This document shows, piece by piece, positions 1 to 64,000 of a DNA stretch of 64,000 nucleotides. This stretch comes from Roseateles oligotrophus. Its GTDB lineage: Bacteria; Pseudomonadota; Gammaproteobacteria; Burkholderiales; Burkholderiaceae_C. Position numbers and translations under genes: made by a program. Position 1 is the stretch's first letter. Every line of letters begins with the position of its first letter. The DNA lies in contig NZ_JACHLP010000010.1 in NCBI RefSeq assembly GCF_014204525.1, positions 62,001 through 126,000 of the forward strand, in the 5' to 3' direction. The notes below the pieces were generated by a model. It was not told the DNA's origin. It did not search any database and was given only the letters and a program-made list of their open reading frames with translations.

Positions 1-49
1 CAGCCGTGGAGACTTGGCTTGGCGCGCGGATGAGGCTAACTGCGAGCCA

Positions 50-1352
50 TCAAACTGACGCAACTATTTGCCCAAGAATCTTGGACTCATGTGAGCCTGG
101 GCTGCCGAAACTTTCGCCTTCGGCATTTGATCGCTTGAATGTGGCCATCGCAGAAATAAGAGACGAAACACTATGTTCAGTTGTTGCGGATAGAGCTGGG
201 GCCAGACCGTCAAGCTGACCATTAGATTGGATGGATAACCAATTGATTGAATTTTCTCGGGTTGTGGAAAAAGTTTGGTCAATTCGAATTTCGTCCGCCG
301 TCGTCGGAAGAACCTCATTTGAGACCTGCCAATTCTCTGACGAATTTTTGAGAATTGAACGAGCCATGTCAGAGAGGTTGAATTCCTGAGTGAGTTTGTC
401 CAAAACCTCGTCTGCGCTCAGTCCATCATATTTTGACTGTTCCTGATGCGACAAGAAGTCGTCTCCTGCTGACATGGAATAGAGATTGCCGCCGACGAGA
501 GCAGGTGGCTCCCAAGGTTCTGGTTCGAGCTTTTGTTTGTCTGAGCCGCCGCCTTCCCAAATCACGCCATTCCAGGGTTGCCAGCCGCCATTGCCACTGG
601 ACGTCAAGCCAAGATACTGTTGAAAATTCTCAGAAAAACCAGCGTAAGGGGTGCGAATTGCCTCGGAAATTGCACCTATTGAACCCGAATTTCCAACAGG
701 ACTGCTGTCAGGTGGTGTTGGCTCGTCTGGAGGAACGTACTTTGGGGGTGAGCCGGTAGTCGCAGCATCCTTGCAGGCCTTAATAAATCCAGGGTCCTGT
801 GAAAAGAACTGGCTTGTGCTTTTGATGACAAATTGGTCGAGAGCCATTCCCTTTAGTCCTTGCCAAGTGGCTGCCATTTCCGCTGCCAGAATGACATTGC
901 TCAATTCCAGTTGACCCTTTACGCCTGCAACCCCCATGGCCACACCATTTGCACCAGCTTCGTTTGCTATGGTGTAGGCGGTATATGCTGCCATACCTTC
1001 GCTGGTAAAACAGACTGAGTTTCGATCCTCGAATGTTTGTGCGCGGCTCCAGGCTGCCTTGTATGTGGAGGTATTGCTGGCATGGCCTAACTCGTGAGAA
1101 ATAATCTCATTGAGCGCACGGTCAATTGAAATATTTTTTTGTCTTGCAAGAATTGCGGCGTCGTTTTCATTAATGTAGATCACTCCGCCCTTTATTACTC
1201 CTCTCTCGGTGTCTAGGGCTGTATTGCTTTGGAAGGCGGTGGTGCTTTTAAAAAGCAACGTTCGCAGTTTTTAGCCCCGTGTATATGGCGGCTGCTGTGT
1301 TGGATCTCATTGATTTAACCTGATTTTTGATGCGATCTTCGAATGTGCTCAT
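50..1352 (-). pseudogene. HELGH zinc-protease-like protein, frameshifted; possible T1SS cargo
   Basis: The main open frame runs from a TTG at 1258 to a TGA at 50 (402 codons). It has HELGH at residues 55-59 of that frame (about 1082-1096), a zinc-metallopeptidase-type HExxH, and a Ser/Thr/Asn-rich remainder with no RTX GGxGxD repeats. I place the original start at the ATG at 1352. That frame reads MSTFEDRIKNQVKSM and onward for 34 codons and hits TAA at 1248-1250. Removing one T from the T5 run (A5 at 1250-1254 on the plus strand) joins it in frame to the HELGH frame and gives a protein of about 434 residues. It lies 53 bp after the preceding gene, last in the secretion operon, and is clearly more AT-rich than the rest of the window. 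Secretion by the adjacent type I exporter is inference from position. The alternative is that translation simply starts at TTG 1258, but no good ribosome site is visible there. Confidence 0.6.
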
Positions 1353-1405
1353 GATTAATTGGCGTCAATACTTGTGTGATTGAAGGGTGAAATTTTTACT
1401 AAGTT

Positions 1406-2029
1406 CTATTTCCCGAAAGATAGGTAAAAAGAGCTTGTGCAGCTATTTTTGATGGTAAAACCTAATTCTGTATTTTTTACCCCAATTGGATTGATGATTG
1501 TGTATTGGTTGGGTGGGGTGACAGTGTATTTCTTCTCTCCTCCGTACGTGTGGGGAATTGGTGGTGGATGTCGAGTGCTGGGTGAGTCTGCTATTTTTTC
1601 AATTTCAAACTTGGTGAGGCATATGCCATCTTTTGGGGTTGCATTAAATGAAAATGTATTTGTTTCATCGGAGTCGATTGGTGATGATGTTGAAATTTGT
1701 ATTTTCTTAATGGATGTGCTTGCGAAATTTTCGTAATTGGTGTTACAAAACTTGTAGCTTGGAATGAATGGTATATTCTTGATATTGAATTCTCCGCAAG
1801 AATTTGTTGAGTTAATTGAATTTTTCTTGCTGTCAAGATCGAAATGTTTTTCAATTGATTCTCTGTTGGGGATATCTTCTGAGTTGAATTTGTTTAGCAA
1901 GAATTTAATTTCTTGAATGAGGTGTTCTTTTTTGTGGTCAAGCTTTTGTTGATTTGCAAATGTGCGCTGTTGGCAGGTGAGTGCAATCAAGAAAATGCAG
2001 ATAAACTTTAAATGTGTGATTGGTTTCAT
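1406..2029 (-). CDS. Hypothetical AT-rich exported protein
   Basis: I do not recognise the family. The ATG at 2029 gives 207 residues beginning with a classic signal peptide: MKPITH, then a hydrophobic run FICIFLIAL, and a likely cleavage after TFA. An upstream in-frame start at 2107 would put 26 residues before the signal peptide and is less likely. The mature part is Lys/Asn/Ser-rich with several Cys residues and a run of Pro and His near residues 150-155, and it ends in SFYLSFGK. The gene is strikingly AT-rich against GC-rich neighbours, which suggests recent transfer. It lies 90 bp downstream of the secretion adaptor gene on the same strand, so it may be cotranscribed. No strong Shine-Dalgarno is visible. 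Confidence 0.6.
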   Translation of the reverse strand: MKPITHLKFICIFLIALTCQQRTFANQQKLDHKKEHLIQEIKFLLNKFNSEDIPNRESIEKHFDLDSKKNSINSTNSCGEFNIKNIPFIPSYKFCNTNYENFASTSIKKIQISTSSPIDSDETNTFSFNATPKDGICLTKFEIEKIADSPSTRHPPPIPHTYGGEKKYTVTPPNQYTIINPIGVKNTELGFTIKNSCTSSFYLSFGK

Positions 2030-2119
2030 TCTGAATATATTGGTGTGTTGTATTTTCCAGAGAGTGAACGAGCGACATTTGAGAATTTGGCGGTAGGCGG
2101 AATTCAATCGCGCAGACGA

Positions 2120-3562
2120 TCAACGCTCTTTTAGACTCTCATCCACATGTTTCTGCACCGGACTGAGCAAAAAGTCGATCACTCGTCGCTTGCCTGTCTT
2201 GATCTCAGCCGTCAGATTCATGCCGGGCGCCAGCTTGATGCGCTTGCCGTCCACGTTGAGCTTGGTTTGCTCAAGCACGAGAGTGGCAGGGAATATCGCT
2301 CCGCGCTTCTCGTCATTGACCGCATCCGCACTGATGCTGCTGACCGTGGCGCTGACCGTGCCGTAGCGGGTGTAGGGGAAGGTTTCCAGCTTGACGGTGA
2401 CCGCTTGGCCCTCTCGGACGAAGCCCATGTCTTTGTTCTCCAGCACGACCTCGGCGGTGACTGCCGCGTCGTCAGGCACCAGCACCAGCAGCACCTGCGC
2501 TTCGGTGACCACGCCGCCGGAGGTGTGCACGGCCAGTTGCTGCACAGTCCCTGCAACCGGCGCGGTGAGTTGGGTCAAAGCGTTACGCTTGTCGGCCTTG
2601 ATGCCTTCTTCACCCAGTTGCCTCGTCTTCAGTTCGGCTTGCGCTGAGCGGTCGCGTAGAAGGCGTTCGGTTTCCGCGCGATAGGCGAGGCGCGACTGCT
2701 CGCTTTCTTTCAAGGCAGCCTGCGCCTCACTTCGTCTGGCCAAGGCGGTGGCCAGGTCTCGCTCCAACTCGACGCGCTCACGCCGGCGGTCTTGTTCGGC
2801 GTGGCCGGCCATAAAGCCTTGCTCGGTTAGCGACTTGAAGTCGCTTTCACGTTGCTGGGCCATGGGCAAGGTGGTTTGCAGCTTGCCCACCAATTGCTCG
2901 GCGGTCGCAATCTCGGCCCGGCGGCGGGCGGCCTCGGCGTCAAACTTGGCGAACTTGGCGCTGATGTCGGCCCAATCGCTTTGCAGCTGGATGCGGCTGG
3001 TGGCGAGATCGGCTGGATTCAGCGCGCGGTTCTCGGTGAGTAGCGGCGGTACGCCGCTGGCCAAGCTTTTGAGCAGGCTTTGCGAGCGCAGCAGCTCGCT
3101 CCAGGCGGCACTGCGCTCCTCAATCACCCGATTGGCGTCGGCCTGGGTGGCGGTGGCGTCCAGCGAGATCAACAACTGCCCGGCCTTGACGCGGTCACCA
3201 TCTTTCACGTGGATGGCTTTGACCACGCTGGTTTCCAGCGGCTGGATGGTCTTGCTGCGCTGGCTGATGATGATGCGGCCTTGGGACACGGCCACGATGT
3301 CGATCTGGCCGAAGATGGACCACAGCAGCGCGATGACGAACAGGCTGCAGATAGCGATTGCTGCCCGGCGTGGAGCCGGATGCGGTGGCGTCTCCTGCAA
3401 GGCCAGGGTCGCCGGCAAAAAAGCGCGCTCGTCAGCCAAACGTTTGGGGCCAGCGAGTTGATCGCGAACCGCCCAGGCCGCCTTGAAGGTCGCGCCATAG
3501 CGCGCCAAAAGCTCGCTGACGGGGTGACGGCGGGACGGGCTTGTTTCAGCAGCGGTCGTCAT
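2120..3562 (-). CDS. Type I secretion periplasmic adaptor (HlyD family)
   Basis: This is the membrane-fusion subunit that links an inner-membrane ABC exporter to a TolC-type outer-membrane channel. The 480-residue protein has a cytoplasmic N-terminus, one membrane segment at about residues 68-88, a biotinyl-lipoyl-like strand (SQRSKTIQPLETSVVKAI), long Arg/Glu/Ala-rich helices (about 140-330) forming the periplasmic hairpin, and a C-terminal beta domain with GMNLTAEIKTGKRRV near residue 455, the conserved HlyD end. Length fits the family. Its ATG overlaps the TGA of the ABC transporter by 4 nt (ATGA at 3559-3562), so the two are translationally coupled. No TolC gene is in the window, so a housekeeping TolC is probably used. 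Confidence 0.93.
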   Translation of the reverse strand: MTTAAETSPSRRHPVSELLARYGATFKAAWAVRDQLAGPKRLADERAFLPATLALQETPPHPAPRRAAIAICSLFVIALLWSIFGQIDIVAVSQGRIIISQRSKTIQPLETSVVKAIHVKDGDRVKAGQLLISLDATATQADANRVIEERSAAWSELLRSQSLLKSLASGVPPLLTENRALNPADLATSRIQLQSDWADISAKFAKFDAEAARRRAEIATAEQLVGKLQTTLPMAQQRESDFKSLTEQGFMAGHAEQDRRRERVELERDLATALARRSEAQAALKESEQSRLAYRAETERLLRDRSAQAELKTRQLGEEGIKADKRNALTQLTAPVAGTVQQLAVHTSGGVVTEAQVLLVLVPDDAAVTAEVVLENKDMGFVREGQAVTVKLETFPYTRYGTVSATVSSISADAVNDEKRGAIFPATLVLEQTKLNVDGKRIKLAPGMNLTAEIKTGKRRVIDFLLSPVQKHVDESLKER

Positions 3563-5850
3563 GCTGGCGCGCCTTCAGATTGGCCCGCGTTCTGCTGCAT
3601 GCGCCACAGATGAGCATAGAGGCCTTGTGGTTTTGCAAGCAGTTGCTCGTGGCTGCCTATCTCGACAATGCGGCCTTTGTCCATGGCGACGATGCGATGT
3701 GCTTGGCGCACCGCGCTGAGGCGGTGGGCGATGATGAAGACGGTGCGGCCTTGGCAGATGGCGCGCATATTGCGTTGGATGATGGCCTCGCTTTCGTAGT
3801 CCAAGGCACTGGTGGCTTCGTCGAAGATCAGGATGCGGGGTTGGCTGAACAAGGCTCGCGCGATGGCGATGCGTTGGCGCTGCCCACCCGAGAGGCTGGA
3901 GCCCTGTTCGCCAACTACCGTGTCATAGCCCTCGGGTAGCTCGGCGATGAAGTCGTGGGCACCCGCTTGCTTGGCGGCATGGATCACCGCCTCCAGCGGC
4001 GCTGCTGGGTCGGCCACGGCGATGTTCTCTCGCACGCTGCGGTTGAACAGCATGTTCTCTTGCAGCACCACGCCCACCTGGCGGCGCAGTTGGGCCGTGT
4101 CGACCATGGCCACGTCATGCCCATCGACCAACACCCGCCCACTTTCGGGCACGTACAAGCGCTGAATCAGCTTGGTTAGCGTGCTCTTGCCGGAGCCGCT
4201 GCGGCCGACGATGCCAATCACCTCGCCGGGTTGAACATCGAGACTGATGCCGTTCAGCACAGGTTGAGCATCGGGGCGGTAACGAAAGCTCAGCTTGTCG
4301 AGCGTCACCCGGCCTTGGATGCGGGGAAGCGGGCTGGCGCTTTGCGACGCAAGCTCGGTGCGGGTGTTGAGAATGTCCCCCAGGCGCGCCATGGAAAGCC
4401 CGGTTTGCTGGAAGTCGGTCCACATCTGCGCGATGCGCATGATGGGCTGGGCCACTCGGCCCGCAAACATATTGAAGGCGACAAACATGCCGACCGTCAG
4501 TTGCCCGTCCATGACCAAATGCGCGCCATACCAAAGCGTTGCAGCGTTCACCAGCTTGCCAACCAGGTTGACGCCCTCGTGGCCGTACTGCGCCAAGGTT
4601 TGGGTCTTGAAACTGGCCGAAACGTAGGCCGCTAACTGCTGGTCCCAGCGTCGTGCCATCTGCGGCTCCAGCGCGCTGGCCTTGACGGTCTGGATGCCGG
4701 TGATGGTCTCCACCAACAGGCTTTGGTTCTCGGCACCCCGGGCAAGCTTCTCGTTCAGTCGGCCACGCAAGACCGGAACTATTGCCAGGCTCAGGCCCAG
4801 GTACAGCGGGAGCGAACATAAAACAATCAGCGTCAGTGGCACGCTGTAGACGAACATCACGGCGATGAAGATCACCGAGAACAGCACATCCAACACCAGA
4901 GTCAAAGCATTGCCGGTGAGGAACTGGCGGATGTTCTCCAGCTCACGCACCCGCGCCACTGAGTCGCCCACACGGCGGGCCTGGAAGTAGGCCAGCGGCA
5001 GGTTCAGCAGGTGGCGGAACAGGCGTGCGCCTAACTCGACATCGATGCGGCTGGTGGTATGGCTAATTACATAGCTGCGCAGCACATTGAGCACGCTCTC
5101 GAACAGCATGATCACCACCAGGCCGATGACCAGCACGTCCAGGGTGCTCAAGCCCCGGTGTACCAGCACCTTGTCCATCACCGCCTGGAAGAACAGCGGC
5201 GAGACCAGGGCAAAGAGCTGCAGGAACAAGGAAACCGTTAAAACCTCTCCCAGCAGCTTGCGGTGCTTGACGATGCTGGGGATGAACCAGCTGAAATCGA
5301 ACTTGGCCAGCTCGCCGGTGAGGCTGGCGCGACTGGCAATCAAGATCAACTCGCCGGTCCACTGGGAGGCAAAGATTTCGATGGGTTCGATGGTGGGCCG
5401 GCCTGCCTGCCCATTCGCAAGGCCAGCGGGATCCAAAAAAAGCACGCGTTGCCCGTCGCATTGGGCCAGCACGACCACCCGACCGTCAGTAAAAAAGGCC
5501 AATGCGGGCAGGGGTTGCAAGCTCAGGCGATCCGCGCTGCTGCGCGTGGATTTGCCCTTGAGCCCCAGGTGCCGGGCCGCCAGCAACAAATCTTGGCGCG
5601 AGGCGATGTCGGCGTCGCCCAGACCGAGTTCGTGCTTGAGGGCGGCAGGCTCGCTGGCGATGTGGTGGAGGCGGGCAATTACAGCGAGGGCTGCCAGCCC
5701 TAAATCTGCAGACAAAGAAGGGTTGGCTTGCGGACGGGGACTATCCGGCAGCTCAGCGGTACTTGAGTCTTCACCCGGTCCAACCTCGCGCTCATGGGCG
5801 TTGGCCGGCAGGTCGCTCAACAGAGTCTGCTTGTTGTTATTGTTTTTCAA
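3559..5850 (-). CDS. Type I secretion ABC transporter with C39-like domain (HlyB type)
   Basis: This 763-residue protein couples ATP hydrolysis to one-step export of an unfolded substrate. Order of parts: a disordered Pro/Ser-rich N-terminus; a peptidase-C39-like domain (about 45-170) in which the catalytic Cys of true bacteriocin peptidases is absent (DLGLAALAVIARL where ECGxACL would stand), so it should bind but not cleave substrate; six membrane helices (about 190-480); then the nucleotide-binding domain with Walker A GRSGSGKST, signature LSGGQRQR, Walker B/D-loop ILIFDEATSALD and the H-loop His of IIAHRLS. The start is a TTG at 5850 chosen because GAGGGA stands 7 nt upstream. The degenerate domain points to HlyB-type substrates with an uncleaved C-terminal signal rather than double-glycine leader peptides. 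Confidence 0.93.
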   Translation of the reverse strand: MKNNNNKQTLLSDLPANAHEREVGPGEDSSTAELPDSPRPQANPSLSADLGLAALAVIARLHHIASEPAALKHELGLGDADIASRQDLLLAARHLGLKGKSTRSSADRLSLQPLPALAFFTDGRVVVLAQCDGQRVLFLDPAGLANGQAGRPTIEPIEIFASQWTGELILIASRASLTGELAKFDFSWFIPSIVKHRKLLGEVLTVSLFLQLFALVSPLFFQAVMDKVLVHRGLSTLDVLVIGLVVIMLFESVLNVLRSYVISHTTSRIDVELGARLFRHLLNLPLAYFQARRVGDSVARVRELENIRQFLTGNALTLVLDVLFSVIFIAVMFVYSVPLTLIVLCSLPLYLGLSLAIVPVLRGRLNEKLARGAENQSLLVETITGIQTVKASALEPQMARRWDQQLAAYVSASFKTQTLAQYGHEGVNLVGKLVNAATLWYGAHLVMDGQLTVGMFVAFNMFAGRVAQPIMRIAQMWTDFQQTGLSMARLGDILNTRTELASQSASPLPRIQGRVTLDKLSFRYRPDAQPVLNGISLDVQPGEVIGIVGRSGSGKSTLTKLIQRLYVPESGRVLVDGHDVAMVDTAQLRRQVGVVLQENMLFNRSVRENIAVADPAAPLEAVIHAAKQAGAHDFIAELPEGYDTVVGEQGSSLSGGQRQRIAIARALFSQPRILIFDEATSALDYESEAIIQRNMRAICQGRTVFIIAHRLSAVRQAHRIVAMDKGRIVEIGSHEQLLAKPQGLYAHLWRMQQNAGQSEGAPA

Positions 5851-6060
5851 AAAAAGTCCCTCGGCTGGCAGGGCTCTATGGCCCGTTGGTTGGCACTATT
5901 TCAAGCCGCCGGGGTGGGGGGGTGGCAATTCCCCCGTATGGGGGTGGGGTTAGAGCGTGATCCGAGCCTTGGGCGATCGCCAGATTGAACGCGCGCGAGT
6001 AGCTTTTTGGGGCCGTGGCAGGTATCTGTCAGAGTTGACAGGTTCGATGGTTGATTGCGT
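5851..6060. promoter_or_regulatory. Leader of the secretion operon with a C5/G5 palindrome
   Basis: These 210 bp separate the secretion operon from the end of cca. They contain CCCCCGTATGGGGG at 5931-5944, a perfect 5-bp inverted repeat with a 4-nt spacer, set among other G-runs about 80-95 bp upstream of the TTG start. By position it could be an activator site for the secretion genes. No convincing sigma-70 hexamers were seen. Confidence 0.35.
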
Positions 6061-7275
6061 TCAAGCCATCAGCGCCGCCAACCTTGCCGCCTGCACCGCC
6101 CGCCCAATCGCCGGGCCGGTCTTGCCTTCGGCCAGGGCCTGGGCGCTGACGGCGCTCAGGTCCAGGGCCTGCAGCCGGGCCAGATCGTTCAAGAATTGCT
6201 GGCGCTGCGGGTAGTCACGGTCTTCCAGGCCTAAACGCCCGCGCGCATCGCATTCGCAGGCCCAGAGCATCAGCGCAAAGCGTTCGGGCCGGCGCCAGGC
6301 GTCGCAGCGTTCCATCAGGCGCAGGCGGGCCTCGGGGCCGAAGCCGGTGCTTTGATGCACATGAGTGTGCTCGCGTGCCACCAGCTCGGCCAGTTCCTTG
6401 CACTCGTTCGGCACCCGCCAGCGCTCGCTCAATTGCTTGGCCAGTTTGGCGCTCAAGCCCTCGTGGCCGATGTGGCGGGGCAGCAGCTCGGGCGCCGTCA
6501 AGCCCTTGCCGAAGTCGTGGCAGAGGCAGGCGTAGCGCAGCTCCAGCGGGCTTTGCTCTTGGGCGGCCCGGTCTATCACCATCAAGGCATGGACGCCGCT
6601 ATCGATCTCGGGGTGGTGCTGGGCCGGCTGGGGCACGCCGAAGAGGCGGTCCAGCTCGGGGCAGAGCCGGGCCAGGGCGCCGCAGTCGCGCAAGACCTCG
6701 AACATGCGCGAGGGTTTTGCTTCCATCAGGCCGCGCGAGATTTCCTGCCAGACCCGCTCGGCCACCAGCGCGTCCACCTCGCCCTGGGCCACCATGGCCT
6801 GCATCAGGGCCAGGGTTTCGGGGGCGACGCTGAAGTCCGTGAAGCGGGCGGCAAAACGGGCCAGGCGCAGGATGCGCACCGGGTCTTCGGCAAAGGCGGG
6901 CGAGACATGGCGCAAGACCTTGGCGGCCAGATCGCGCTGGCCGCCGTAGGGGTCGATCAGCCGACCCTGCGCGTCCTGCGCCATCGCGTTGATGCTCAGG
7001 TCGCGGCGGGCCAGGTCCTGCTCCAGCGTCACATCGGGCGCGGCGTGGAAGGCAAAGCCGTGATAGCCCGGCGCCGTCTTGCGCTCGGTGCGGGCCAGGG
7101 CGTATTCCTCATGGGTCTGCGGGTGCAGAAAGACCGGGAAGTCCTGGCCCACGGGGAGAAAGCCGGCGGCCAGCATGGAGGCCGGGTCGGCGCCTATGAC
7201 CACCCAGTCACGGTCCTGGACCGGGCGGCCCAGCAGTGCGTCGCGGACCGCGCCGCCAACGAGGAATGTTTGCAT
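6061..7275 (-). CDS. cca: CCA tRNA nucleotidyltransferase (multifunctional)
   Basis: This enzyme adds or repairs the 3'-terminal CCA of tRNAs with CTP and ATP. The 404-residue protein starts with the class II nucleotidyltransferase signature LVGGAVRDALLG, followed by DRDWVVIG carrying the catalytic acidic pair, ARTERK, the RRDLSINAMA motif and the template region DPVRILRLARFAARF. A C-terminal HD domain (about 225-340, with HALMVIDRAAQ and CLCHDFGKGLT) is typical of the gammaproteobacterial-type enzyme that also has phosphohydrolase activity. Start and length match the family. It stands alone, reading away from the following PEP-CTERM gene. Confidence 0.97.
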   Translation of the reverse strand: MQTFLVGGAVRDALLGRPVQDRDWVVIGADPASMLAAGFLPVGQDFPVFLHPQTHEEYALARTERKTAPGYHGFAFHAAPDVTLEQDLARRDLSINAMAQDAQGRLIDPYGGQRDLAAKVLRHVSPAFAEDPVRILRLARFAARFTDFSVAPETLALMQAMVAQGEVDALVAERVWQEISRGLMEAKPSRMFEVLRDCGALARLCPELDRLFGVPQPAQHHPEIDSGVHALMVIDRAAQEQSPLELRYACLCHDFGKGLTAPELLPRHIGHEGLSAKLAKQLSERWRVPNECKELAELVAREHTHVHQSTGFGPEARLRLMERCDAWRRPERFALMLWACECDARGRLGLEDRDYPQRQQFLNDLARLQALDLSAVSAQALAEGKTGPAIGRAVQAARLAALMA

Positions 7276-7344
7276 GAGTCAGAAAACCATCAAGAAAGAG
7301 TCACAAAGCGCGCTTACATTCAGATTCGATTGCGCCGGCCTAAT

Positions 7345-7359
7345 CCCCAAAGCTAGGGG
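7345..7359. promoter_or_regulatory. CCCC-N7-GGGG inverted repeat upstream of the PEP-CTERM gene
   Basis: CCCCAAAGCTAGGGG lies about 100 bp upstream of the ATG at 7459. It resembles in style, but is not identical to, the C5/G5 palindrome upstream of the secretion operon. A role as activator site is only inferred from position. Confidence 0.3.
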
Positions 7360-7458
7360 AATGATTGTGGGCAAGTGGCAGGTAAATTCTCAGCGACTGG
7401 CATGTACGGAAAGAGTTAGGGCCGGGTTGGTGCTGCTTTTTCCTAACCAAGGATACCC

Positions 7459-7953
7459 ATGAAATTGAAAATCATCACCGCCGCAGCCGTCCTGGCCGTG
7501 TCTTCGCTGGCCGCAAGAGCAGCGACCATAGACCTGGGCCCCCTGGATGGCAGCAGCCCCGACAGCAGCTCCGGCGTGTCGTCCAAGTTTGCGCTGAATG
7601 CTTCCATCGCCGACACCTGGACCTTCACGCTGGACACCGCCTCCCAGGTGTCTTTCGGCGCCCAGCAGTCCTTCAGCGCCCTGAGCAATGCCATCCGCAA
7701 TTTCTCCGGCGTGTTGCTGGGTTATGGCCCGCTGAGCCTGACGACCTCGTCCACCCAGGCCAATCTGAGCTGGTCGGGTACCTTGGCGGCCGGCAGCTAC
7801 ACGGTGAATATCAGCGGCCTGTCGGCAGCCAGGAATACCCAGTACACCACCACGCTGGCGGCCGCGCCGGTGCCTGAGCCCGAAACCTATGCGCTGCTGC
7901 TGGCCGGCCTGGGCGTGGTGGGTTTCGTGGCTTTGCGCCGCAAGCAGGGCTGA
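7459..7953 (+). CDS. PEP-CTERM sorting domain protein (FxDxF-like)
   Basis: This is an exported 164-residue protein of the exosortase/PEP-CTERM system. It has an N-terminal signal peptide (MKLKIITAAAVLAVSSLAARA), a Ser/Thr-rich beta-type middle with ADTWTFTLD resembling the FxDxF family signature, and a C-terminal tripartite signal: VPEPETYALLLAG, a hydrophobic segment and RRKQG. It should be cut at PEP by an exosortase, not in this window, and be released or linked to exopolysaccharide. Function of the mature part is unknown. It is followed at once by a strong terminator. Confidence 0.9.
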   Translation: MKLKIITAAAVLAVSSLAARAATIDLGPLDGSSPDSSSGVSSKFALNASIADTWTFTLDTASQVSFGAQQSFSALSNAIRNFSGVLLGYGPLSLTTSSTQANLSWSGTLAAGSYTVNISGLSAARNTQYTTTLAAAPVPEPETYALLLAGLGVVGFVALRRKQG

Positions 7954-7984
7954 CCGCAAGAGTCATCAGCATTCCGGCCAAGAA

Positions 7985-8007
7985 AAAGAGCGCCACGGTG
8001 CTCTTTT
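7985..8007. terminator. Bidirectional Rho-independent terminator
   Basis: AAAGAGC (7985-7991) pairs with GCTCTTT (8000-8006), extended inward by a G-T wobble and CC/GG. A T-run follows on the plus strand and an A-run precedes it, so it can serve both the PEP-CTERM gene and the convergent GST gene. Confidence 0.85.
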
Positions 8008-8025
8008 TTCCTGCCGGCTTGGTCC

Positions 8026-8715
8026 TCAGGTGGCTGAACCGGCTTGGCGATAGGGCTCTTCAAAGTCCAGAAAGTCTTTTTCCGCCACCGCGTCGGCCAC
8101 CCAGGCGGCCACCGCCGGGTGCGCCTGCACCGCTTGCGCATAGGCTTTGGCGGCGGCATCGAGAGGCAGGCCGTAGCGGCTAACCCGCATCACCATCGGG
8201 GCGAAATAAGCGTCCACATTGCTGAACTCGCCGAACAGAAAAGGCCCGCCGCTGGCCGCCAGGGCCTCGCCCCACAGCGCGTTCAGGCGCCCGAGGTCTT
8301 CATGCAGCTTGGGTTCGGTGCTCAGCAGGCGCTGGCCCACGGCCGCCAGATCGGCGTCGATATTCATCGGGCACAAATTGCGCAATTGGCCGAAGCCCGC
8401 GTGCATCTCGGCGCAGAGGCTGCGGGCCCGGGCGCGCTGGCGCGCGTCGCGTGGCCATAAATTCAGCGCCGGGTATTGCTCGGCCAGGTACTCGGCGATG
8501 GCCAGGGTGTCCCAGACCACGAAGCCGTCGTCCGCCACCAGCACCGGCACCTTGTGGGTGGGGCTGACGGGGGCCAAGGCCTGGTAGAAGGCCGAGCCGG
8601 GCGTGAAGTCAAAACGCAGCTTGAGCTCCTCGAAGGCGATGCCGAAGGCCTTCATCAGCACCCAGGGGCGCATGGACCAGGAGGAGTAGTTCTTGTTGCC
8701 GATATAGAGCTTCAT
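8026..8715 (-). CDS. Glutathione S-transferase family protein
   Basis: This is a 229-residue GST-fold protein. The N-terminal thioredoxin-like domain (about 1-80) begins MKLYIGNKNYSSWSMRPWVL, with SSWS in the active-site position (Ser type) and the cis-Pro region KVPVL followed by DTLAIAEYLAEQYP for the glutathione gamma-glutamyl group. The C-terminal all-helical domain contains FSNVDAYFAPMV, the N-capping box region. I chose the ATG at 8715 because upstream in-frame codons encode a non-conserved basic stretch. Substrate is unknown; no operon partner. Confidence 0.9.
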   Translation of the reverse strand: MKLYIGNKNYSSWSMRPWVLMKAFGIAFEELKLRFDFTPGSAFYQALAPVSPTHKVPVLVADDGFVVWDTLAIAEYLAEQYPALNLWPRDARQRARARSLCAEMHAGFGQLRNLCPMNIDADLAAVGQRLLSTEPKLHEDLGRLNALWGEALAASGGPFLFGEFSNVDAYFAPMVMRVSRYGLPLDAAAKAYAQAVQAHPAVAAWVADAVAEKDFLDFEEPYRQAGSAT

Positions 8716-8825
8716 GCTTGGGCTGCGGTTTGGGTTGGGATGCGTCCAGCATAGCCGCCGGGGCCGCTCTGCGGCATGAGCAATGCGCAAGGCATTCTTG
8801 CCGCGCGCGCATCAGCGCGGCCTTC

Positions 8826-10892
8826 TCAAGGCTGCTTATCGTCCTCCTTGGGGCCGATCTGTCCGCCCAGCCTGGCCCGCAAGCTGCCGCCGCGGGCGCT
8901 GCTATCGCCCAGCAGGGGGGCGTAGATGCTGGCATTGGTCAGCACTTTTTTGACGTAGTCGCGGGTCTCGGTGAAGGGGATGTTCTCCACCCAGATGGCG
9001 GCGTCCAGCGTGGCACCCTCGCGCCAGCGCCGTGGCCGTCCAGGCCCGGCGTTATAGGCCGCCGCCGCCATGGCCATGGAGCCGCCGAAATCGTCCAGCA
9101 CCAGCTTCAGATAGTGGGTGCCGATCTTGATATTGAAGTCGCGGTCCGTCATCAGCTCGGGGCGGAAGTCCAGGCCTATCTTCTTGGCCGTCCAGCGCGC
9201 CGTGGCCGGCATCACCTGCATCAGGCCCGAGGCGCCCACATGGGAGCGGGCGTCCATCACAAAGCGCGACTCCTGGCGGATCAGGCCGAAGACGTAGGCG
9301 GGGTCGATGCCGGCCTCGCGCGACTTGGCCAGCAGCTCGCGCGCATGCGGGGCGGGGTAGCGCTGGCTCAGATCGAACTCGCCGCGGGCGCGCTCGCTGG
9401 TGTTGATGCAGCGGTCCCAGATCTCGCGCTCGCAAGCCTCTTGCGCGGCGGCGCGCAGGCTGCGGTCGTTCAGGCCGCGCAGGCTGTAATTCCATTCGCG
9501 CACGCCCTCGTTGCGCAGGCCGCGGTCTATCAGCAGCAGGGCGCGCTTGAGGCCGGCATGGCCTTGCGCCTGGCCGCGCTCGGCCGGGCTGAGCGGGCTG
9601 GGTGCGGCGGGCAGGGCGGGCTTCTCGCCCAGATCTTCGGCGGCCAGGCGGCCGTAAAAAGTCCAGGGCGAGGCCAGGGCTTGCAGCAGGCCGCGGGCTT
9701 CCGCGCGCAGGGCCTCTCCGCTGGCACCGTCGGCCGCGGTGGCCAGCAGGGCGCGGGCGCGCCAGTACTGCCAGCTGGGATCGCGCTGCTCGGCCGCCGT
9801 CATCAGCTCCATGCTTTTGAGCGCCTGGGGCCAGCGTCCGCTGCGCAGGGCCGCGCGGGTGGACCAGGCCAGGGTGTCGTCGCTCCAACTCAGGGACTGC
9901 TTGTTTTTCTCCGCCAGCTTGAGGGCGCGCTCGAAGTAGTCGGCCGCCTCGGGGCCGAGCTTTTGCGCGGCCTGACGGCCGATCTGGGCCCAGGCCCAGG
10001 CGTCCAGCTCGCCGGGCAGCTCGCGTTGCCAGCGGCTGCTCATCAGCTCGGCGGCCACGGCGGGGTCGCCCGCGGCCACACGCATCAGGGCCAGCGTGGC
10101 TAACTCGGTATGTGTGCGCGCGCCGCCCTTGGCCTTGCGGGCGAGGTAGCGGGCCGGGTTGTCCTGGATCTCGGCCAGGGCCAGCTCCACCGGCTTGCCC
10201 AGCAGGGCGGCGGCCTGCCTGGCCGCGCGCGACTTGTTGGCCTCCACCGCCAGGCGCAGCTTGAGCCAGGCGTCGGCGCTGTTCAACTGCTTGGCTTCGT
10301 ACAGCGTGGTGGCGAGCAGATGGCAGCCGTCGTCGCCGTCGCGCTGGGCCAGCCAGGCGCTGCGGGCGGCGTCCAGCACCTTGCGGCCGGCCAGATGCTC
10401 GGTCAGCAGGCCGTAGCAGGCGACCTCGCGGTCGTCGCGCATCTGGAAACGCGGGTAGTCGGCGGCAAAGTTGGGCCAGTCGCGCCGGCGGCCCAGCTCC
10501 AGCAGCCAGTCATTGCGCAGGCGGTCTTCCACATAGCTGCCGGGCCAGCGGCCGTAGAAGGCCTCCAGCTCGGGCTGTGTGGCTTCGTTCAGGCGCAGGC
10601 CGAGCTGCCAATAGTCCATCCAGGGCGCCAGCGGGTGGGCTTGCTCGATGGCGGCGCTGGCCGCGGCGGCGGCGCGCTTTTTGTCCTTGAGGCGCAGGGC
10701 CTCCTGGGCCTCGGCCAGCAGGGGGTCAGGTTTTGCCTGCCCGCTGCCGGCCGCGTTCTGCGCCTGGCAGAGGGGCAGGCTGCCCAGGCCCAGCGTCAAC
10801 GAAAGCGCCAGCATCAAGGCCGCGGGCTTCAGGGCTTTGCGCAGCCAGGGGCGTGATTCATATACTGCCAAAACTCGTTCCTCAAAGGTCAA
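8826..10892 (-). CDS. Soluble lytic murein transglycosylase (Slt70 type)
   Basis: This periplasmic enzyme cleaves the MurNAc-GlcNAc bond of peptidoglycan to give 1,6-anhydro-muropeptides. It has a signal segment (ALMLALSLTLGLGSLPLCQA), a long alpha-superhelical region (about 50-510) and a C-terminal goose-lysozyme-like domain: YVFGLIRQESRF with the catalytic Glu, SHVGASGLMQVMPATA, YLKLVLDDFGGSMAMAAAAYNAGPGR and ENIPFTETRDYVKKV. The listed start is a TTG at 10892. A second TTG at 10871, six nt after GAGGAA, is a strong rival and would remove seven residues. Start codons of this gene and the divergent 5-FCL gene lie almost back to back, so each promoter must sit inside the other gene. Confidence 0.95.
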   Translation of the reverse strand: MTFEERVLAVYESRPWLRKALKPAALMLALSLTLGLGSLPLCQAQNAAGSGQAKPDPLLAEAQEALRLKDKKRAAAAASAAIEQAHPLAPWMDYWQLGLRLNEATQPELEAFYGRWPGSYVEDRLRNDWLLELGRRRDWPNFAADYPRFQMRDDREVACYGLLTEHLAGRKVLDAARSAWLAQRDGDDGCHLLATTLYEAKQLNSADAWLKLRLAVEANKSRAARQAAALLGKPVELALAEIQDNPARYLARKAKGGARTHTELATLALMRVAAGDPAVAAELMSSRWQRELPGELDAWAWAQIGRQAAQKLGPEAADYFERALKLAEKNKQSLSWSDDTLAWSTRAALRSGRWPQALKSMELMTAAEQRDPSWQYWRARALLATAADGASGEALRAEARGLLQALASPWTFYGRLAAEDLGEKPALPAAPSPLSPAERGQAQGHAGLKRALLLIDRGLRNEGVREWNYSLRGLNDRSLRAAAQEACEREIWDRCINTSERARGEFDLSQRYPAPHARELLAKSREAGIDPAYVFGLIRQESRFVMDARSHVGASGLMQVMPATARWTAKKIGLDFRPELMTDRDFNIKIGTHYLKLVLDDFGGSMAMAAAAYNAGPGRPRRWREGATLDAAIWVENIPFTETRDYVKKVLTNASIYAPLLGDSSARGGSLRARLGGQIGPKEDDKQP

Positions 10893-10895
10893 ACC

Positions 10896-11540
10896 GTGCC
10901 AACTCTGCCAACTTCACGCCCCGAACTGCGCGCCCATTTGTTGGCCGCGCGCGCCGCCTGGCTGGCCACGCCCGCAGCGCATGCGGCCGCCGCCGGCCTG
11001 GGCGCACGCCTGCAGCAATTGCTGGCCCAGCTGGAGCCGCAATGCCTGGGGCTTTACTGGCCGCTTGAGGGGGAATTTAACGCAGCCGAGGCCTTGCGGG
11101 GCAAGGCCTTGACGCAAGACCATGCGCTGAACGCCCCGCCGATGCCGGATGCCGATGAAGACGCGGGTTTGGATGAGGACGAGGAGGCGCCCCGCTCGCC
11201 CACGATCTGGGCCTTGCCCTATGCCTTCAAATCGCCGCGCCGCATGGATTACCGGCGCTGGGACGGCGGAGCGCCCGGCTTGAAGGACGAATGCGGCATC
11301 GCCAGCAGCAGCGGTGGGCCGGTCGTGCCCGATGTGGTGCTGGTGCCCTGCGTGGGCTTCACCCGCGAGGGCTATCGCCTGGGCTATGGTGGCGGCTATT
11401 TCGACCGCTGGCTGGCCGCGCACCCCGGCGTCACCAGCATAGGCCTGGCCTGGTCCATCGGCGAAGTGCACTTCCCCGTCGAGGCGCATGACCAGGCCCT
11501 GACCCTGATCCTGACCGAGAAGGAAGCGATCATGCCCTGA
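10896..11540 (+). CDS. 5-formyltetrahydrofolate cyclo-ligase (copy 1)
   Basis: This enzyme uses ATP to turn 5-formyl-THF into 5,10-methenyl-THF, returning stored folate to the one-carbon pool. The 214-residue protein has the N-terminal SRPELRAHLLAAR helix, YWPLEGEFN for substrate binding and the C-terminal family signature VPCVGFTREGYRLGYGGGYFDRWL. A GTG at 10896 is the start. An acidic insert (DADEDAGLDEDEE, about residues 87-100) is not usual for the family. A second, more divergent family member is at 31425-31994. Confidence 0.93.
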   Translation: MPTLPTSRPELRAHLLAARAAWLATPAAHAAAAGLGARLQQLLAQLEPQCLGLYWPLEGEFNAAEALRGKALTQDHALNAPPMPDADEDAGLDEDEEAPRSPTIWALPYAFKSPRRMDYRRWDGGAPGLKDECGIASSSGGPVVPDVVLVPCVGFTREGYRLGYGGGYFDRWLAAHPGVTSIGLAWSIGEVHFPVEAHDQALTLILTEKEAIMP

Positions 11541-11681
11541 GAGGCTGAGAACTTTTTACTGCGCGGCCGTCATGCGTCGTTGGGCGGTGCTCGGAATCCT
11601 CACGTACAGGGAGTACGTTCCGGTTCCTGTGCTCCGTCCGCCTAGCCTGACGACCGCTCGCTACAAAAGTTCTCAGCCTCT
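11541..11681. repeat. Nested palindromic element (REP/MITE-like)
   Basis: Arms of 17 bp match perfectly in inverted orientation: 11541-11557 (AGAGGCTGAGAACTTTT) and 11665-11681. The symmetry axis at 11611 also centres an inner hairpin, ACGTAC (11603-11608) / GTACGT (11614-11619), and regions between show weaker inverted similarity (GTCATGCGTCG... against ...CTGACGACC). The element starts directly after the stop codon of the 5-FCL gene. It may act as a terminator or be an interspersed repeat; no second copy is in this window. Confidence 0.75.
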
Positions 11682-11762
11682 GAGCGCAGCGCAGGGGCGG
11701 CCGGCAGAAAAACTGGGGCGGCGGCTCAGCAAAACTTGCGGGTCGCTGGTGTGACGGCGGCG

Positions 11763-11785
11763 GGCCTTGGCTTCTAATCAAGGCC
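11763..11785 (+). promoter_or_regulatory. Hairpin covering the ribosome site of the AGE gene
   Basis: GGCCTTG (11763-11769) pairs perfectly with CAAGGCC (11779-11785) over a 9-nt loop. The 3' arm holds the only Shine-Dalgarno-like AAGG and abuts the ATG at 11786, so the hairpin should limit initiation until melted. Confidence 0.45.
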
Positions 11786-13015
11786 ATGAAGCGCACCCAT
11801 CCCTACCCCAATTTCCGCGACCCCCAGGTGCTGGACGCCCATGTGCGCCACACCCTGGGCTTCTATCACCCGCGGGCCATCGATGCCAGCGGCGGCTTCT
11901 TCCACTTCTTTCGCGATGACGGCGCGGTCTACGACGCCCACACCCGCCATCTGGTCAGCAGCACCCGCTTTGTTTTCAATTACGCCATGGCCTGGCGGCG
12001 CTTTGGCCAGCCTGAGCACCAGGCCGCCCTGCGCCACGGCCTGAGGTTTTTGCGCGAGCAACACCGCCAGGCCGACACCGGCGGCTACTGGTGGTGCCTG
12101 GACTGGCGGGACGGCCGGGCCCGCCCCGTGGATGCCGACAACCACTGCTACGGCCTGGCCTTTGTGATGCTGGCCTATGCCCATGCGCTGATGGCCGGCG
12201 AGGCGGAGGCGCGCAGCTGGCTGGCCGAGACCTGGCATTTGATGGAGGCCCGCTTCTGGGAGCCCGAGCATGGCCTCTACGCCGATGTGGCCAGCGCCGA
12301 CTGGGCCCTGCTCGACCCCTACCGCGGCCAGAACGCCAATATGCATGCCTGCGAGGCCTTGCTGGCCGCCTTTGATGCCACTGGAGAAACGCGTTATCTG
12401 CACCGCGCCGAGACCCTGGCCCGCAATATCACCCAGCGCCAGGCGGCCCTGGCCGGCGGCCTGGTCTGGGAGCATTACCGCAGCGACTGGCAGCCGGACT
12501 GGGACTACAACCGCGAGGACAAAAGCAATATCTTCCGCCCCTGGGGCTACCAGCCCGGCCATCTGACCGAATGGGCCAAGCTGCTCTTGATCCTGGAGCG
12601 GCATGGCGCGCAGCTGCAAGAGGGCAGCGACTGGCTGCTGCCGCGCGCCCGCCAGCTCTTCGACACCGCCATGGCCCGCGCCTGGGATGCCGAGCATGGC
12701 GGCCTGGCCTATGGCTTTGCGCCCGATGGTTCGATCTGCGACGGCGATAAATACTTCTGGGTCCAGGCCGAGAGCCTGGCCACGGCCGGCCTGCTGGCCC
12801 TGCGCAGCGGCGAGCCGCAGTACTGGGACTGGTACCAGCGCCTGTGGGAATACAGCTGGACCCATCTGGTCGATCACCAGCATGGCGCCTGGTACCGCAT
12901 CTTGCGCGCCGACAACAGCCCGATCAGCGATGAGAAAAGCCCGGCGGGCAAGACCGACTATCACACCATGGGTGCTTGCTACGAGCTGATGCAGGCGCTG
13001 GAGCGGCGGACGTGA
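11786..13015 (+). CDS. AGE-family sugar epimerase/isomerase, probable mannose isomerase
   Basis: This is a cytosolic (alpha/alpha)6-barrel enzyme of the N-acylglucosamine 2-epimerase family, 409 residues, with no signal peptide. Family features seen are SGGFFHFFRDDG, TRHLVSSTRFVFNYA, GYWWCLDW, DNHCYGLAFVMLAYAHAL, RGQNANMHACEALLAAFDATG, WEHYRSDWQPDWDYN, GYQPGHLTEWAKLL and YFWVQAESLATA. Members act on mannose, lyxose, GlcNAc or cellobiose. The choice of mannose to fructose is inferred from the coupled sugar kinase (4-nt GTGA overlap at 13012-13015) and from the alpha-mannosidase about 11 kb away. N-acylglucosamine 2-epimerase remains possible. Confidence 0.85.
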   Translation: MKRTHPYPNFRDPQVLDAHVRHTLGFYHPRAIDASGGFFHFFRDDGAVYDAHTRHLVSSTRFVFNYAMAWRRFGQPEHQAALRHGLRFLREQHRQADTGGYWWCLDWRDGRARPVDADNHCYGLAFVMLAYAHALMAGEAEARSWLAETWHLMEARFWEPEHGLYADVASADWALLDPYRGQNANMHACEALLAAFDATGETRYLHRAETLARNITQRQAALAGGLVWEHYRSDWQPDWDYNREDKSNIFRPWGYQPGHLTEWAKLLLILERHGAQLQEGSDWLLPRARQLFDTAMARAWDAEHGGLAYGFAPDGSICDGDKYFWVQAESLATAGLLALRSGEPQYWDWYQRLWEYSWTHLVDHQHGAWYRILRADNSPISDEKSPAGKTDYHTMGACYELMQALERRT

Positions 13016-13938
13016 GCGCCGCCCGGCCCCTGCCCCAGGTCCTGTCTTTTGGCGAGGCCTTGACCGACCTGATCCGCAGCGGCCCGCAGAGCTGGACCTC
13101 GCTCTGCGGTGGCGCGCCCTGGAATGTGGCGACCGCCCTGGCGGCCCTGGGCCTGCCCAGCGCTTTCGGCGGCGCCATCAGCTCCTGCGTGTTCGGCCAG
13201 GCCCTGTGGCAGGCCAGCGAGGCGGCGGGCCTGGACCTGCGCTTTCTGCAGCAGCAGCCGGCCACGCGCCCGCCCTTGCTGGCGATCGTGCATGAGCTGG
13301 ACCCGCCGCAGTACTTCTTCATCGGCGAGGGCGCGGCCGATCTGTTCTTCGAGCCCGCGGCCCTGCCCAAGGGCTGGCGCGAGGCGCTGCGCTGGGCGCA
13401 TTTCGGCGGCATCAGCCTGGCGCGCGAGCCCCTGGCCGGGCGCTTGCTGGCGCTGGCGGCGGAGCTGAAGGCGCAGGGCGTGCGCATCAGCTACGACCCC
13501 AACTTCCGCCTGCTGATGGACAGCCGCTACGACGCCACGCTGGAGCGCATGAGCCGCCTGGCCGATGTGATCAAGGTCTCGGACGAAGACCTGCAAGGCC
13601 TGTTCCGCTGCAGCGATCCGCAGCAAGGTCTGGCCCAGCTGCGCGAATGGAACCCCCAGGCCCTGCTCCTGCTAACGCAGGGCGCCGCCGGTGCCCGGCT
13701 CTATCACCCGGGCGGCGACTGCTCGGCCAGGCCGCCGCAGATCAAGCTGGTGGACAGCGTGGGCGCGGGCGACGCCGCCATGGCCGGCCTCTTGTTCAGC
13801 CTGTTGACGCAGCCCGCGGCCGGGCCGCAAACCCATCTGCGCTGGGCCGTGGCGGCGGGGGCGGCGGCCTGCGAGGTGGCCGGCGCCGCCAGGCTCTCGT
13901 CAGCGCGGCTGCGGGCGCTGGCCGAGCCGGGCTCATAG
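13012..13938 (+). CDS. PfkB-family carbohydrate kinase, probable fructokinase
   Basis: This 308-residue ribokinase-fold kinase should phosphorylate the ketose made by the preceding isomerase (fructose to fructose-6-phosphate). Visible: VLSFGEALTDLI and LCGGAPWNVATALAALG (PfkB signature 1 region), the YDPNFR substrate segment, and the anion-hole/catalytic motif DSVGAGDAAMAGLL with the base Asp near residue 250. The GTG start at 13012 overlaps the isomerase stop, so the two are translated together. Its end overlaps the convergent solute-binding gene by 6 bp. Confidence 0.9.
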   Translation: MSAARPLPQVLSFGEALTDLIRSGPQSWTSLCGGAPWNVATALAALGLPSAFGGAISSCVFGQALWQASEAAGLDLRFLQQQPATRPPLLAIVHELDPPQYFFIGEGAADLFFEPAALPKGWREALRWAHFGGISLAREPLAGRLLALAAELKAQGVRISYDPNFRLLMDSRYDATLERMSRLADVIKVSDEDLQGLFRCSDPQQGLAQLREWNPQALLLLTQGAAGARLYHPGGDCSARPPQIKLVDSVGAGDAAMAGLLFSLLTQPAAGPQTHLRWAVAAGAAACEVAGAARLSSARLRALAEPGS

Positions 13939-14700
13939 CCCGTATTTGGTCCTCAAGGCCTCCAGCCGGCCCTGGGCGCGCAGGCCGTCCAGGGTTTGCT
14001 GCAGGCTTTGGGCCAGCCAGGGCGGGCCGTTGGGATTCAGGGCAAACCAATAGCTCGTGCTCCGGTCGAACTCGCCCACCACCTTGAGGGTGTCGGGCGG
14101 CAGCTGCAGCTGCTGCAGGCTCCAGAGCGCGGCCGTGTCATTCATCACCATCAGCTCCATGCGCTGGGCCAGCAGCATGCGCAGCACGCCGAGGTAGTCC
14201 GAGCCCAGCTCCAGCTCCTTGCCCACGCGCAGGCCCAGGGCCTGCAACTGGCTCAGCGTGGCCGTGCCCTTTTTGGCGCCAAGGCGCAGCCCGTTCAGGT
14301 GCTGGAGGTCCTGGAAGCGGATGTCCCGGCGCTGGGCCAGGCGGTAGATCAGCACCCGCCGCGGCAGCACCGGCCCGACCCAGCGGTACAGCGACTCGCG
14401 CTCGGCCATGCGGGCATAGGGGAAGAGCAGGCCCAGCGGGTTTTCGCTGAGCGATTGCTGGGCCCGCAACAGGGGTTGCATCTCGAGGTTGATCTGCAGA
14501 TTCAGGCGCGGCAGCATTTCGCGCAGCAGCTCGATGAACAGGCCGCTCAGGCCGCCCGTGTCCTGATGGCTCAGCGGTGGCAGCTCATGGGTGAAACCCT
14601 GCAAGACACCCTGGCCCTGCTGGGACTCGGCCGCCCCGGCCAGCAGGGGCGAGCCCAGCAGGCCCAGCAGCAGATGTTGAAACTCGCGGCGGCACGGCAT
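13933..14700 (-). CDS. Periplasmic solute-binding protein-like (SBP family 3)
   Basis: This 255-residue exported protein has a short signal peptide (LLLGLLGSPLLAGAAES), then a type II periplasmic-binding fold: FTHELPPLSHQD, GLFIELLREML, SLSENPLGLLFPYARMAERE and LRLGAKKGTATLSQL. It ends with a typical LDGLRAQGRLEALRTKYGL amphipathic helix. No permease or ATPase gene is beside it, so it may be an orphan binding or sensing protein. Ligand unknown; polar amino acid or organic acid is only a family-level guess. Confidence 0.8.
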   Translation of the reverse strand: MPCRREFQHLLLGLLGSPLLAGAAESQQGQGVLQGFTHELPPLSHQDTGGLSGLFIELLREMLPRLNLQINLEMQPLLRAQQSLSENPLGLLFPYARMAERESLYRWVGPVLPRRVLIYRLAQRRDIRFQDLQHLNGLRLGAKKGTATLSQLQALGLRVGKELELGSDYLGVLRMLLAQRMELMVMNDTAALWSLQQLQLPPDTLKVVGEFDRSTSYWFALNPNGPPWLAQSLQQTLDGLRAQGRLEALRTKYGL

Positions 14701-14790
14701 GTCTACCCTTGGACTCTTGTTGCATGCGGGCCAGTCTACTGGGCTTGGACGCTAGGTCCACTGACAATATGCAAGCTCTTTCAACACCAG

Positions 14791-16626
14791 TCACGCGGCT
14801 TGGCCCGGCGACTCCACATCCACGAACTGCCACCAGTCGCTCCAGAACAGCGGCCGGCGATAGCCCTGCACCCAGGGCTGGGCGATGTCATTGCTGAACA
14901 GATGGGCGACGATTTTGTAGGGCGCGTAGGCCACGGCCAGGCGCTTGGCCTCGCGGAATTGGGCCTCGCGCTCGGGCCCGTCGGGCAAGGCCTCCAGGCG
15001 CTGGTAGAGCGCGTCCAGCTGGGGCAGGGCAAAGCGCGAGACGTTTTGCGAGCCGGCCTGCGGGCCGTTGTAGCGGGCCAGGGCGGCCAGGCCGTCGGGC
15101 ACATCGGACTGCACGGCAAAACCCCAGACCATCAGCTTGCCGGCCCGGGCCGATTTCAGATGCTCGGGGAATTTGGCGGTGATGAACTTCACCCGCAGGC
15201 CCAGGCGCTGCAGATTGATGCGCCATAACTCATCACTCTGGCGGGCTGCCTGGTCCGGCGTGGTGGCGATTTCTATGCTCAGGCTGGCGCCGTCGGGCTG
15301 CAGGCGGTAGCCCTCGGCATCGCGCCCGCCCCAGCCGTAGGCGTCCAGCAAGGCGTTGGCGCGCTGCGGGTCGAACTCGCCCATCTCGCTGCGGAAGGCC
15401 GGCTCATAGCCGCTGGTGTGAGGCACGATGGGGCTTTGCGCGGGGATGCCCTGGCCGCGCCGCAGCAAGGCGATATTGCGGCCTACGTCGTAGCCCAGCG
15501 AGATGGCGCGACGCAGGGCGATGCGCTCCGGGCTCAGCCCGCCCACCACCGGGTGGGTCATGCCGAAGTAGATCAGCGAGCAATCGGCATTGAGCTGGCG
15601 GAACAGCCGCATGCCGCGCTTGGCCAGAAAGGGCGCCAGGTGGCCACGCGGCGCGGCCTGGCTGATGAAGGGCGGAGGCACGCCGTCGCCCGGCGCGGCG
15701 AGGAGGTCCAGCTGGCCGTTCAGAAAGGACAGCCAGCGCGGCTGGTCTTCCTCGATGATGGCGATCTCCACCCGCTCCACCATGGGCAGCAGACGGCCCT
15801 GGAAGCGCTGGAGCAAGGCCTGGCCCTCGGCGTCGTCGGCGGCCGGCGTGACCTCGTAACGCCGTTCTCGATAGACCGGGTTTTTCTCGAGCACGATGCG
15901 CGAGCTGCGCCGCCACTCGGCCAGGCGGTAGGGACCGGTGCCCACGGGGTGGGCGTCCACATCCCGGCCATAGGCCTCCACCACCTCGCGCGCCAGGGCG
16001 CCGAAGATATCGCTGCTGGCCAGGCGCTCCAGCAGGCGCGGGCGGGGCTCGGCCAGGCGGATCTGCAAGGTGTGGCGGTCCAGGGCGCGCAGGCCGGGGA
16101 TCTCGCGGTTGTAGTCGAAGGGGCGGCCGCTGGCCAGGGCTTCTTCGCGCAGCTCGTTCAGGCCGAGCATATTTGCCGTTAGCAAGAAGGGCAGCATGGG
16201 CGACATATTCGCCGGGTCGACGATGCGCTTGAAGCTGTAGACATAGTCGGCCGCCACCAGCTCACGGGCTTGGCCTTTGAAGGCCGGGTCGGGCGCGAAC
16301 AAGATGCCGGGCCGCAGGCGGATGGTGAAGGTCTTGAAGTCGGCGCTGGTCTCGGGCAGGGCGGCGGCCGTCAGCGGCTTGATCAAGACCGGCCGGGCCA
16401 GGTGGTCGTAGCAGTACAAGGCCTCGAAGATATGGCCGGTGACGGCGCGCGAATAGCCGTCGGAGATGCGGGCCGGGTCGAAGCCGGTCTCGGCCGCCTT
16501 GAAGGCCAGGCGCAGGGTTTTGGGGCCTTGCTGGGCCTGGCTGAGCTGGGGTCTGGCCAGCAGGGGGAGGGCTAGGCCGGCGCCTAGCAACTGGCGGCGG
16601 TTCAAGGGGCTTTTTTCGTTGTTCAT
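14791..16626 (-). CDS. ABC transporter substrate-binding protein, family 5
   Basis: This 611-residue periplasmic protein of the peptide/nickel-binding SBP_bac_5 family has a twin-Arg-style N-terminus (NRRQLLGAGLALPLLA). Family stretches are LRLAFKAAETGFDP, VTGHIFEALYCYDHLARP, FTIRLRPGILFAPDPAFKGQ, ELVAADYVYSFKRIVDP, YGRDVDAHPVGTGPYRL, RLFRQLNADCSLIYFGMTHP and RRAISLGYDVG. It probably delivers oligopeptides to an ABC importer, but no permease genes lie nearby. It is the last gene before the giant inverted repeat, which starts about 100 bp upstream of its start codon. Confidence 0.92.
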   Translation of the reverse strand: MNNEKSPLNRRQLLGAGLALPLLARPQLSQAQQGPKTLRLAFKAAETGFDPARISDGYSRAVTGHIFEALYCYDHLARPVLIKPLTAAALPETSADFKTFTIRLRPGILFAPDPAFKGQARELVAADYVYSFKRIVDPANMSPMLPFLLTANMLGLNELREEALASGRPFDYNREIPGLRALDRHTLQIRLAEPRPRLLERLASSDIFGALAREVVEAYGRDVDAHPVGTGPYRLAEWRRSSRIVLEKNPVYRERRYEVTPAADDAEGQALLQRFQGRLLPMVERVEIAIIEEDQPRWLSFLNGQLDLLAAPGDGVPPPFISQAAPRGHLAPFLAKRGMRLFRQLNADCSLIYFGMTHPVVGGLSPERIALRRAISLGYDVGRNIALLRRGQGIPAQSPIVPHTSGYEPAFRSEMGEFDPQRANALLDAYGWGGRDAEGYRLQPDGASLSIEIATTPDQAARQSDELWRINLQRLGLRVKFITAKFPEHLKSARAGKLMVWGFAVQSDVPDGLAALARYNGPQAGSQNVSRFALPQLDALYQRLEALPDGPEREAQFREAKRLAVAYAPYKIVAHLFSNDIAQPWVQGYRRPLFWSDWWQFVDVESPGQAA

Positions 16627-16719
16627 GCCTTAGGACTGTGCGAGTACTTTGCGGAGTTTGGCCTGGCGGCGCATGGCGCCGTGTCCCTCTTGTATTGTTT
16701 GACGGCCCAGCGGGGATTT

Positions 16720-17285
16720 CGCCCCCGCAGGCGACTTACTTTTCTTGCGTCGCCAAGAAAAGTAAGCAAAAGAAGGCGACCCGACGCCTGGCCCCTTCGG
16801 GGTGCGTTGCGGTGCTCAGGTTTACCGGGCCGCGCCCAACTCACTGCGCTACGCTCCGTTCAGACAGGGGGCGCGAGTCAGTCAACGAAGTCGCTTCGCG
16901 ACGCCCAGCAAACCTTCCGCTCCTCACCCAGGCTCGACGGGACTGAACCCCGACACGCCTCGCTTCGCATCGGCTTGAAGGGCTGCGCGCAAGCGCGCAG
17001 CGGATGTTGGTATTTGACCGAGGCGACGCGCAGCGAGCCGAGTGGTTTTGGCATTCCCCGTTTTGCCTGGGCGAGGCGCGCAGAATTCGGCGGGCGTCGC
17101 GCAGCGACTTCGTGATCTGACTTCGCGCCCCCTGTTTGAACGGAGCGTAGCGCAGTGAGTTGGGCGCGGCCCGGCGAATTCGAGCACAGAGCGGACCCCG
17201 AAGGGGCCAGGCATTCGGGGCGGTTTCTTTGCCTTCTTTCTTGGGCGTCCAAGAAAGAAGGTCGCCCGCCGGGGCGAACTCCCGG
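16720..17285. repeat. Giant imperfect inverted repeat (about 270-bp arms)
   Basis: The 700-bp gap between two genes is almost filled by a palindrome centred near 16991. Best-matching arm segments: 16786-16803 against 17195-17212 (18 of 18) and 16825-16876 against 17123-17174 (51 of 52). The centre is itself a hairpin, GCTGCGCGC (16982-16990) / GCGCGCAGC (16993-17001). Each arm also carries its own hairpin: ACTTTTCTTG...CAAGAAAAGT at 16739-16764 and CCTTCTTTCTTGG...CCAAGAAAGAAGG at 17231-17260. Arg/Ser/Pro-rich open frames appear on both strands but are by-products of the repeat. No transposase is present. Confidence 0.85.
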
Positions 17286-17350
17286 CTGGGCCTTGGCAAA
17301 GGGAGAAGCTCCGACAACAGTTCAGACAAGAATAAAGCTTCCACTGACCG

Positions 17351-18166
17351 TCACTTTTTCTGCGTCGGGATCCACGCCTGGTACTCGCCCCACAGCTTTT
17401 TCACATCACCGCCGCCGGCACAGGCGCCGATGGCGTTTTCCCAGCTCCAGGGGAATTTGCTGCCGGGCTTGGCCGTGGCGTTGAAACAGGGGCCGAAGTC
17501 CCGATAGCCTTTTTGCTCGACCAGATAGGCAAAGAAGAAGGCGCCGGTCTTGTAGGGGGCGGTATAGCTGCCGCCCACTTTGCGGTCCTTGGCATAGCCG
17601 AAGCCGGCCTGGTAGCGCACCAGATCGGCCAGGCTCTCCAGCGCCGCCGGGTGCATGCCCTCGTAGTGCTGGTAGGCATGCACCATCTCGTGGAAGAGGA
17701 TGCCCTTGACCTCATCGGCCATATTGCCGCCCTTGGCCGCGTACTGCTGCAACCAACGGGTGTTGACGTTGACGATGATGCGCTCGGGCGGATCGCCGGC
17801 CTTCCAGGCAATGCCGTCTCTGGCCTCCTCGCTGCCCTTCTCGCCATTCCACTCGCGGATGCGCAGCTCCAGGGTCTGGAAGGCGGGCACATCGGCCGGG
17901 CTTTTGTAGAGGCGCTGCACCACGCCGCGCGCGATCTCGTGCACATAGCTGTTGATGTCGGGCACCAGGGCGGCAAAGGCCTGGGCGCCGGCGGAGCCAT
18001 CGTTCTTGTAGTCCACCACAGGCGAGGCGACGCGGGCCCAGCCGGCGTCCTCGGCCGCGACCGTGGCCGAGAGCTGGGGCGCGGCCGGCAAGGCCTTGGC
18101 CTTGGGGGCGGCAGATGCCGCGGCGCAGGCCAGCAGCAGGGGGGTGAGAAGGCAGTGTGATTTCAT
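17351..18166 (-). CDS. Secreted BSP-family metallopeptidase (PF04450-like), short form
   Basis: This is a 271-residue exported protein of the plant/bacterial basic secretory protein peptidase family. A signal peptide (LLTPLLLACAAASAA) precedes one BSP domain (about 50-260): YKNDGSAGAQAFAALVPDIN, LELRIREWNG, AWKAGDPPERIIVNVNTRWL, then HEMVH (H159, E160, H163) in GILFHEMVHAYQHYEG and a downstream SLADLVRYQAG supplying a conserved Asp. HExxH implies zinc. It starts 12 bp after the TonB receptor on the same strand, so the two form one operon. A longer relative with the same catalytic core is at 27610-29385. Substrate is unknown; protein or glycoprotein is inferred. Confidence 0.9.
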   Translation of the reverse strand: MKSHCLLTPLLLACAAASAAPKAKALPAAPQLSATVAAEDAGWARVASPVVDYKNDGSAGAQAFAALVPDINSYVHEIARGVVQRLYKSPADVPAFQTLELRIREWNGEKGSEEARDGIAWKAGDPPERIIVNVNTRWLQQYAAKGGNMADEVKGILFHEMVHAYQHYEGMHPAALESLADLVRYQAGFGYAKDRKVGGSYTAPYKTGAFFFAYLVEQKGYRDFGPCFNATAKPGSKFPWSWENAIGACAGGGDVKKLWGEYQAWIPTQKK

Positions 18167-18178
18167 CGTTATGGGCTT

Positions 18179-20932
18179 TCAGTAACGGTATTTGGCCGAG
18201 ACTTGCAGATAGCGGCCCATGGCGCTGTGCAGGCCGCCAAAGATGTGCGAGCCGGAGTCCGCCACATTGAAGGGCGGCACGGCGTTCAGCAGATTGTCGA
18301 CATTGAGCTGCAGGTCCAGGCCCTTGAGCAGGCCTTTGTAGCCCGCGTTCAGATTGATGACCGAGTGCGGCCGGATCTCGCACAGGCTGGCGGGCCGGGG
18401 CGGCGTCTTGTTGGTGGCGATGCTGCAGTTGTCCTCGCGGCTGGTGGAGAAGAAGCCCCCCACCGTGTTGCGGCTCAGGCCCAGGCTCAGCGGCCCCTGT
18501 TCCCAGCGCAGGCCCAGGGTGTGGCGCAGGCGCGGCGTGGCGTCAAAGCCGGCATAGCTATAGGGCGCTTGCTCGGGGTCGTACTGGAACTCGATATGGG
18601 CGAGATAGCTGCCGCTGAAGTCGGCCGAGAAGCGGCCCCACTCGGCCGTGCGCCAGACCTTGTGGATCTCGAAGTCCAGGCCGTCCGTCATGGTGCTGGT
18701 GGCATTGCGCTTGATGGCCTGGATCAGGGTGATGGGGCCGGCGCTGAAGGAGGCTGGATCGCCCGGCTGCCTGGGGCCGCGAACCACGGCGTCGGGGTAG
18801 CGCTCCGGGTGGTCCACCAGGGTTTGCGGATCGGGGTCGCCGATTTCGTTGAAACGTTGGAAGCGCCAGTAGTCCAGGCCGAAGCTCAGGTCCTTGATGG
18901 GCTCGGCCATAAAGCCCAGGAAGTAACCCTTGGACTGCTCGGGCTTGAGGGCCGGATTGCCGCCGGTGCGGATCTCGACGCCGGTGCCGCAGTCATTGCC
19001 ATCGCAGCGCTTGGGATCGTTCACATTGACGTAGCCGCCGCTCGTGATGGGCGCGACCTCCAGCACATTCGGGGCGCGGAAGCCTTCGGCATAGGAGCTG
19101 CGCAGCAGCAGCTCCTTGGTGGGGCGCCACAGCAGGGCCAGCTTGGGCTTGCTGACGCCGCCGACATCGCTGTAGTGGTCGTGCCGCAAGGCCACTTGTG
19201 CCTCCAGGGTCTTGTGCAGGGGGACGGACAGTTCGCCGTAGACGGCGCTGACGCGGCGGCCCACATCCCAGCCGCCGGACTGGCCGGTGATGCCCAGGAT
19301 GGCGCCGCTGCTGGCCAGCGGGCTGAGCGCGGAGAAATAACTTTCATTGCGGGTCTCGGCGCCCACGGCCAGGCCCACATCGCCCGTGGGCAGGCGGAAC
19401 AGATCGGGCTTGCTGGCGCGGAAATCGGCCACCGTCAGCGTGGTCTTGAATTTGTCCGTCGTGCCGGCCAGCAAGGAGGCGAGCAGCTCCGGCGAGTTGG
19501 GGCCGCCGAAGCGGTATTTGCCCGTGGCGATGGCCTCGAACACCGGCGCCTTCAGCAGCTCGCCGCGACGCGTGGCGTCGGCCGTCTGCACCTGGTGGTT
19601 GAGGGCGGCTTCCCAGTCCCAGCCCTGGAACCTGCCCTTCAGGCCGGCGATGGCATTGGCCGATTGGCTGACGGTGTGCGAGCCGGTGCCGCCGGTGTCC
19701 TGGAACATATAGGTGATGTCGGCGCGCACGATATTGGCGAGGCTGGCGCCGGGCGGCAGCATGGCCTGGGTCGGGTACTGCGGGTGGCTGGGCAGCAGGA
19801 TGGGGTCGGGGTGCAGATAGGGGCCGAAGGGCTGGCCGATGCCGATGGAGTTGGTGGTATTGCGCAGCAGGCTCAGGCGCGCAAAGGCCTCGGTCTCGGC
19901 ATTGAGGGCCAGGGTCGCGCCGCTATTGAAGGCCAGGCGTTGCGAGTCGGCACCGGCCTGCGTCTGGGTGGTCTTGAATTCATCGTGCCAGCACACCAGG
20001 CCACCGTAGGAGGCGGCGGGATGGGCGCCCAACATCTCGGGGGCGCAGGCCTTGTCCAGCGGCACGATGAAGCGCGAGGCCGTGCGGCCGGTGGCGGGGT
20101 CCAGAAAGGGCTTGTCCAGGGTGATCTGCAGATTGCCGGCCGGGCTGTAGCGGCTGCGATCATCCTGCCAGCCCCAGGGCCGGGTGTCGCGATTGCCCAC
20201 ATAGCTGTCGCTGCGCTTGCCCTGGAAGTAAGGGTCGCGCTGGATCAGCTCCAGATTGCCCCAGAGGTTGTAGCGATCACGCGCCACATCGCCCATGCCG
20301 GCCGTCAAGGCCAGCGTGCGGCGACCGGCGTCGCCGTATTTGGAGCGGCCGGCCGAGGCATTGAGCTCCAGGCCGCTGAACTCCTTGCGCAGGATGATGT
20401 TGACGACGCCGGCAATCGCGTCCGAGCCGTAGATGGCGGAGGCGCCGTCCTTGATGATGTCGACCCGGTCGATCACGCTGACCGGGATGCTGTTGAGGTC
20501 GCCGAAGAAGGCGGCACCGGCGGCGCGCGGGTAGGCGGCCAGGCGCCGCCCGTTGACCAGCAGCAAGGTGGACTGCTCGCCCAGATTGCGCATATTCAGG
20601 GCCTGCGCGCCGGGCGTGTAGGTGCCCAGCGAGTTCTCGTTGATATTGCTGGCGCCATTGGACGTGAGGTTGCGCAGCAGATCGCCGATGGACGTGGCGC
20701 CGCTGGCCTCGATGTCCTTGCGCGTCATCACCTCGATGGGCGAGGTGGTCTCGGCGTCCAGGCGGCGAATGCGGCTGCCGCTCACCTCCACCCGTTTGAG
20801 CACGGCGTCGGGTTTGGCGTCTTCCTTGTCGGGGCCTTGGGGCTTGGCCTCTTGCGCCAGGGCCGGGAGGGGGGCGCCGCCCATCATGAGGCCGAGCAAG
20901 GCGGCGGCCACGGCCGTCTGAGTCTTCTTCAT
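18179..20932 (-). CDS. TonB-dependent receptor (first of a divergent pair)
   Basis: This 917-residue outer-membrane active importer has a signal peptide (MKKTQTAVAAALLGLMMGGA...ALAQ), a TonB-box-like RVEVSGSRI, the plug domain (about 60-185: TTSPIEVMTRKDIEASGATSIGDLL, LLLVNGRRLAAYPR, IDRVDIIKDGASAIYGSDAIAGVVNIIL) and a 22-strand barrel ending in the aromatic QVSAKYRY. LRSSYAEGFRAPNVLEV and NPALKPEQSKGYFLG are typical barrel motifs. A clear AGGAGA lies 9 nt before the ATG. The plug resembles receptors for large sugars and peptides rather than siderophores. It is cotranscribed with the BSP peptidase that follows it. Confidence 0.95.
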   Translation of the reverse strand: MKKTQTAVAAALLGLMMGGAPLPALAQEAKPQGPDKEDAKPDAVLKRVEVSGSRIRRLDAETTSPIEVMTRKDIEASGATSIGDLLRNLTSNGASNINENSLGTYTPGAQALNMRNLGEQSTLLLVNGRRLAAYPRAAGAAFFGDLNSIPVSVIDRVDIIKDGASAIYGSDAIAGVVNIILRKEFSGLELNASAGRSKYGDAGRRTLALTAGMGDVARDRYNLWGNLELIQRDPYFQGKRSDSYVGNRDTRPWGWQDDRSRYSPAGNLQITLDKPFLDPATGRTASRFIVPLDKACAPEMLGAHPAASYGGLVCWHDEFKTTQTQAGADSQRLAFNSGATLALNAETEAFARLSLLRNTTNSIGIGQPFGPYLHPDPILLPSHPQYPTQAMLPPGASLANIVRADITYMFQDTGGTGSHTVSQSANAIAGLKGRFQGWDWEAALNHQVQTADATRRGELLKAPVFEAIATGKYRFGGPNSPELLASLLAGTTDKFKTTLTVADFRASKPDLFRLPTGDVGLAVGAETRNESYFSALSPLASSGAILGITGQSGGWDVGRRVSAVYGELSVPLHKTLEAQVALRHDHYSDVGGVSKPKLALLWRPTKELLLRSSYAEGFRAPNVLEVAPITSGGYVNVNDPKRCDGNDCGTGVEIRTGGNPALKPEQSKGYFLGFMAEPIKDLSFGLDYWRFQRFNEIGDPDPQTLVDHPERYPDAVVRGPRQPGDPASFSAGPITLIQAIKRNATSTMTDGLDFEIHKVWRTAEWGRFSADFSGSYLAHIEFQYDPEQAPYSYAGFDATPRLRHTLGLRWEQGPLSLGLSRNTVGGFFSTSREDNCSIATNKTPPRPASLCEIRPHSVINLNAGYKGLLKGLDLQLNVDNLLNAVPPFNVADSGSHIFGGLHSAMGRYLQVSAKYRY

Positions 20933-21268
20933 CGTTTTTTGTCTCCTGTTTTTTTGATTGCCGCTGCCAAGCTTGTGGCTTGGTCGGGCCTCTGCTTGCC
21001 GAGGATGGGCAGGCGAATTTTTCTTGCGCCGGGCCGCGAAAGCGATGGAGGAGAACTGAGCCAGGCCTACAGCTTTTCTGCGTTAGGGGTTTGTTCTGAC
21101 CCCAGTTTTCTTGGCGGCTGGCCGCAGCTTTGCTCGCTTGTGGGGGCGCAAGGCGCCCACCACACTGCGCCGCTCGGCTCGGCATATGACTTTTGGATCG
21201 GCGCAGCTTGGCTGCTTGCGGGGCCGCAGCGTGCAAAGAATCTTTTGACCCCAGAGGAGACCCAAGAC
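20933..21268. promoter_or_regulatory. Divergent promoter region between the two TonB receptors
   Basis: These 336 bp without a gene should hold both receptor promoters. Visible are an inverted repeat GGGGT-TTGTTCTG-ACCCC at about 21086-21103, the reverse-strand AGGAGA site beside 20933 and GAGGAGA at 21253-21259 for the plus-strand receptor. No confident -35/-10 pair was found. Confidence 0.4.
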
Positions 21269-24028
21269 ATGTTCCATCCCACATATATCGCGCGTGCGCT
21301 GGCCCTTCTGGCCACGGCCTGCACTTCACTGAGCGCGGCCCAGGCGCAGACCAAGACCGAGGCCGCCCAGCTGGAGCGGGTGGAAATCACCGGTTCCTCC
21401 ATCAAGCGCATCGCCTCCGAGGGTTCGCTGCCGGTGCAGGTGCTGACGGCCAAGGAAATCGCCCGCAGCGGTGCAGCCTCGGCGGCCGAGGTGATCCAGC
21501 GCCTGCCGGCCATGCAGGGCTTTGCGGTGATAGACAGCGCGGTCGGCGGCGGCGGTGGCCGGGCCGAGGCCAGCATCCATGACATCGGCGCCTCCTACAC
21601 CCTGGTGCTCTTGAACGGCCGCCGGGTGGCGCCGGCCGGCTCGGGCAATGCGGTGGACTTGAACGCCATTCCGCTCAGCGCCATCGAGCGCGTCGAGGTG
21701 CTGACCGATGGCGCCTCGGCCCTTTACGGTGCCGACGCGATTGCCGGCGTCATCAACTTCGTGCTGAAGAAGAATGCGCGCGGCGTCCACTTGGAGGCCG
21801 GCCTGGGCCTGCCGCTGGAGGGCGGCGGCCGCAGCGGCAATGCCAGCATCACGGCCGGCTTTGGCGACCTGGCCAAGGACCGCTTCAATGTGATGCTGTC
21901 CTACCGCCACGACGAGCAGCGCCAGCTGGCCGCCACCGAGCGCAAATTCGGCAGCACCTCCTACCTGCCCGTCAGCAAGGACGGCAAGAACTACATCTAC
22001 GACCAGACCAGCGGCTATGCCGTGCCGGCCAATGCCCAGGTGGATTTCGACCCCGCCGCCAATCTCAAGAGCTGGATCTTCAACCCTTATTACAAGGCCC
22101 ATGGCGACAAATGCGCGCCCGGCAATTTCTACAGCCTCAGCAATGGCGAGACCAAGACCGCCTTGACCGAGCGCTGTGCCTACGACTTCGCCAGCACCAT
22201 CGAGATCTATCCCGAGAACAAGCGTGACACGCTCTTTGTTTCGGGCCAGTGGCAGGCCACGGAGGCGCTGCGCCTGTACTCGGACATCGCGCTCTCGCGC
22301 TTCCAGATCACCTCGCGGGTGGCGGCCAATCCGGTGCCGGTGGACATCCCGCTGGACTCGCCCTATTTCAAGCAATCCATCCAGCCCTGGCTGACGCCCG
22401 CCCAACTGGCCGCCGCCACCGATGTGACGGCCTTCTACCGCGGCCAGGACTTCGGCCTGCGCACCACCCGCCAGCATTTCGACACCCAGCACATCGTGCT
22501 GGGCGCCGAGTGGGAGCTGGGCAGCTGGACCCTGGGCGGCGGCCTGACCTATTCCGACAGCCGCAGCGACGAGGTCTACGACGGCGGCTATTTCCGCACC
22601 GACAAGTTCGAGGACATGCTGAAGAATGTGCGCTTCGACCCCTTTGTGGAGGCCGGCAAGCAGACCCCCGCTGTCCAGCAACTGATGCAGGACGCCATCT
22701 TCCACGGTGCCACGCAGACGGCCAAGACCACGCTGACCGGCGTGGATGTGCGCGCCTCCGGCGAGCTCTACAAGCTGCCGGCCGGCCCGCTCAGCCTGGG
22801 CCTGGGCGGCGATCTGCGTAACTACGCCTACGAGCAGAGCCCCTCGGCCGCGGCCTTGCAGGGCGAGATCTACAACTACAACCCGGCCAAGGCCTATAGC
22901 CTGGAGCGCAAGACGGCCGGCCTCTTCGTCGAGGCCTTGATCCCCCTCATCAAGAACCTGGAGCTGACCACCGCCTGGCGCTATGACAAGAACAGCGCGG
23001 TCAAGGACAAGCTCAACAACACCACGGTGGGCCAGAGCGGGGGCGCCAGCACCTACAAGGTCGCGGGTCGCTACCAAGTGCTGCCCACGCTGCTCTTGCG
23101 CGGCTCCTATGGCACCGGCTTCAAGTCGCCCTCCATGCTCTCCATTGCCCAGCCTGAGGTGCCGTTTGGCGTGACCGGCAACCGCTGGCCCTGCCCCTTC
23201 CCCGACACCCCGGCCTGCAAGGCCGGCCAGGACCAATACACCCAGATGAGCGGCGGCAATGCCAATCTGCGCCCCGAGACCTCGACCCAGGCCGCCTTCG
23301 GCCTGCGCTTCGAGCCCAATGCCCAGTTCGGTGCGGGCCTGGACTATTGGCAGGTCAAGCTCAAGGACGCCGTCTCCGGCGTCTCGGAGGAGCAGGCCTT
23401 CGCCGACCCGGCCAAGTACAAAGAGCTGTTCACCACCTATCAGCAGCCCAAGGAGAAAAAGGCCTACTACGCCTTCCGCAATGTGGCCACCAATATCGGC
23501 CAGGCCGTCTACCGCGGCATCGACTGGAACTTCATCGCCCGCGCCCATATGGATTTTGGCCGCGTAACGGGGGAGATCAGCGGCACTTATATGATCGAAT
23601 CCTCCTACACCCGCGCCGGCACCACCGACGATTTCACCGACAGCCTGGGCCGTTATGGCGAGAACGGTGCCGTCACGGCGCGCAATATCTCGCGCGCCAC
23701 GCTGACGGTGGACTCGGGCGCGCTCAGCAATGCCCTGACCCTGAATATGCGTTCGGGCTACCAGGACCGCAAGGCGCCGGTGCGCGATCTGCAGACCGGC
23801 AAGAACACCACGCTGACGCTGGACGTGCCCGCCTACTACACCGTGGACTGGCAAGGCCTGTACAGCTTCAACAAGCAGCTGGAGCTGCGCCTGGGTGTGA
23901 AGAACCTGCTCAACCAGGCGCCGCCGCTGAGCCTGCGCTCGGGCTCGGGCCACCAGGTCGGCTATGACTCGCGCTATGCCAGCCCGATGATGCGGACGGT
24001 TTACCTGAGCGGCAGCTACCGTTTCTGA
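21269..24028 (+). CDS. TonB-dependent receptor (second of the pair)
   Basis: This 919-residue outer-membrane importer starts at ATG 21269, nine nt after GAGGAGA. The open frame extends far upstream but only as antisense of the first receptor. Signal peptide ALALLATACTSLSAAQAQ, then RVEITGSSIKRI, plug LPVQVLTAKEIARSGAASAAEVIQRLP, LVLLNGRRVAP, IERVEVLTDGASALYGADAIAGVINFVL, and barrel motifs LLLRGSYGTGFKSPSM and GNANLRPETSTQAAFG, with the C-terminal YLSGSYRF. It heads a run with the GH92 mannosidase and a LysR regulator, which suggests uptake of mannose-containing oligosaccharides or glycopeptides. The ligand is inferred. Confidence 0.95.
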   Translation: MFHPTYIARALALLATACTSLSAAQAQTKTEAAQLERVEITGSSIKRIASEGSLPVQVLTAKEIARSGAASAAEVIQRLPAMQGFAVIDSAVGGGGGRAEASIHDIGASYTLVLLNGRRVAPAGSGNAVDLNAIPLSAIERVEVLTDGASALYGADAIAGVINFVLKKNARGVHLEAGLGLPLEGGGRSGNASITAGFGDLAKDRFNVMLSYRHDEQRQLAATERKFGSTSYLPVSKDGKNYIYDQTSGYAVPANAQVDFDPAANLKSWIFNPYYKAHGDKCAPGNFYSLSNGETKTALTERCAYDFASTIEIYPENKRDTLFVSGQWQATEALRLYSDIALSRFQITSRVAANPVPVDIPLDSPYFKQSIQPWLTPAQLAAATDVTAFYRGQDFGLRTTRQHFDTQHIVLGAEWELGSWTLGGGLTYSDSRSDEVYDGGYFRTDKFEDMLKNVRFDPFVEAGKQTPAVQQLMQDAIFHGATQTAKTTLTGVDVRASGELYKLPAGPLSLGLGGDLRNYAYEQSPSAAALQGEIYNYNPAKAYSLERKTAGLFVEALIPLIKNLELTTAWRYDKNSAVKDKLNNTTVGQSGGASTYKVAGRYQVLPTLLLRGSYGTGFKSPSMLSIAQPEVPFGVTGNRWPCPFPDTPACKAGQDQYTQMSGGNANLRPETSTQAAFGLRFEPNAQFGAGLDYWQVKLKDAVSGVSEEQAFADPAKYKELFTTYQQPKEKKAYYAFRNVATNIGQAVYRGIDWNFIARAHMDFGRVTGEISGTYMIESSYTRAGTTDDFTDSLGRYGENGAVTARNISRATLTVDSGALSNALTLNMRSGYQDRKAPVRDLQTGKNTTLTLDVPAYYTVDWQGLYSFNKQLELRLGVKNLLNQAPPLSLRSGSGHQVGYDSRYASPMMRTVYLSGSYRF

Positions 24029-24150
24029 AAAACTGGCCACAGCCCCCAGAAACAATCGCAGCAAGCAGCCGTGCGCTGGGGCCCAGTCGCCACTAGCATG
24101 GCTGCACCTTGAAATTCCCATGGGCCGCTCGCGGCCCTGCATTCCCGACC

Positions 24151-26478
24151 ATGTCTATTTTCAACACGCCCTCCCAGCCCCAAGGCCTGGCTGGCCAGTT
24201 CGCGGCTGATTCGGCCTATGCCGCGGTTGATGTCTTCATCGGCACCGGCGGCGACGGCCACTGCCACCCCGGCGCCACCCGGCCCTTCGGCATGGTGCAG
24301 CTGGGCCCGGACACCCAGCACCGCCACCATCGTCAGGCCTATCCCTGGTGTGCCGGCTACCGCTACGAGGACGATTCCATCCTCGGCTTCTCGCACACCC
24401 ATTTCTCCGGCACCGGCCATGGCGATCTGGGCGATGTGCTGCTCATGCCCTTCACCGGCCCCACCCGCTTGGAGCCTGGCTACCCCGAGCGCGCGCTGAG
24501 CGGCTATCGCTCGCGCTTCTCGCACGAGCAGGAGCGCGCTCAACCTGGCTATTACGCCGTGCGCCTGCTGGACCATGAGGTCGATGTGGAGCTGACCTGC
24601 TCGGACCGCGTCGGCCTGCACCGTTACCACTTCGAGCCCGGCGCCCAGCCAAAGCTGCTGCTGGACCTGCGCAGCAGCGTCTACCACCACCCCGGCAAAA
24701 ACCTCTGGTCGCGCCTGCGCCTGCGCACGCCCCAGCTGCTCACCGGCATGCGCGAGACGCGTGGCTGGGCGGCGGGCCGCCAGCTCTTCTTCGCCATCGA
24801 GTTCGCCCGCCCGCTGGCGCGCCATGAATTCCATAACACCGAGACCGATGTGGAGTACCGCGGCTTCCGCACCCCCGGCCGCGAGCCGCATCAGAAGCGC
24901 GTGCTGGAGGGCCGCGCCCTGGTGGCGGCCTTCGAGTTCGACATCCCGGCCGACCAGCAACTGCTGCTCAAGGTCGGCATCTCGGCCGTCAGCGAGGAGG
25001 GCGCCATCGCCAATCTGGCCGAGCTGCCGGGCTGGGACTTCGAGGCCCAGCGCCAGGCCGCCGCCCAGGCCTGGGCCGACACCCTGGCCGTGCTGGACAT
25101 CGCGGCCGATCCCGCCCTGCGCAGCAGCCTCTACACCGCCCACTACCACGCCTGCCAGGCACCCAGCCTGTTCATGGACCTGGACGGCCGCTACCGCGGC
25201 CCCGACAACGCCGTCCACCAGGCTCAGGACTTTGGCCCCGGCTTCCGCTACCACTCGACCTTCTCCTTGTGGGACACCTACCGCGCCCTGCACCCCTGGC
25301 TGCTGCTGACGCAAAGCGGCGAGCGCAACAGCGACTTCATCAACTCCCTGCTGGCCTCGCAGCGGCACAGCCCGCATGGCATCTTGCCGGTCTGGCAATT
25401 CCATGGCCTGGAGACCTGGTGCATGATCGGCTACCACGCCCTGCCGGTGATCGCCGACGCCTACCTCAAGGGCTTGCGCGGCTTTGACGCCCAGGCCGCC
25501 CTCGCGGCCATGCAGGCCAGCGCCGAGTACGCGCCCTACGGCGGCATTGGCGACTATCTGCAATACGGCTATGTGCCCTTCGACAAAGAGGGCGAGGGCG
25601 CCTCCAAGACCCTGGAATACTCTTTCGACGACTGGACCCTGGCCCGCATGGCCGAGGCCCTGGGCGAGGACTCGCTGGCGGCGCGCTACTACCTGCGCGC
25701 CCAGAGCTTCCGCCAGTTGCTGGACCCGGCCACCGGCTTTGTGCGGGGCAAGAGCAGCGAGGGTCAGTTCCGCCTGCCCTTCGACCCCACGGCCGCCGGC
25801 TACGGCAGCGACTACACCGAGGGCAGCGCCTGGCAGTACAGCTGGTATATGCCGCATGACTGCGCGGCCCTGGTCGGCAATCTGGGCGGTGACGCCGGCC
25901 TGGTGCAGCGCCTGGACCAGATCTTCGAGGCCGAGACCAATCCCAAGATGTACTCGCATATGGAGGACATCTCCGGCCTGATCGGCCATTACGCCCATGG
26001 CAACGAGCCCAGCCACCACATCGCCTACCTCTACGCCTATGCCGGCGCGCCCTGGAAGACGCAGCAGCGCCTCAGCCAGATCCTGCCCATGCAATACGCC
26101 AGCGGCCCGGCCGGCCTGGCGGGCAATGACGATCTGGGTCAGATGTCGGCCTGGCTGCTGTTCACCGCCTTGGGGCTGTACCCGGTGGCGCCGGGCAGCA
26201 ACGAGTATGTGATCGGCCGGCCCTTTGTGCAGCGCGCCAGCCTCACCCTGCCCAATGGCCGCGTCTTCACGGTGCGCGCCGAAGGCCTTGGCCCGGGCCA
26301 TGACTACATCGGCGCCGTCCATCTCAATGGCCAGGCTCATGATGTGAGCTATCTGCGCCACGCGGACTTGATGGCCGGCGGCGAGCTGGTCTTCAGCATG
26401 CAGGCCGAGCCGAACCGGGCCTGGGCCAGCGCGCCCGCCGCCCGGCCCTATAGCCAGACGCCTTACCCCGCAGCATGA
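24151..26478 (+). CDS. GH92 alpha-mannosidase
   Basis: This 775-residue glycoside hydrolase family 92 enzyme should be a calcium-dependent, inverting exo-alpha-mannosidase. N-terminal beta-sandwich (about 15-260) with VFIGTGGDGHCHPGATRPFGMVQLGPDT and FSHTHFSGTGHGDLGDVLLMP; then the (alpha/alpha)6 domain with FSLWDTYRALHPWL, WQFHGLETWCMIGYHA, HGNEPSHHIAYLYAY (proposed acid Glu, near 26000) and GNDDLGQMSAWLLFTALGLYPV (base Asp region). The ATG at 24151 is preceded by a strong hairpin GGGCCGC/GCGGCCC (24122-24137) and lacks a clear Shine-Dalgarno. No signal peptide is visible, unusual since many family members are exported, so it may work on imported oligosaccharides in the cytoplasm. Its stop overlaps the LysR start by 4 nt. 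Confidence 0.93.
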   Translation: MSIFNTPSQPQGLAGQFAADSAYAAVDVFIGTGGDGHCHPGATRPFGMVQLGPDTQHRHHRQAYPWCAGYRYEDDSILGFSHTHFSGTGHGDLGDVLLMPFTGPTRLEPGYPERALSGYRSRFSHEQERAQPGYYAVRLLDHEVDVELTCSDRVGLHRYHFEPGAQPKLLLDLRSSVYHHPGKNLWSRLRLRTPQLLTGMRETRGWAAGRQLFFAIEFARPLARHEFHNTETDVEYRGFRTPGREPHQKRVLEGRALVAAFEFDIPADQQLLLKVGISAVSEEGAIANLAELPGWDFEAQRQAAAQAWADTLAVLDIAADPALRSSLYTAHYHACQAPSLFMDLDGRYRGPDNAVHQAQDFGPGFRYHSTFSLWDTYRALHPWLLLTQSGERNSDFINSLLASQRHSPHGILPVWQFHGLETWCMIGYHALPVIADAYLKGLRGFDAQAALAAMQASAEYAPYGGIGDYLQYGYVPFDKEGEGASKTLEYSFDDWTLARMAEALGEDSLAARYYLRAQSFRQLLDPATGFVRGKSSEGQFRLPFDPTAAGYGSDYTEGSAWQYSWYMPHDCAALVGNLGGDAGLVQRLDQIFEAETNPKMYSHMEDISGLIGHYAHGNEPSHHIAYLYAYAGAPWKTQQRLSQILPMQYASGPAGLAGNDDLGQMSAWLLFTALGLYPVAPGSNEYVIGRPFVQRASLTLPNGRVFTVRAEGLGPGHDYIGAVHLNGQAHDVSYLRHADLMAGGELVFSMQAEPNRAWASAPAARPYSQTPYPAA

Positions 26479-27419
26479 GCAGCCAGCGCGCCAGCCTCGA
26501 ATCCCTGCGCCCGGTGCTGAAAGAGCGCCTGCCGCCGCTGAACGCCTTGCGCGCCTTCGAGGTGGCGGCGCGCAAGCTCAGCTTTACCGCGGCGGCCAAG
26601 GAGCTGTTCGTCACGCCGGGGGCGGTCAGCCTGCATGTCAAACAGCTGGAGGATTATCTGGACGTGCAGCTGTTTGTGCGCGAGGTCAAGCGCCTGCGCC
26701 TGACGGCCGAGGGCGAGCGCTATCTGCCCCTGGTCAGCGAGGCCTTCAGCATCCTGCGCCAGGCCACCCAGGGCCTGCGCGGGCGCCAGCTGGAGAGCGT
26801 GCGCCTGTCGGTGCGGCCCATGCTCTGCCATCGCTGGCTGCTGGCGCGCCTGCCAGCCCTGATGGACGCCTTGCCCTTCTGCCATCTGGAGATCGAGACC
26901 GAGCTGGACCGCGACCCCGAGCGCCAGGACCTGCTGCTGGACTACCAGCCCGGCGTGGGCGCCGAGGTCTGCAGCCATGAGCTCTTCCGCAGCGAGATCC
27001 TGCCCGTCTGCAGCCCGGCCTATCTGAAGGCCTTGGGCGTGACGAAGCTGGGCGCGCACAGCGACTGGAGCCGCCTGCGCCTGCTGCACGACCGGCCCTT
27101 GCAAGGCATGGCCGACTACCCCGGCTGGTCCGCCTGCCTGCAAGGCCTGGGCGTGCAGGAGCAGGTCCTGGCCGGCAGCGCCAGTTTTGCCAACAGCCTG
27201 ATGTGCATCGAGGCCGCCCGCCTGGGCCTGGGCCTGGCGCTGGCGCCGCGCGAGCTGGTCGAGCAAGACCTGCAGGCCGGCCACCTCGTCGCCCCCCTGA
27301 GTCTGCCCGAGGCGGCCCTGCCGGCGCCGCAGATCTACTACCTCAGCTATCGCAAGCCGGTGCTGGAAAAGCCTTTTGTGCGCCAGCTGCTGGCGCAGCT
27401 GCTGCCTCAGTCCGGCTGA
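26475..27419 (+). CDS. LysR-family regulator (GcvA type) coupled to GH92
   Basis: This 314-residue transcription factor has an N-terminal winged helix-turn-helix, PLNALRAFEVAARKLSFTAAAKELFVTPGAVSLHVKQLEDYL (about 20-62), in two parts here for brevity, and an effector domain with VRLSVRPMLCHRWLLARLPAL. Its ATG overlaps the GH92 TGA (ATGA at 26475-26478), a strong sign that it regulates the receptor/mannosidase operon. The inducer is probably a sugar product, by inference. It ends close to the repeat copy at 27441-27455. Confidence 0.92.
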   Translation: MSSQRASLESLRPVLKERLPPLNALRAFEVAARKLSFTAAAKELFVTPGAVSLHVKQLEDYLDVQLFVREVKRLRLTAEGERYLPLVSEAFSILRQATQGLRGRQLESVRLSVRPMLCHRWLLARLPALMDALPFCHLEIETELDRDPERQDLLLDYQPGVGAEVCSHELFRSEILPVCSPAYLKALGVTKLGAHSDWSRLRLLHDRPLQGMADYPGWSACLQGLGVQEQVLAGSASFANSLMCIEAARLGLGLALAPRELVEQDLQAGHLVAPLSLPEAALPAPQIYYLSYRKPVLEKPFVRQLLAQLLPQSG

Positions 27420-27440
27420 GCTTGGCTCTCGCGGCAGGGG

Positions 27441-27455
27441 GCTAACAGGCCCTAG
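27441..27455. repeat. Left copy of a 15-bp inverted repeat flanking the long BSP gene
   Basis: GCTAACAGGCCCTAG here is the exact reverse complement of 29393-29407. The pair encloses the BSP/F5-8C peptidase gene and its leader. Confidence 0.7.
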
Positions 27456-27553
27456 TCAAGCCCATTGAGGGATAGTCCTAGCCGCGGATTTCTCTAGACC
27501 AGGACGAGCTATTGCTCATCGCCAAGACCGGGCGGTCTCCGCAGAATTTGGGC

Positions 27554-27581
27554 GCTTTGCGACTTGTTCGCAAAGCTTTTT
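27554..27581 (+). terminator. Terminator-like hairpin in the leader of the long BSP gene
   Basis: GCTTTGCGA (27554-27562) pairs perfectly with TCGCAAAGC (27568-27576), loop CTTGT, then TTTTT. A smaller hairpin AGACC/GGTCT (27525-27538) precedes it. It lies only 28 bp before the TTG start of the peptidase gene, so it either ends the mannosidase-LysR transcript or acts as an attenuator. Confidence 0.8.
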
Positions 27582-27609
27582 ACCAATACCAAATCATCGG
27601 AGACTGCAA

Positions 27610-29385
27610 TTGGCTAACTTTATATTCAAACGTCATATTGGGCCCGCCTGGGCACTCGCGCTATTGACGAGCGCAGGCGCGCAAGCGCAGCAAGCCACGG
27701 CTACGCCCAGTCCGGCCGATCTGGGTTTGCTGCAAGCCCATGCGCCGGGCTGCAGTGCCGCCCAGGTGAAGGCGCGCCTGGCCTCGGTCAGTGGCAAGCG
27801 TGCCAATGCCCTCAGCCTGGCTCAGGCGCAGGCCCAAGCCTTGAGTGGTCTGCAATGCCAGGCCTCCGCGGCAGCCCCGGCGGCAAGTGCTCGCGGCTTG
27901 CTGGCCCAAGCCAGACCTGCGCTCGCGGCCGCTGCTGTCGCTGCGCCTGCGGACTTGAGCGCCCCCATCGCCGCGCAGATCCAGGCCTCGGGCGAGAACC
28001 TGCCGAACGAAGGCAGGGTGCAATTGTTCGACAACAACACCAGCAGCAAATGGCTGACTTTTCAGCCCACCGGCTGGGTGTCCTACAACTTGGGAGCAGG
28101 CAAGAAGGCCAAGCTGAGCAGCTACAGCCTGATCAGCGCCAATGATGAGCCGGGGCGAGACCCGCTGGATTGGCAGTTGCAGGGCTCCAGCGACGGTCAG
28201 AACTGGGCCTTGCTGGACAGCCAGCGAGGCCAGACCTTTGCGGGCCGCCTGCAGCGTCGGGTGTTTGCCGTGGCGAACGCTCCCGCCTATCAGTACTTCC
28301 GCCTCAATATCACCCGCAATAACGGCGCCGCCGAGTTGCAACTGGCCGAGGCCGAGTTGATCGGCAGCCTGGATGCGGCCGGCGACAGCATCACACCGCT
28401 GGCCCTGGGCGTGGCGCAGGGCGGCCTGGCCGATGCCAGCGGCGGCAGCAAGCAGTTCCGCATCGATGTGCCGGTGGGCGGCGCGGCATTGAATGTGACC
28501 CTGAGCGGCGGCAGTGGCGATGCCGATCTGTATCTGCGTTATGGACAGCCGGCCAGCACCAGCAGCTACGACTGCAAGAGCGAGGGCCAGACCAATAACG
28601 AGCAGTGCAGCGTCAACCTCAGCCAGGCGGGGCGCTACTTTGTCCTGCTCAAGGGCTATAGCGCCTACAGCGGCGCCAGCCTGCTGGCCACGCTGGCGCA
28701 AAGCGGGGCCAATTGGTCGGCGGTGAGCTCGCCCAATCTGAGCTTTGTCAACGACGGCTCGCCCGGTGGCAATTTGTTCAATCAACTGGTGCCCGATCCC
28801 ACCGGCTATATCCGCGCGATTGCCCAGAGCGTGGTCAAGACGCTTTACAAGACGCCCGGCGAGGTGCCGGCCTTCGACACCCTGGAGCTGCGCATCGAGC
28901 GCTGGGCCCAGGACCCCACGGGCGTTGCCTGGAAGGCGGGCGACCCGCCGCGCATCACGGTGGCGGTGAATGCCTTTCATCTGGAGCGCATCGCGGCGGC
29001 CGGCGGCAATGTGGCCGAGGAGGTGCGCGGCATCCTCTTCCACGAGATGACGCATGCTTATCAGCATTCGACCGGCATCGACTTGCCCGCCATCGAAGGC
29101 CTGGCCGACACGGTGCGCTATCTGAATGGGTACATCCCCTTGTCGGAGCGGCACTCGGGCGGCAGCTGGACCGACAGCTACAAGACCACGGCCTTCTTCT
29201 TCGCCTGGATTCAGCAGCAAAAGGGTTTTGGCAACTTCACCTATTGCGCCAATCAGCTGGGCAAGCCCGGCACGACCACGCCTTGGAGCTGGGACCGCCT
29301 GACCCAGGTCTGCGCCGGTGGCAGCCCGGTGGCGCCGCTGTGGCAGGAGTACCAGGCCTGGTTGATCGCCAACGGCGTTCGGTGA
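27610..29385 (+). CDS. Secreted three-domain BSP metallopeptidase (F5/8C-like, PPC, BSP)
   Basis: This is a 591-residue exported protein. A TTG start at 27610 is chosen for GGAGA six nt upstream. Signal peptide WALALLTSAGAQAQ; a low-complexity Ala-rich spacer; a discoidin/F5-8C-like carbohydrate-binding domain (about 118-255: SSKWLTFQPTGWVSYNLG, DWQLQGSSDGQNW, YFRLNITRNNGAAELQLAEAEL); a PPC pre-peptidase domain (about 258-365: LNVTLSGGSGDADLYLRYG, GRYFVLLKGYSAYSG); then the BSP domain with HEMTH (H478-H482) in GILFHEMTHAYQHSTG and the downstream GLADTVRYLNG. The catalytic part closely resembles the short form at 17351-18166. A lectin-like domain on a peptidase next to an alpha-mannosidase suggests glycoprotein substrates. 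Confidence 0.92.
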   Translation: MANFIFKRHIGPAWALALLTSAGAQAQQATATPSPADLGLLQAHAPGCSAAQVKARLASVSGKRANALSLAQAQAQALSGLQCQASAAAPAASARGLLAQARPALAAAAVAAPADLSAPIAAQIQASGENLPNEGRVQLFDNNTSSKWLTFQPTGWVSYNLGAGKKAKLSSYSLISANDEPGRDPLDWQLQGSSDGQNWALLDSQRGQTFAGRLQRRVFAVANAPAYQYFRLNITRNNGAAELQLAEAELIGSLDAAGDSITPLALGVAQGGLADASGGSKQFRIDVPVGGAALNVTLSGGSGDADLYLRYGQPASTSSYDCKSEGQTNNEQCSVNLSQAGRYFVLLKGYSAYSGASLLATLAQSGANWSAVSSPNLSFVNDGSPGGNLFNQLVPDPTGYIRAIAQSVVKTLYKTPGEVPAFDTLELRIERWAQDPTGVAWKAGDPPRITVAVNAFHLERIAAAGGNVAEEVRGILFHEMTHAYQHSTGIDLPAIEGLADTVRYLNGYIPLSERHSGGSWTDSYKTTAFFFAWIQQQKGFGNFTYCANQLGKPGTTTPWSWDRLTQVCAGGSPVAPLWQEYQAWLIANGVR

Positions 29386-29392
29386 GGGGGCT

Positions 29393-29422
29393 CTAGGGCC
29401 TGTTAGCGCTAACAGACCCTAA
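29393..29422. repeat. 30-bp palindrome; right copy of the flanking repeat and likely bidirectional terminator
   Basis: 29393-29407 (CTAGGGCCTGTTAGC) is the exact reverse complement of 27441-27455 and is followed at once by 29408-29422, an inverted copy with two mismatches, so the whole is a near-perfect palindrome around GTTAGCGCTAAC. It covers the stop codon of the convergent LysR gene. Confidence 0.75.
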
Positions 29423-30390
29423 TCCGGCTCGCCGATCTGCTGCCGGCTGAGCCGGGCTTCTTGCAGGATCCAGTCGCAAAACAGCTGCACCTCGGCGCGC
29501 GGCTGGCTCTGCCTGGCCTGCAGCAGCCAGTAGGCGTAAGGGCTGTGGGTGCGGGCGGCGGGGCCGAAGGGCTCGACCAGATCGCCGCTGCGCAGCTGCT
29601 CCGACACCAGGGCCAGCCGGGCCAGGGCCACGGCCTGGCCGGCCAGTGCCGCTTGAATCTGCTGGTAGGTGAAGTTGAGGTACATCCAGCGCCGCGGCTG
29701 GGTCTCGGCCGCGCCCTGCAGGCGCAGCCAGTGGCGCCAGCTCAGGTATTCGGCGCTGGGGCGCTGGTCGTCTTCCTCGGCCAGGGTGTGGGCCTGCAGA
29801 TCGCCGGGCGCCTGCATGCGGGGCGCCGCGCCGGCCGCGATCTGGCGCGCCAGCATGGCGCTGATCACCGGCGTTAGCGTTTCGCCGAACAGGCGCTGGG
29901 CCTCGGCCGGCATGCGCTCGGCCACGGCGTAACGCAGGGCCACATCGACCTCGCCATCGTCCAGGTCCTGCACGATATCGTGGGCCGAGACGCGGATGTC
30001 GATGTCCGGGTGCTGGCGCTGGAAGGCCTCCAGCCGCGGGATCAGCCATAGCGAGGCGAAGGAGGCGAAGGTGGTGACGTTGACGACCCGCCGCCCGCGC
30101 GCCTGGCGGATCTGCCGCACCGTCTGGTCCAGCCGCTCCAGCAAGGCCTGGGCGCTCGCTTTCAGCACGGCGCCGTCGCTGGTCAACTCCACGAAACGGG
30201 TGCCGCGCAGGAACAGGCTGCAGCCTATCTCTTCTTCCAGCGAGCGGATCTGACGGCTGATGGCCGATTGGGTCAGATGCAATTCATCCGCCGCCGCCCG
30301 GAAGCTGAGGTGGCGGGCGACCGCCTCGAAGGCCCGCAAAGGGCCGATGGACAAGGGGCGCTGGCGCAGGCCGGGGCTGGGCTGATTCAT
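29419..30390 (-). CDS. LysR-family transcriptional regulator
   Basis: This is a 323-residue regulator with the HTH GPLRAFEAVARHLSFRAAADE followed by LHLTQSAISRQIRSLEEEIG and an effector domain (VNVTTFASFASLWLIPRLEAF, DIDIRVSAHDIVQDLDDGEVDVALRY), of the GcvA-like kind. The ATG at 30390 is preferred to a TTG two codons upstream. It is divergent from the DUF2917 gene, and a CTAGGG-N5-CCCTAG repeat lies between them. Its 3' end meets the BSP peptidase gene at the 30-bp palindrome. Target genes are probably its divergent neighbour and itself. Confidence 0.92.
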   Translation of the reverse strand: MNQPSPGLRQRPLSIGPLRAFEAVARHLSFRAAADELHLTQSAISRQIRSLEEEIGCSLFLRGTRFVELTSDGAVLKASAQALLERLDQTVRQIRQARGRRVVNVTTFASFASLWLIPRLEAFQRQHPDIDIRVSAHDIVQDLDDGEVDVALRYAVAERMPAEAQRLFGETLTPVISAMLARQIAAGAAPRMQAPGDLQAHTLAEEDDQRPSAEYLSWRHWLRLQGAAETQPRRWMYLNFTYQQIQAALAGQAVALARLALVSEQLRSGDLVEPFGPAARTHSPYAYWLLQARQSQPRAEVQLFCDWILQEARLSRQQIGEPD

Positions 30391-30434
30391 GCGCAAATGG
30401 TATCAATCCGGCGCGGCGAACTCATTGGACGCTG

Positions 30435-30451
30435 CTAGGGGTCGGCCCTAG
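30435..30451. promoter_or_regulatory. CTAGGG-N5-CCCTAG inverted repeat, probable LysR operator
   Basis: A perfect 6-bp inverted repeat lies 45 bp from the LysR start and 86 bp from the DUF2917 start, the place where a LysR regulator usually binds a divergent promoter. The half-site CCCTAG also occurs in the repeats at 27441 and 29393. Confidence 0.45.
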
Positions 30452-30536
30452 TATTCAGCCATGCCAAGCCAGGAAACCAGAGCGTGTGCCGGTGGCAGAC
30501 GAGGGGCGGCTGGCGGCAAGACGGGGGTGAACAATC

Positions 30537-30932
30537 ATGAGCAATCTGCAAGAAAAACAAATGCCATCAACAGCATCATCGAGCCCGGCCCTGTGGCAGT
30601 TGCGGCCCGGCCAAGCCCTGGCCTTCATCGTTGGCCCCGGCCCGCGCGAGCTGGTCGTGACCTCCGGCCGGGTCTGGCTGACACAAAAACCGAGCCGGCT
30701 CGGTGTGGTGCCGCAAGACTTGTGGCTGGAGCCGGGCACAAGCCTGCGCCTGGCCTCGGGCGAGGAGGTGGTGCTGGAGGCCTGGCCTTCGGCCCAGTTC
30801 CAGCTATTGGTGCCGCCCTGTGCTGCGCCGCAGGCGCGCAAGCCAGTGCTTAGGACTTCGTCCGCGCCTTGGTCCTGGCTGAAGAAGACGCTGCGGCCGG
30901 CGCTCGGCTGGAGCCGCCAGCTGGCCGCTTGA
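30537..30932 (+). CDS. DUF2917 domain protein
   Basis: This 131-residue small protein of unknown function has the DUF2917 pattern LRPGQALAFIVGPGPRELVV, SGRVWLTQKPS, LEPGTSLRLASGEEVVLEAWPSAQFQLL (about residues 22-90), a short beta-rich fold common in Betaproteobacteria beside LysR genes, as here. GGGGTGA stands seven nt before the ATG. Its last 28 codons overlap the 3' end of the convergent TfoX-like gene by 83 bp; both tails are basic and low in complexity, so one end may have extended by loss of a stop codon. Confidence 0.82.
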   Translation: MSNLQEKQMPSTASSSPALWQLRPGQALAFIVGPGPRELVVTSGRVWLTQKPSRLGVVPQDLWLEPGTSLRLASGEEVVLEAWPSAQFQLLVPPCAAPQARKPVLRTSSAPWSWLKKTLRPALGWSRQLAA

Positions 30933-31314
30933 CGCTGGCGGCCTTGCCCGGCTGTTGCTTCTTCACTGGCTTGGCCAGCTTGGCCGCCTGGGCCCGCAGG
31001 GCCGCTTCCTGGGCCAGGCGGGCCCAGGGGCGCAGCAGGGCGGGGGAGTCGATGGCTTCTTCGGGCGGGCGGTAGTAGCCCAGGCTGTGGGTCTCGCCCT
31101 CGCGCTGGTAGCGGAAGGGCTGGCAGCCCTGGGCCTCGAACTGCGGGCGACTCTGGGCGTCGGTCTTCAGATAGAGCTGCTCGTCGATGATGATGGCGAC
31201 GAACAAATCGTCCACATAGACGCCGTGGCCGCCAAACATGCGGCGGGTGCGCACGGGGCCCAGGCCCTCCAGCAATTCGGCACAGTGGCGGGTGAATTCG
31301 TCTTTGGCGTTCAT
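30850..31314 (-). CDS. TfoX/Sxy N-terminal domain protein
   Basis: This 154-residue protein contains the TfoX N-terminal domain (about 1-100): FTRHCAELLEGLGPVRTRRMFGG, GVYVDDLFVAIIIDEQLYLKTD and HSLGYYRPPEEAIDSPALLRPWA. The C-terminal TfoX domain is absent, as in many stand-alone short versions, and is replaced by a basic Lys/Ala/Ser tail. The ATG at 31314 is chosen over a start 26 codons upstream that lacks conserved residues. In gammaproteobacteria TfoX controls competence; for these short beta versions the role is unknown. Confidence 0.88.
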   Translation of the reverse strand: MNAKDEFTRHCAELLEGLGPVRTRRMFGGHGVYVDDLFVAIIIDEQLYLKTDAQSRPQFEAQGCQPFRYQREGETHSLGYYRPPEEAIDSPALLRPWARLAQEAALRAQAAKLAKPVKKQQPGKAASVKRPAGGSSRAPAAASSSARTKARTKS

Positions 31315-31424
31315 GGCTTGCGGGCCTTTGCGATGTAGTGAGCCGATTATTTGCGCAAAACCCCTGCCTGCGCCGGCGGGCGTGTCCTGCACAATGAGGC
31401 CCAGCCCGGCTGTTGGAGACCTCT

Positions 31425-31994
31425 GTGGATTTGAACGATCGCAGCGCCCTGCGTCACAAACTGATTCAGGAACGACTGGACATGCCCGACCGCCTGGAGC
31501 GGGCCGAGGTCTTGCAAAGCGTCTTGCGCGCCTGGCTGATTCCGCGCCGGGAGTTGACCATTGGCGCTTACTGGCCCATCAAGGGCGAGTTCGACCCCTT
31601 GCCGGCCCTGTACCGCTGGAGCGAATCTGACCCTGCGAGACGCATAGGCCTGCCGGTGGTGGACAAGGCCCATGGCACGCTGAGCTTTCGGGTCTGGTAC
31701 CCCGGCTGCCCGATGGAGGAAGACGCCTACGGCATCTTGAAACCCAAGGACACCGAGGAATTCCAACCCCAGTTGCTCTTGGTGCCCTGCCTGGGCTACG
31801 GGCCTTGCGGCCTGCGCCTGGGTTATGGCGGCGGCTTCATGGACCGCACCCTGGCCGCCCTGCAGCCGCGCCCCGCCACCGCCGGCCTGGCTTATGCCCA
31901 CGGCTTCCAGATGCTTTTGAAAGCCCAGCCCCACGATATGCCGCTGGACGCCATGCTGACCGAGGAGGGCGTGGTCTGGGACAAACGGGGCTGA
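31425..31994 (+). CDS. 5-formyltetrahydrofolate cyclo-ligase family protein (copy 2)
   Basis: This 189-residue second family member starts at GTG 31425 with GGAGA five nt upstream. It has the DRSALRHKLIQERL N-terminal helix, IGAYWPIKGEFDPLPAL and the signature VPCLGYGPCGLRLGYGGGFMDRTL. Compared with copy 1 (10896-11540) the loop after the central strand differs and the signature reads GGGFMDR rather than GGGYFDR. It may be an isoenzyme or may act on a related folate. It is divergent from the TfoX-like gene. Confidence 0.88.
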   Translation: MDLNDRSALRHKLIQERLDMPDRLERAEVLQSVLRAWLIPRRELTIGAYWPIKGEFDPLPALYRWSESDPARRIGLPVVDKAHGTLSFRVWYPGCPMEEDAYGILKPKDTEEFQPQLLLVPCLGYGPCGLRLGYGGGFMDRTLAALQPRPATAGLAYAHGFQMLLKAQPHDMPLDAMLTEEGVVWDKRG

Positions 31995-31997
31995 GGC

Positions 31998-32948
31998 TCA
32001 GGGACAGGAAGAGGGCTCCCGCCATCTCAAAGGGGCGGCCTGTTCGCCCAGCAAGCCCTGGGCGAGCTTGATTCGAAGCAGGCGCTGGGCCGAGTCGAAC
32101 TGCTGGATCAGGGCCTGGTCCTGCATCTCCACAAAGGCTAGGCCGCTCAACCACAGCAGGCTGCCGCTGTGGAATTCGATGAACAACAGGCCGACCCGCT
32201 CCTGCACCAGCACATTGCCCAGGGTGTTGAACAGCTGATTGCCGGGGTAGTCGGGCACGTCCAAATGGCAAGCGCCCTGCGCATCCTGGCTCAAGCGCAC
32301 AAAGCCTGGCGGGCCGGCCCGGTGGGAGACATCGACGCCCTCGCTGGCCGGAGCCGCAACGTCGCCGGCTTGCGCCGAGGCGCTGGCGATGAAGAAGGTG
32401 TCGGCCGAGCGGATGATCTGGCGGGCCCGCTCGTTCAGGGCCGGCCCCAGCTTGATGGGCGGGGCATTGCGGGCTTCTTGCGCCGGTGCAAAAAAAGCCT
32501 CGCGGGGGTGGATGTATTTGGGGCAGTTGCCAAAGCTCTGGCTGACGCCGATGCTCAGGCGCCCGGCCTCGGCGGCCAGCAGCCTGCCGTTCAGGCGGTT
32601 GCGCCGTTTGGTATGGGCCTGCAGGCCCAGCAGGCCGATGGGGGCGCCGAGCTGCCAGCTTGCCGCCAGGGGATCGCCGACCAGCGGCTCGGCGTCGAGC
32701 TGCAGGCAGTCGGGCGAGGGCGAATGGGCGAAGCCCGGCGGGCCCGCCAGCAAGCTGGCCCAGGGCTGGGCCTGTGCGTCCAGGCCGCCGATTAGCAGCC
32801 AGGGCAGCAGTTCGAAAAAGGCCCGGTGCTGCTCCGGCATTTCGCGCCGAATCATCAGCGGCGCTCTTTGGGCCATGAATTCCTCCAGGCCCAGTTGCTG
32901 GTGCATGCGCCGCTCGCCGGCATGGATGGGCGATGGGCTGGCGTTCAT
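31998..32948 (-). CDS. Pyridoxamine 5'-phosphate oxidase family flavin-binding protein
   Basis: This is a 316-residue protein of the split-barrel FMN-binding type found fused or paired with ferredoxin/GST genes. It has FMAQRAPLMIRREMPEQHRAFFELLPWLLIGGLD, split by a short linker, LGLQAHTKRRNRLNGRL (FMN phosphate region), SFGNCPKYIHPR, ADTFFIASAS and GNVLVQERVGLLFIEFHSG. Reaction unknown; likely a flavin-dependent reductase or haem/peroxide-related enzyme. Its ATG overlaps the GST stop by 4 nt (32945-32948), so the two are coupled and probably both answer to the LysR at 33722. Confidence 0.88.
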   Translation of the reverse strand: MNASPSPIHAGERRMHQQLGLEEFMAQRAPLMIRREMPEQHRAFFELLPWLLIGGLDAQAQPWASLLAGPPGFAHSPSPDCLQLDAEPLVGDPLAASWQLGAPIGLLGLQAHTKRRNRLNGRLLAAEAGRLSIGVSQSFGNCPKYIHPREAFFAPAQEARNAPPIKLGPALNERARQIIRSADTFFIASASAQAGDVAAPASEGVDVSHRAGPPGFVRLSQDAQGACHLDVPDYPGNQLFNTLGNVLVQERVGLLFIEFHSGSLLWLSGLAFVEMQDQALIQQFDSAQRLLRIKLAQGLLGEQAAPLRWREPSSCP

Positions 32949-33613
32949 GGCCGAGCCTCGCCGGGTGTTGCTGGCAGGGCCGCGCGGGGCATGGGGATGA
33001 AGTCCGGCAGCGCTTCGATGCGGCCCAGCCAGGCCTGGATGGCGGGGTAGTCGTCCAGCAGGATGCCGCCCTCGGGCGCGGCGGCCGTGTAGCCGTAGAG
33101 CGCCAGATCGGCGATGGTGGCATGCGCCCGGGAGGCGATGAAGGCCTGCTCCCGCAGCCGCTCTTCCATGGCCGTGAACAGCTTCTGGCTCAGCTCGTAG
33201 GCACGGGCCTCGATGGGCAGATTGAACAAGCGGCCGACCCGGGCGTGGGCCGGGCCGAAAGCCAGCGGGCCGGCCGCCGCGCTGAGCCAGCGCTGGACTT
33301 CGGCATTGGCCTGCGCCGCCTCGGGCAGCCACTGCCGGCTTGGGTCGTAGCGCAGTGCCAAGTACACCAGGATGGCCTGGCTGTCGGCCAGAACCAGCTC
33401 GCCATCCTCCAGCACCGGCACCTGGCCAAAGGGATTCAGGCGCAGAAAGGCGGGGCTTTTTTGCTGCCCGCTCGGCAGATCCACCGCCCGCAGTTCCACC
33501 GGCAGCCGCAGCAGGCTGAGGAAGAGGTGAACGCGGTGGGAGTGGCCCGAGAGGGCGTAGTGATGCAGGCGCAAGGACGGGCTTGGGGCGCTGGACAGGG
33601 TGTTTCCGTTCAT
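32945..33613 (-). CDS. Glutathione S-transferase
   Basis: This is a 222-residue GST: thioredoxin-like domain (about 14-90) with HHYALSGHSHRVHLFLSLL (Ser of the SGHS motif in the active-site region), LNPFGQVPVLEDGELVLADSQAILVYLA for glutathione binding, then the helical domain with ASRAHATIADLALYGY. First gene of a two-gene unit with the PNPOx-family protein. A divergent LysR gene starts 108 bp away across a CGCAA-N7-TTGCG operator, so it is probably induced by an electrophile or aromatic compound sensed by that regulator (inference). Confidence 0.9.
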   Translation of the reverse strand: MNGNTLSSAPSPSLRLHHYALSGHSHRVHLFLSLLRLPVELRAVDLPSGQQKSPAFLRLNPFGQVPVLEDGELVLADSQAILVYLALRYDPSRQWLPEAAQANAEVQRWLSAAAGPLAFGPAHARVGRLFNLPIEARAYELSQKLFTAMEERLREQAFIASRAHATIADLALYGYTAAAPEGGILLDDYPAIQAWLGRIEALPDFIPMPRAALPATPGEARP

Positions 33614-33684
33614 GGTTTGACGCTGATGGGTTGCGGATGGCTAGAGCGTAAAAGCGGGCTTGCCTGACTGGAATAGGTCTGGGT

Positions 33685-33701
33685 CGCAATTGATTGTTGC
33701 G
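33685..33701. promoter_or_regulatory. Probable LysR operator CGCAA-N7-TTGCG
   Basis: A perfect 5-bp inverted repeat with 7-bp spacer lies between the divergent GST and LysR genes, 20 bp before the LysR ATG, fitting autoregulation and control of the GST/PNPOx pair. Confidence 0.45.
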
Positions 33702-33721
33702 GCGGATGCAATACTGAGCCT

Positions 33722-34657
33722 ATGGACAAGCTGAATGCGATGCGTGTTTTTGTGGCCGTGGCCGAGGCGCAGAGCTTTGCCTCTGCCGCGCGTTTGCTGG
33801 GCCTGAGCGCCTCGCAGGTGACGCGCGCCGTGGCGGCCCTGGAAGAGGAGTTGGGCGTGCGGCTCTTGCACCGGACGACCCGCCAGCTGCGGCTCAGCGA
33901 GGTCGGTGCCCGCTATCTGAGCGATTGCCGCCGTTTGCTGGGCGATTTGCAGGAGGCGGAGGCGCAGGCCAGCGGCGCCCATCTGCTGCCCCAGGGCCAT
34001 CTGACCGTCACCGCCCCGGTGCTGTTCGGCCGCCTGCATATGGCCCCCGTTTTACTGGAGTTTTTGCAGGCCCAGCCGCAGCTGACGGCGCAGGCCTTGC
34101 TGGTCGATCGGGTGGTGCATTTGCTGGAAGAGGGCGTGGACCTGGCCTTGCGCATCTCCCACTTGCCCGATTCCAGCCTTTGTGCGCTGCGGGTGGGCGA
34201 GGTGCGGCGTGTCATCGTGGCCGCGCCCGACTATCTGGCCCGCCATGGCGAGCCCGCCTGCCCGGCCGATCTGGGCCGGCACCAGGCCCTGGGTGTGGCG
34301 CATAACGGCGGGCCGCCCGCGCCCTGGCTGCTGGCGGCGCAGGCCTCGCGGCCGGACCGGCTGGTGCAGGGGCCGCAGCCTCGCATGCCGCTGAGTTTCA
34401 GCGGTGTCGAACCCTGCATCCAGGCCGCCATCGCCGGCCATGGCCTGGCGCGGGCCTTGTCCTATCAGGTGGCGGAGGCGGTCGAGCGCGGGCAGTTGCG
34501 GGTCGTGCTGGCCGCTTATGAGCCCTTGCCCCTGCCGGTTTCCCTGGTCCATCCGGAGGGCCGCCGCGCCTGCGCCAAGGTGCGCAGCTTTGTGGATTTT
34601 GCGGCCCAGCGCCTGCAGGCCAGGCTCGCAAGAGCGCGTCTGGACGCCACCGCTTGA
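33722..34657 (+). CDS. LysR-family regulator of the GST/PNPOx pair
   Basis: This 311-residue regulator has the HTH MDKLNAMRVFVAVAEAQSFA and ASAARLLGLSASQVTRAVAALEEELGVRLLHRTTRQLRL, in overlapping parts, and effector-domain stretches LTVTAPVLFGRLHMAPVLLEFL, VDLALRISHLPDSSL and AAIAGHGLARALSYQVAEAV. It belongs to the CrgA/YhjC-like branch often next to GST and oxidoreductase genes. Its divergent position to the GST gene and the operator between them make that unit the likely target. Confidence 0.93.
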   Translation: MDKLNAMRVFVAVAEAQSFASAARLLGLSASQVTRAVAALEEELGVRLLHRTTRQLRLSEVGARYLSDCRRLLGDLQEAEAQASGAHLLPQGHLTVTAPVLFGRLHMAPVLLEFLQAQPQLTAQALLVDRVVHLLEEGVDLALRISHLPDSSLCALRVGEVRRVIVAAPDYLARHGEPACPADLGRHQALGVAHNGGPPAPWLLAAQASRPDRLVQGPQPRMPLSFSGVEPCIQAAIAGHGLARALSYQVAEAVERGQLRVVLAAYEPLPLPVSLVHPEGRRACAKVRSFVDFAAQRLQARLARARLDATA

Positions 34658-34685
34658 GCTTTTGATATGCATGACAATGGCCCGC

Positions 34686-35999
34686 ATGAGCACCACCTAC
34701 CAGCAACACCTGACCCTTCTGCAAACACAGGCCGAGCAGGCCCTGGCGCGTTGCGGCTTCGATGCCCTCTTGATCGCCTCCGGCGTTGAGAAGCTCGCCT
34801 TTCTGGACGACAGGCCCTATCTCTTCGCGCCTAACCCGCATTTCAAGCATTGGCTGCCCCTGGTCAATCACCCGGACAGCTGGTTGCTGATCCGCCCCGG
34901 CCACAAGCCGCGCCTCGTGTACTACCAGCCGGATGATTTCTGGCATGTGCCGCCGGCCGACCCCAGCGGCGAATGGCTGGCGCATGTGGAGCTGGTGCTG
35001 ATCCAGCGTGCCGAGGACGCTGCCGCCCATCTGCAAGTGCCGGGCCGCCTGGCCATCATCGGCGAGGCCGATGCCGCCCTGGCCGGTGTGCTGCCTAACA
35101 ACCCGCCCGAGCTGCTGAACATCCTGCACTACCAGCGCGCCTACAAGACCGAGTACGAGCTGGCGCAGATGCGCGCCGCCTCACGCCGCGCCGTGCCCGC
35201 CCATCTGGCCGCGCGCAAGGCCTTTCTGGCCGGTGCCTCCGAGCTGGACATCCACCGCGCCTATCTGGCCGCCAGCGGCCACACCGACCGCGATCTGCCC
35301 TATACCAATATCGTTGGCCTCAACGAGCATGGCGCCGTTCTGCACTACCAGTACCAGGACGCGCAAGCGCCGGCTGAGTCGCGCTCCCTGCTGATCGATG
35401 CGGGCGCTCAGGTCAACGGTTATGCCTCCGACATCACCCGCACATGGGGCGCCGGCGACGCGAACTTCCAGGCCTTGCTGGACGCGATGGAGCGCGCCCA
35501 GCTGGCCCTGGTGGACGAGGTGCGTGCCGGTGTCGACTACCGCAGCATCCATCTGAGCACCCATGCCAAGGTGGCCGGCATTCTGCAAGAGCTGGGCGTG
35601 GTCAAGCTGAGCGTGGAGGAGCAGCTGGCGCAGCGCGTGACCTCGACCTTCTTCCCCCATGGCATCGGCCATCTGATCGGCCTGCAGGTGCACGATGTGG
35701 GCGGCTTCATGGCCGACGACAGGGGCGCCGTCGCGCCCAAGCCCGAGGGCCACCCCTATCTGCGCCTGACCCGCCCGCTGGCCGCCGGCATGGTGGTGAC
35801 CATAGAGCCCGGGCTTTACTTCATCCCGACCCTGCTGGACAAGCTCAAGGCCACGCCGGCCGCCGCGGCGGTGGACTGGAGCCTGGTCGCCCAGCTCAGC
35901 AAATTCGGCGGCGTGCGCATCGAAGACGATGTCGTCTGCCGCGCCCAGGGTGGTCCCGAGAACATGACGCGGGATGCGTTTGCGGCGCTGGCTTCGTAA
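34686..35999 (+). CDS. pepQ: Xaa-Pro dipeptidase
   Basis: This cytosolic metalloenzyme splits dipeptides with C-terminal proline. The 437-residue protein has the PepQ N-terminal domain (LLIASGVEKLAFLDDRPYLFAPNPHFKHW) and a pita-bread domain with all five metal ligands in context: LLIDAGAQ (Asp), ASDITRTW (Asp), PHGIGHLIGLQVHD (His), VVTIEPGLYF (Glu) and GGVRIEDDVV (Glu). In-frame ATGs at 34671, 34677 and 34686 precede the conserved part; I took the last because homologues begin near there, but none has a good ribosome site. It reads away from the preceding LysR on the same strand, 28 bp downstream. Confidence 0.93.
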   Translation: MSTTYQQHLTLLQTQAEQALARCGFDALLIASGVEKLAFLDDRPYLFAPNPHFKHWLPLVNHPDSWLLIRPGHKPRLVYYQPDDFWHVPPADPSGEWLAHVELVLIQRAEDAAAHLQVPGRLAIIGEADAALAGVLPNNPPELLNILHYQRAYKTEYELAQMRAASRRAVPAHLAARKAFLAGASELDIHRAYLAASGHTDRDLPYTNIVGLNEHGAVLHYQYQDAQAPAESRSLLIDAGAQVNGYASDITRTWGAGDANFQALLDAMERAQLALVDEVRAGVDYRSIHLSTHAKVAGILQELGVVKLSVEEQLAQRVTSTFFPHGIGHLIGLQVHDVGGFMADDRGAVAPKPEGHPYLRLTRPLAAGMVVTIEPGLYFIPTLLDKLKATPAAAAVDWSLVAQLSKFGGVRIEDDVVCRAQGGPENMTRDAFAALAS

Positions 36000-36007
36000 G
36001 CATCCAT

Positions 36008-36391
36008 TCAGGACCCGGCATCGTTGGCCTGCTCCCGCAAGGCCGGCGCCGGGCCGTCCACCACATTGATGGTGCCGCCCGTGATCTGGGTGTTGGTGAA
36101 TCCCGAGGGACAGTTCATCGAGGTGTAGCTCACCTCCTTGCCCATGGCGCATTTGCGCAAGGTGCCGGGGGCCGGTTCGGCGGTCTTGGCGACTCGTTTG
36201 GGCTGAGCGGCTGGGCTGGCTGGGGGGGCGGGCTCGTCGTCGCGCCGGCTGCCGTTATTGAACACAAAAGGCTTGGCCGCCTGCACCTCGATCTGCGGCA
36301 CGGGCTGGCTCGGCGCAGGCTTGCCGTAACGCCAGTGATAGCCCAGGGCCAGGGAGAGGAGGGCGGTCCAGAAAATGAGTCGCAGCGCCAT
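36008..36391 (-). CDS. Small membrane-anchored exported protein (paralogue A)
   Basis: This is a 127-residue protein of no family I can name. It has one N-terminal hydrophobic segment (LRLIFWTALLSLALGYHW), a linker with KPFVFNNGSRR, a Pro/Ala-rich stretch and a C-terminal module GTLRKCAMGKEVSYTSMNCPSGF followed by GGTINVV. The same order of motifs occurs in the protein at 37591-38058, so they are paralogues on either side of ompW. Two Cys residues (RKC, NCP) are conserved between them and could form a disulfide in the periplasm. An upstream start at 36466 adds residues without similarity. Promoter not seen. Confidence 0.7.
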   Translation of the reverse strand: MALRLIFWTALLSLALGYHWRYGKPAPSQPVPQIEVQAAKPFVFNNGSRRDDEPAPPASPAAQPKRVAKTAEPAPGTLRKCAMGKEVSYTSMNCPSGFTNTQITGGTINVVDGPAPALREQANDAGS

Positions 36392-36543
36392 ATGAGGGAA
36401 ATCAGCTAGGGGTTTGTGCTGAAATTCTCTGGCATAACCTCCAATTTCTTGTGTATGTTTTGGCACGCTCCTTTTGGGGGAGGGGTGGGGGGGCTTGCGA
36501 GACTTCTGTTTTTGGATTTGCGATTCCGATGCCGCAAAAAGCC

Positions 36544-36574
36544 AAAAAAAAGCCGCCGGGCTTGGCCGGCGGCT
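36544..36574 (-). terminator. Rho-independent terminator of ompW
   Basis: On the minus strand GCCGCCGG pairs with CCGGCGGC over a short loop and is followed by eight Ts (plus-strand A-run at 36544-36551). Confidence 0.92.
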
Positions 36575-36592
36575 GAGGCGATCTGACTGCGA

Positions 36593-37210
36593 TCAGAAGC
36601 GGGTGCCGATGCCCACGCCGATCAGCAAGGGGTCGACCTTGAAGTCGCCGACTTCAGTGCCGTTGGAGTAGACCTTGGTGCCGATTTGCACCTTCTTCAC
36701 GTCCACATTCAGATACCAGTTCTTGGCGATCTGGATGTCGGCGCCGATCTGGGCCGACAGGCCCCAGCTGCTGTGCTTGATGCTGGGATGCAGGGCGGTG
36801 TCGACGGCGGCGTCAAACTTCACTTCCGAGAAGTTGGTGTAGTTCACGCCCAGGCCCACGTAGGGACGGAAGGTGCCGGTGGGGATGAAGTGGTACTGCA
36901 GCGACAGGGTCGGGGGCAGGTGCTTCAGGGTACCGATCTTGACGTCGTTGGACTTGATGTCATGGCTTTGCGGATAGGTCAGGATCAGTTCGGCCGCGAT
37001 ATTGGGGGTGATGAAGTAGCTGATGTCCAGCTCGGGGATCACCTTGTTGTTGACGCTCAGCTTCAGGTCGGGGTTGGTGGAGCCACCGTTGGCCGAATCC
37101 AGGTTCACGGCGCGGGCGCGCACCAGCCAGTTGCCTTCTTGTTGGGCTTGGGCGGCGAGGCTGGTGCAGGCCAGAGCGATGACAGCGAGGGAGGTAGCGA
37201 GCTTGTTCAT
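36593..37210 (-). CDS. ompW: OmpW-family outer membrane protein
   Basis: This is a 205-residue eight-stranded beta-barrel porin-like protein. Signal peptide MNKLATSLAVIALACTSLAAQA, then GNWLVRARAVNLDSANGGST, the family stretch PELDISYFITPNIAAELILTYPQ, LKHLPPTLSLQYHFIPTGTF, RPYVGLGVNYTNFSEVKF, SWGLSAQIGADIQIAKNWYLNVDVKKVQI and terminal VGIGTRF. OmpW forms a narrow hydrophobic channel linked to small-molecule passage and, in other bacteria, to oxygen-dependent control. A TTGAG-N4-CTCAA palindrome lies 123 bp upstream. Flanked by two paralogous small exported proteins on the same strand. Confidence 0.95.
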   Translation of the reverse strand: MNKLATSLAVIALACTSLAAQAQQEGNWLVRARAVNLDSANGGSTNPDLKLSVNNKVIPELDISYFITPNIAAELILTYPQSHDIKSNDVKIGTLKHLPPTLSLQYHFIPTGTFRPYVGLGVNYTNFSEVKFDAAVDTALHPSIKHSSWGLSAQIGADIQIAKNWYLNVDVKKVQIGTKVYSNGTEVGDFKVDPLLIGVGIGTRF

Positions 37211-37332
37211 GTTTGCAGCGTTTCCAAGTGATGGGATCCAGTCCCGATGTCGCTATTGAAGCGGCCGGCAAGGGGTTAACCCTTGATCTCGCGCAAACTT
37301 GAAATCGCTCCAAATCCAGGCCCGGGGCCTGT

Positions 37333-37346
37333 TTGAGCTAGCTCAA
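37333..37346. promoter_or_regulatory. FNR/CRP-type palindrome upstream of ompW
   Basis: TTGAGCTAGCTCAA is a perfect palindrome differing from the FNR consensus TTGAT-N4-ATCAA by one base in each half. It lies 123-136 bp upstream of the ompW ATG. FNR control of ompW is established in E. coli; here it is inferred. Confidence 0.55.
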
Positions 37347-37444
37347 GAAAGCCCTCGGCAGCTGCGGCGTTTGCGCAACGCGGGGCCACGGTGGGTGGGA
37401 ACAGGCGTATGGGTGGGGTGGGGCGGGGTGGATCCAGCCTCCAC

Positions 37445-37597
37445 AGCACCGGCGTGGGCGTGCCCGTGCTCGATGCGGTGGCGGTGTTCGGTGGCACGGT
37501 CGAGTACATCGCCCTGTGCCTCAAGCAGGCCGGCAATGAACGCGGCTTCTACGGGTACGCCACCGCCGTCATCGCCTGCGTTTTAGCGCTTTACCGG
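37445..37597 (+). pseudogene. C-terminal remnant of an MFS (MHS-family) transporter
   Basis: One plus-strand frame reads STGVGVPVLDAVAVFGGTVE then YIALCLKQAGNERGFYGYAT and AVIACVLAL. This matches the end of KgtP/ProP-like metabolite:H+ symporters, in which ...VGLPY...FGGTAEYIALWFK...FYWYVT is conserved. No start, signal or upstream membrane helices remain, and the frame runs into the end of the opposite-strand gene, so it is a decayed fragment of about 50 codons. Confidence 0.6.
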
Positions 37598-38058
37598 CCC
37601 TCGGACTGGATGGCGCGCTCCATGATGCGCTGGCGCAGTTGCTCATCGGGCTTGAGGTCCAGCGCCTGCTGCAGCCGGGCATGCGGGCCCGAGGCCGCGC
37701 CGCTGGCCGCGGTGGCGGCCTTGGGCGCCGCTTGGGCCTGATCACGCACTACATTGAGCGTGCCGCCCGACACCCCGGCCTGCGTGTAGCCGCGCGGGCA
37801 GGCCACATCGGTGTACACCGTCTCGCCGCCGCGTTGGCATTTGCGCAGGGCACCCTGGGGCAGGGCGGGAGGCTGGCCGGGCTTGGCCTGAACCGGCTCG
37901 GGGAATTCACGCCGCGTGCCGTTGTCGAACTGGAAGGGCTTGGCTTTCTGTTCACCGGGGCCGAGCAGGCCGCGCACGAATTCAGAGTTTCTGGCGCTCC
38001 AGGCCGCTGTCAGCAGGAGCAGGGCGGCGACAAACCAGGCAAGGCGACGAAGAATCAT
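37591..38058 (-). CDS. Small membrane-anchored exported protein (paralogue B)
   Basis: This 155-residue protein is similar to the one at 36008-36391: N-terminal hydrophobic anchor RRLAWFVAALLLLTAAWSA, then KPFQFDNGTRREF, a Pro-rich linker, GALRKCQRGGETVYTDVACPRGYTQ and GGTLNVV. Unlike its paralogue it carries an extra C-terminal tail of about 45 residues ending HARLQQALDLKPDEQLRQRIMERAI, charged and probably helical. Function unknown. The YTD...CPxG order recalls DUF4124-type periplasmic proteins but I would not assign it. Its stop overlaps the edge of the MFS remnant on the other strand. Confidence 0.72.
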   Translation of the reverse strand: MILRRLAWFVAALLLLTAAWSARNSEFVRGLLGPGEQKAKPFQFDNGTRREFPEPVQAKPGQPPALPQGALRKCQRGGETVYTDVACPRGYTQAGVSGGTLNVVRDQAQAAPKAATAASGAASGPHARLQQALDLKPDEQLRQRIMERAIQSEGR

Positions 38059-38311
38059 GATGAGGCTTCAGGGCAGGCCGCAGGGCCTGCCAGCAATTCG
38101 TAACGAATTGAAATTCTCGCCGCAAGCCCAGGCGCTGGCTAGCGTTGGGGGCTCGTACTTTTGGGGGTGGTCGGCAGGGCGTTCTTGCTGTGGGTCGGCT
38201 GGGGTGGTGGGTTGTCTGTATGTTTGGTAAGTTATGTACGTGGTGTCTTGTGGCGTGCCTGGCGTCTTTGCGAGCGCGGGTGGTGCGGCTGAGTACGTTT
38301 CCTATTCATGG

Positions 38312-38351
38312 AAAATGCCAGACCCTTGAGGCGTCCGGCATTTTGTTTTTT
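38312..38351 (+). terminator. Strong Rho-independent terminator with no gene before it
   Basis: AAAATGCC-A-GAC pairs with GTC-C-GGCATTTT (one mismatch) and is followed by GTTTTTT. The nearest upstream gene on this strand is over 2 kb away, so it may end a small RNA transcribed from 38060-38310, or be a relic. Confidence 0.75.
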
Positions 38352-38532
38352 GGTCGTGGGTCTGGCGAAGATCAGCCTGGCTTCACCCGCTTGTATGGGG
38401 CAGGCGTCAGGGGGACTGGCAAGGTGGATGGCGGCTCAAGGCTGAAGCCGGTCATTCACCAGCGGCGGCTTTGCGGCTGACCAGCCACCTCCGGACGGTG
38501 TTCATTCGGCTGCGCGCTGCGCTGCGGCCGAC
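38352..38532. other. Gene-free stretch between the orphan terminator and LysR
   Basis: With 38059-38311 this makes a 474-bp gap. The left part is G/T-rich on the plus strand and carries the orphan terminator. In 38352-38532 I see no gene, repeat or remnant; possible open frames lack any family resemblance. Confidence 0.5.
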
Positions 38533-39471
38533 TCAGGGTCGATGCCCGTCCATCGCGAGTTGCTCACGTCGCTCGACGAGGAAATCCATCAGCGCTCTGA
38601 CCTTGGCTGGCATCTGCGCGCGCGACGCAACGTAGAGATAGAAGCCCGGAAACGGTCGGCACCAGGAAGCAAGGACCCGGACCAGCCGCCCATCTGCCAA
38701 GTGCTGGCGGATGCAGATGTCCAGGTACTTGATCAAACCCACACCCTGCAGCGCAGCGTTGAGCATGTTCTCGTCATCATTGAAGACGGCGCTGCCTCTG
38801 GGATCGAACACCACCGTGCAGCCTTCCGCGTCCGGTGACGTGAACGACCAGCGGTCCAGCGTGCCACTTGAAGTGAAGCGGTAGGCGAGGCAGTTGTGGC
38901 GCATCAGGTCGGCCGGCGATTCCGGCAGGCCATACCGCTCGAAGTAGGCCGGAGAGCCCACCACCGCCATTTCAATCGGCGGTGTGACCGGCACGGCCAC
39001 CATGTGTTCGTCCAGGCTCCCGCCCAGTCGTAGGCCCGCGTCCATGCCGTCGGCAACGATGTTCGACAAGCCATCGTTCATCACGAGTTCCAGTCGCAGC
39101 TTGGGATAGCGCCCCAGCAACTCGCCCAGGTACGGCTCGATGAGCAGACGGGCGGCAATGCGGGATGAGTTCATGCGGATCAGCCCGGACGGCTCTTCGT
39201 GCGCTTCGCCCAGTTCGGAAACGGCCCTTTCAACGGCGGTCAGCGCGGGTTGCAGCACGTCCAACAAGCGCTGGCCTTCATCGGTCAGAGACATGTCCCG
39301 CGTCGTGCGGTTCAGCAACCTCACGCCCAGACGCTCCTCCAGCCCCTTCAGGTGCTGCGAAAGCGCGGCCCGCGTCACCTCCATTTCTGCTGCTGCCTTG
39401 GTGAAGCTGCGGTGGCGGGCGATGTGCGCAAACCAGGTCAGCGAGGACAGCAATGACGGCTCGATGGGCAT
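38533..39471 (-). CDS. LysR-family regulator of the hydrolase cluster
   Basis: This 312-residue regulator carries the HTH LSSLTWFAHIARHRSFTKAA and AEMEVTRAALSQHLKGLEERLGVRLLNRTTRDMSL, and effector-domain stretches GLIRMNSSRIAARLLIEPYL, VADGMDAGLRLGGSLDEHMVAVP and YFERYGLPESPADLMRHNCLAYRF, of the kind found next to oxidoreductase/hydrolase genes. It is divergent from the alpha/beta-hydrolase operon; TAGTTTAACTA lies just upstream of its ATG. Likely control: itself and the operon to the right. Confidence 0.93.
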   Translation of the reverse strand: MPIEPSLLSSLTWFAHIARHRSFTKAAAEMEVTRAALSQHLKGLEERLGVRLLNRTTRDMSLTDEGQRLLDVLQPALTAVERAVSELGEAHEEPSGLIRMNSSRIAARLLIEPYLGELLGRYPKLRLELVMNDGLSNIVADGMDAGLRLGGSLDEHMVAVPVTPPIEMAVVGSPAYFERYGLPESPADLMRHNCLAYRFTSSGTLDRWSFTSPDAEGCTVVFDPRGSAVFNDDENMLNAALQGVGLIKYLDICIRQHLADGRLVRVLASWCRPFPGFYLYVASRAQMPAKVRALMDFLVERREQLAMDGHRP

Positions 39472-39477
39472 ATTGGT

Positions 39478-39488
39478 TAGTTTAACTA
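39478..39488. promoter_or_regulatory. TAGTT-T-AACTA palindrome, probable LysR operator
   Basis: A perfect 5-bp inverted repeat around a central T lies 7 bp from the LysR ATG and 108 bp before the hydrolase ATG. Confidence 0.4.
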
Positions 39489-39595
39489 TGCAGTCATGTT
39501 CGGAAAAGGCCGTTTATCAAAGTCAATCCAGTTCCTAGGATTCACTCACGTCGCAGCAATCAGACGACGTCTTCAACCTCCCCCGGAGCGAATCC

Positions 39596-40519
39596 ATGTC
39601 TACCAACGTCACCTTCAAGAACCTCAACGGCCAGGGCATCACGATGGCTGCCACCATCCACTTCCCTGCCGGCTTCGACGAATCGAAGAAGTACGCGACC
39701 GTCGTCGTCTCCCATCCGGGCGGTGGTGTGAAGGAGCAGACCGCCGGCCTGTATGCCAGCAAGCTGGCCGAGAACGGTCTGGTCGCCATCGCGTTCGACC
39801 GCTCCTACCAGGGCGCGAGCTCGGGCGAACCGCGCCAGCTTGAGAACCCGTATGTCAGCGCCGAAGACGTCAGCGCCGTCATCGACTACCTGACCACGCT
39901 GCCCTACGTCGATCCCGCCAAGATCGGCGCCATGGGCATCTGCGCCGGCGCGGGCTACAGCGCCAACGCGGCCATCAACGACCGTCGCATCAAGGCACTG
40001 GGCATGGTGAGTGCCGTGAACATCGGCCAGATGTTCCGCAATGGCTGGGAGAACAACGTCAAGGACGCCGATGCCGTGGGCTATCTGGACTTCGGCTCCA
40101 ACGCTCGCACCTCGGACGCCGGCAAGCCTGAGCTCGTCACCATCCCGCTGGCCCCGCTGAAGAAGGAAGACGCGCCCAACGCTGAGCTGGCCGAGGCCTG
40201 GGAGTACTACCACACGTCCCGCGCCGAGCACCCGCGTGCACCGGGTTATGCGCTGGCCCGCAACCTGAACCAGATCATCACCTACGACGCCTACCACCTG
40301 GCCGAGGCCTTCCTGACCCAGCCCATCCTGGCCGTCGCCGGCAGCGTGGCGGGCAGCAAGTGGATGAGCGACAACCTGCTGGCGCGTGCCGCGAGCACGG
40401 ACAAGACGCTGCACGTCGTCGCAGGCGCCAACCACATGTCGCTGTACGACGTGCCCAAGTACGTGGACGAGGCGGTGTCGGTGCTCGCCCCTTTCTTCCG
40501 CGCCAAGCTGGGTGGCTGA
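39596..40519 (+). CDS. Alpha/beta hydrolase with Cys nucleophile (first of a tandem pair)
   Basis: This is a 307-residue cytosolic hydrolase related to dienelactone hydrolase/YcjY. Pieces: IHFPAGFDESKKYATVVVSH, KEQTAGLYASKLAENGLVAIAFD, LPYVDPAKIGAMGICAGAGYS with the nucleophile-elbow Cys116 in GICAG where Ser is usual, and a late His in GANHMSLYD. The Cys elbow is typical of dienelactone hydrolases. Substrate unknown; a small ester or lactone is likely. First gene of a plus-strand run with a close paralogue 48 bp downstream. Confidence 0.88.
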   Translation: MSTNVTFKNLNGQGITMAATIHFPAGFDESKKYATVVVSHPGGGVKEQTAGLYASKLAENGLVAIAFDRSYQGASSGEPRQLENPYVSAEDVSAVIDYLTTLPYVDPAKIGAMGICAGAGYSANAAINDRRIKALGMVSAVNIGQMFRNGWENNVKDADAVGYLDFGSNARTSDAGKPELVTIPLAPLKKEDAPNAELAEAWEYYHTSRAEHPRAPGYALARNLNQIITYDAYHLAEAFLTQPILAVAGSVAGSKWMSDNLLARAASTDKTLHVVAGANHMSLYDVPKYVDEAVSVLAPFFRAKLGG

Positions 40520-40567
40520 GCCACCCCAAAGCCAGTCCGACTGTCACGCTTTGATCAGGAAAACATC

Positions 40568-41491
40568 ATGGAAACCGTCAGCATTCGCAATCCCGGCATG
40601 ACCTGGGACATCGCCGCCAACGTCCACTTTCCGCCGGGATTCGATGCGGCACGCCGCTATCCGGCCGTCATTTCCAACCACCCCATCGGCAGTTGCAAGG
40701 AGCAGACGGCAGGCAACGTCTACGGCGCAGCACTGGCCGAGGCCGGCTTCGTCGTCGTCGTGCCCGATGCCAGCTTCCAGGGCGGCAGCGGTGGCTCGCC
40801 GCGCTGGATCGAGGACGCGGAGCAACGCGTCCGCGACTATCGCGACGTGATCGACTACATGCAGCGCCTGCCCTACGTCGACCCGGAGCGGATTGGCATC
40901 CTCGGCATCTGTGGTGGGGGTGGCTATTCGATCAAGACTACCATCATCGACAAGCGGATCAAGGCGCTGGTCAGCATCACCGGCGTCAACTTCGGCCGTC
41001 TCTTCCGTGAGGGCTTCAGCGGCTTCAATCCGGTCGGCACGCTGGAGGCGATGGCCGCGCAGCGCACGGCCGAGAACGCCGGCAGCGAGCAGCGGGTCGA
41101 CGTCTTCCTTCCCGAGAGTGTGGAAGCGGGCAAGGCCGCAGGCATCGCCGACATTGATGTGCTGGAGGCGACCGACTACTACCGCAACCGCAACCCGCAA
41201 GCGAACTCGGGCACGCGAATGCTGTTCTCGCACGCGGCCACCAACATCGCCTGGGACGCCTTCGCCTTTGCCGAGACCCTGCTGACGCAACCGATGATGG
41301 TGGTGTTCGGCGACAAGCCGGGCGGTTTCGGCGCCTATCGCGACGGCATGGAAATCTATGGCCGTGCAGCCTCCAAGGACAAGCACCTCGTCGTGGTCGA
41401 GGGCTGGTCGCACTACGACCTGTACGACCAGCCCGAGCCGGTTGGCATAGCCCTGGCCAAGGTCATTCCCTTCCTCAAGGAGAGGCTGTGA
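40568..41491 (+). CDS. Alpha/beta hydrolase with Cys nucleophile (second of the pair)
   Basis: This 307-residue tandem paralogue of the preceding gene is the same length. Shared landmarks: VHFPPGFDAARRYPAVISNH, SCKEQTAGNVYGAALAEAGF, RLPYVDPERIGILGICGGGGYS with Cys115 at the nucleophile elbow, VFGDKPGGFGAYRDGMEIY and the late VVEGWSHYDLYD with the likely catalytic His. Its TGA overlaps the GTG of the NAD-binding protein gene by 4 nt, so hydrolase and dehydrogenase-like protein are made together. The duplication followed by divergence suggests two related substrates. Confidence 0.88.
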   Translation: METVSIRNPGMTWDIAANVHFPPGFDAARRYPAVISNHPIGSCKEQTAGNVYGAALAEAGFVVVVPDASFQGGSGGSPRWIEDAEQRVRDYRDVIDYMQRLPYVDPERIGILGICGGGGYSIKTTIIDKRIKALVSITGVNFGRLFREGFSGFNPVGTLEAMAAQRTAENAGSEQRVDVFLPESVEAGKAAGIADIDVLEATDYYRNRNPQANSGTRMLFSHAATNIAWDAFAFAETLLTQPMMVVFGDKPGGFGAYRDGMEIYGRAASKDKHLVVVEGWSHYDLYDQPEPVGIALAKVIPFLKERL

Positions 41492-42126
41492 AGAACGTCC
41501 TCATCCTCGGCGCCAGCGGGCAGATCGCGCAATGGGTGGTCCGGTCGCTGGCCGGTGACAAGAGCGTCCAGCAGACCCTATTGCTGCGCGATCCCAGGAA
41601 GCTCACCGGCCAGGAGCCGGTGAACGCCAAAGTCGTCATCGGCAGCGTGCTGGACAAGAAGCTGCTGAGGCAAGCCGTGACCGGCCAGGATGTCGTCTAT
41701 GCCAACCTCACAGGCGACGATCTGGACAAGCAGGCCAAGGCGGTCATCGCCGCCATGGAGGCTGAAGGCGTCAAGCGCCTGGTCTTCGTGCTGTCGCTGG
41801 GCATCTACGACGAGGTGCCGGGCAAGTTCGGTGAATGGAACCGCGTCACCATCGGCGAGGACCTCAAGCCTTTCCGCCGCGCAGCAGACGCTATCGAGGC
41901 CTCCGGTCTGGTGTACACCATCGTGCGCCCGGCCTGGCTGACAGATGAAGACGAGGTCGACTACGAGCTGACGACGAAGGGTCAGCCCTTCAAGGGCACC
42001 GTGGTTTCTCGAAGAAGCGTGGCCAACCTGATTGCGCAGATCGTCACGCACCCGGAGCTGCGCGTCTGTGAAAGCCTGGGCGTCAACAAGCCGGGCAGCG
42101 ACGGCGACAAGCCGTATTTCATGTGA
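41488..42126 (+). CDS. NAD(P)-binding protein (NmrA/SDR-a5-like)
   Basis: This 212-residue Rossmann-fold protein begins VLILGASGQIAQWVVRSLAG, a dinucleotide-binding GxxGxxG variant, followed by LLLRDPRKL, the acidic VVIGSVLDKKLLRQAV, GVKRLVFVLSLGIY and YTIVRPAWLTD. It lacks a clear YxxxK pair, which favours an atypical SDR or NmrA-like redox sensor over a classical dehydrogenase. GTG start overlaps the preceding stop (41488-41491). Role in the cluster unknown; probably reduces or senses a product of the hydrolases. Confidence 0.88.
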   Translation: MKNVLILGASGQIAQWVVRSLAGDKSVQQTLLLRDPRKLTGQEPVNAKVVIGSVLDKKLLRQAVTGQDVVYANLTGDDLDKQAKAVIAAMEAEGVKRLVFVLSLGIYDEVPGKFGEWNRVTIGEDLKPFRRAADAIEASGLVYTIVRPAWLTDEDEVDYELTTKGQPFKGTVVSRRSVANLIAQIVTHPELRVCESLGVNKPGSDGDKPYFM

Positions 42127-42162
42127 GCTGCGTCGGATCGTCGGTCTCTACTGGAGGGCGTC

Positions 42163-42756
42163 GTGTGCTCAGACAACAAACAACTTCTGGACGACTTCGA
42201 CAGTTCGTCCGGTGCAGTAGCTTTGGATGCCCGCCGCATCGTCCGCCATGCGCGCGAGCTACTGGCTGCCGACGAGGTCAGCTACTGGTGTGTGGAGTCT
42301 GAGGGTCGAGGACTGGCGGCGCGTCGAATGGCAGTCAGCGACTCCAACGCAAACAGTGTCCCAGCGCCGCTGCGGCTGAGTACGGAACAGTGCGCCGACT
42401 ACTTCGCTGCCACGCAGACCACGGGCCTGCTCATCAGCTAGGACGCGCTTCGTGATGACCGGATCGCCGGCACGCGCGAGAGCTACCTGGCACCTCGCGA
42501 TCTCCAGTCAGTGTTCAGCATCAACGTATCTGTCGACACCCGGTTGGTTGGCATCATCAGTTGCGCGCAGCGTGGCCGGCACCGTCATTGGAGCGCCGGC
42601 GACGTCGCAGTGATGCAGCAACTGTCTGCCGATCTTGCCGCTGAATATGGGCGGCGCCACGAGACGCAGGACAGGATGAGTCGTTGCCGACGCCTTGGCC
42701 TTCGTCGGGCATATCGGTTCGAGCTTCTCAATGCCTGGAAGGACACTCCATGCTGA
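42163..42756 (+). pseudogene. GAF-domain protein interrupted by an in-frame TAG
   Basis: A GTG start with GGAGGG four nt upstream opens a frame that stops at TAG 42439-42441 after 92 codons (...TTGLLIS) and then goes on in the same frame: DALRDDRIAGTRESYLAPRD, SVFSINVSVDTRLVGIISCA, QRGRHRHWSAGDVAVMQQLS and ADLAAEYGRRH, ending at TGA 42754-42756. The continuation is typical GAF-domain sequence (inner-strand VDTRLVGIISCA, helix DVAVMQQLSADLA), so the TAG splits one domain of about 197 codons. The final stop overlaps the flavodoxin ATG (ATGCTGA), supporting the true gene end. A single base change from CAG could explain it; sequencing error is the alternative. Confidence 0.75.
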
Positions 42757-43430
42757 CGATCAATTTGTGGCCCTGGTGGAAGTGGGGCGCTGCGGTGCTG
42801 GCTCTGGCGGCGTTCGCCGTCTTCGCCGTGCTCTTCGCGGTCACCCGAGTGGAGATGCACCAGGCGAGGGAGTCCGCCGAACGGCTCGCGTCGAGTGCCC
42901 CGCAGGCCCGCCCAGTGAGCCGCATTGCGGTCGTCTATTTCTCGCGATCCGGCAACACAGCCGTCGCAGCGGCCCACATCGCTCAGCGTATGGGCGCAGG
43001 CCTGTTTCGCCTGGACGCGCCCGCGTACGACGTGGGACTGCCCGGCATCCTCCACGCACTACACGACGCGCGGTCGCCTGAAGCGGTCATCGCACCGACT
43101 ACGCTGGACCTGCGAGGGTTCGATACCGTCTATCTCGGCTCGCCCATCTGGCTCTACAGCCCTTCGCCGCCGATCTGGGAGTTCGCCAGGCGCAACCGAT
43201 TCGATGGCAAGGACGTCGTATTGTTCAACACCTTCAACAGCAAGTTCGAGCAGCGCTTCATCGACGAGTTCCGGCAGGTCGTGCTCGCCCAGGGCGCGCG
43301 CTCGTTCAGGCATCTCTTCGTCAAACGCGGCCGCATGGGACAGCAACTCAGTTCGGGCGAGTTGCTCGGCACAATCGACACGGCGTGGACACTGACGATG
43401 CCGGCATCTGCCCCGCCGGCCTTCCCCTGA
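42750..43430 (+). CDS. Membrane-anchored flavodoxin
   Basis: This 226-residue protein has an N-terminal membrane segment (WGAAVLALAAFAVFAVLFAV, residues about 12-31) and then a flavodoxin fold: IAVVYFSRSGNTAVAAAHIAQ, where SRSGNTA is the FMN phosphate loop, GFDTVYLGSPIWLYSPSPPIWEFA and VVLFNTFNSKFEQRFIDEF. The ATG at 42750 follows GGAAGGA by five nt and overlaps the stop of the GAF frame. It probably carries electrons at the inner face of the membrane; partner unknown. Its neighbour LtrA follows within 10 bp. Confidence 0.88.
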   Translation: MLTINLWPWWKWGAAVLALAAFAVFAVLFAVTRVEMHQARESAERLASSAPQARPVSRIAVVYFSRSGNTAVAAAHIAQRMGAGLFRLDAPAYDVGLPGILHALHDARSPEAVIAPTTLDLRGFDTVYLGSPIWLYSPSPPIWEFARRNRFDGKDVVLFNTFNSKFEQRFIDEFRQVVLAQGARSFRHLFVKRGRMGQQLSSGELLGTIDTAWTLTMPASAPPAFP

Positions 43431-43439
43431 GAGGTGCGA

Positions 43440-44702
43440 ATGAGTGAGCATGGCCCGGTTGTCGAGACCCACCGCACGCACCGCGTGCGCCGCATGGCCG
43501 GCCGCGATCCCCATGAGGTGGGGCGCACTACCACCACCTTGGAGTTGCTTTACGACCTGGTCTTCGTCGTGGCCATCGGACAGGCCGCCAACCAGTTCGC
43601 CCATCTCCTGGCCGAGGGGCACTTCGGCGCCGCCATCGGAGCTTTCGCGTTTGCCATGTACGCCGTGCTCTGGGCGTGGATCAGCTTCTCGTGGTTCTCG
43701 TCGGCCTTCGACACCGACGACTGGATTCACCGGCTCGCGACCATGGTGCAAATGGTGGGCGCGACCATCATGGCGTTGGGCCTGCCGCCGGTTTTTCATT
43801 CCATTGACGAAGGCCACAGCCTCGACAACCGCCTGGTGGTCGCCGGCTATGTGGTGATGCGCATCGCCATGGTCTTCATGTGGCTCAGGGCTGCGTCCCA
43901 GAGTCCCAAGCACCGCGCGACGTGCATGACCTATGTCTGGACCATCGTCATTGCCCAAGTCGGCTGGATAGCGACCGCGCTGCTGCCGATGACGCTGACT
44001 CAGACGCTGCTCGCCGGAGGCCTGCTGCTCGCCATAGAGCTGCTCGGGCCCTATCTTGCCGAGACACGCCACGGCAGTACGCCCTGGCATGCGCACCACA
44101 TCGCGGAGAGGTATGGCTTGCTGGCCATCATCGCCCTGGGCGAGGGTGTCGTGGGGACCGTCGCCTCGCTGTCGGCCGTCGTGGAGTCGCATGGTTGGAC
44201 CCTGGACGCGGTTCTCGTCGCATGCGCGGGAATGGGCCTCACCTTTGGCATGTGGTGGGCCTACTTCCTGATTGCGGCTGGCGATGTGCTGCACGCTCGG
44301 CGCGAGCGGGCGTACAAATGGGCTTACAGCGGCATGCCGATCTTCGCAGCCATTGCGGCGACGGGAGCTGGCCTGCACGTCGCAGCGCTAGTTTTGGAGG
44401 GCAAGGCCCACATCGGGCCCGTCGCCGCTGTGCTCGCCCTCGCTGTTCCGGTTGCCGTGTATCTGTTGGGAATCTATTGGCTCTACAGCGTCCTTTATGA
44501 CGAATACCACTGGTTCCATGGACTCCTGCTGGTGGTCACTGCGGCGGTTCTCGCTGCAGGTCCCACGGCGGCGTATCTCGGGCTTTCAGTGCCGATGTGT
44601 CTGCTCATCGTGATGGCGGCACCGGCGGTAACCGTCGTCGGCTATGAGGTCTTCGGGTACCGACATGTCGGCGATGCGTTGAGGCGGGCGACTGGCGCGT
44701 AG
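43440..44702 (+). CDS. Low temperature requirement A (LtrA) family membrane protein
   Basis: This 420-residue polytopic inner-membrane protein with about ten predicted helices shows the LtrA hallmarks HEVGRTTTTLELLYDLVFVVAI near the N-terminus, AMYAVLWAWISFSWFSSAFD, HIAERYGLLAIIALGEGVVG, and FGMWWAYFLIAAGDVL. LtrA was named from a Listeria cold-growth mutant; its biochemical role is unknown. ATG at 43440 follows GAGAGG by five nt, preferred over a GTG two codons earlier. It ends the accessory cluster. Confidence 0.93.
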   Translation: MSEHGPVVETHRTHRVRRMAGRDPHEVGRTTTTLELLYDLVFVVAIGQAANQFAHLLAEGHFGAAIGAFAFAMYAVLWAWISFSWFSSAFDTDDWIHRLATMVQMVGATIMALGLPPVFHSIDEGHSLDNRLVVAGYVVMRIAMVFMWLRAASQSPKHRATCMTYVWTIVIAQVGWIATALLPMTLTQTLLAGGLLLAIELLGPYLAETRHGSTPWHAHHIAERYGLLAIIALGEGVVGTVASLSAVVESHGWTLDAVLVACAGMGLTFGMWWAYFLIAAGDVLHARRERAYKWAYSGMPIFAAIAATGAGLHVAALVLEGKAHIGPVAAVLALAVPVAVYLLGIYWLYSVLYDEYHWFHGLLLVVTAAVLAAGPTAAYLGLSVPMCLLIVMAAPAVTVVGYEVFGYRHVGDALRRATGA

Positions 44703-44927
44703 CGAGCAAGTTCACAGAACCGATGGTCCTGACGGCAAGTGGCGTTGAACGGCCGCTTCCGGGCATCGAGTTCGCCTAGTCGAAGGACGGCACCCGCTGC
44801 ACAGCAGTCGGTCACGGACTGCAACAACTTGGGGATCGCCCCTTGCCGTACGACTCACAGAGTCGGACTTGTTGATCGACCGATTACCTCCGTCTGGCCA
44901 CGTATCTCTGTCCTAGTCCGGTTCAGC
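44703..44927. other. Gene-free stretch after LtrA
   Basis: With 44928-45270 this is a 568-bp gap. I find no gene here. The minus strand holds a 61-codon frame overlapping the LtrA end that has no family resemblance and looks like decayed sequence. Confidence 0.5.
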
Positions 44928-45021
44928 TCATTCCAACTTCAAGAGCATGTACAGTTTCAGCGTTATGCCTGATTGCTTGCTTGCTCGTGTTGAAGTGGAT
45001 GCCCCGCGCGAAGGGCGCCTC
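44928..45021 (-). pseudogene. Decayed 3' end of a metF-like gene
   Basis: On the minus strand GGCATCCACTTC gives GIHF followed by NT, as in GIHFYT of intact metF (46909-47751). After a short indel the next frame gives NQA, then TLKLYMLLKLE and TGA (44928-44930), against NQSGLTLELCKRLKLG of metF. Nucleotides match the metF end at roughly 70 percent by eye, including GAAGTGGATGCCC on the plus strand. It is thus a frameshifted remnant of the last 30 codons of a metF homologue. Confidence 0.7.
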
Positions 45022-45270
45022 CACGCTCAAATCGTCTAACGAAATTTACAGGCGGTATCTGTGCCGCCGGACAGATCACCGCGCAGCCCAATAGTGCAGC
45101 GGATTTTCACGCCCCGGCAAGTGCCCAAGATCCCGACATTTTTTCGCAGTTGGAGCTGCACACCCCCCACCCCTGCAAGATTCTGCACAGCCGCCTGCAC
45201 AAGGTTTCGATGGCGCTGCCTGCCGCCCCTGCGTAAGGTCGTGATCTCTTCCACAAGGACATGACACGAT

Positions 45271-45981
45271 ATGCACAGCAACTTTGAACTCATCAGCAAT
45301 ATCCTTTGCCCCTACACCCAGCGGGCGGCGGTCCAGTTGGCCGAGAAGGGGCTGGAGGCCAGACGAAGCTATATCGACCTTGCCAACAAGCCGGACTGGT
45401 TTGTGCAGCTGTCGCCGCTGGGCAAGGTGCCGGTGCTGCGCGTGGGTGATGGCGACGACACGGCGGTGTTCGAGACCGCCGTCATCTGCGAGTACATCGA
45501 GGAGGCGGCCGCCGGCCGGGTGCCGATGTGGCCCGCCGACGCGCTGGAGCGGGCTCGCCACCGCGCATGGGCCGAGTTCGCTTCGACCCTGATCGGCGAT
45601 GTGTTCGGCTTCTATATGGCGCCGGACGAAGCATCGTTTGAGCGCAAACGGGCGGAGCTCGCCAGCCGCTTCGCGCGGCTTGAGGGCCAGTTGGCCGGCG
45701 CGGGGCCCTACTTCGGCGGCGCGCGTTTTGGCCTGGTCGATGCCGCGTTCGCGCCCATCTTCCGCCTGCTGGAAACCTTCGATCAATTGGCGGACTTCCG
45801 CCTTCTCCAAGGCTTGCCGGCCACCGCCGCCTATCGGCTCAATCTGGCATCGAGGCCTAGCGTGCGGGCGGCCGTTGTGCCCGATTACGGGCAGGTCTTT
45901 CTGCGCTATCTGGCCGGGCGCGGCTCCCATATGGCAGGCATCGCCGAGGCCGCCATTCGGGCGGGCTCAGTCCAGGCCTGA
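45271..45981 (+). CDS. Glutathione S-transferase (Cys active site)
   Basis: This is a 236-residue GST. N-terminal domain with ISNILCPYTQRAAVQLAEKG, where CPYTQ puts a Cys at the active site as in omega-like or dehydroascorbate-reductase GSTs, then LSPLGKVPVLRVGDG and FETAVICEYIEEAA for glutathione. Helical domain with YFGGARFGLVDAAFAPIFRLLE. AGGACATG-type leader with weak Shine-Dalgarno. Its end overlaps the convergent LysR gene by 15 bp. The pair lies between metF and the metF remnant and may have arrived together. Confidence 0.92.
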   Translation: MHSNFELISNILCPYTQRAAVQLAEKGLEARRSYIDLANKPDWFVQLSPLGKVPVLRVGDGDDTAVFETAVICEYIEEAAAGRVPMWPADALERARHRAWAEFASTLIGDVFGFYMAPDEASFERKRAELASRFARLEGQLAGAGPYFGGARFGLVDAAFAPIFRLLETFDQLADFRLLQGLPATAAYRLNLASRPSVRAAVVPDYGQVFLRYLAGRGSHMAGIAEAAIRAGSVQA

Positions 45982-46869
45982 CATCAGCCGGGACGAGCTG
46001 GCGATCTCCTCGGACAGCGCCGCGCTGGCGCGGCGCATGCGCGGCACGCGCGCCACGTCTTCGTGCATCAACAGCCACAGGGGCTGTGCCAGCTCGTCCA
46101 GCGGCGGGCCGAGGCGAAGGAGTTCAGGGATCGAGCCGCCGACGAAGCAGGGCAGGACGGCGCAACCTATCCCGGCACGCGCGGCCTGCGCAGCGCCGAG
46201 CAAGGTGTTTGCGCGGAAGCGCACCGCGTCGGTCGCGACATTGCGCGCCAGCCAGTTGCCGGGCGCGCTGCAGGCCAGGCCGCCATCAAAGCCGACCCAT
46301 GGCAGGCGCAGGGGCTGGGCCGCGGCCTCGCCCGCCTCGGCCAACTGGCGCGGTGCATAGATCGCCATCGCAACGGTGCCGACCTCGCGGCCGCGCAAGG
46401 TCTCTTGCGGCGTCCGCGTGACGCGGAGCGCAATATCGGCCTCCCGCCGCGCCAGCGAAACAATATCGTTGGACACATGCAGCTCCAGCTGCAAGCCGCT
46501 ATGCGTTCGGCATACCGCGGCCAGCACGCCGGGCAGCAGGTACTCGGAGACCGCATCGGGCGCGGTGACGCGCACGGGCCCGTCATGCCCATCGTCGCGC
46601 CCGCCGACGCGGCGCTCCAGGCCGGCGATCTCGTCACGAAAGCGCAGCGCCAAGGCCCTGACCTCTTCTCCCGCCGCCGTCGGCCTGAGGCCGCCCGGGC
46701 TGCGCTCGAACAAGCGTGTCCCGAGGCGCCGCTCCATCAGCTGCAGCCGGCGGGACAGCGTGGGGTGGCTGATATGCAAGGCGGCCGCCGCGCCGGACAA
46801 GGTGCCGCTCTCCGTGATGGCGAGGGCGATACGTAGGTCATCCCAGTCGATGGCGGCGTTGCGGCTCAT
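45967..46869 (-). CDS. LysR-family transcriptional regulator
   Basis: This 300-residue regulator with HTH WDDLRIALAITESGTLSGAA and LHISHPTLSRRLQLMERRLGTRLFERSPGGLRP, and effector stretches VRVTAPDAVSEYLLPGVLAAV, EADIALRVTRTPQETLRGREVG and ARAGIGCAVLPCFVGG, is similar in type to regulators of aromatic or stress genes. Same strand as metF, starting 39 bp after its stop, so some read-through from the methyl-cycle operon is possible. Convergent and overlapping with the GST gene, which is its natural candidate target. Confidence 0.93.
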   Translation of the reverse strand: MSRNAAIDWDDLRIALAITESGTLSGAAAALHISHPTLSRRLQLMERRLGTRLFERSPGGLRPTAAGEEVRALALRFRDEIAGLERRVGGRDDGHDGPVRVTAPDAVSEYLLPGVLAAVCRTHSGLQLELHVSNDIVSLARREADIALRVTRTPQETLRGREVGTVAMAIYAPRQLAEAGEAAAQPLRLPWVGFDGGLACSAPGNWLARNVATDAVRFRANTLLGAAQAARAGIGCAVLPCFVGGSIPELLRLGPPLDELAQPLWLLMHEDVARVPRMRRASAALSEEIASSSRLMSGLD

Positions 46870-46908
46870 GGCTGCGATTGTCGCCGCTTGTTTCCGCCCG
46901 GGCGCTCT

Positions 46909-47751
46909 TCAGCCCAGCTTCAAGCGCTTGCACAACTCCAGCGTCAAGCCCGACTGATTGAGCGTGTAGAAGTGGATGCCCGGGGCGCCGCCTTCGATCA
47001 GGCGTTCGCAGACCCGCGTCATCACGTCCAGGCCGAAGGCGCGGATGGAAGCGGCGTCGTCCATAAAGCCCTCCATCTTCAGCGCGATCCAGCGTGGGAT
47101 CTCGATGCCGTCGCGGGCCGCGAACTGGGCGATGCGGGCGTAGTTGTGGAAGGGCATGATGCCCGGCACGATGGGCGCGCTAACGCCCAGTTTGCGCACC
47201 TCGTCCACGAAGTTGAAGTAGGCGTCGGGGTTGAAGAAGAACTGGGTGATGGCGGCGTTGGCGCCCGCCTTCATCTTGGCGGCGAAGTGCTGCAAGTCCT
47301 TGGCGGCGTAGCGCTGCTGCGGGTGGTACTCGGGGTAGGCGGCGACTTCGATCTGCCAGTCCGGGCCCTGCGTTTCGCGGATGAAGCTCACCAGCTCGGA
47401 GGCATAACGGAATTCACCGGCGGTGGCCGTGCCGCTGGGCAGGTCGCCGCGCAGGGCGACGACGCGGCGGATGTTCTGGGCCCGATAGGTAGCCAGGATT
47501 TCGGCGATGTTCTCGCGCGTGGAACCCACGCAGCTGAGGTGGGGCGCGGCCTCATAACCGCTGGCGGCGATGTCCATCACCGTGGCCAGGGTCTTCTCGC
47601 GGGTGGAGCCGCCGGCGCCGTAGGTGACGCTGAAGTAATGCGGATTCAGGACGCTCAGGTCCTGCACCACGGTCTTGAGCTTTTCGGTGCCCACCGGTGT
47701 GTTGGGCGGGAAGAACTCAAAGCTGACCGGGGTCTTCTTGTTCGTGCTCAT
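46909..47751 (-). CDS. metF: 5,10-methylenetetrahydrofolate reductase
   Basis: This enzyme makes 5-methyl-THF for methionine synthesis using FAD and NAD(P)H. The 280-residue TIM-barrel protein has VSFEFFPPNTPVGTEKL with the catalytic Glu, FSVTYGAGGSTREKTLATV, PHLSCVGSTRENI, VALRGDLPSG (FAD/folate region), EVAAYPEYHP, ITQFFFNPDAYFNFVD, PGIMPFHNYARI and the C-terminal GAPGIHFYTLNQS. Third gene of ahcY-tlyA-metF, 5 bp after tlyA, and thus under the SAH riboswitch. Its 3' end is partly duplicated at 44928-45021. Confidence 0.97.
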   Translation of the reverse strand: MSTNKKTPVSFEFFPPNTPVGTEKLKTVVQDLSVLNPHYFSVTYGAGGSTREKTLATVMDIAASGYEAAPHLSCVGSTRENIAEILATYRAQNIRRVVALRGDLPSGTATAGEFRYASELVSFIRETQGPDWQIEVAAYPEYHPQQRYAAKDLQHFAAKMKAGANAAITQFFFNPDAYFNFVDEVRKLGVSAPIVPGIMPFHNYARIAQFAARDGIEIPRWIALKMEGFMDDAASIRAFGLDVMTRVCERLIEGGAPGIHFYTLNQSGLTLELCKRLKLG

Positions 47752-47756
47752 GCTTT

Positions 47757-48527
47757 TTATTCCTTGTCTCCGGGCGCAGGCGCGGCCCAGAGGAAAAATT
47801 CTTTATTGCCGTCGCCACCGGTGATGGGGCTGTCGAAATAGCCGCGCACGCTCAAGTCCAGGGCGGCGCAGGCCTCGCGGGCCTTGGCCTCCAGCAGCGG
47901 GTACTGGCCGGCGTCCTTGACCAGGCCGCCGCGCGCCACGGCCTTGGGGCCCAACTCGAACTGCGGTTTGATCAGGAGCAAGACTTGGCCTTGCGCCGCA
48001 AGCCAGGGCAGCAGCTCGGGCAAGGCGCCCAGCATGGAGATGAAGCTGAGGTCGCCGACGATGAGGTCGAAGCCGGCCGCCGGCTTGTGCTCGGCCAGCG
48101 CCGAGGCCGCCAGCTCACGCACATGCAGGCCCTCCAGCGCGACGAGGCGGGCATCGCTCTTGAGCTGCTCGTGCAGCTGGCCATGGCCCACATCCACGCC
48201 GACCACTCGCGCCGCGCCACTCTTGAGCAGGCAGTCGCTGAAGCCGCCGGTGCTCTGGCCCATGTCCAGCACCGTCAGCCCGGCGACGCTCAAGCCGGTG
48301 TGCTTCAGCGCCCCTTCCAGCTTGAGCCCGCCGCGCGAGACATAACGCGCTTCGGCATCGTCATTCAGGCGCAGTTCCACGCCCTCGATCAAGTCCAGGC
48401 CGGCCTTGTTCACGGCCGCCCAGCCTTTGGCCGAGCGCCACTCCACCGAGCCCGCCGCGATCAGCCTTTGGGCGATCGAGCGGGTGCTGCAGAGGCCTTG
48501 GGAGACCAGGAGTTGATCAGCGCGCAT
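47757..48527 (-). CDS. tlyA: TlyA-family rRNA 2'-O-methyltransferase / haemolysin-like
   Basis: This 256-residue protein has an N-terminal S4 RNA-binding domain (MRADQLLVSQGLCSTRSIAQRLIAAGSVEW) and an FtsJ/RrmJ-like SAM-dependent methyltransferase domain: YVSRGGLKLEGAL, TVLDMGQSTGGFSDCLL (SAM site, with MGQ where DxG is usual), VVGVDVGHGQL, FDLIVGDLSFISM and LIKPQFELG. The Lys/Asp/Lys/Glu catalytic set appears conserved. Mycobacterial TlyA methylates cytidines in both rRNA subunits. Its place between ahcY and metF fits, as it yields SAH. A membrane haemolysin role is historical. Confidence 0.92.
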   Translation of the reverse strand: MRADQLLVSQGLCSTRSIAQRLIAAGSVEWRSAKGWAAVNKAGLDLIEGVELRLNDDAEARYVSRGGLKLEGALKHTGLSVAGLTVLDMGQSTGGFSDCLLKSGAARVVGVDVGHGQLHEQLKSDARLVALEGLHVRELAASALAEHKPAAGFDLIVGDLSFISMLGALPELLPWLAAQGQVLLLIKPQFELGPKAVARGGLVKDAGQYPLLEAKAREACAALDLSVRGYFDSPITGGDGNKEFFLWAAPAPGDKE

Positions 48528-48583
48528 GGAGAAAATGAGTCAGGTGAGCAAGGCCCGGTGTTCACGGGCCTCGCCATAGCTAC

Positions 48584-50011
<1,428 letters not shown>

Positions 50012-50134
50012 GGCGGGCGGGCTCCTTCAAGAGATGTTGAAGCCGCTGCAGCATGAGTGCGGGAGCCGTGCGGGCCGAGGTCTTGCTAAAGCCAAGCCTC
50101 ACCGGGACGCGCGATCACCCACAAAAATACTGCA

Positions 50135-50240
50135 GCGGGTGAGCGCGGTTGCATGGAATGCGGCAGGGTAGAGCCGGATTCGATTCCGAGCCTGGCCTCA
50201 TCCTTGTGCGGGATGGGGTTGCAACGCTCCTCGGAGTGCG
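50135..50240 (-). promoter_or_regulatory. SAH riboswitch
   Basis: On the minus strand the RNA reads CUCCGAGGAGCGUUGCAAC, then a hairpin AUCC/GGAU, then GCCAGGCUCGGA, then CAACCGCGCUCACC. TCCGAG pairs with CTCGGA and GAGCG with CGCTC, giving the H-type pseudoknot and conserved bases of the SAH riboswitch class upstream of ahcY in Betaproteobacteria. ACCC/GGGT further on may be the switching hairpin. A minus-strand TAGAAT (-10-like, 50244-50249) lies just before it. An ON switch by family knowledge. Confidence 0.9.
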
Positions 50241-50309
50241 TCGATTCTAGACGCAATGCGGCAGGCGATCCAGGGAACAGGGCAGGATTTGAGGACAATC
50301 CCAGGCATC

Positions 50310-51098
50310 ATGCAAGCATTCTCACTCTGCCCCGCCGCCGATCTGGGCCGCATCCACGGCCTTCTGACCGATATCGACGACACCTTGACGCTTGACGGCG
50401 CCATCGCCCCGGCCGCGCTGCAAGCCCTGCGGGATCTGCAGGCCGCCGGCCTGCCCGTCATCGCCATCACCGGCCGGCCCGCGGGCTGGAGCGAGGCCTT
50501 TGCCCTCACATGGCCGGTGCGTGCCATCGTGGCGGAGAACGGCGCGGTGATGCTGCGGGCCGATGCCAGCAATGGCCAGCTGCGCCGCGAGTTCTGCCAG
50601 GACGCCGGCACCCGTGCCGTCAATTTTGAGCGTTTGCGCCACTGCGCGGCCGACATCCTGAAGCGCGTGCCCGGCAGCGTGCTGGCCACCGACAGCGCGG
50701 GCCGCCTGACCGATATCGCCATCGATCACAGCGAGCACGCCCATCTGGACGAGGCCCAGATCGCCGCCGTCTGCGCCTTGATGCGCGAACATGGCTTGCA
50801 GGCCACGGTCAGCTCCATCCACATCAATGGCTGGATCGGCGAGCACAGCAAATGGACGGCCGCCGCCTGGGCCGTGCCGGCCTTGCTGAACCGGCCCTTC
50901 GATGCGCGCGACTGGCTGTATGTGGGCGACTCCAGCAATGACCAGCAGATGTTCGCCAAGATCCCCCTGAGCGTGGGCGTGGCCAATATCGCCCGCTTTG
51001 TGCCTCAGCTGCAAAGCCTGCCCGCCTACGTGACCCAGGCCGAGCGCGGCGACGGTTTTGCCGAGGTGGCGCGGGCCGTGCTGGCGGCGCGGCGCTGA
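50310..51098 (+). CDS. HAD-superfamily phosphatase (IIB, Cof/SPP-like)
   Basis: This is a 262-residue cytosolic phosphatase. Motif I DIDDTL (LLTDIDDTLTLDG) with the nucleophile Asp, motif II ITGRP, a cap domain (about 80-180), the Lys of GEHSKWTAA (motif III region) and motif IV YVGDSSNDQQMF. HAD-IIB enzymes act on sugar phosphates; sucrose-phosphate, mannosyl-3-phosphoglycerate and trehalose-type phosphatases belong here. The ATG at 50310 is chosen over an extension 18 codons upstream that runs into the riboswitch promoter. Divergent from ahcY. Confidence 0.87.
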   Translation: MQAFSLCPAADLGRIHGLLTDIDDTLTLDGAIAPAALQALRDLQAAGLPVIAITGRPAGWSEAFALTWPVRAIVAENGAVMLRADASNGQLRREFCQDAGTRAVNFERLRHCAADILKRVPGSVLATDSAGRLTDIAIDHSEHAHLDEAQIAAVCALMREHGLQATVSSIHINGWIGEHSKWTAAAWAVPALLNRPFDARDWLYVGDSSNDQQMFAKIPLSVGVANIARFVPQLQSLPAYVTQAERGDGFAEVARAVLAARR

Positions 51099-51182
51099 CG
51101 ACCCGTCTGCGCTACAGATTCGGCGGCAGGCGCCGATAGCCTCTGTGATCAAGTGGCTCTTTCGGGCCTGAGGAAGTGGCGC

Positions 51183-52148
51183 ATGACGGAAACCACCCAA
51201 CTGGAGGCCAAGGTATTGCTGCTGGAGCATGACCCGGCCCAGTACCAGGTCCTGAGCGATTTCTGCCTGGACAAAGGCCTGCTGGCCTTGCCGCGCTCAT
51301 CGCATAACGCCCTGGTCACGCTGTCCCAGCACAAGGATCTGGGCGGCGTGCTGCTGGCCGAGGACCTGCCCTGCGAGGACGGCGACAGCCTGCACCTGGC
51401 CCGCGCCATCCACAAGCTGCGCCCCGAGTTGCCCATCTTTCTGCGCCGCACCAGCGGCCGTCTGCTGAGCGTCGAGGAGCAGGAAACCATACGCCATGCT
51501 TGGCAGACCGGCGAGATGGCTTCGCTGCACACGGCGGTGGAGCACAATATTTTCAGCCTGCGCTACCCGACCCGCCTGGTCATGGGCATCGTCGAGCTGA
51601 CCTGCCAGGCCTTGCGCGCCATGTTCCCGAACGCCCAGGTGCTGTCGGAGTCGCCCTATGTGGTGCATGACCGCATCATTCACGGCGAGGTCTCCACCCT
51701 GATCGCCATCGAGAGCACCTGGTGTCGCGGCTACATGATGTTGCAGACCGAGGAGCGGGCCCTGCGCCAGGGCTTGATCCAGGGCTTCAGCTACGAGGGC
51801 ATAGGCGGCGACCTGAACTTCCGCGAGCTCAACAATATGCTGGGCGAGACCACCAATCTGATCTGGGGCGCCTTCAAGAACCGCTACATCCCGCCGCAGG
51901 CCTTCACCAATCAGCAGACCCAGGTGCCCATCGTGATCAATCACGAGCACAAATACATTTCCTTCGGCTCGCAAGACCCGCAGCTCTGCATACGCTACCA
52001 GCTCTCGGACCCGGCGCGGCCGGGCCTGCCGCCCTTGATCGTGGTGCAGCGCTTCATCTTCAATCTGCACTGGTCGCCGGATGAGTTTGCGGAATTCGAT
52101 GACAACCCGCCCGAGGTCAGCCCTACCGGCGAGCTTGAGCTGTTCTGA
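51183..52148 (+). CDS. REC-like / CheX-like two-domain protein
   Basis: This 321-residue protein begins with a receiver-like fold (KVLLLEHDPAQYQVLSDFCLD, about 8-120) in which the acidic pocket is only partly kept (EHD) and no clear phospho-acceptor Asp is seen. A CheX/CheC-type phosphatase domain follows (about 135-300), with the helix FRELNNMLGETTNLIWGAFKN carrying the E-x3-N pattern used by these phosphatases. It probably dephosphorylates or docks the CheY-like protein encoded 42 bp downstream. ATG at 51183; upstream in-frame codons are not conserved. Confidence 0.75.
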   Translation: MTETTQLEAKVLLLEHDPAQYQVLSDFCLDKGLLALPRSSHNALVTLSQHKDLGGVLLAEDLPCEDGDSLHLARAIHKLRPELPIFLRRTSGRLLSVEEQETIRHAWQTGEMASLHTAVEHNIFSLRYPTRLVMGIVELTCQALRAMFPNAQVLSESPYVVHDRIIHGEVSTLIAIESTWCRGYMMLQTEERALRQGLIQGFSYEGIGGDLNFRELNNMLGETTNLIWGAFKNRYIPPQAFTNQQTQVPIVINHEHKYISFGSQDPQLCIRYQLSDPARPGLPPLIVVQRFIFNLHWSPDEFAEFDDNPPEVSPTGELELF

Positions 52149-52190
52149 TCCTGATATTCAGTTTTCGCGCTGGCGCGAGGAGTTTTTGAT

Positions 52191-52574
52191 ATGGCAAATG
52201 TTCTTGTGGTCGACGATTCGAGCACCATGCGCGAAATCGTCGCCAGTTTCCTGAGCAAGAACGGCTTCGAGGTCGCGGTGGCCAATGATGGCCGCGACGG
52301 GCTTTTTCAGCTGAGCAATGATCCGGGCATCCGCCTGGTGATCAGCGACGTCAATATGCCCAATATGGACGGCCTGGCCATGGCCAAGAAGATCCGCGAG
52401 GAGTTCAGCGACCGGGTGGTGCACATCATCATGCTGACCACCGAGGACAACCCCGCCATGCGCACCCGTGGCAAAGACATCGGCGTGACCGGCTGGATCG
52501 TCAAACCCTTCCGCGGCGAGGCGGTGTTAGGCCCGCTGCGCAAGCTGTGCGAGATCTCAGGCGCCGCCGGTTAG
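52191..52574 (+). CDS. CheY-like single-domain response regulator
   Basis: This is a 127-residue receiver domain: VLVVDDSSTMREIVASFLSK with the acidic pair, VISDVNMPNMDGLAMA with phospho-acceptor Asp53, the Thr of IIMLTTED and Lys in WIVKPFRG. No output domain, so it acts by protein contact like CheY. AGGAG precedes the ATG. With the CheX-like protein it forms a likely phospho-relay output pair; the kinase is not in the window. Its end overlaps the convergent YcaQ-like pseudogene by 18 bp. Confidence 0.95.
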   Translation: MANVLVVDDSSTMREIVASFLSKNGFEVAVANDGRDGLFQLSNDPGIRLVISDVNMPNMDGLAMAKKIREEFSDRVVHIIMLTTEDNPAMRTRGKDIGVTGWIVKPFRGEAVLGPLRKLCEISGAAG

Positions 52575-53669
52575 GCCTAAGAAGTAGGCCAGCCGCTCGC
52601 TCTCATTCTGCAGCGCGCTCTTGAACGCTGCCTCGCGCGGCGCCTGGCCGGCCTGGTAGCCGCATTGCAGCAGCAGTTGCTGGCCGCCCTCGTCGACCGA
52701 GGCATTGGCCCAGCCCTGCACCTCGCCGCGCCACAGCATGGGCAGGGCGTAATAGCCCAGGCGGCGTTTACTGGGCGGCGTGTAGGCCTCGAAGCGATAG
52801 GCCCAGCCCCAAAAAAGCTCGAAGCGCAGGCGGTCCCAGACGATGGGGTCGAAGGGCGCCAGCAGACGCAGCTCTTCGTCCAGCTGCCAGCGCTTGGCGC
52901 GCGGGTCTTCCCCCTCGGGCCAGTACCAGCGCAGGCCATTCACCTCGGCGCTGGGAAAGAGTTGCTGTGCATGGGCCAGCTACTTTTTGACCTCGGCCTG
53001 CAGCTGCGGGGCGCCGTAGCGCGTCATGCTGCATAACTGGCTGAGGCTGCGGGCCGGCAGCGGCGCGTACTTGGCCAGAATCAGGCGCAGCAGGTCCAGC
53101 GCCTTTTGCTGCGGGCTGCTGTGTTCGTCCTCGGTGTGCTGCACCGCCTCGTAGATGCGCTGCCCCTGTTCGCGGCGCTTGACGCGCAGCAGGCCGCGGT
53201 AGTGCATGGCGTCCAGCAGATGGGTGGTGGCATTGCTGCTGCCGCCCCAGGCATTGCGGGTCTGGCCGAGCTGGAACTGCGCTTGCACGGCCTTGGGGTG
53301 AACCGAGCCTTGCTCCCGCACAAAGGCCTGGATGGCGGCGGCCTGGGCGGCGGTCTTGGTATCCCAGCCGCGGCTGGCGATGCGGGGGTGTAGCAGGCGC
53401 AGATGCTCGCGGGGCACGAAGCCGTAATTGACGAAGCAGTCTTCTTCGATGTTCAGGCGGGCGTAGCGCCGTTCCAGATCGCCGGCGCGGTAGTCCTTGA
53501 CGCGCTGCCTGAGGGTCAGGTCTTGCGCCCGTGCGGGTGCGCGTATCGGGTCGGCCTGCACAAAGCCCAGGCGTTGGATGGCGGCGGGCAGGGTGGTGGG
53601 CTTGAACAGGCTGCGCGCAATCGCGTAGCGGCGCAGCTCGTCCAGCGTTGCGTGGGGCTTGGCGCGCAT
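52557..53669 (-). pseudogene. YcaQ-like winged-helix protein interrupted by an in-frame TAG
   Basis: From ATG 53669 the frame encodes LRRYAIARSLFKPTTLPAAI, LGFVQADPIRAPARAQDLTL, a FVNYGFVPREHLRLLHP segment and winged-helix parts, then meets TAG at 52980-52982 after AEVKK. The same frame goes on with LAHAQQLFPSAEVNGLRWYW, LLAPFDPIVWDRLRFELFWG, YRFEAYTPPSKRRLGYYALP to the TGA at 52557. The second part is the conserved C-terminal end of the HTH_42/YcaQ family (DNA interstrand-crosslink glycosylases), so one gene of about 370 codons has been split. Single-base change or sequencing error. Confidence 0.82.
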
Positions 53670-53689
53670 GCCTGCTGTGCCGCCGCCGT

Positions 53690-54745
53690 TCAGGCCAGGG
53701 AGGCTGGGGGCAGGCGGCCGTTGCCGCGCTGCTCGCGCGTGTCCATCTGCATCTCGAAGCTGAAAAAGCAGTTGCGGCCGCGCGACTTGGCGGCGTACAA
53801 GGCCTCGTCCGCGCGCCTCAGCAAGCCCTCGGCTGAGCTCGTCTTGTCGGGCACGCAGGTGGTGATGCCGCCGGACAGGGTGAGGTGCTTGGCGATGCTG
53901 GAGCAGGGGTGGGGGATGGCCTTGAGCTCCAGCGTGCGCAGCAGGGCGCGGGCAAAGGTCATGGCGCCGGAGCGTGGCGTGCCCGGCAGGATCAGGGCGA
54001 ATTCCTCGCCGCCGTAGCGGGCCGGGTAGTCGCGCGGGCGTCGGCACAGGCTGCGCAGCAACTGGCCTAGTTGCTGCAGGCAGGCGTCGCCCTCCACATG
54101 GCCCAGCGTGTCGTTATAGCCCTTGAAGAAATCGATATCGCACAGCACCAGGGTCAGCGGTGTCTGATCGCGTTGCGCGGACAGGATTTCCTGCTGCAGG
54201 CGCAGATCGAAGCCGCGCCGGTTGGGCAGGCCGGTGAGGGCGTCCTCGTGGCTGATGCGGGTCAGCTGCTCATTGGCCACGCGCAACTCGTCCGAGAGCT
54301 CGATCAGCCGGTTCTGCATGCGGCGCAGCCTTTGCATGGCGCGCAGCTTGGCTTGCAGAACCGTGCCGGAGACGGGCTTGACGAGGTAGTCGTCGCCGCC
54401 CGATTCGATGGCCTGCCAGAGGTTGTGGTCCTGGTCCAGGCTGGAGAGAAAGATGATGGGCGTCCAGCCCCCGGCCTCGGAGGCGCGCAGTTGGCTGGCC
54501 ACCCAATAGCCGTCGTGGCCGGGCATTTCCACATCCAGCAGCACCAGGTCCGGCGCGTGCTGGCGGAACAGGGTGAGGGCGCTTTCGGCGGAGTCGGCTT
54601 GTTCCACCGCGTGGCCGGCCGCATGGAGCTGGGCCACCAGGACCTGCCGGGTCGCTTCCTGGTCGTCGACCAGCAGGATGCGCAGGGGCGGCAGGGCGAT
54701 GGGTGTATTGGGCGGGAGCATGGGCACGGGAAATTCGTGGCGCAC
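53690..54745 (-). CDS. Response regulator diguanylate cyclase (REC-GGDEF)
   Basis: This 351-residue protein has a receiver domain (about 20-140: ILLVDDQEATRQVL, LVLLDVEMPGHDG with the phospho-acceptor Asp, FLSSLDQDH, DDYLVKPVSG), a coiled linker (MQRLRRMQNRLIELSDELRV), and a GGDEF domain with DALTGLPNRRGFDLRL, CDIDFFKGYNDTLGH and the active-site YGGEEF. It should make cyclic di-GMP on phosphorylation. No RxxD inhibition site was clear to me. GTG at 54745 or ATG at 54721 may be the start; neither has a good ribosome site. Confidence 0.95.
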   Translation of the reverse strand: MRHEFPVPMLPPNTPIALPPLRILLVDDQEATRQVLVAQLHAAGHAVEQADSAESALTLFRQHAPDLVLLDVEMPGHDGYWVASQLRASEAGGWTPIIFLSSLDQDHNLWQAIESGGDDYLVKPVSGTVLQAKLRAMQRLRRMQNRLIELSDELRVANEQLTRISHEDALTGLPNRRGFDLRLQQEILSAQRDQTPLTLVLCDIDFFKGYNDTLGHVEGDACLQQLGQLLRSLCRRPRDYPARYGGEEFALILPGTPRSGAMTFARALLRTLELKAIPHPCSSIAKHLTLSGGITTCVPDKTSSAEGLLRRADEALYAAKSRGRNCFFSFEMQMDTREQRGNGRLPPASLA

Positions 54746-54843
54746 CGAAAGAAGTGTGCGGCGATTATCGTCCGCGGCGCTTGTTGCAAGCTCAGTAGAA
54801 GTGCGGCTAGAACCCCTCAGTTCGAGCCTTGGGCCGAGACATG

Positions 54844-54868
54844 AAAAAGGCCCGCGCGGGGCGGGCCT
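54844..54868 (-). terminator. Rho-independent terminator after metK
   Basis: On the minus strand GGCCCGC pairs with GCGGGCC and is followed by TTTTT (plus-strand A5 at 54844-54848), 25-49 bp past the metK stop. Confidence 0.88.
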
Positions 54869-54892
54869 GGAGCGATGAATGGGGGGGGCGGC

Positions 54893-56071
54893 TTACAGCC
54901 CGGCCGCGGCGCGCAGTGCTGCAGCCTTGTCAGTCTTTTCCCAAGTGAACTCCGGCTCTTCGCGGCCGAAGTGGCCGTAGGCCGCCGTCTTGGAGTAGAT
55001 GGGGCGCAGCAGGTCCAGCATCTGGATGATGCCCTTGGGGCGCAGGTCGAAATGCTCTTGCACCAGGGCCGAGAGCTTGTCGTCGCTGATGAGGCCCGTG
55101 CCCTCGGTGTAGACCGTCACATTCATCGGGCGGGCCACGCCGATGGCGTAGGCCACCTGGATCTGGCACTGGCGGGCCAGGCCGGCGGCGACGATGTTCT
55201 TGGCCACATAGCGGGCGGCGTAGGCGGCCGAGCGGTCCACCTTGCTGGGGTCCTTGCCCGAGAAGGCACCACCGCCGTGCGGGCAGGCGCCGCCATAGGT
55301 GTCCACAATGATCTTGCGGCCGGTCAGGCCGCAATCACCCTGCGGGCCGCCGATGACGAAGCGGCCGGTCGGATTGACCAAGTATTTGGTGTCCTGCAGC
55401 CATTCCTTGGGCAGCACGGGCTTGATGATCTCTTCGATCACGGCCTCGTAGAACTCGGGCTTCATCTTGTCGCCCAGGCTCATCTCGGGCGCGTGCTGGG
55501 TGGACAGCACCACGGTGTCGATGCTGTGCGGCTTGCCGTCCACATAGCGCATGGTGACCTGGCTCTTGGCGTCGGGACGCAGGAAGGGCAGGCGGCCGTC
55601 CTTGCGCAGCTGGGCCTGGCGCTCCACCAGACGGTGGGCGTAGTAGATGGGGGCGGGCATCAGCTCGGGCGTCTCGTCGCAGGCGTAGCCAAACATCAGG
55701 CCCTGGTCGCCGGCACCGATATTCAGGTGGTCGTCGGAGGCATGGTCCACGCCCTGGGCGATGTCATTGCTCTGCTTGTCGTAGGCGACCAGCACGGCGC
55801 AACCCTTGTAGTCGATGCCGTACTCGGTGTTGTCGTAACCGATGCGCTTGATGGTGTCGCGCGCCACCTGGATGTAGTCCACATGGGCGTTGGTGGTGAT
55901 CTCACCGGCCAGCACGACCAGGCCTGTGTTGCACAAGGTCTCGGCCGCCACGCGGGAGCGTGGGTCTTGGGTGAAGATTGCGTCGAGAATGGCATCCGAG
56001 ATCTGGTCGGCGACCTTGTCGGGATGGCCTTCGGAGACGGATTCAGACGTAAAGAGAAAATCGTTCGCCAC
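54893..56071 (-). CDS. metK: S-adenosylmethionine synthetase
   Basis: This enzyme makes SAM from methionine and ATP. The 392-residue protein has [26 protein letters not shown] (ATP and Mg site), [13 protein letters not shown] region, [58 protein letters not shown] and [19 protein letters not shown], all MetK signatures. I chose the GTG at 56071 because homologues begin MANDxLFTSESV and GGAG stands 9 nt upstream, rather than the ATG 11 codons earlier. A leader of about 180 nt precedes it. Confidence 0.97.
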
Positions 56072-56267
56072 TTTTTTACACTCCATATATGTACAACAGT
56101 TCATCGGCGTTGCCGTGCTGTCGGGAGAAGACGCGGCGAACGCTTTAGCAGCATTTGTTGAGCATCGCTGCCCGGCGCACTTCTGATCCAGGGATAAGGC
56201 CTAGAAAACAAGTCCGCATCGCCCCGCAAGTAGTTCATTAACTCGGCGATGTGACAATTATAGAAAT
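56072..56267 (-). promoter_or_regulatory. metK promoter and structured leader
   Basis: A minus-strand TATAAT lies at 56258-56263, placing the start of transcription near 56250. The predicted RNA then opens with a perfect hairpin, CATCGCC (56251-56245) pairing with GGCGATG (56223-56217), and has roughly 180 nt before the GTG. It does not match any SAM riboswitch class that I can recognise. The -35 region is poor and lies in the divergent acyltransferase gene. Confidence 0.45.
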
Positions 56268-57173
56268 ATGTTGCTGCTGTTTCGTCTTCTATCCAAATTC
56301 CCCCTGCGTCTTTTGCATGCTTTTGGTGCGCTGGCCGGATGGCTGACCTATGCCGCCTCCAAAACCTACCGGCGGCGCTACCAGGCCAATGTGCGCATTG
56401 CGGGCATGGCCTGGCCCGAAGCCCGCGGTGGCATCGCGCATGCGGGGCGCATGATTCTGGAAACGCCCTGGCTGTGGATGCGCCCGCCCACCCAGCCCTT
56501 GGGCACAGCCCTGCGCTGGGACGGCGCGGAGCTGATCGAGGCCGCGCTGCAAAACGGCAAAGGCCTGGTGCTGCTGACCCCGCATCTGGGCTGCTTCGAG
56601 ATCTGCGCCCAGGCCTATGCCGAGACTTTTGCCGAGACCCGGGTGCAGGGGCGGGCCCGCCTGTCGCCCATCACCGTCTTGTTCCGCCCGGCCCGCCAGG
56701 CCTGGCTGCGTGCGGTGGTCGATGCCTCGCGCGGCCGGCCCGGCCTGGCCACGGCGCCGGCCAATCTGGCCGGTGTGCGGCAGATGATCCGTGCCCTGCG
56801 CCAGGGTCACACCATAGGCTTGCTGCCCGACCAGGTGCCGCCCCAGGGTCTGGGCGTGTGGGCGCCCTTCTTCGGCCTGCCGGCCTATACCATGACCATG
56901 GCGGGCAAGCTCTTGCAGCAGACCGGGGCCGCGGCCCTGCTGATCTGGGGCGAGCGCCTGCCCAAGGGCCAGGGTTTTGTGGTGCATGTGCGACCGGCAC
57001 CGCAGATTGCGCCCGAGCAGGCCCCAGAATCCGCTGCCGAAACGATTAACAAGGCCATGGAAGAAATGATCCGCCTCGCACCCGATCAATATCTTTGGGG
57101 CTATCACCGCTACAAGCAGCCGCGCGGGCTGGACATTGCGGCCGCCCCCGCCGAACACCAGGAAAAGGTTTGA
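56268..57173 (+). CDS. Lipid A biosynthesis acyltransferase (LpxL/HtrB family), first
   Basis: This 301-residue inner-membrane enzyme adds a secondary acyl chain from acyl-ACP to lipid A. N-terminal anchor LLHAFGALAGWLTYAAS, YQANVRIAG, the catalytic HxxxxE in LLTPHLGCFEICAQ, TVLFRPARQAWL, LPDQVPPQGLGVWAPFFGLPA and the conserved C-terminal PDQYLWGYHRYKQ. Length fits LpxL. A second family member follows 5 bp later, so primary sites on lipid A are probably served by two enzymes. It is divergent from metK with the promoters overlapping. Confidence 0.93.
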   Translation: MLLLFRLLSKFPLRLLHAFGALAGWLTYAASKTYRRRYQANVRIAGMAWPEARGGIAHAGRMILETPWLWMRPPTQPLGTALRWDGAELIEAALQNGKGLVLLTPHLGCFEICAQAYAETFAETRVQGRARLSPITVLFRPARQAWLRAVVDASRGRPGLATAPANLAGVRQMIRALRQGHTIGLLPDQVPPQGLGVWAPFFGLPAYTMTMAGKLLQQTGAAALLIWGERLPKGQGFVVHVRPAPQIAPEQAPESAAETINKAMEEMIRLAPDQYLWGYHRYKQPRGLDIAAAPAEHQEKV

Positions 57174-57178
57174 GTCAG

Positions 57179-58060
57179 ATGTTGTCGAAACTGGGTGCCT
57201 ATTTGCTGATAGGCCTGCTGTGGCTGCTGCATTTTCTGCCGCTGGCGCTGTTGGCGGCCCTGGGCCGTGGTCTGGGCCGCCTGCTGTGGTTGCTGGCCGG
57301 GCGGCGCCGGCGCATCGCCCTGCGCAATCTGGAGTTGTGCTTTCCTGAAAAAGATGCCGCTGAGCGTGAGGGTTTGGCGCGCGAGCATTTCGGCTGGATG
57401 GGCCGCAGCCTGCTGGAGCGCGGCCTGATCTGGTTTGCCTCGCCCGCGCGTTTGCGCCGCATCCTGCATGTCAAGGGCGATATCACCCTGTCCGAGCGCG
57501 GCTCGGTGATGTGGTATCTGCCGCATTTCGCCGGCCTGGAATGGGTGGGGCCGGCCCTCATGCTGAATCAAAGCGCGCCGGGTGTGGACATCTACCAGAG
57601 CCAGAGCAATCCGGTGTTCGACAAATACCTGCTGATCGGCCGCCAGCGCTTTGGCAAGACCGCGTTTGTGGACCGCAGCGAGGGCTTCCGCCCGGTGATG
57701 CGCCTGATCAAGCAGGGCTATTCCTTCCTGAATGCGCCGGACCAGGACTTCGGCATCAAGGACTCGGCCTTTGTGCCCTTTTTCGGCATGCAGGCCTGCA
57801 CCTTGCTGGCGCCCTCCAAGATCGCGCGCAGCCTGAGGCTGCCGGTCCAGCCCCTGGTGGTGACCATGTTGCCGGGCGGCCAGGGCTATGAGGTGGAGGC
57901 CTGCGAGCCGCCGGCGGGCTACCCCAGCGACGATGTGCTGGCCGACGCCCACACCATGAATGCCTGGCTGGAAGAGCGCATACGCCGCAACCCGGCCCAG
58001 TATCTGTGGGTGCACCGCCGCTTCAAGACCCGGCCCGAGGGCGAGGCCTCGGTGTATTGA
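57179..58060 (+). CDS. Lipid A biosynthesis acyltransferase (LpxL/HtrB family), second
   Basis: This is a 293-residue relative of the preceding gene product: hydrophobic anchor [36 protein letters not shown] (typical LpxL/LpxM), catalytic His and acidic residue in [56 protein letters not shown] and [20 protein letters not shown] at 57179. The pattern LCFPEK and [10 protein letters not shown] is that of the main late acyltransferase in betaproteobacteria. Same operon as dapF, 16 bp downstream. Confidence 0.93.
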
Positions 58061-58076
58061 GCCCGATAATCCAGCG

Positions 58077-58940
58077 ATGCAACTCTCATTCACCAAAATG
58101 CAGGGCGCCGGCAATGACTTCGTCGTCATCGACGCCACGCGCCAGGCCCTGACTCTCAGCCCCGCCCAGCTCCGCGTGCTGGGCGACCGGCGCTTCGGCG
58201 TGGGCTGCGACCAGATCCTGGTGATAGCGCGCAGCAGCACGCCGGGCGTGGACTTCCGCTACCGCATCTTCAACGGCAGCACGGGCGCCGAGGTCGAGCA
58301 TTGCGGCAATGGCTCGCGCTGCTTCGTCCGCTACGTGGTCGACAAGGGGCTGACGGATAAGCACAGCGTGCGGGTGGAGACGGTCAACGCGGTGCTGGAG
58401 TTGCATCTGCGCGAGGACGGCCGCGTCACTGTGGACATGGGCGCGCCGGTGTTCGAACTGGCCCGTGTGCCCTTCGACGCGCAAGGCCTGAGCCCGCGCG
58501 AGCTGAACGGCTTCGCGCTGTGGCCGCTGGCCGGCGCGGACTGCGAGGTGGCCGTGCTGTCCATGGGCAATCCGCATGCGGTGCAGATCGTGGACGGCGA
58601 TGTGGACCTGGCGCCGGTGCTGCAGCGCGGCCCGCTGGTGGAGGCGCATGCGCGCTTCCCGCGCAAGGTGAATGCCGGTTTCATGCAGATTCTGTCGCGC
58701 GGCGAGGTCCGCCTGCGTGTGTTTGAACGCGATGCGGGCGAGACCCTGGCTTGCGGCACCGGCGCCTGTGCCGCCGTGGTGGCGGGCATACGCCTGGGCC
58801 TGCTGGACGAGAGCGTCGAGGTCCATGCCCGCGGTGGAGATTTGAAAATCGAGTGGGCCGGGCTCAGCCAGGGCCTGCAGGCCGCCGTGCTGATGACGGG
58901 CCCGGCGCAAACCGTGTTTGAAGGAGAGATCACGCTGTGA
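58077..58940 (+). CDS. dapF: Diaminopimelate epimerase
   Basis: This enzyme converts LL- to meso-diaminopimelate for peptidoglycan and lysine. The 287-residue protein has [53 protein letters not shown] with the first catalytic Cys, [22 protein letters not shown] and [17 protein letters not shown] with the second Cys. Both Cys are present, so it is active as read. Its TGA overlaps the GTG of DUF484 by 4 nt. Confidence 0.97.
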
Positions 58941-59698
58941 CAAGCAAACCATTGACACCCGCTGCTGCGACCCAGGGCGTGACCGAGCAAGAGATCGCCG
59001 AATTCCTGCTGCACACCCCCGGCTTCTTCGAGCGCCACGCCGAGCTGCTGGCAAGCGTGCAGCTGAGCCACCCCCTGGGTCAGCGCGCCGTGTCCCTGCA
59101 GGAGCGCCAGGCCGAGATGCTGCGCGACAAGATCAAGGGCCTGGAGCAGAAGATCATGGAGATGATCCGCAACAGCCAGGAGAATGTGGCCATTGCCGAG
59201 CGCCTGCACCGCTGGACCAAACGCCTGATGCAGACGGTGCAGGCCGCCGAACTGCCCGAAACCCTGGTGCAGGAGCTGCGCCACCAGTTCATGATTCCGC
59301 AAGCCGGCCTGCGCCTCTGGGGCGTGGATGCGGCTTTCGCCGAGGCCGAGTTCGCCCAGCCGGTCAGCGCCGATGTGAAGAGCTTTGCCTCCAGCCTGTC
59401 CCAGCCTTATTGCGGCGTGAACTCGGGCTTCGAGGCGGCCGCCTGGTTGCGGAGTTCGGAAGGCGGCAGCGGCGGCGCGACCTCGCTGGCCCTGATCCCG
59501 CTGACCCTGGCCGAGGACGGCAAGCCCGGCCGCGCCTTTGGCCTGCTGGTGCTGGGCTCGCCCGACCCGACCCGCTACACGGCCGAGATGGGCACCGAGT
59601 TCCTGCTGCGCGTGGGCGATATCGCCAGCGCCGCGCTGGCGCGCCTGCTGGCGGCGCCTGGCCAGGCTGCCCATCGGGACGCAGGTGGCGCGGCCTGA
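58937..59698 (+). CDS. DUF484 family protein
   Basis: This 253-residue protein has an N-terminal [32 protein letters not shown] region, a coiled coil ([20 protein letters not shown]) and a GAF-like C-terminal part ending in [22 protein letters not shown]484 genes are widely found between dapF and xerC, as here; a role near chromosome-dimer resolution is suspected but not known. GTG start at 58937 overlaps the dapF stop; its own end overlaps the xerC start. Confidence 0.92.
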
Positions 59699-60692
59699 GT
59701 CCGGCCGCGGGGCAGCAGGCGACGAAGAGGCCGCGCCTCCGCCGCCCCTGCTCCCGCTGCTGCGGGACTATCTGGCCCATGTCCAGGTGCAACGCCGCCT
59801 GGCGCCGCGTACCCAGGTGATTTACGAACAGGCGCTGCGGCGCTTGCAGGGCTTTGCCGAGGCCGGTGCCTTGCAGGACTTGTTGCAGCTGCGCCCCCAC
59901 CATGCCCGCGGCCTCTTGCTGCGCATGCATGGCGAGCAAGACTTGGGGCCGCGCAGCATCGCCTTGCAGCTCTCGGTCTGGCGCGGCCTCTACCGCTGGC
60001 TGGGTGGCGAGCGCCTGGTGGAGCTCAACCCCTTTGAGGGCTTGCGGGCACCCAAGGCAGCCAAGCCCCTGCCCAAGGCTTTGGCGGTGGATGACGCGGT
60101 GCAGTTGGCGGAGTTCAAGGGCGGGGCGGCCGGGGTCGATCCGGCGCTGGAGGCCCTGGACCGCTGCATCGTCGAGCTGCTCTACGGCTGCGGCCTGCGG
60201 GTGGCCGAGCTGGAGGGCCTGGATCTGCGCGCCAGCGGCGCGGCGCTGGGTTGGATCGATGCGCAGGCCGCCGAGGCCCAGGTGCTGGGCAAGGGCAGCA
60301 AGCGGCGTTCGGTGCCGGTCGGCCGGGCCGCCTTGGCGGCCTTGCAAGACTGGCTGCCGCAGCGCGAGCGCCTGGCCAAGGCCGGGGAGCGGGCCTTGCT
60401 GGTGGGGCCGCGGGGCGGGCGCCTGTCCGCGGCTCAAATCCGCCAGCGATTGAAGTTACGGGCCCTGGCCGCCGGCATGCCCAGCCATGTGCATCCGCAT
60501 ATGCTGCGGCATTCCTTTGCCTCCCATCTGCTGCAGTCCAGTGGCGATCTGCGGGCGGTGCAGGAGCTGCTGGGCCATGCCCATATCGCCACCACCCAGG
60601 TCTACACCCAGCTGGACTACCAGCACCTGGCCAAGATTTACGACGCCGCGCATCCGCGCGCCAAGTCAAAGAAGACAGCTTGCAAAGATTGA
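59685..60692 (+). CDS. xerC: Tyrosine recombinase XerC
   Basis: With XerD this resolves chromosome dimers at dif. The 335-residue protein has an N-terminal SAM-like domain (LLRDYLAHVQVQRRLAPRTQV...VWRGLYRWLGGERLVELNPFEGLRAPK) and the catalytic domain with the Arg of LLYGCGLRVAELEGL, Lys of GKGSKRRSVPVG, HMLRHSFASHLL, LGHAHI and the nucleophile Tyr in TTQVYTQL. All active-site residues are visible. GTG at 59685 overlaps the DUF484 end by 14 nt. Upstream genes place it in the standard lpxL-dapF-DUF484-xerC order. Confidence 0.97.
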   Translation: MARPESGRGAAGDEEAAPPPPLLPLLRDYLAHVQVQRRLAPRTQVIYEQALRRLQGFAEAGALQDLLQLRPHHARGLLLRMHGEQDLGPRSIALQLSVWRGLYRWLGGERLVELNPFEGLRAPKAAKPLPKALAVDDAVQLAEFKGGAAGVDPALEALDRCIVELLYGCGLRVAELEGLDLRASGAALGWIDAQAAEAQVLGKGSKRRSVPVGRAALAALQDWLPQRERLAKAGERALLVGPRGGRLSAAQIRQRLKLRALAAGMPSHVHPHMLRHSFASHLLQSSGDLRAVQELLGHAHIATTQVYTQLDYQHLAKIYDAAHPRAKSKKTACKD

Positions 60693-60693
60693 T

Positions 60694-62268
60694 ATGCGTT
60701 TGAACAGAATCGGTTTCTCTGCCCTGGCCGCGGCCACCTTGCTGGCCATGGCGGGCACGGCCCAGGCCGCCGGCCCGGTCGATGTGGACAGTCCCGACCC
60801 CGCCAAGCCCGTGCGTTTCGCCCCCAGCCGCCCGGCGGCCGTGGAGATGAACTGGACCCCGCTAGGCCTGCCCAATGGCGCCAAGATCGCCATGCTGGGC
60901 GGCAGCTATCTGATGGCAGTGGACGAGGACTGGGGCTTCGGCCCCAGCGTCTACGGCTCGGCCAAGGGCGGCTATGGCGGCATCTTCACCGTCGGCCTGA
61001 CGGCGCAGCGGCGCTGGCGCGTGGGCCAGCACACCCATCTGGCGGCCGGGCTTTATGCCGGCGCGGGCGGGGGGCTGAGCTCGGATCAGATCCGCTTCGG
61101 CGGCGGCCTGATGTTGCGGCCCGAGCTGTCCATCCGCACCGAGATGGGCGACTGGTATGCCGGTCTGGGCGTGGCCATGATCCGCTTCCCCAGCGGCAAT
61201 GTCAGCGACACCAGCTACAGCCTGACCCTGGGCCGGGCCACCAGTTTCGCCAGCTTCTCGCCCAGCGATGCCGGCCGCCGCGGCCGCGCGGGTGCGCGCA
61301 CCGGCCTGGGTTTTGACGAGATCATGCTTTACGGCGGCGTCGTCAAGCCGAGCAGCTCCACCGTCAACCGCAGCGGCGTGCCCAGCGGCAAGCGCATGGG
61401 CGCGGCCGGTGCCGATGTGCGTCAGTACATCGCAGACGGCAGCTGGTGGGGCGTGGAAGCCGCCGGGGCCGCCCAGGGCGGGGCCGATGGCTATATGGAG
61501 ATCCTGGCCAATGCCGGCCAGGACTGGGGTCTGGGCACGCCCAATCTGCGTCTGGGTGGTCAGTTAGGCCTGGGCCTGGCCGGTGGCGGCAATGTGGACA
61601 CCGGCAGCGGCTGGTTGTGGCGCGCCGGGCCGACGCTGCGCTGGGTCACGCCCTGGGGGCCGGCCCTGCGCCTGGAGGGCGGCTGGACGCAGGCCGTGCG
61701 CGGCCATTTCTCCGGCAGCTTTGTGCGCGTGGGCCTGGCCATGCCTTTGGACATCACCCCCTCCACCTCGGCGGCCTGGAGCGGCTTGGATGTGGACGAG
61801 GGTGTGGTGCGCGTCAGCCAGATCTTCGCCAGCCTGCAATACCTGCCGGACGTGAAGTTCAAGGACGGCAGCAGCGAGGCCATCACCCAGTACAACATGG
61901 TGATGACGCGTGAACTCGCGCCGCACTGGTATGGCGTGGCCCAGGCGGGCAGCGCGGCTGTCGGCCGGGCGGGGGCCTATTCCATCGGCCTGTTCGGCCT
62001 GGGCGCGCAGTCCTCGCCCCTCAAGCTGGGCGGCTCCGGCCAGCTGCGCTTCGGTGCCGAGGCCTTGGTGGGCGCGGCCGGCGGTGGCGGCGTGGTGGTG
62101 GGCGGCGGTGCCGTCGGCCAGGGCGAGCTGTGGGGCCAGTGGGAGGGCGAGCGCCTGCGCCTGCGCGCCGGCCTGGGCCAGTGGCGCAGCCTGCGCCACC
62201 CCGAGCAGCAGAGCAGCGGCCTGCTCAATCTCTCCATCGGCTATGCCTACGGCACCTTGGCTCGTTAA
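60694..62268 (+). CDS. Predicted outer-membrane beta-barrel protein, family not recognised
   Basis: This 524-residue protein starts one bp after the xerC stop. Signal peptide (RIGFSALAAATLLAMAGTAQA) and alternating-hydrophobic, Gly/aromatic-rich strands throughout (SYLMAVDEDWGFGPSVYGS, GYGGIFTVGLTAQRRWRV, HTHLAAGLYAGAGGGLSS, LRPELSIRTEMGDWYAGLGV), ending LLNLSIGYAYGTLAR, consistent with an outer-membrane barrel of perhaps 16-20 strands. The C-terminal residue is Arg rather than the usual Phe/Tyr. No domain name can be given. Tight spacing suggests coexpression with xerC, which may be incidental. Confidence 0.75.
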   Translation: MRLNRIGFSALAAATLLAMAGTAQAAGPVDVDSPDPAKPVRFAPSRPAAVEMNWTPLGLPNGAKIAMLGGSYLMAVDEDWGFGPSVYGSAKGGYGGIFTVGLTAQRRWRVGQHTHLAAGLYAGAGGGLSSDQIRFGGGLMLRPELSIRTEMGDWYAGLGVAMIRFPSGNVSDTSYSLTLGRATSFASFSPSDAGRRGRAGARTGLGFDEIMLYGGVVKPSSSTVNRSGVPSGKRMGAAGADVRQYIADGSWWGVEAAGAAQGGADGYMEILANAGQDWGLGTPNLRLGGQLGLGLAGGGNVDTGSGWLWRAGPTLRWVTPWGPALRLEGGWTQAVRGHFSGSFVRVGLAMPLDITPSTSAAWSGLDVDEGVVRVSQIFASLQYLPDVKFKDGSSEAITQYNMVMTRELAPHWYGVAQAGSAAVGRAGAYSIGLFGLGAQSSPLKLGGSGQLRFGAEALVGAAGGGGVVVGGGAVGQGELWGQWEGERLRLRAGLGQWRSLRHPEQQSSGLLNLSIGYAYGTLAR

Positions 62269-62289
62269 TCATTCAAACAAGCAGTACCT

Positions 62290-63471
62290 ATGAAAAAAAT
62301 AGTCATACGCGCGGGCAAGGAACGCTCGCTGCAACGCCGCCACCCCTGGGTCTTCGAGGGTTCGGTGCAGCGCGGCGGGGCCGATGCCGGCGAGACCGTG
62401 CGGGTGGAATCGGCCGCCGGGGAGTTTCTCTGCTGGGGTGCTTTCAGCCCTAACTCCAATATCCGTGTGCGGGCCTGGAGTTTTGACGAGGCCCAGCGCA
62501 TCGACGCCGCCTTTTTCGAGCAGCGCCTGCGGCGCGCCATCGCCATGCGCCAGCGCCTGCCGATCGCCTCCGACGCCCTGCGCCTGATTCACGGTGAGGC
62601 CGACGGCCTGCCCGGCCTGATCGTCGACCGCTACGGCGACACCTTGGTGGCGCAATTCCTGTCCGCCGGTGTGGAGCGCTGGAAGACCGTGCTGTGCGCC
62701 CAGCTGCTGGCCGCCACCGGCCTCGCGCGCTTGTACGAGCGCTCCGACGCCCAGGTGCGCGAGCTGGAGGGCCTGCCTCAGCAGACCGGCTGGTTGCAGG
62801 GCGAGGGCGCGACCGAGATCGTGATCAAGGAACATGAATGGCGACTCAGCCTGGACGTGGCCGAGGGCCACAAGACCGGCTACTACCTGGATCAGCGCGA
62901 CAACCGCAAGAAGTTTGCCGACGCGGTGCGCCAGTACGGCAGCCAGCGCGTGCTGAACTGCTTCAGCTACACGGGTGGTTTCTCGGTGGCGGCCCTGGCC
63001 GGCGGCGCCAGCGAGGTGATCAGCGTGGACTCCTCGGCGCCCGCGCTGGCGCGTGCCCAGGCCCATGTGGCCTTGAACGGTTTTGAGGCCGCTCGCCACC
63101 GCAGCCTGGATGCCGATGTGAACGCCACGCTGCGCAACTTCCTGAAGGAAGGCCGGCAGTTCGATGCCATCGTGCTGGACCCGCCCAAGTTCGCGCCCAC
63201 CGTCGCGCACGCCGAGCGGGCGGCGCGCGCCTATAAGGACATCAACCGCCTGGGCCTGCGCCTGCTGGCGCCGGGCGGCCTGCTGTTCACCTTCTCCTGC
63301 TCGGGCGGCATCAGCCCCGACCTCTTCCACAAGATCGTCGCGGGTGCGGGCATGGACGCCGAGGTGGACGGTTATGTGCTGGACCGCGTGGGCGCCAGCC
63401 CCGATCATCCGCAGACCATCAACTTCCCCGAGGGCGAGTACCTGAAGGGCTTGCTGATCCTCAAGGCCTAG
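62290..63471 (+). CDS. rlmI: 23S rRNA (cytosine-5)-methyltransferase RlmI
   Basis: This 393-residue enzyme should methylate C1962 of 23S rRNA with SAM. PUA domain (about 1-75: VIRAGKERSLQRRHPWVFEGSV), the EEHE-like linker domain, and a Rossmann methyltransferase domain with GYYLDQRDNRKKF, VLNCFSYTGGFSVAALAGGASEVISVDSS, ALARAQAHVALNG, the catalytic FDAIVLDPPKFAPT and FTFSCSGGISPDLF with the catalytic Cys. Length and motif order match RlmI/YccW. Ends TAG at 63471, followed by a likely terminator. Confidence 0.93.
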   Translation: MKKIVIRAGKERSLQRRHPWVFEGSVQRGGADAGETVRVESAAGEFLCWGAFSPNSNIRVRAWSFDEAQRIDAAFFEQRLRRAIAMRQRLPIASDALRLIHGEADGLPGLIVDRYGDTLVAQFLSAGVERWKTVLCAQLLAATGLARLYERSDAQVRELEGLPQQTGWLQGEGATEIVIKEHEWRLSLDVAEGHKTGYYLDQRDNRKKFADAVRQYGSQRVLNCFSYTGGFSVAALAGGASEVISVDSSAPALARAQAHVALNGFEAARHRSLDADVNATLRNFLKEGRQFDAIVLDPPKFAPTVAHAERAARAYKDINRLGLRLLAPGGLLFTFSCSGGISPDLFHKIVAGAGMDAEVDGYVLDRVGASPDHPQTINFPEGEYLKGLLILKA

Positions 63472-63478
63472 CCGCCTG

Positions 63479-63536
63479 CCGCCCTCGGCCGGGCTGGCTC
63501 ACCGATTGAGCTATCGGGCGAGGGGGCGGAATTTTT
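63479..63536 (+). terminator. Probable terminator after rlmI
   Basis: CCGCC-CTCG (63479-63487) pairs with CGAG-GG-GGCGG (63519-63529), with an inner CCGAT/ATCGG hairpin, followed by AATTTTTA. The stem has bulges, so strength is uncertain. Confidence 0.45.
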
Positions 63537-63567
63537 ACATGGATTGGTAACGAGGCGTGTCAACGGA

Positions 63568-63581
63568 TTCCCTTAAGGGAA
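63568..63581. promoter_or_regulatory. TTCCCTTAAGGGAA palindrome
   Basis: A perfect 14-bp palindrome lies in the 277-bp gap ahead of the secreted protease gene, about 170 bp from its start. Role unknown; possible operator. Confidence 0.35.
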
Positions 63582-63748
63582 ATTGCTTCCCGGACATGAG
63601 GGGTGGCCCGGTCCGGCGGACTGAGACATATTCACGGGCTCGATGAAATTTGCCTCAGGAAACCCTCGCGTCAGACTCGCAAGTCCGATAGACGAGGCCG
63701 GGGCGGCGTCGGTGAATCCACTGTGCAAACAAACTGAGGGAGTGTTGG

Positions 63749-64000
63749 ATGATTTCGAAATTCAAGCTGTTGAGCCTGGTGGCCGCGATGTCCGCATTGG
63801 CCGCGACCGGTGTTGCGCATGCCAAGGCCGATCTGGATCCGCTGACTGGCAATACCAGCGACGTTTCTAACTGGCGTTTCGCGCCCGGCCAAAGCTTTGG
63901 CGGTGTTGCCGGTGCTCTGGATGGCGTGGCCCGTCTGAGCTTCACCACCAGCGCCGGTGCCAATTACGCTTGCTCGGGCTCGCTGCTGGCCGGCGGCCAG
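63749..64000 (+). CDS. Secreted trypsin-like (S1) serine protease, N-terminal part
   Basis: An ATG at 63749 with GAGGGAG six nt upstream opens a frame that runs to the window edge (84 codons). Signal peptide ISKFKLLSLVAAMSALAATGVAHA, then DLDPLTGNTSDVSNWRFAPG and LDGVARLSFTTSAGANYACSGSLLAGGQ; the last words fit the S1 family start xCSGSLLxGGxxVLTAAHC, just before the catalytic His. Being cut by the edge, domains such as a PEP-CTERM tail cannot be seen. Confidence 0.78.
   Translation, partial: MISKFKLLSLVAAMSALAATGVAHAKADLDPLTGNTSDVSNWRFAPGQSFGGVAGALDGVARLSFTTSAGANYACSGSLLAGGQ

Follow-up and report, generated by a model that had tools for sequence, protein, structure and literature searches.

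The whole stretch of DNA analysed here (the window, 64,000 nucleotides) carries in one spacer a long palindrome, which we read, with a probability of roughly 0.6, as the cargo-less state of a dispersed palindromic gene-cassette site whose cargo would be exchanged at the centre via recombination between arms. Taken alone, the window copy is an unexceptional repeat-family member. Alignments across genomes demonstrated conserved arms, apparent exchange of cargo, a central border, homogenised arms, hairpins maintained at the DNA level, and gain and loss of whole elements. On these sequence comparisons the palindrome family is unusual and the case for cargo exchange at palindromic sites is a strong one; the evidence for exchange is comparative throughout. 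The palindromic element is widespread and apparently undescribed. That it represents a class-wide, enzyme-less gene-cassette system, with hairpin-capped palindromes as docking sites for accessory and anti-phage genes and the window copy as an empty one, is a more tentative proposal that we place somewhat short of even odds.

The earlier note on this DNA had described a giant inverted repeat of about 560 bp. The palindrome is real, but that length is too short: the part homologous to other copies spans about 16665 to 17310, a degenerate right end reaches about 17346, and the left end is truncated compared to the longest copies. The two halves (16704-16992 and 16993-17292) align with 234 of 276 positions identical (85%) and include one stretch of 18/18 and one of 38+12 split by a single mismatch (51/52), exactly the identities that had been reported. 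The central hairpin and the two arm-internal hairpins are likewise present, at 16982-17001, 16735-16766, and 17232-17261, the latter two being perfect. Folded as DNA, 589 nt of the element gave -265.5 kcal/mol, compared to -135 +/- 5 for dinucleotide shuffles (z -26). The earlier note was also correct that the palindrome contains no gene of its own, the open reading frames inside it being pseudo-ORFs of a repeat family. Rfam returned no match at E<=1 over window positions 15000-19000. The features of the element and its flanks are as follows.

14791..16626, minus strand: flanking gene SBP_bac_5 (oligopeptide-binding-like; Pfam E 1.3e-48), with an orthologue in the nearest relative, G004.
16665..17346, no strand: whole element, cargo-less copy (BLAST extents against 15 other genome copies, and end alignments).
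16667..16681, no strand: outer hairpin CGGCGCATGGCGCCG in the left extension, common to other copies in the same genome.
16704..16981, plus strand: left arm (inverted-repeat alignment; 83-89% identical to left arms of other copies).
16710..16785, plus strand: left arm end, with hairpin 1 at 16710-16728 and hairpin 2 at 16735-16766 (covariance model R1, 94.6 bits, E 4e-19).
16982..17001, no strand: centre hairpin GCTGCGCGC-AA-GCGCGCAGC (from the sequence); by junction mapping, the position of the cargo in cargo-bearing relatives.
17002..17292, minus strand: right arm (inverted-repeat alignment and comparison with other copies).
17214..17286, minus strand: right arm end, with hairpin 2 at 17232-17261 and hairpin 1 at 17268-17286 (covariance model R1, 85.3 bits, E 4e-17).
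17293..17346, plus strand: right extension (alignment with the right end of copy L003), stopping 4 nt short of the next gene's stop codon.
17351..18166, minus strand: flanking gene of the BSP peptidase family (Pfam E 2e-26; G004 orthologue 90% identical).

A second BSP-peptidase-like region, 53% identical to 17351-18166, lies at window positions 28672-29364 within a 638-aa ORF.

The earlier note did not recognise two things: in sister species the element brackets accessory genes, which makes this palindrome its cargo-less form, and the arm ends are hairpins whose pairing is constrained at the DNA level. In these relatives, members of the Paucibacter clade, two such arms face outward around 0.4 to 2.1 kb of low-GC accessory DNA, which places one or a few genes at the palindrome centre. 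All 23 arm pairs lying less than 3 kb apart were outward-facing (model R1; G000, the source genome, and G003, G005, and G006); 8 of these are the cargo-less pairs of the source genome, and cargo was present in 13 of the 15 in the other three. The mean GC content of cargo was 0.520 versus 0.630 for the flanks, and it was lower in 20/20 elements (Wilcoxon p 1.9e-6). With the exception of one orthologous pair, the cargoes are mutually unrelated. Their proteins include Ivy, DUF488, DUF4326, TIR/SEFIR, tautomerase, GNAT, DUF4357, and DUF4440, and PADLOC matches among them include bSEFIR (1e-76), PDC-S14 (1e-105), PDC-S52 (2e-20), and PDC-S35 (3e-12). Two other arrangements were seen. In G003, one cargo-less palindrome has its right arm broken by a gene judged by eye to encode an IS481-like transposase (L082 2594-3739), and in two species full palindromes stand on either side of an apparent methionine-transporter (metNIQ) operon (G015:C9:71409-75770, L076; G008:C1:4805775-4809950, L077).

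The cargo at one locus differs between species. Locus A, flanked by our reading of the ORFs by the bioB side and a biotin-carboxylase gene, holds five unrelated cargoes in five species (L067, L068, L070, L078, and L080), an empty palindrome in the source genome (L005), and, in G004, an arm-free gene of 607 aa (L121 1308-3131). At locus C (L069, L079, and L083/L162) and locus D (L071/L075 versus L073), flanks and arms are kept and the cargo differs between species. Identity along orthologous loci is about 90% in the flanks and 90 to 98% in the arms and then falls to background, with the drop close to the palindrome centre, about 255 nt (locus A) or 310 to 330 nt (loci B-D) into the arm. The last 50 nt of flank is 55 to 80% identical in many comparisons, and the 50 to 100 nt outside the arms are poorly conserved. 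Of the 10 junctions between arm and cargo at locus A, 8 map to within a few nucleotides of CGCATCGG; L078 is divergent. Orthologous arms in loci B-F (0.89) are no closer to each other than to arms at other loci (0.885), suggesting that arms have been exchanged or homogenised. Counting against the preferred reading, three loci in G004 contain a different gene without any arms; for example, the spacer orthologous to L021 holds an unrelated gene, a GFA-like ORF by eye (L120). Gene turnover in these spacers therefore does not require arms.

Two hairpins cap each arm of about 280 nt. In an alignment of 46 arm ends, 41 of them distinct, these hairpins were paired in 98.9% of cells, compared to 40 to 61% in slid controls. 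The compensatory changes comprised 72 double changes, affecting both sides, and no one-sided (G-U) change. The absence of any G-U intermediate points to a constraint at the DNA level: rather than folding as RNA, it may be DNA hairpins that are selected for or restored by templated correction.

We propose that the palindrome would serve as an enzyme-less gene-cassette site, that exchange would start with a break or strand exchange near its centre, and that recombination between near-identical arms of different copies would then swap, insert, or delete cargo. In the lineage of the source genome, whole empty elements may also have spread in a MITE-like manner, ending in TA-GTG...CAC-TA. SbcCD cleavage of the central hairpin was considered as the initiating step and is weakened by a canonical SbcD score below the curated cut-off in 12/12 congeneric genomes. 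A Mre11-family protein (YhaO-like by our reading) is present in at least one relative. REP-like GGGTCAGGTCTTG hairpins at some inner arm ends may be an alternative initiator.

The count of copies in the source genome (5.34 Mb, 30 contigs), proposed in the earlier note, showed that the element is multicopy. Targeted searches recovered 8 near-full palindromes and about 10 partial copies, 75 to 96% identical, a lower bound because two assembly contigs (at the ends of G000:C8 and G000:C6) stop within arm copies. Assembly collapse as the cause is excluded: family copies occupy many distinct loci and recur across many independently assembled genomes, some of them single contigs. L003, L006, and L007, the longest copies at about 815 bp, have GTG...CAC as their ends, with TA adjoining most of these. 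Left arms are closer to the left arms of other copies (86-90%) than to the right arm of the same copy (72%). The two sides form distinct lineages, and the copies have therefore multiplied as whole units. The window site is element-free in G004, where the spacer lies between orthologous flanking genes, and so are the sites of L002, L004, L007, L012, and probably L011, with flanking genes mostly 83-93% identical. At the sites of L020 and L022, the element is present in both genomes. Cargo is absent from all 8 palindromes, the window copy included, which counts against reading them as sites of exchange.

Such a pattern could also arise if arm-cargo-arm were a non-autonomous transposon, bounded by long terminal inverted repeats and mobilised in trans by a putative transposase that favours certain spacers, the differing cargo at each locus reflecting independent insertions. 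This is consistent with the full copies at different loci that are 96% identical (L003 and L006), with a single deletion derivative found at three loci (L020, L022, and L023), and with the element-free orthologous sites. The equal similarity of orthologous and paralogous arms in loci B-F would also be expected from repeated insertion of whole arm-cargo-arm units at hotspots. TA at some termini also points this way, and its restriction to a few copies counts against our own proposal. For L003 and L007, whose termini have TA, no alignment across the junction is obtained with the orthologous empty spacers. Comparison with G004 yielded no exact target duplication, the spacers outside the elements not aligning, so that the search suggested in the earlier note left the terminal TA of the longest copies as the sole end signature. 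However, the arms of locus A retain a weak side-specific vertical signal across species in the mid-arm, and the outer border there is the same in five species, so whole-element transposition would need strict site specificity. In addition, left-end and end-pattern searches of the source genome found no transposase-bearing element with the same ends; only copies of the element itself matched. We therefore regard transposition of whole elements as credible but unlikely, and retain cargo exchange through the arms as the preferred reading.

The arm-end model R1 matched 52 of 150 genomes and 36 of 92 sampled genera of the order, bearing out the earlier note's statement that such repeats are common in Burkholderiales, and 63 of 274 genomes and 55 of 222 genera of the class. 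Other families also have arm pairs that enclose low-GC cargo genes (L153, L154, and L155), and 7 of 8 further loci there are low in GC (0.39-0.53 versus 0.47-0.64), L238 being the exception. Same-orientation and inward neighbours exist too (G180, G445, L224, and L160). No arm match was found in phage records, and plasmid records gave only three, partial matches. Elsewhere in the order and class many copies are empty, and in another genus (G341/G451) orthologous palindromes are present but mostly empty, which does not favour cargo exchange. These empty copies would be expected if the arms were structured 3' or terminator-like sequences with no role in cargo, and palindromes and foreign genes simply gathered together in tolerant spacers. 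Cargo without arms at some orthologous sites is in line with this, as are the 80% and 86% relatives that the L084 cargo has in assemblies of Sulfuricella and Sulfuriferula, which adjoin an arm palindrome from outside, about 95 nt downstream of each, and not from inside. Against such coincidence, the two halves of one palindrome lie symmetrically on either side of the cargo and the inner border is sharp, the close arm pairs are uniformly outward-facing, and the inward pair L160 encloses normal-GC core genes. We consider it improbable.

That the arms are REP/TIR elements of RAYT (TIRYT) tyrosine transposases is very improbable. The GGGTCAGGTCTTG hairpins at the inner arm ends of several loci also flank resident RAYT genes, and the motif fits the GGGGWSAS TIR consensus of PMC3733652. 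However, the arm hairpins are unlike GGGTCAGGTCTTG, the motif is absent from the window copy and from locus A cargo, and the RAYT loci examined carry GGGTCAGGTCTTG and no arm end; RAYT is thus not supported as the mobiliser of the arms. RAYT (PF01797) genes are present in nearly all congeneric genomes, with GGGTCAGGTCTTG beside many of them (e.g., G000:C6:396729-397058, L092). Since the motif flanks many RAYT genes, with three copies on each side at locus L104, this RAYT group probably has it as its REP/TIR. Within the window, GGGTCAGGTCTTG occurs at 53513-53525 and, with one mismatch, at 10723-10735 and 34704-34716 (3 versus 0.09 expected).

Placement of integron gene cassettes at secondary sites by the resident integron integrase is scarcely credible: IntI is present in 10/11 same-genus genomes searched (TIGR02249 over cut-off) and the cargo families are like those carried by integrons, but the arms are inverted rather than direct and far longer than attC, and we rejected integron cargo on finding no attC candidate in or near 27 elements with a scan that recovers attC in the G004 integron region. 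That genome has one attC-like site (L248 9603-9659). No attC array was detected near the integron integrase gene of the source genome (G000:C5:345419-346363, L245), and in G006 an arm-end hairpin (C53:446551-446670) adjoins an integron integrase gene (446698-447642).

If the role in exchange is true, long palindromes in bacterial spacers would be a common landing site for single accessory genes rather than junk, and such sites, including ones for phage-defence genes, would occur in about a quarter of the class genera sampled. This would explain annotated Arg/Ser-rich pseudo-ORFs, provide a sequence model for discovering new defence genes by searching between arms, and make the persistence of long palindromes testable. 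A search of the open-access literature yielded no account of exchangeable genes enclosed by inverted arms with hairpin caps.

Several known systems resemble the element in part. The R-family intergenic repeats of Pseudomonas fluorescens are dispersed and several have internal inverted repeats; compared by description, they differ in their length of 50 to 352 nt and in that the portions of that account consulted report no gene cargo (PMC2718517). REP/REPIN elements and the TIRtrons of RAYT/TIRYT (PMC3733652) also show hairpins, inverted pairs, intergenic location, and high copy number, the likeness to TIRtrons lying only in the TIR-like motif at the inner arm end of some loci. In contrast to these, the present arms are ten times longer, have unrelated hairpin sequence, bracket unrelated cargo genes, and were not found in the RAYT loci examined. 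Integron cassettes share the exchange of single accessory genes at a dedicated site, folded DNA sites, and similar cargo families. An integrase gene is present in the genome, but here there is no attC with the cargo and no linked integrase, the flanks are inverted rather than direct, and single-cargo sites are dispersed. MITEs and MITE-like carriers (Correia elements, mobile insertion cassettes, and TIMEs) are similarly non-coding, dispersed between genes, and bounded by terminal inverted repeats, and may hold passenger genes; the window element has such repeats and no coding capacity, and TA stands at the ends of the longest copies. Here, however, arms of about 280 nt make up the whole element when it is empty, cargo at one fixed locus varies between species, and no transposase-bearing element with common ends was found in the source genome. 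Neisserial minimal mobile elements are different genes found between the same conserved flanking genes, for which exchange by homologous recombination has been proposed; to our knowledge they have no dedicated inverted arms. Loci A, C, and D similarly hold alternative genes between conserved flanks. In contrast to the minimal mobile elements, long hairpin-capped inverted arms bracket the cargo examined here, and these arms would act as portable homology at many loci.
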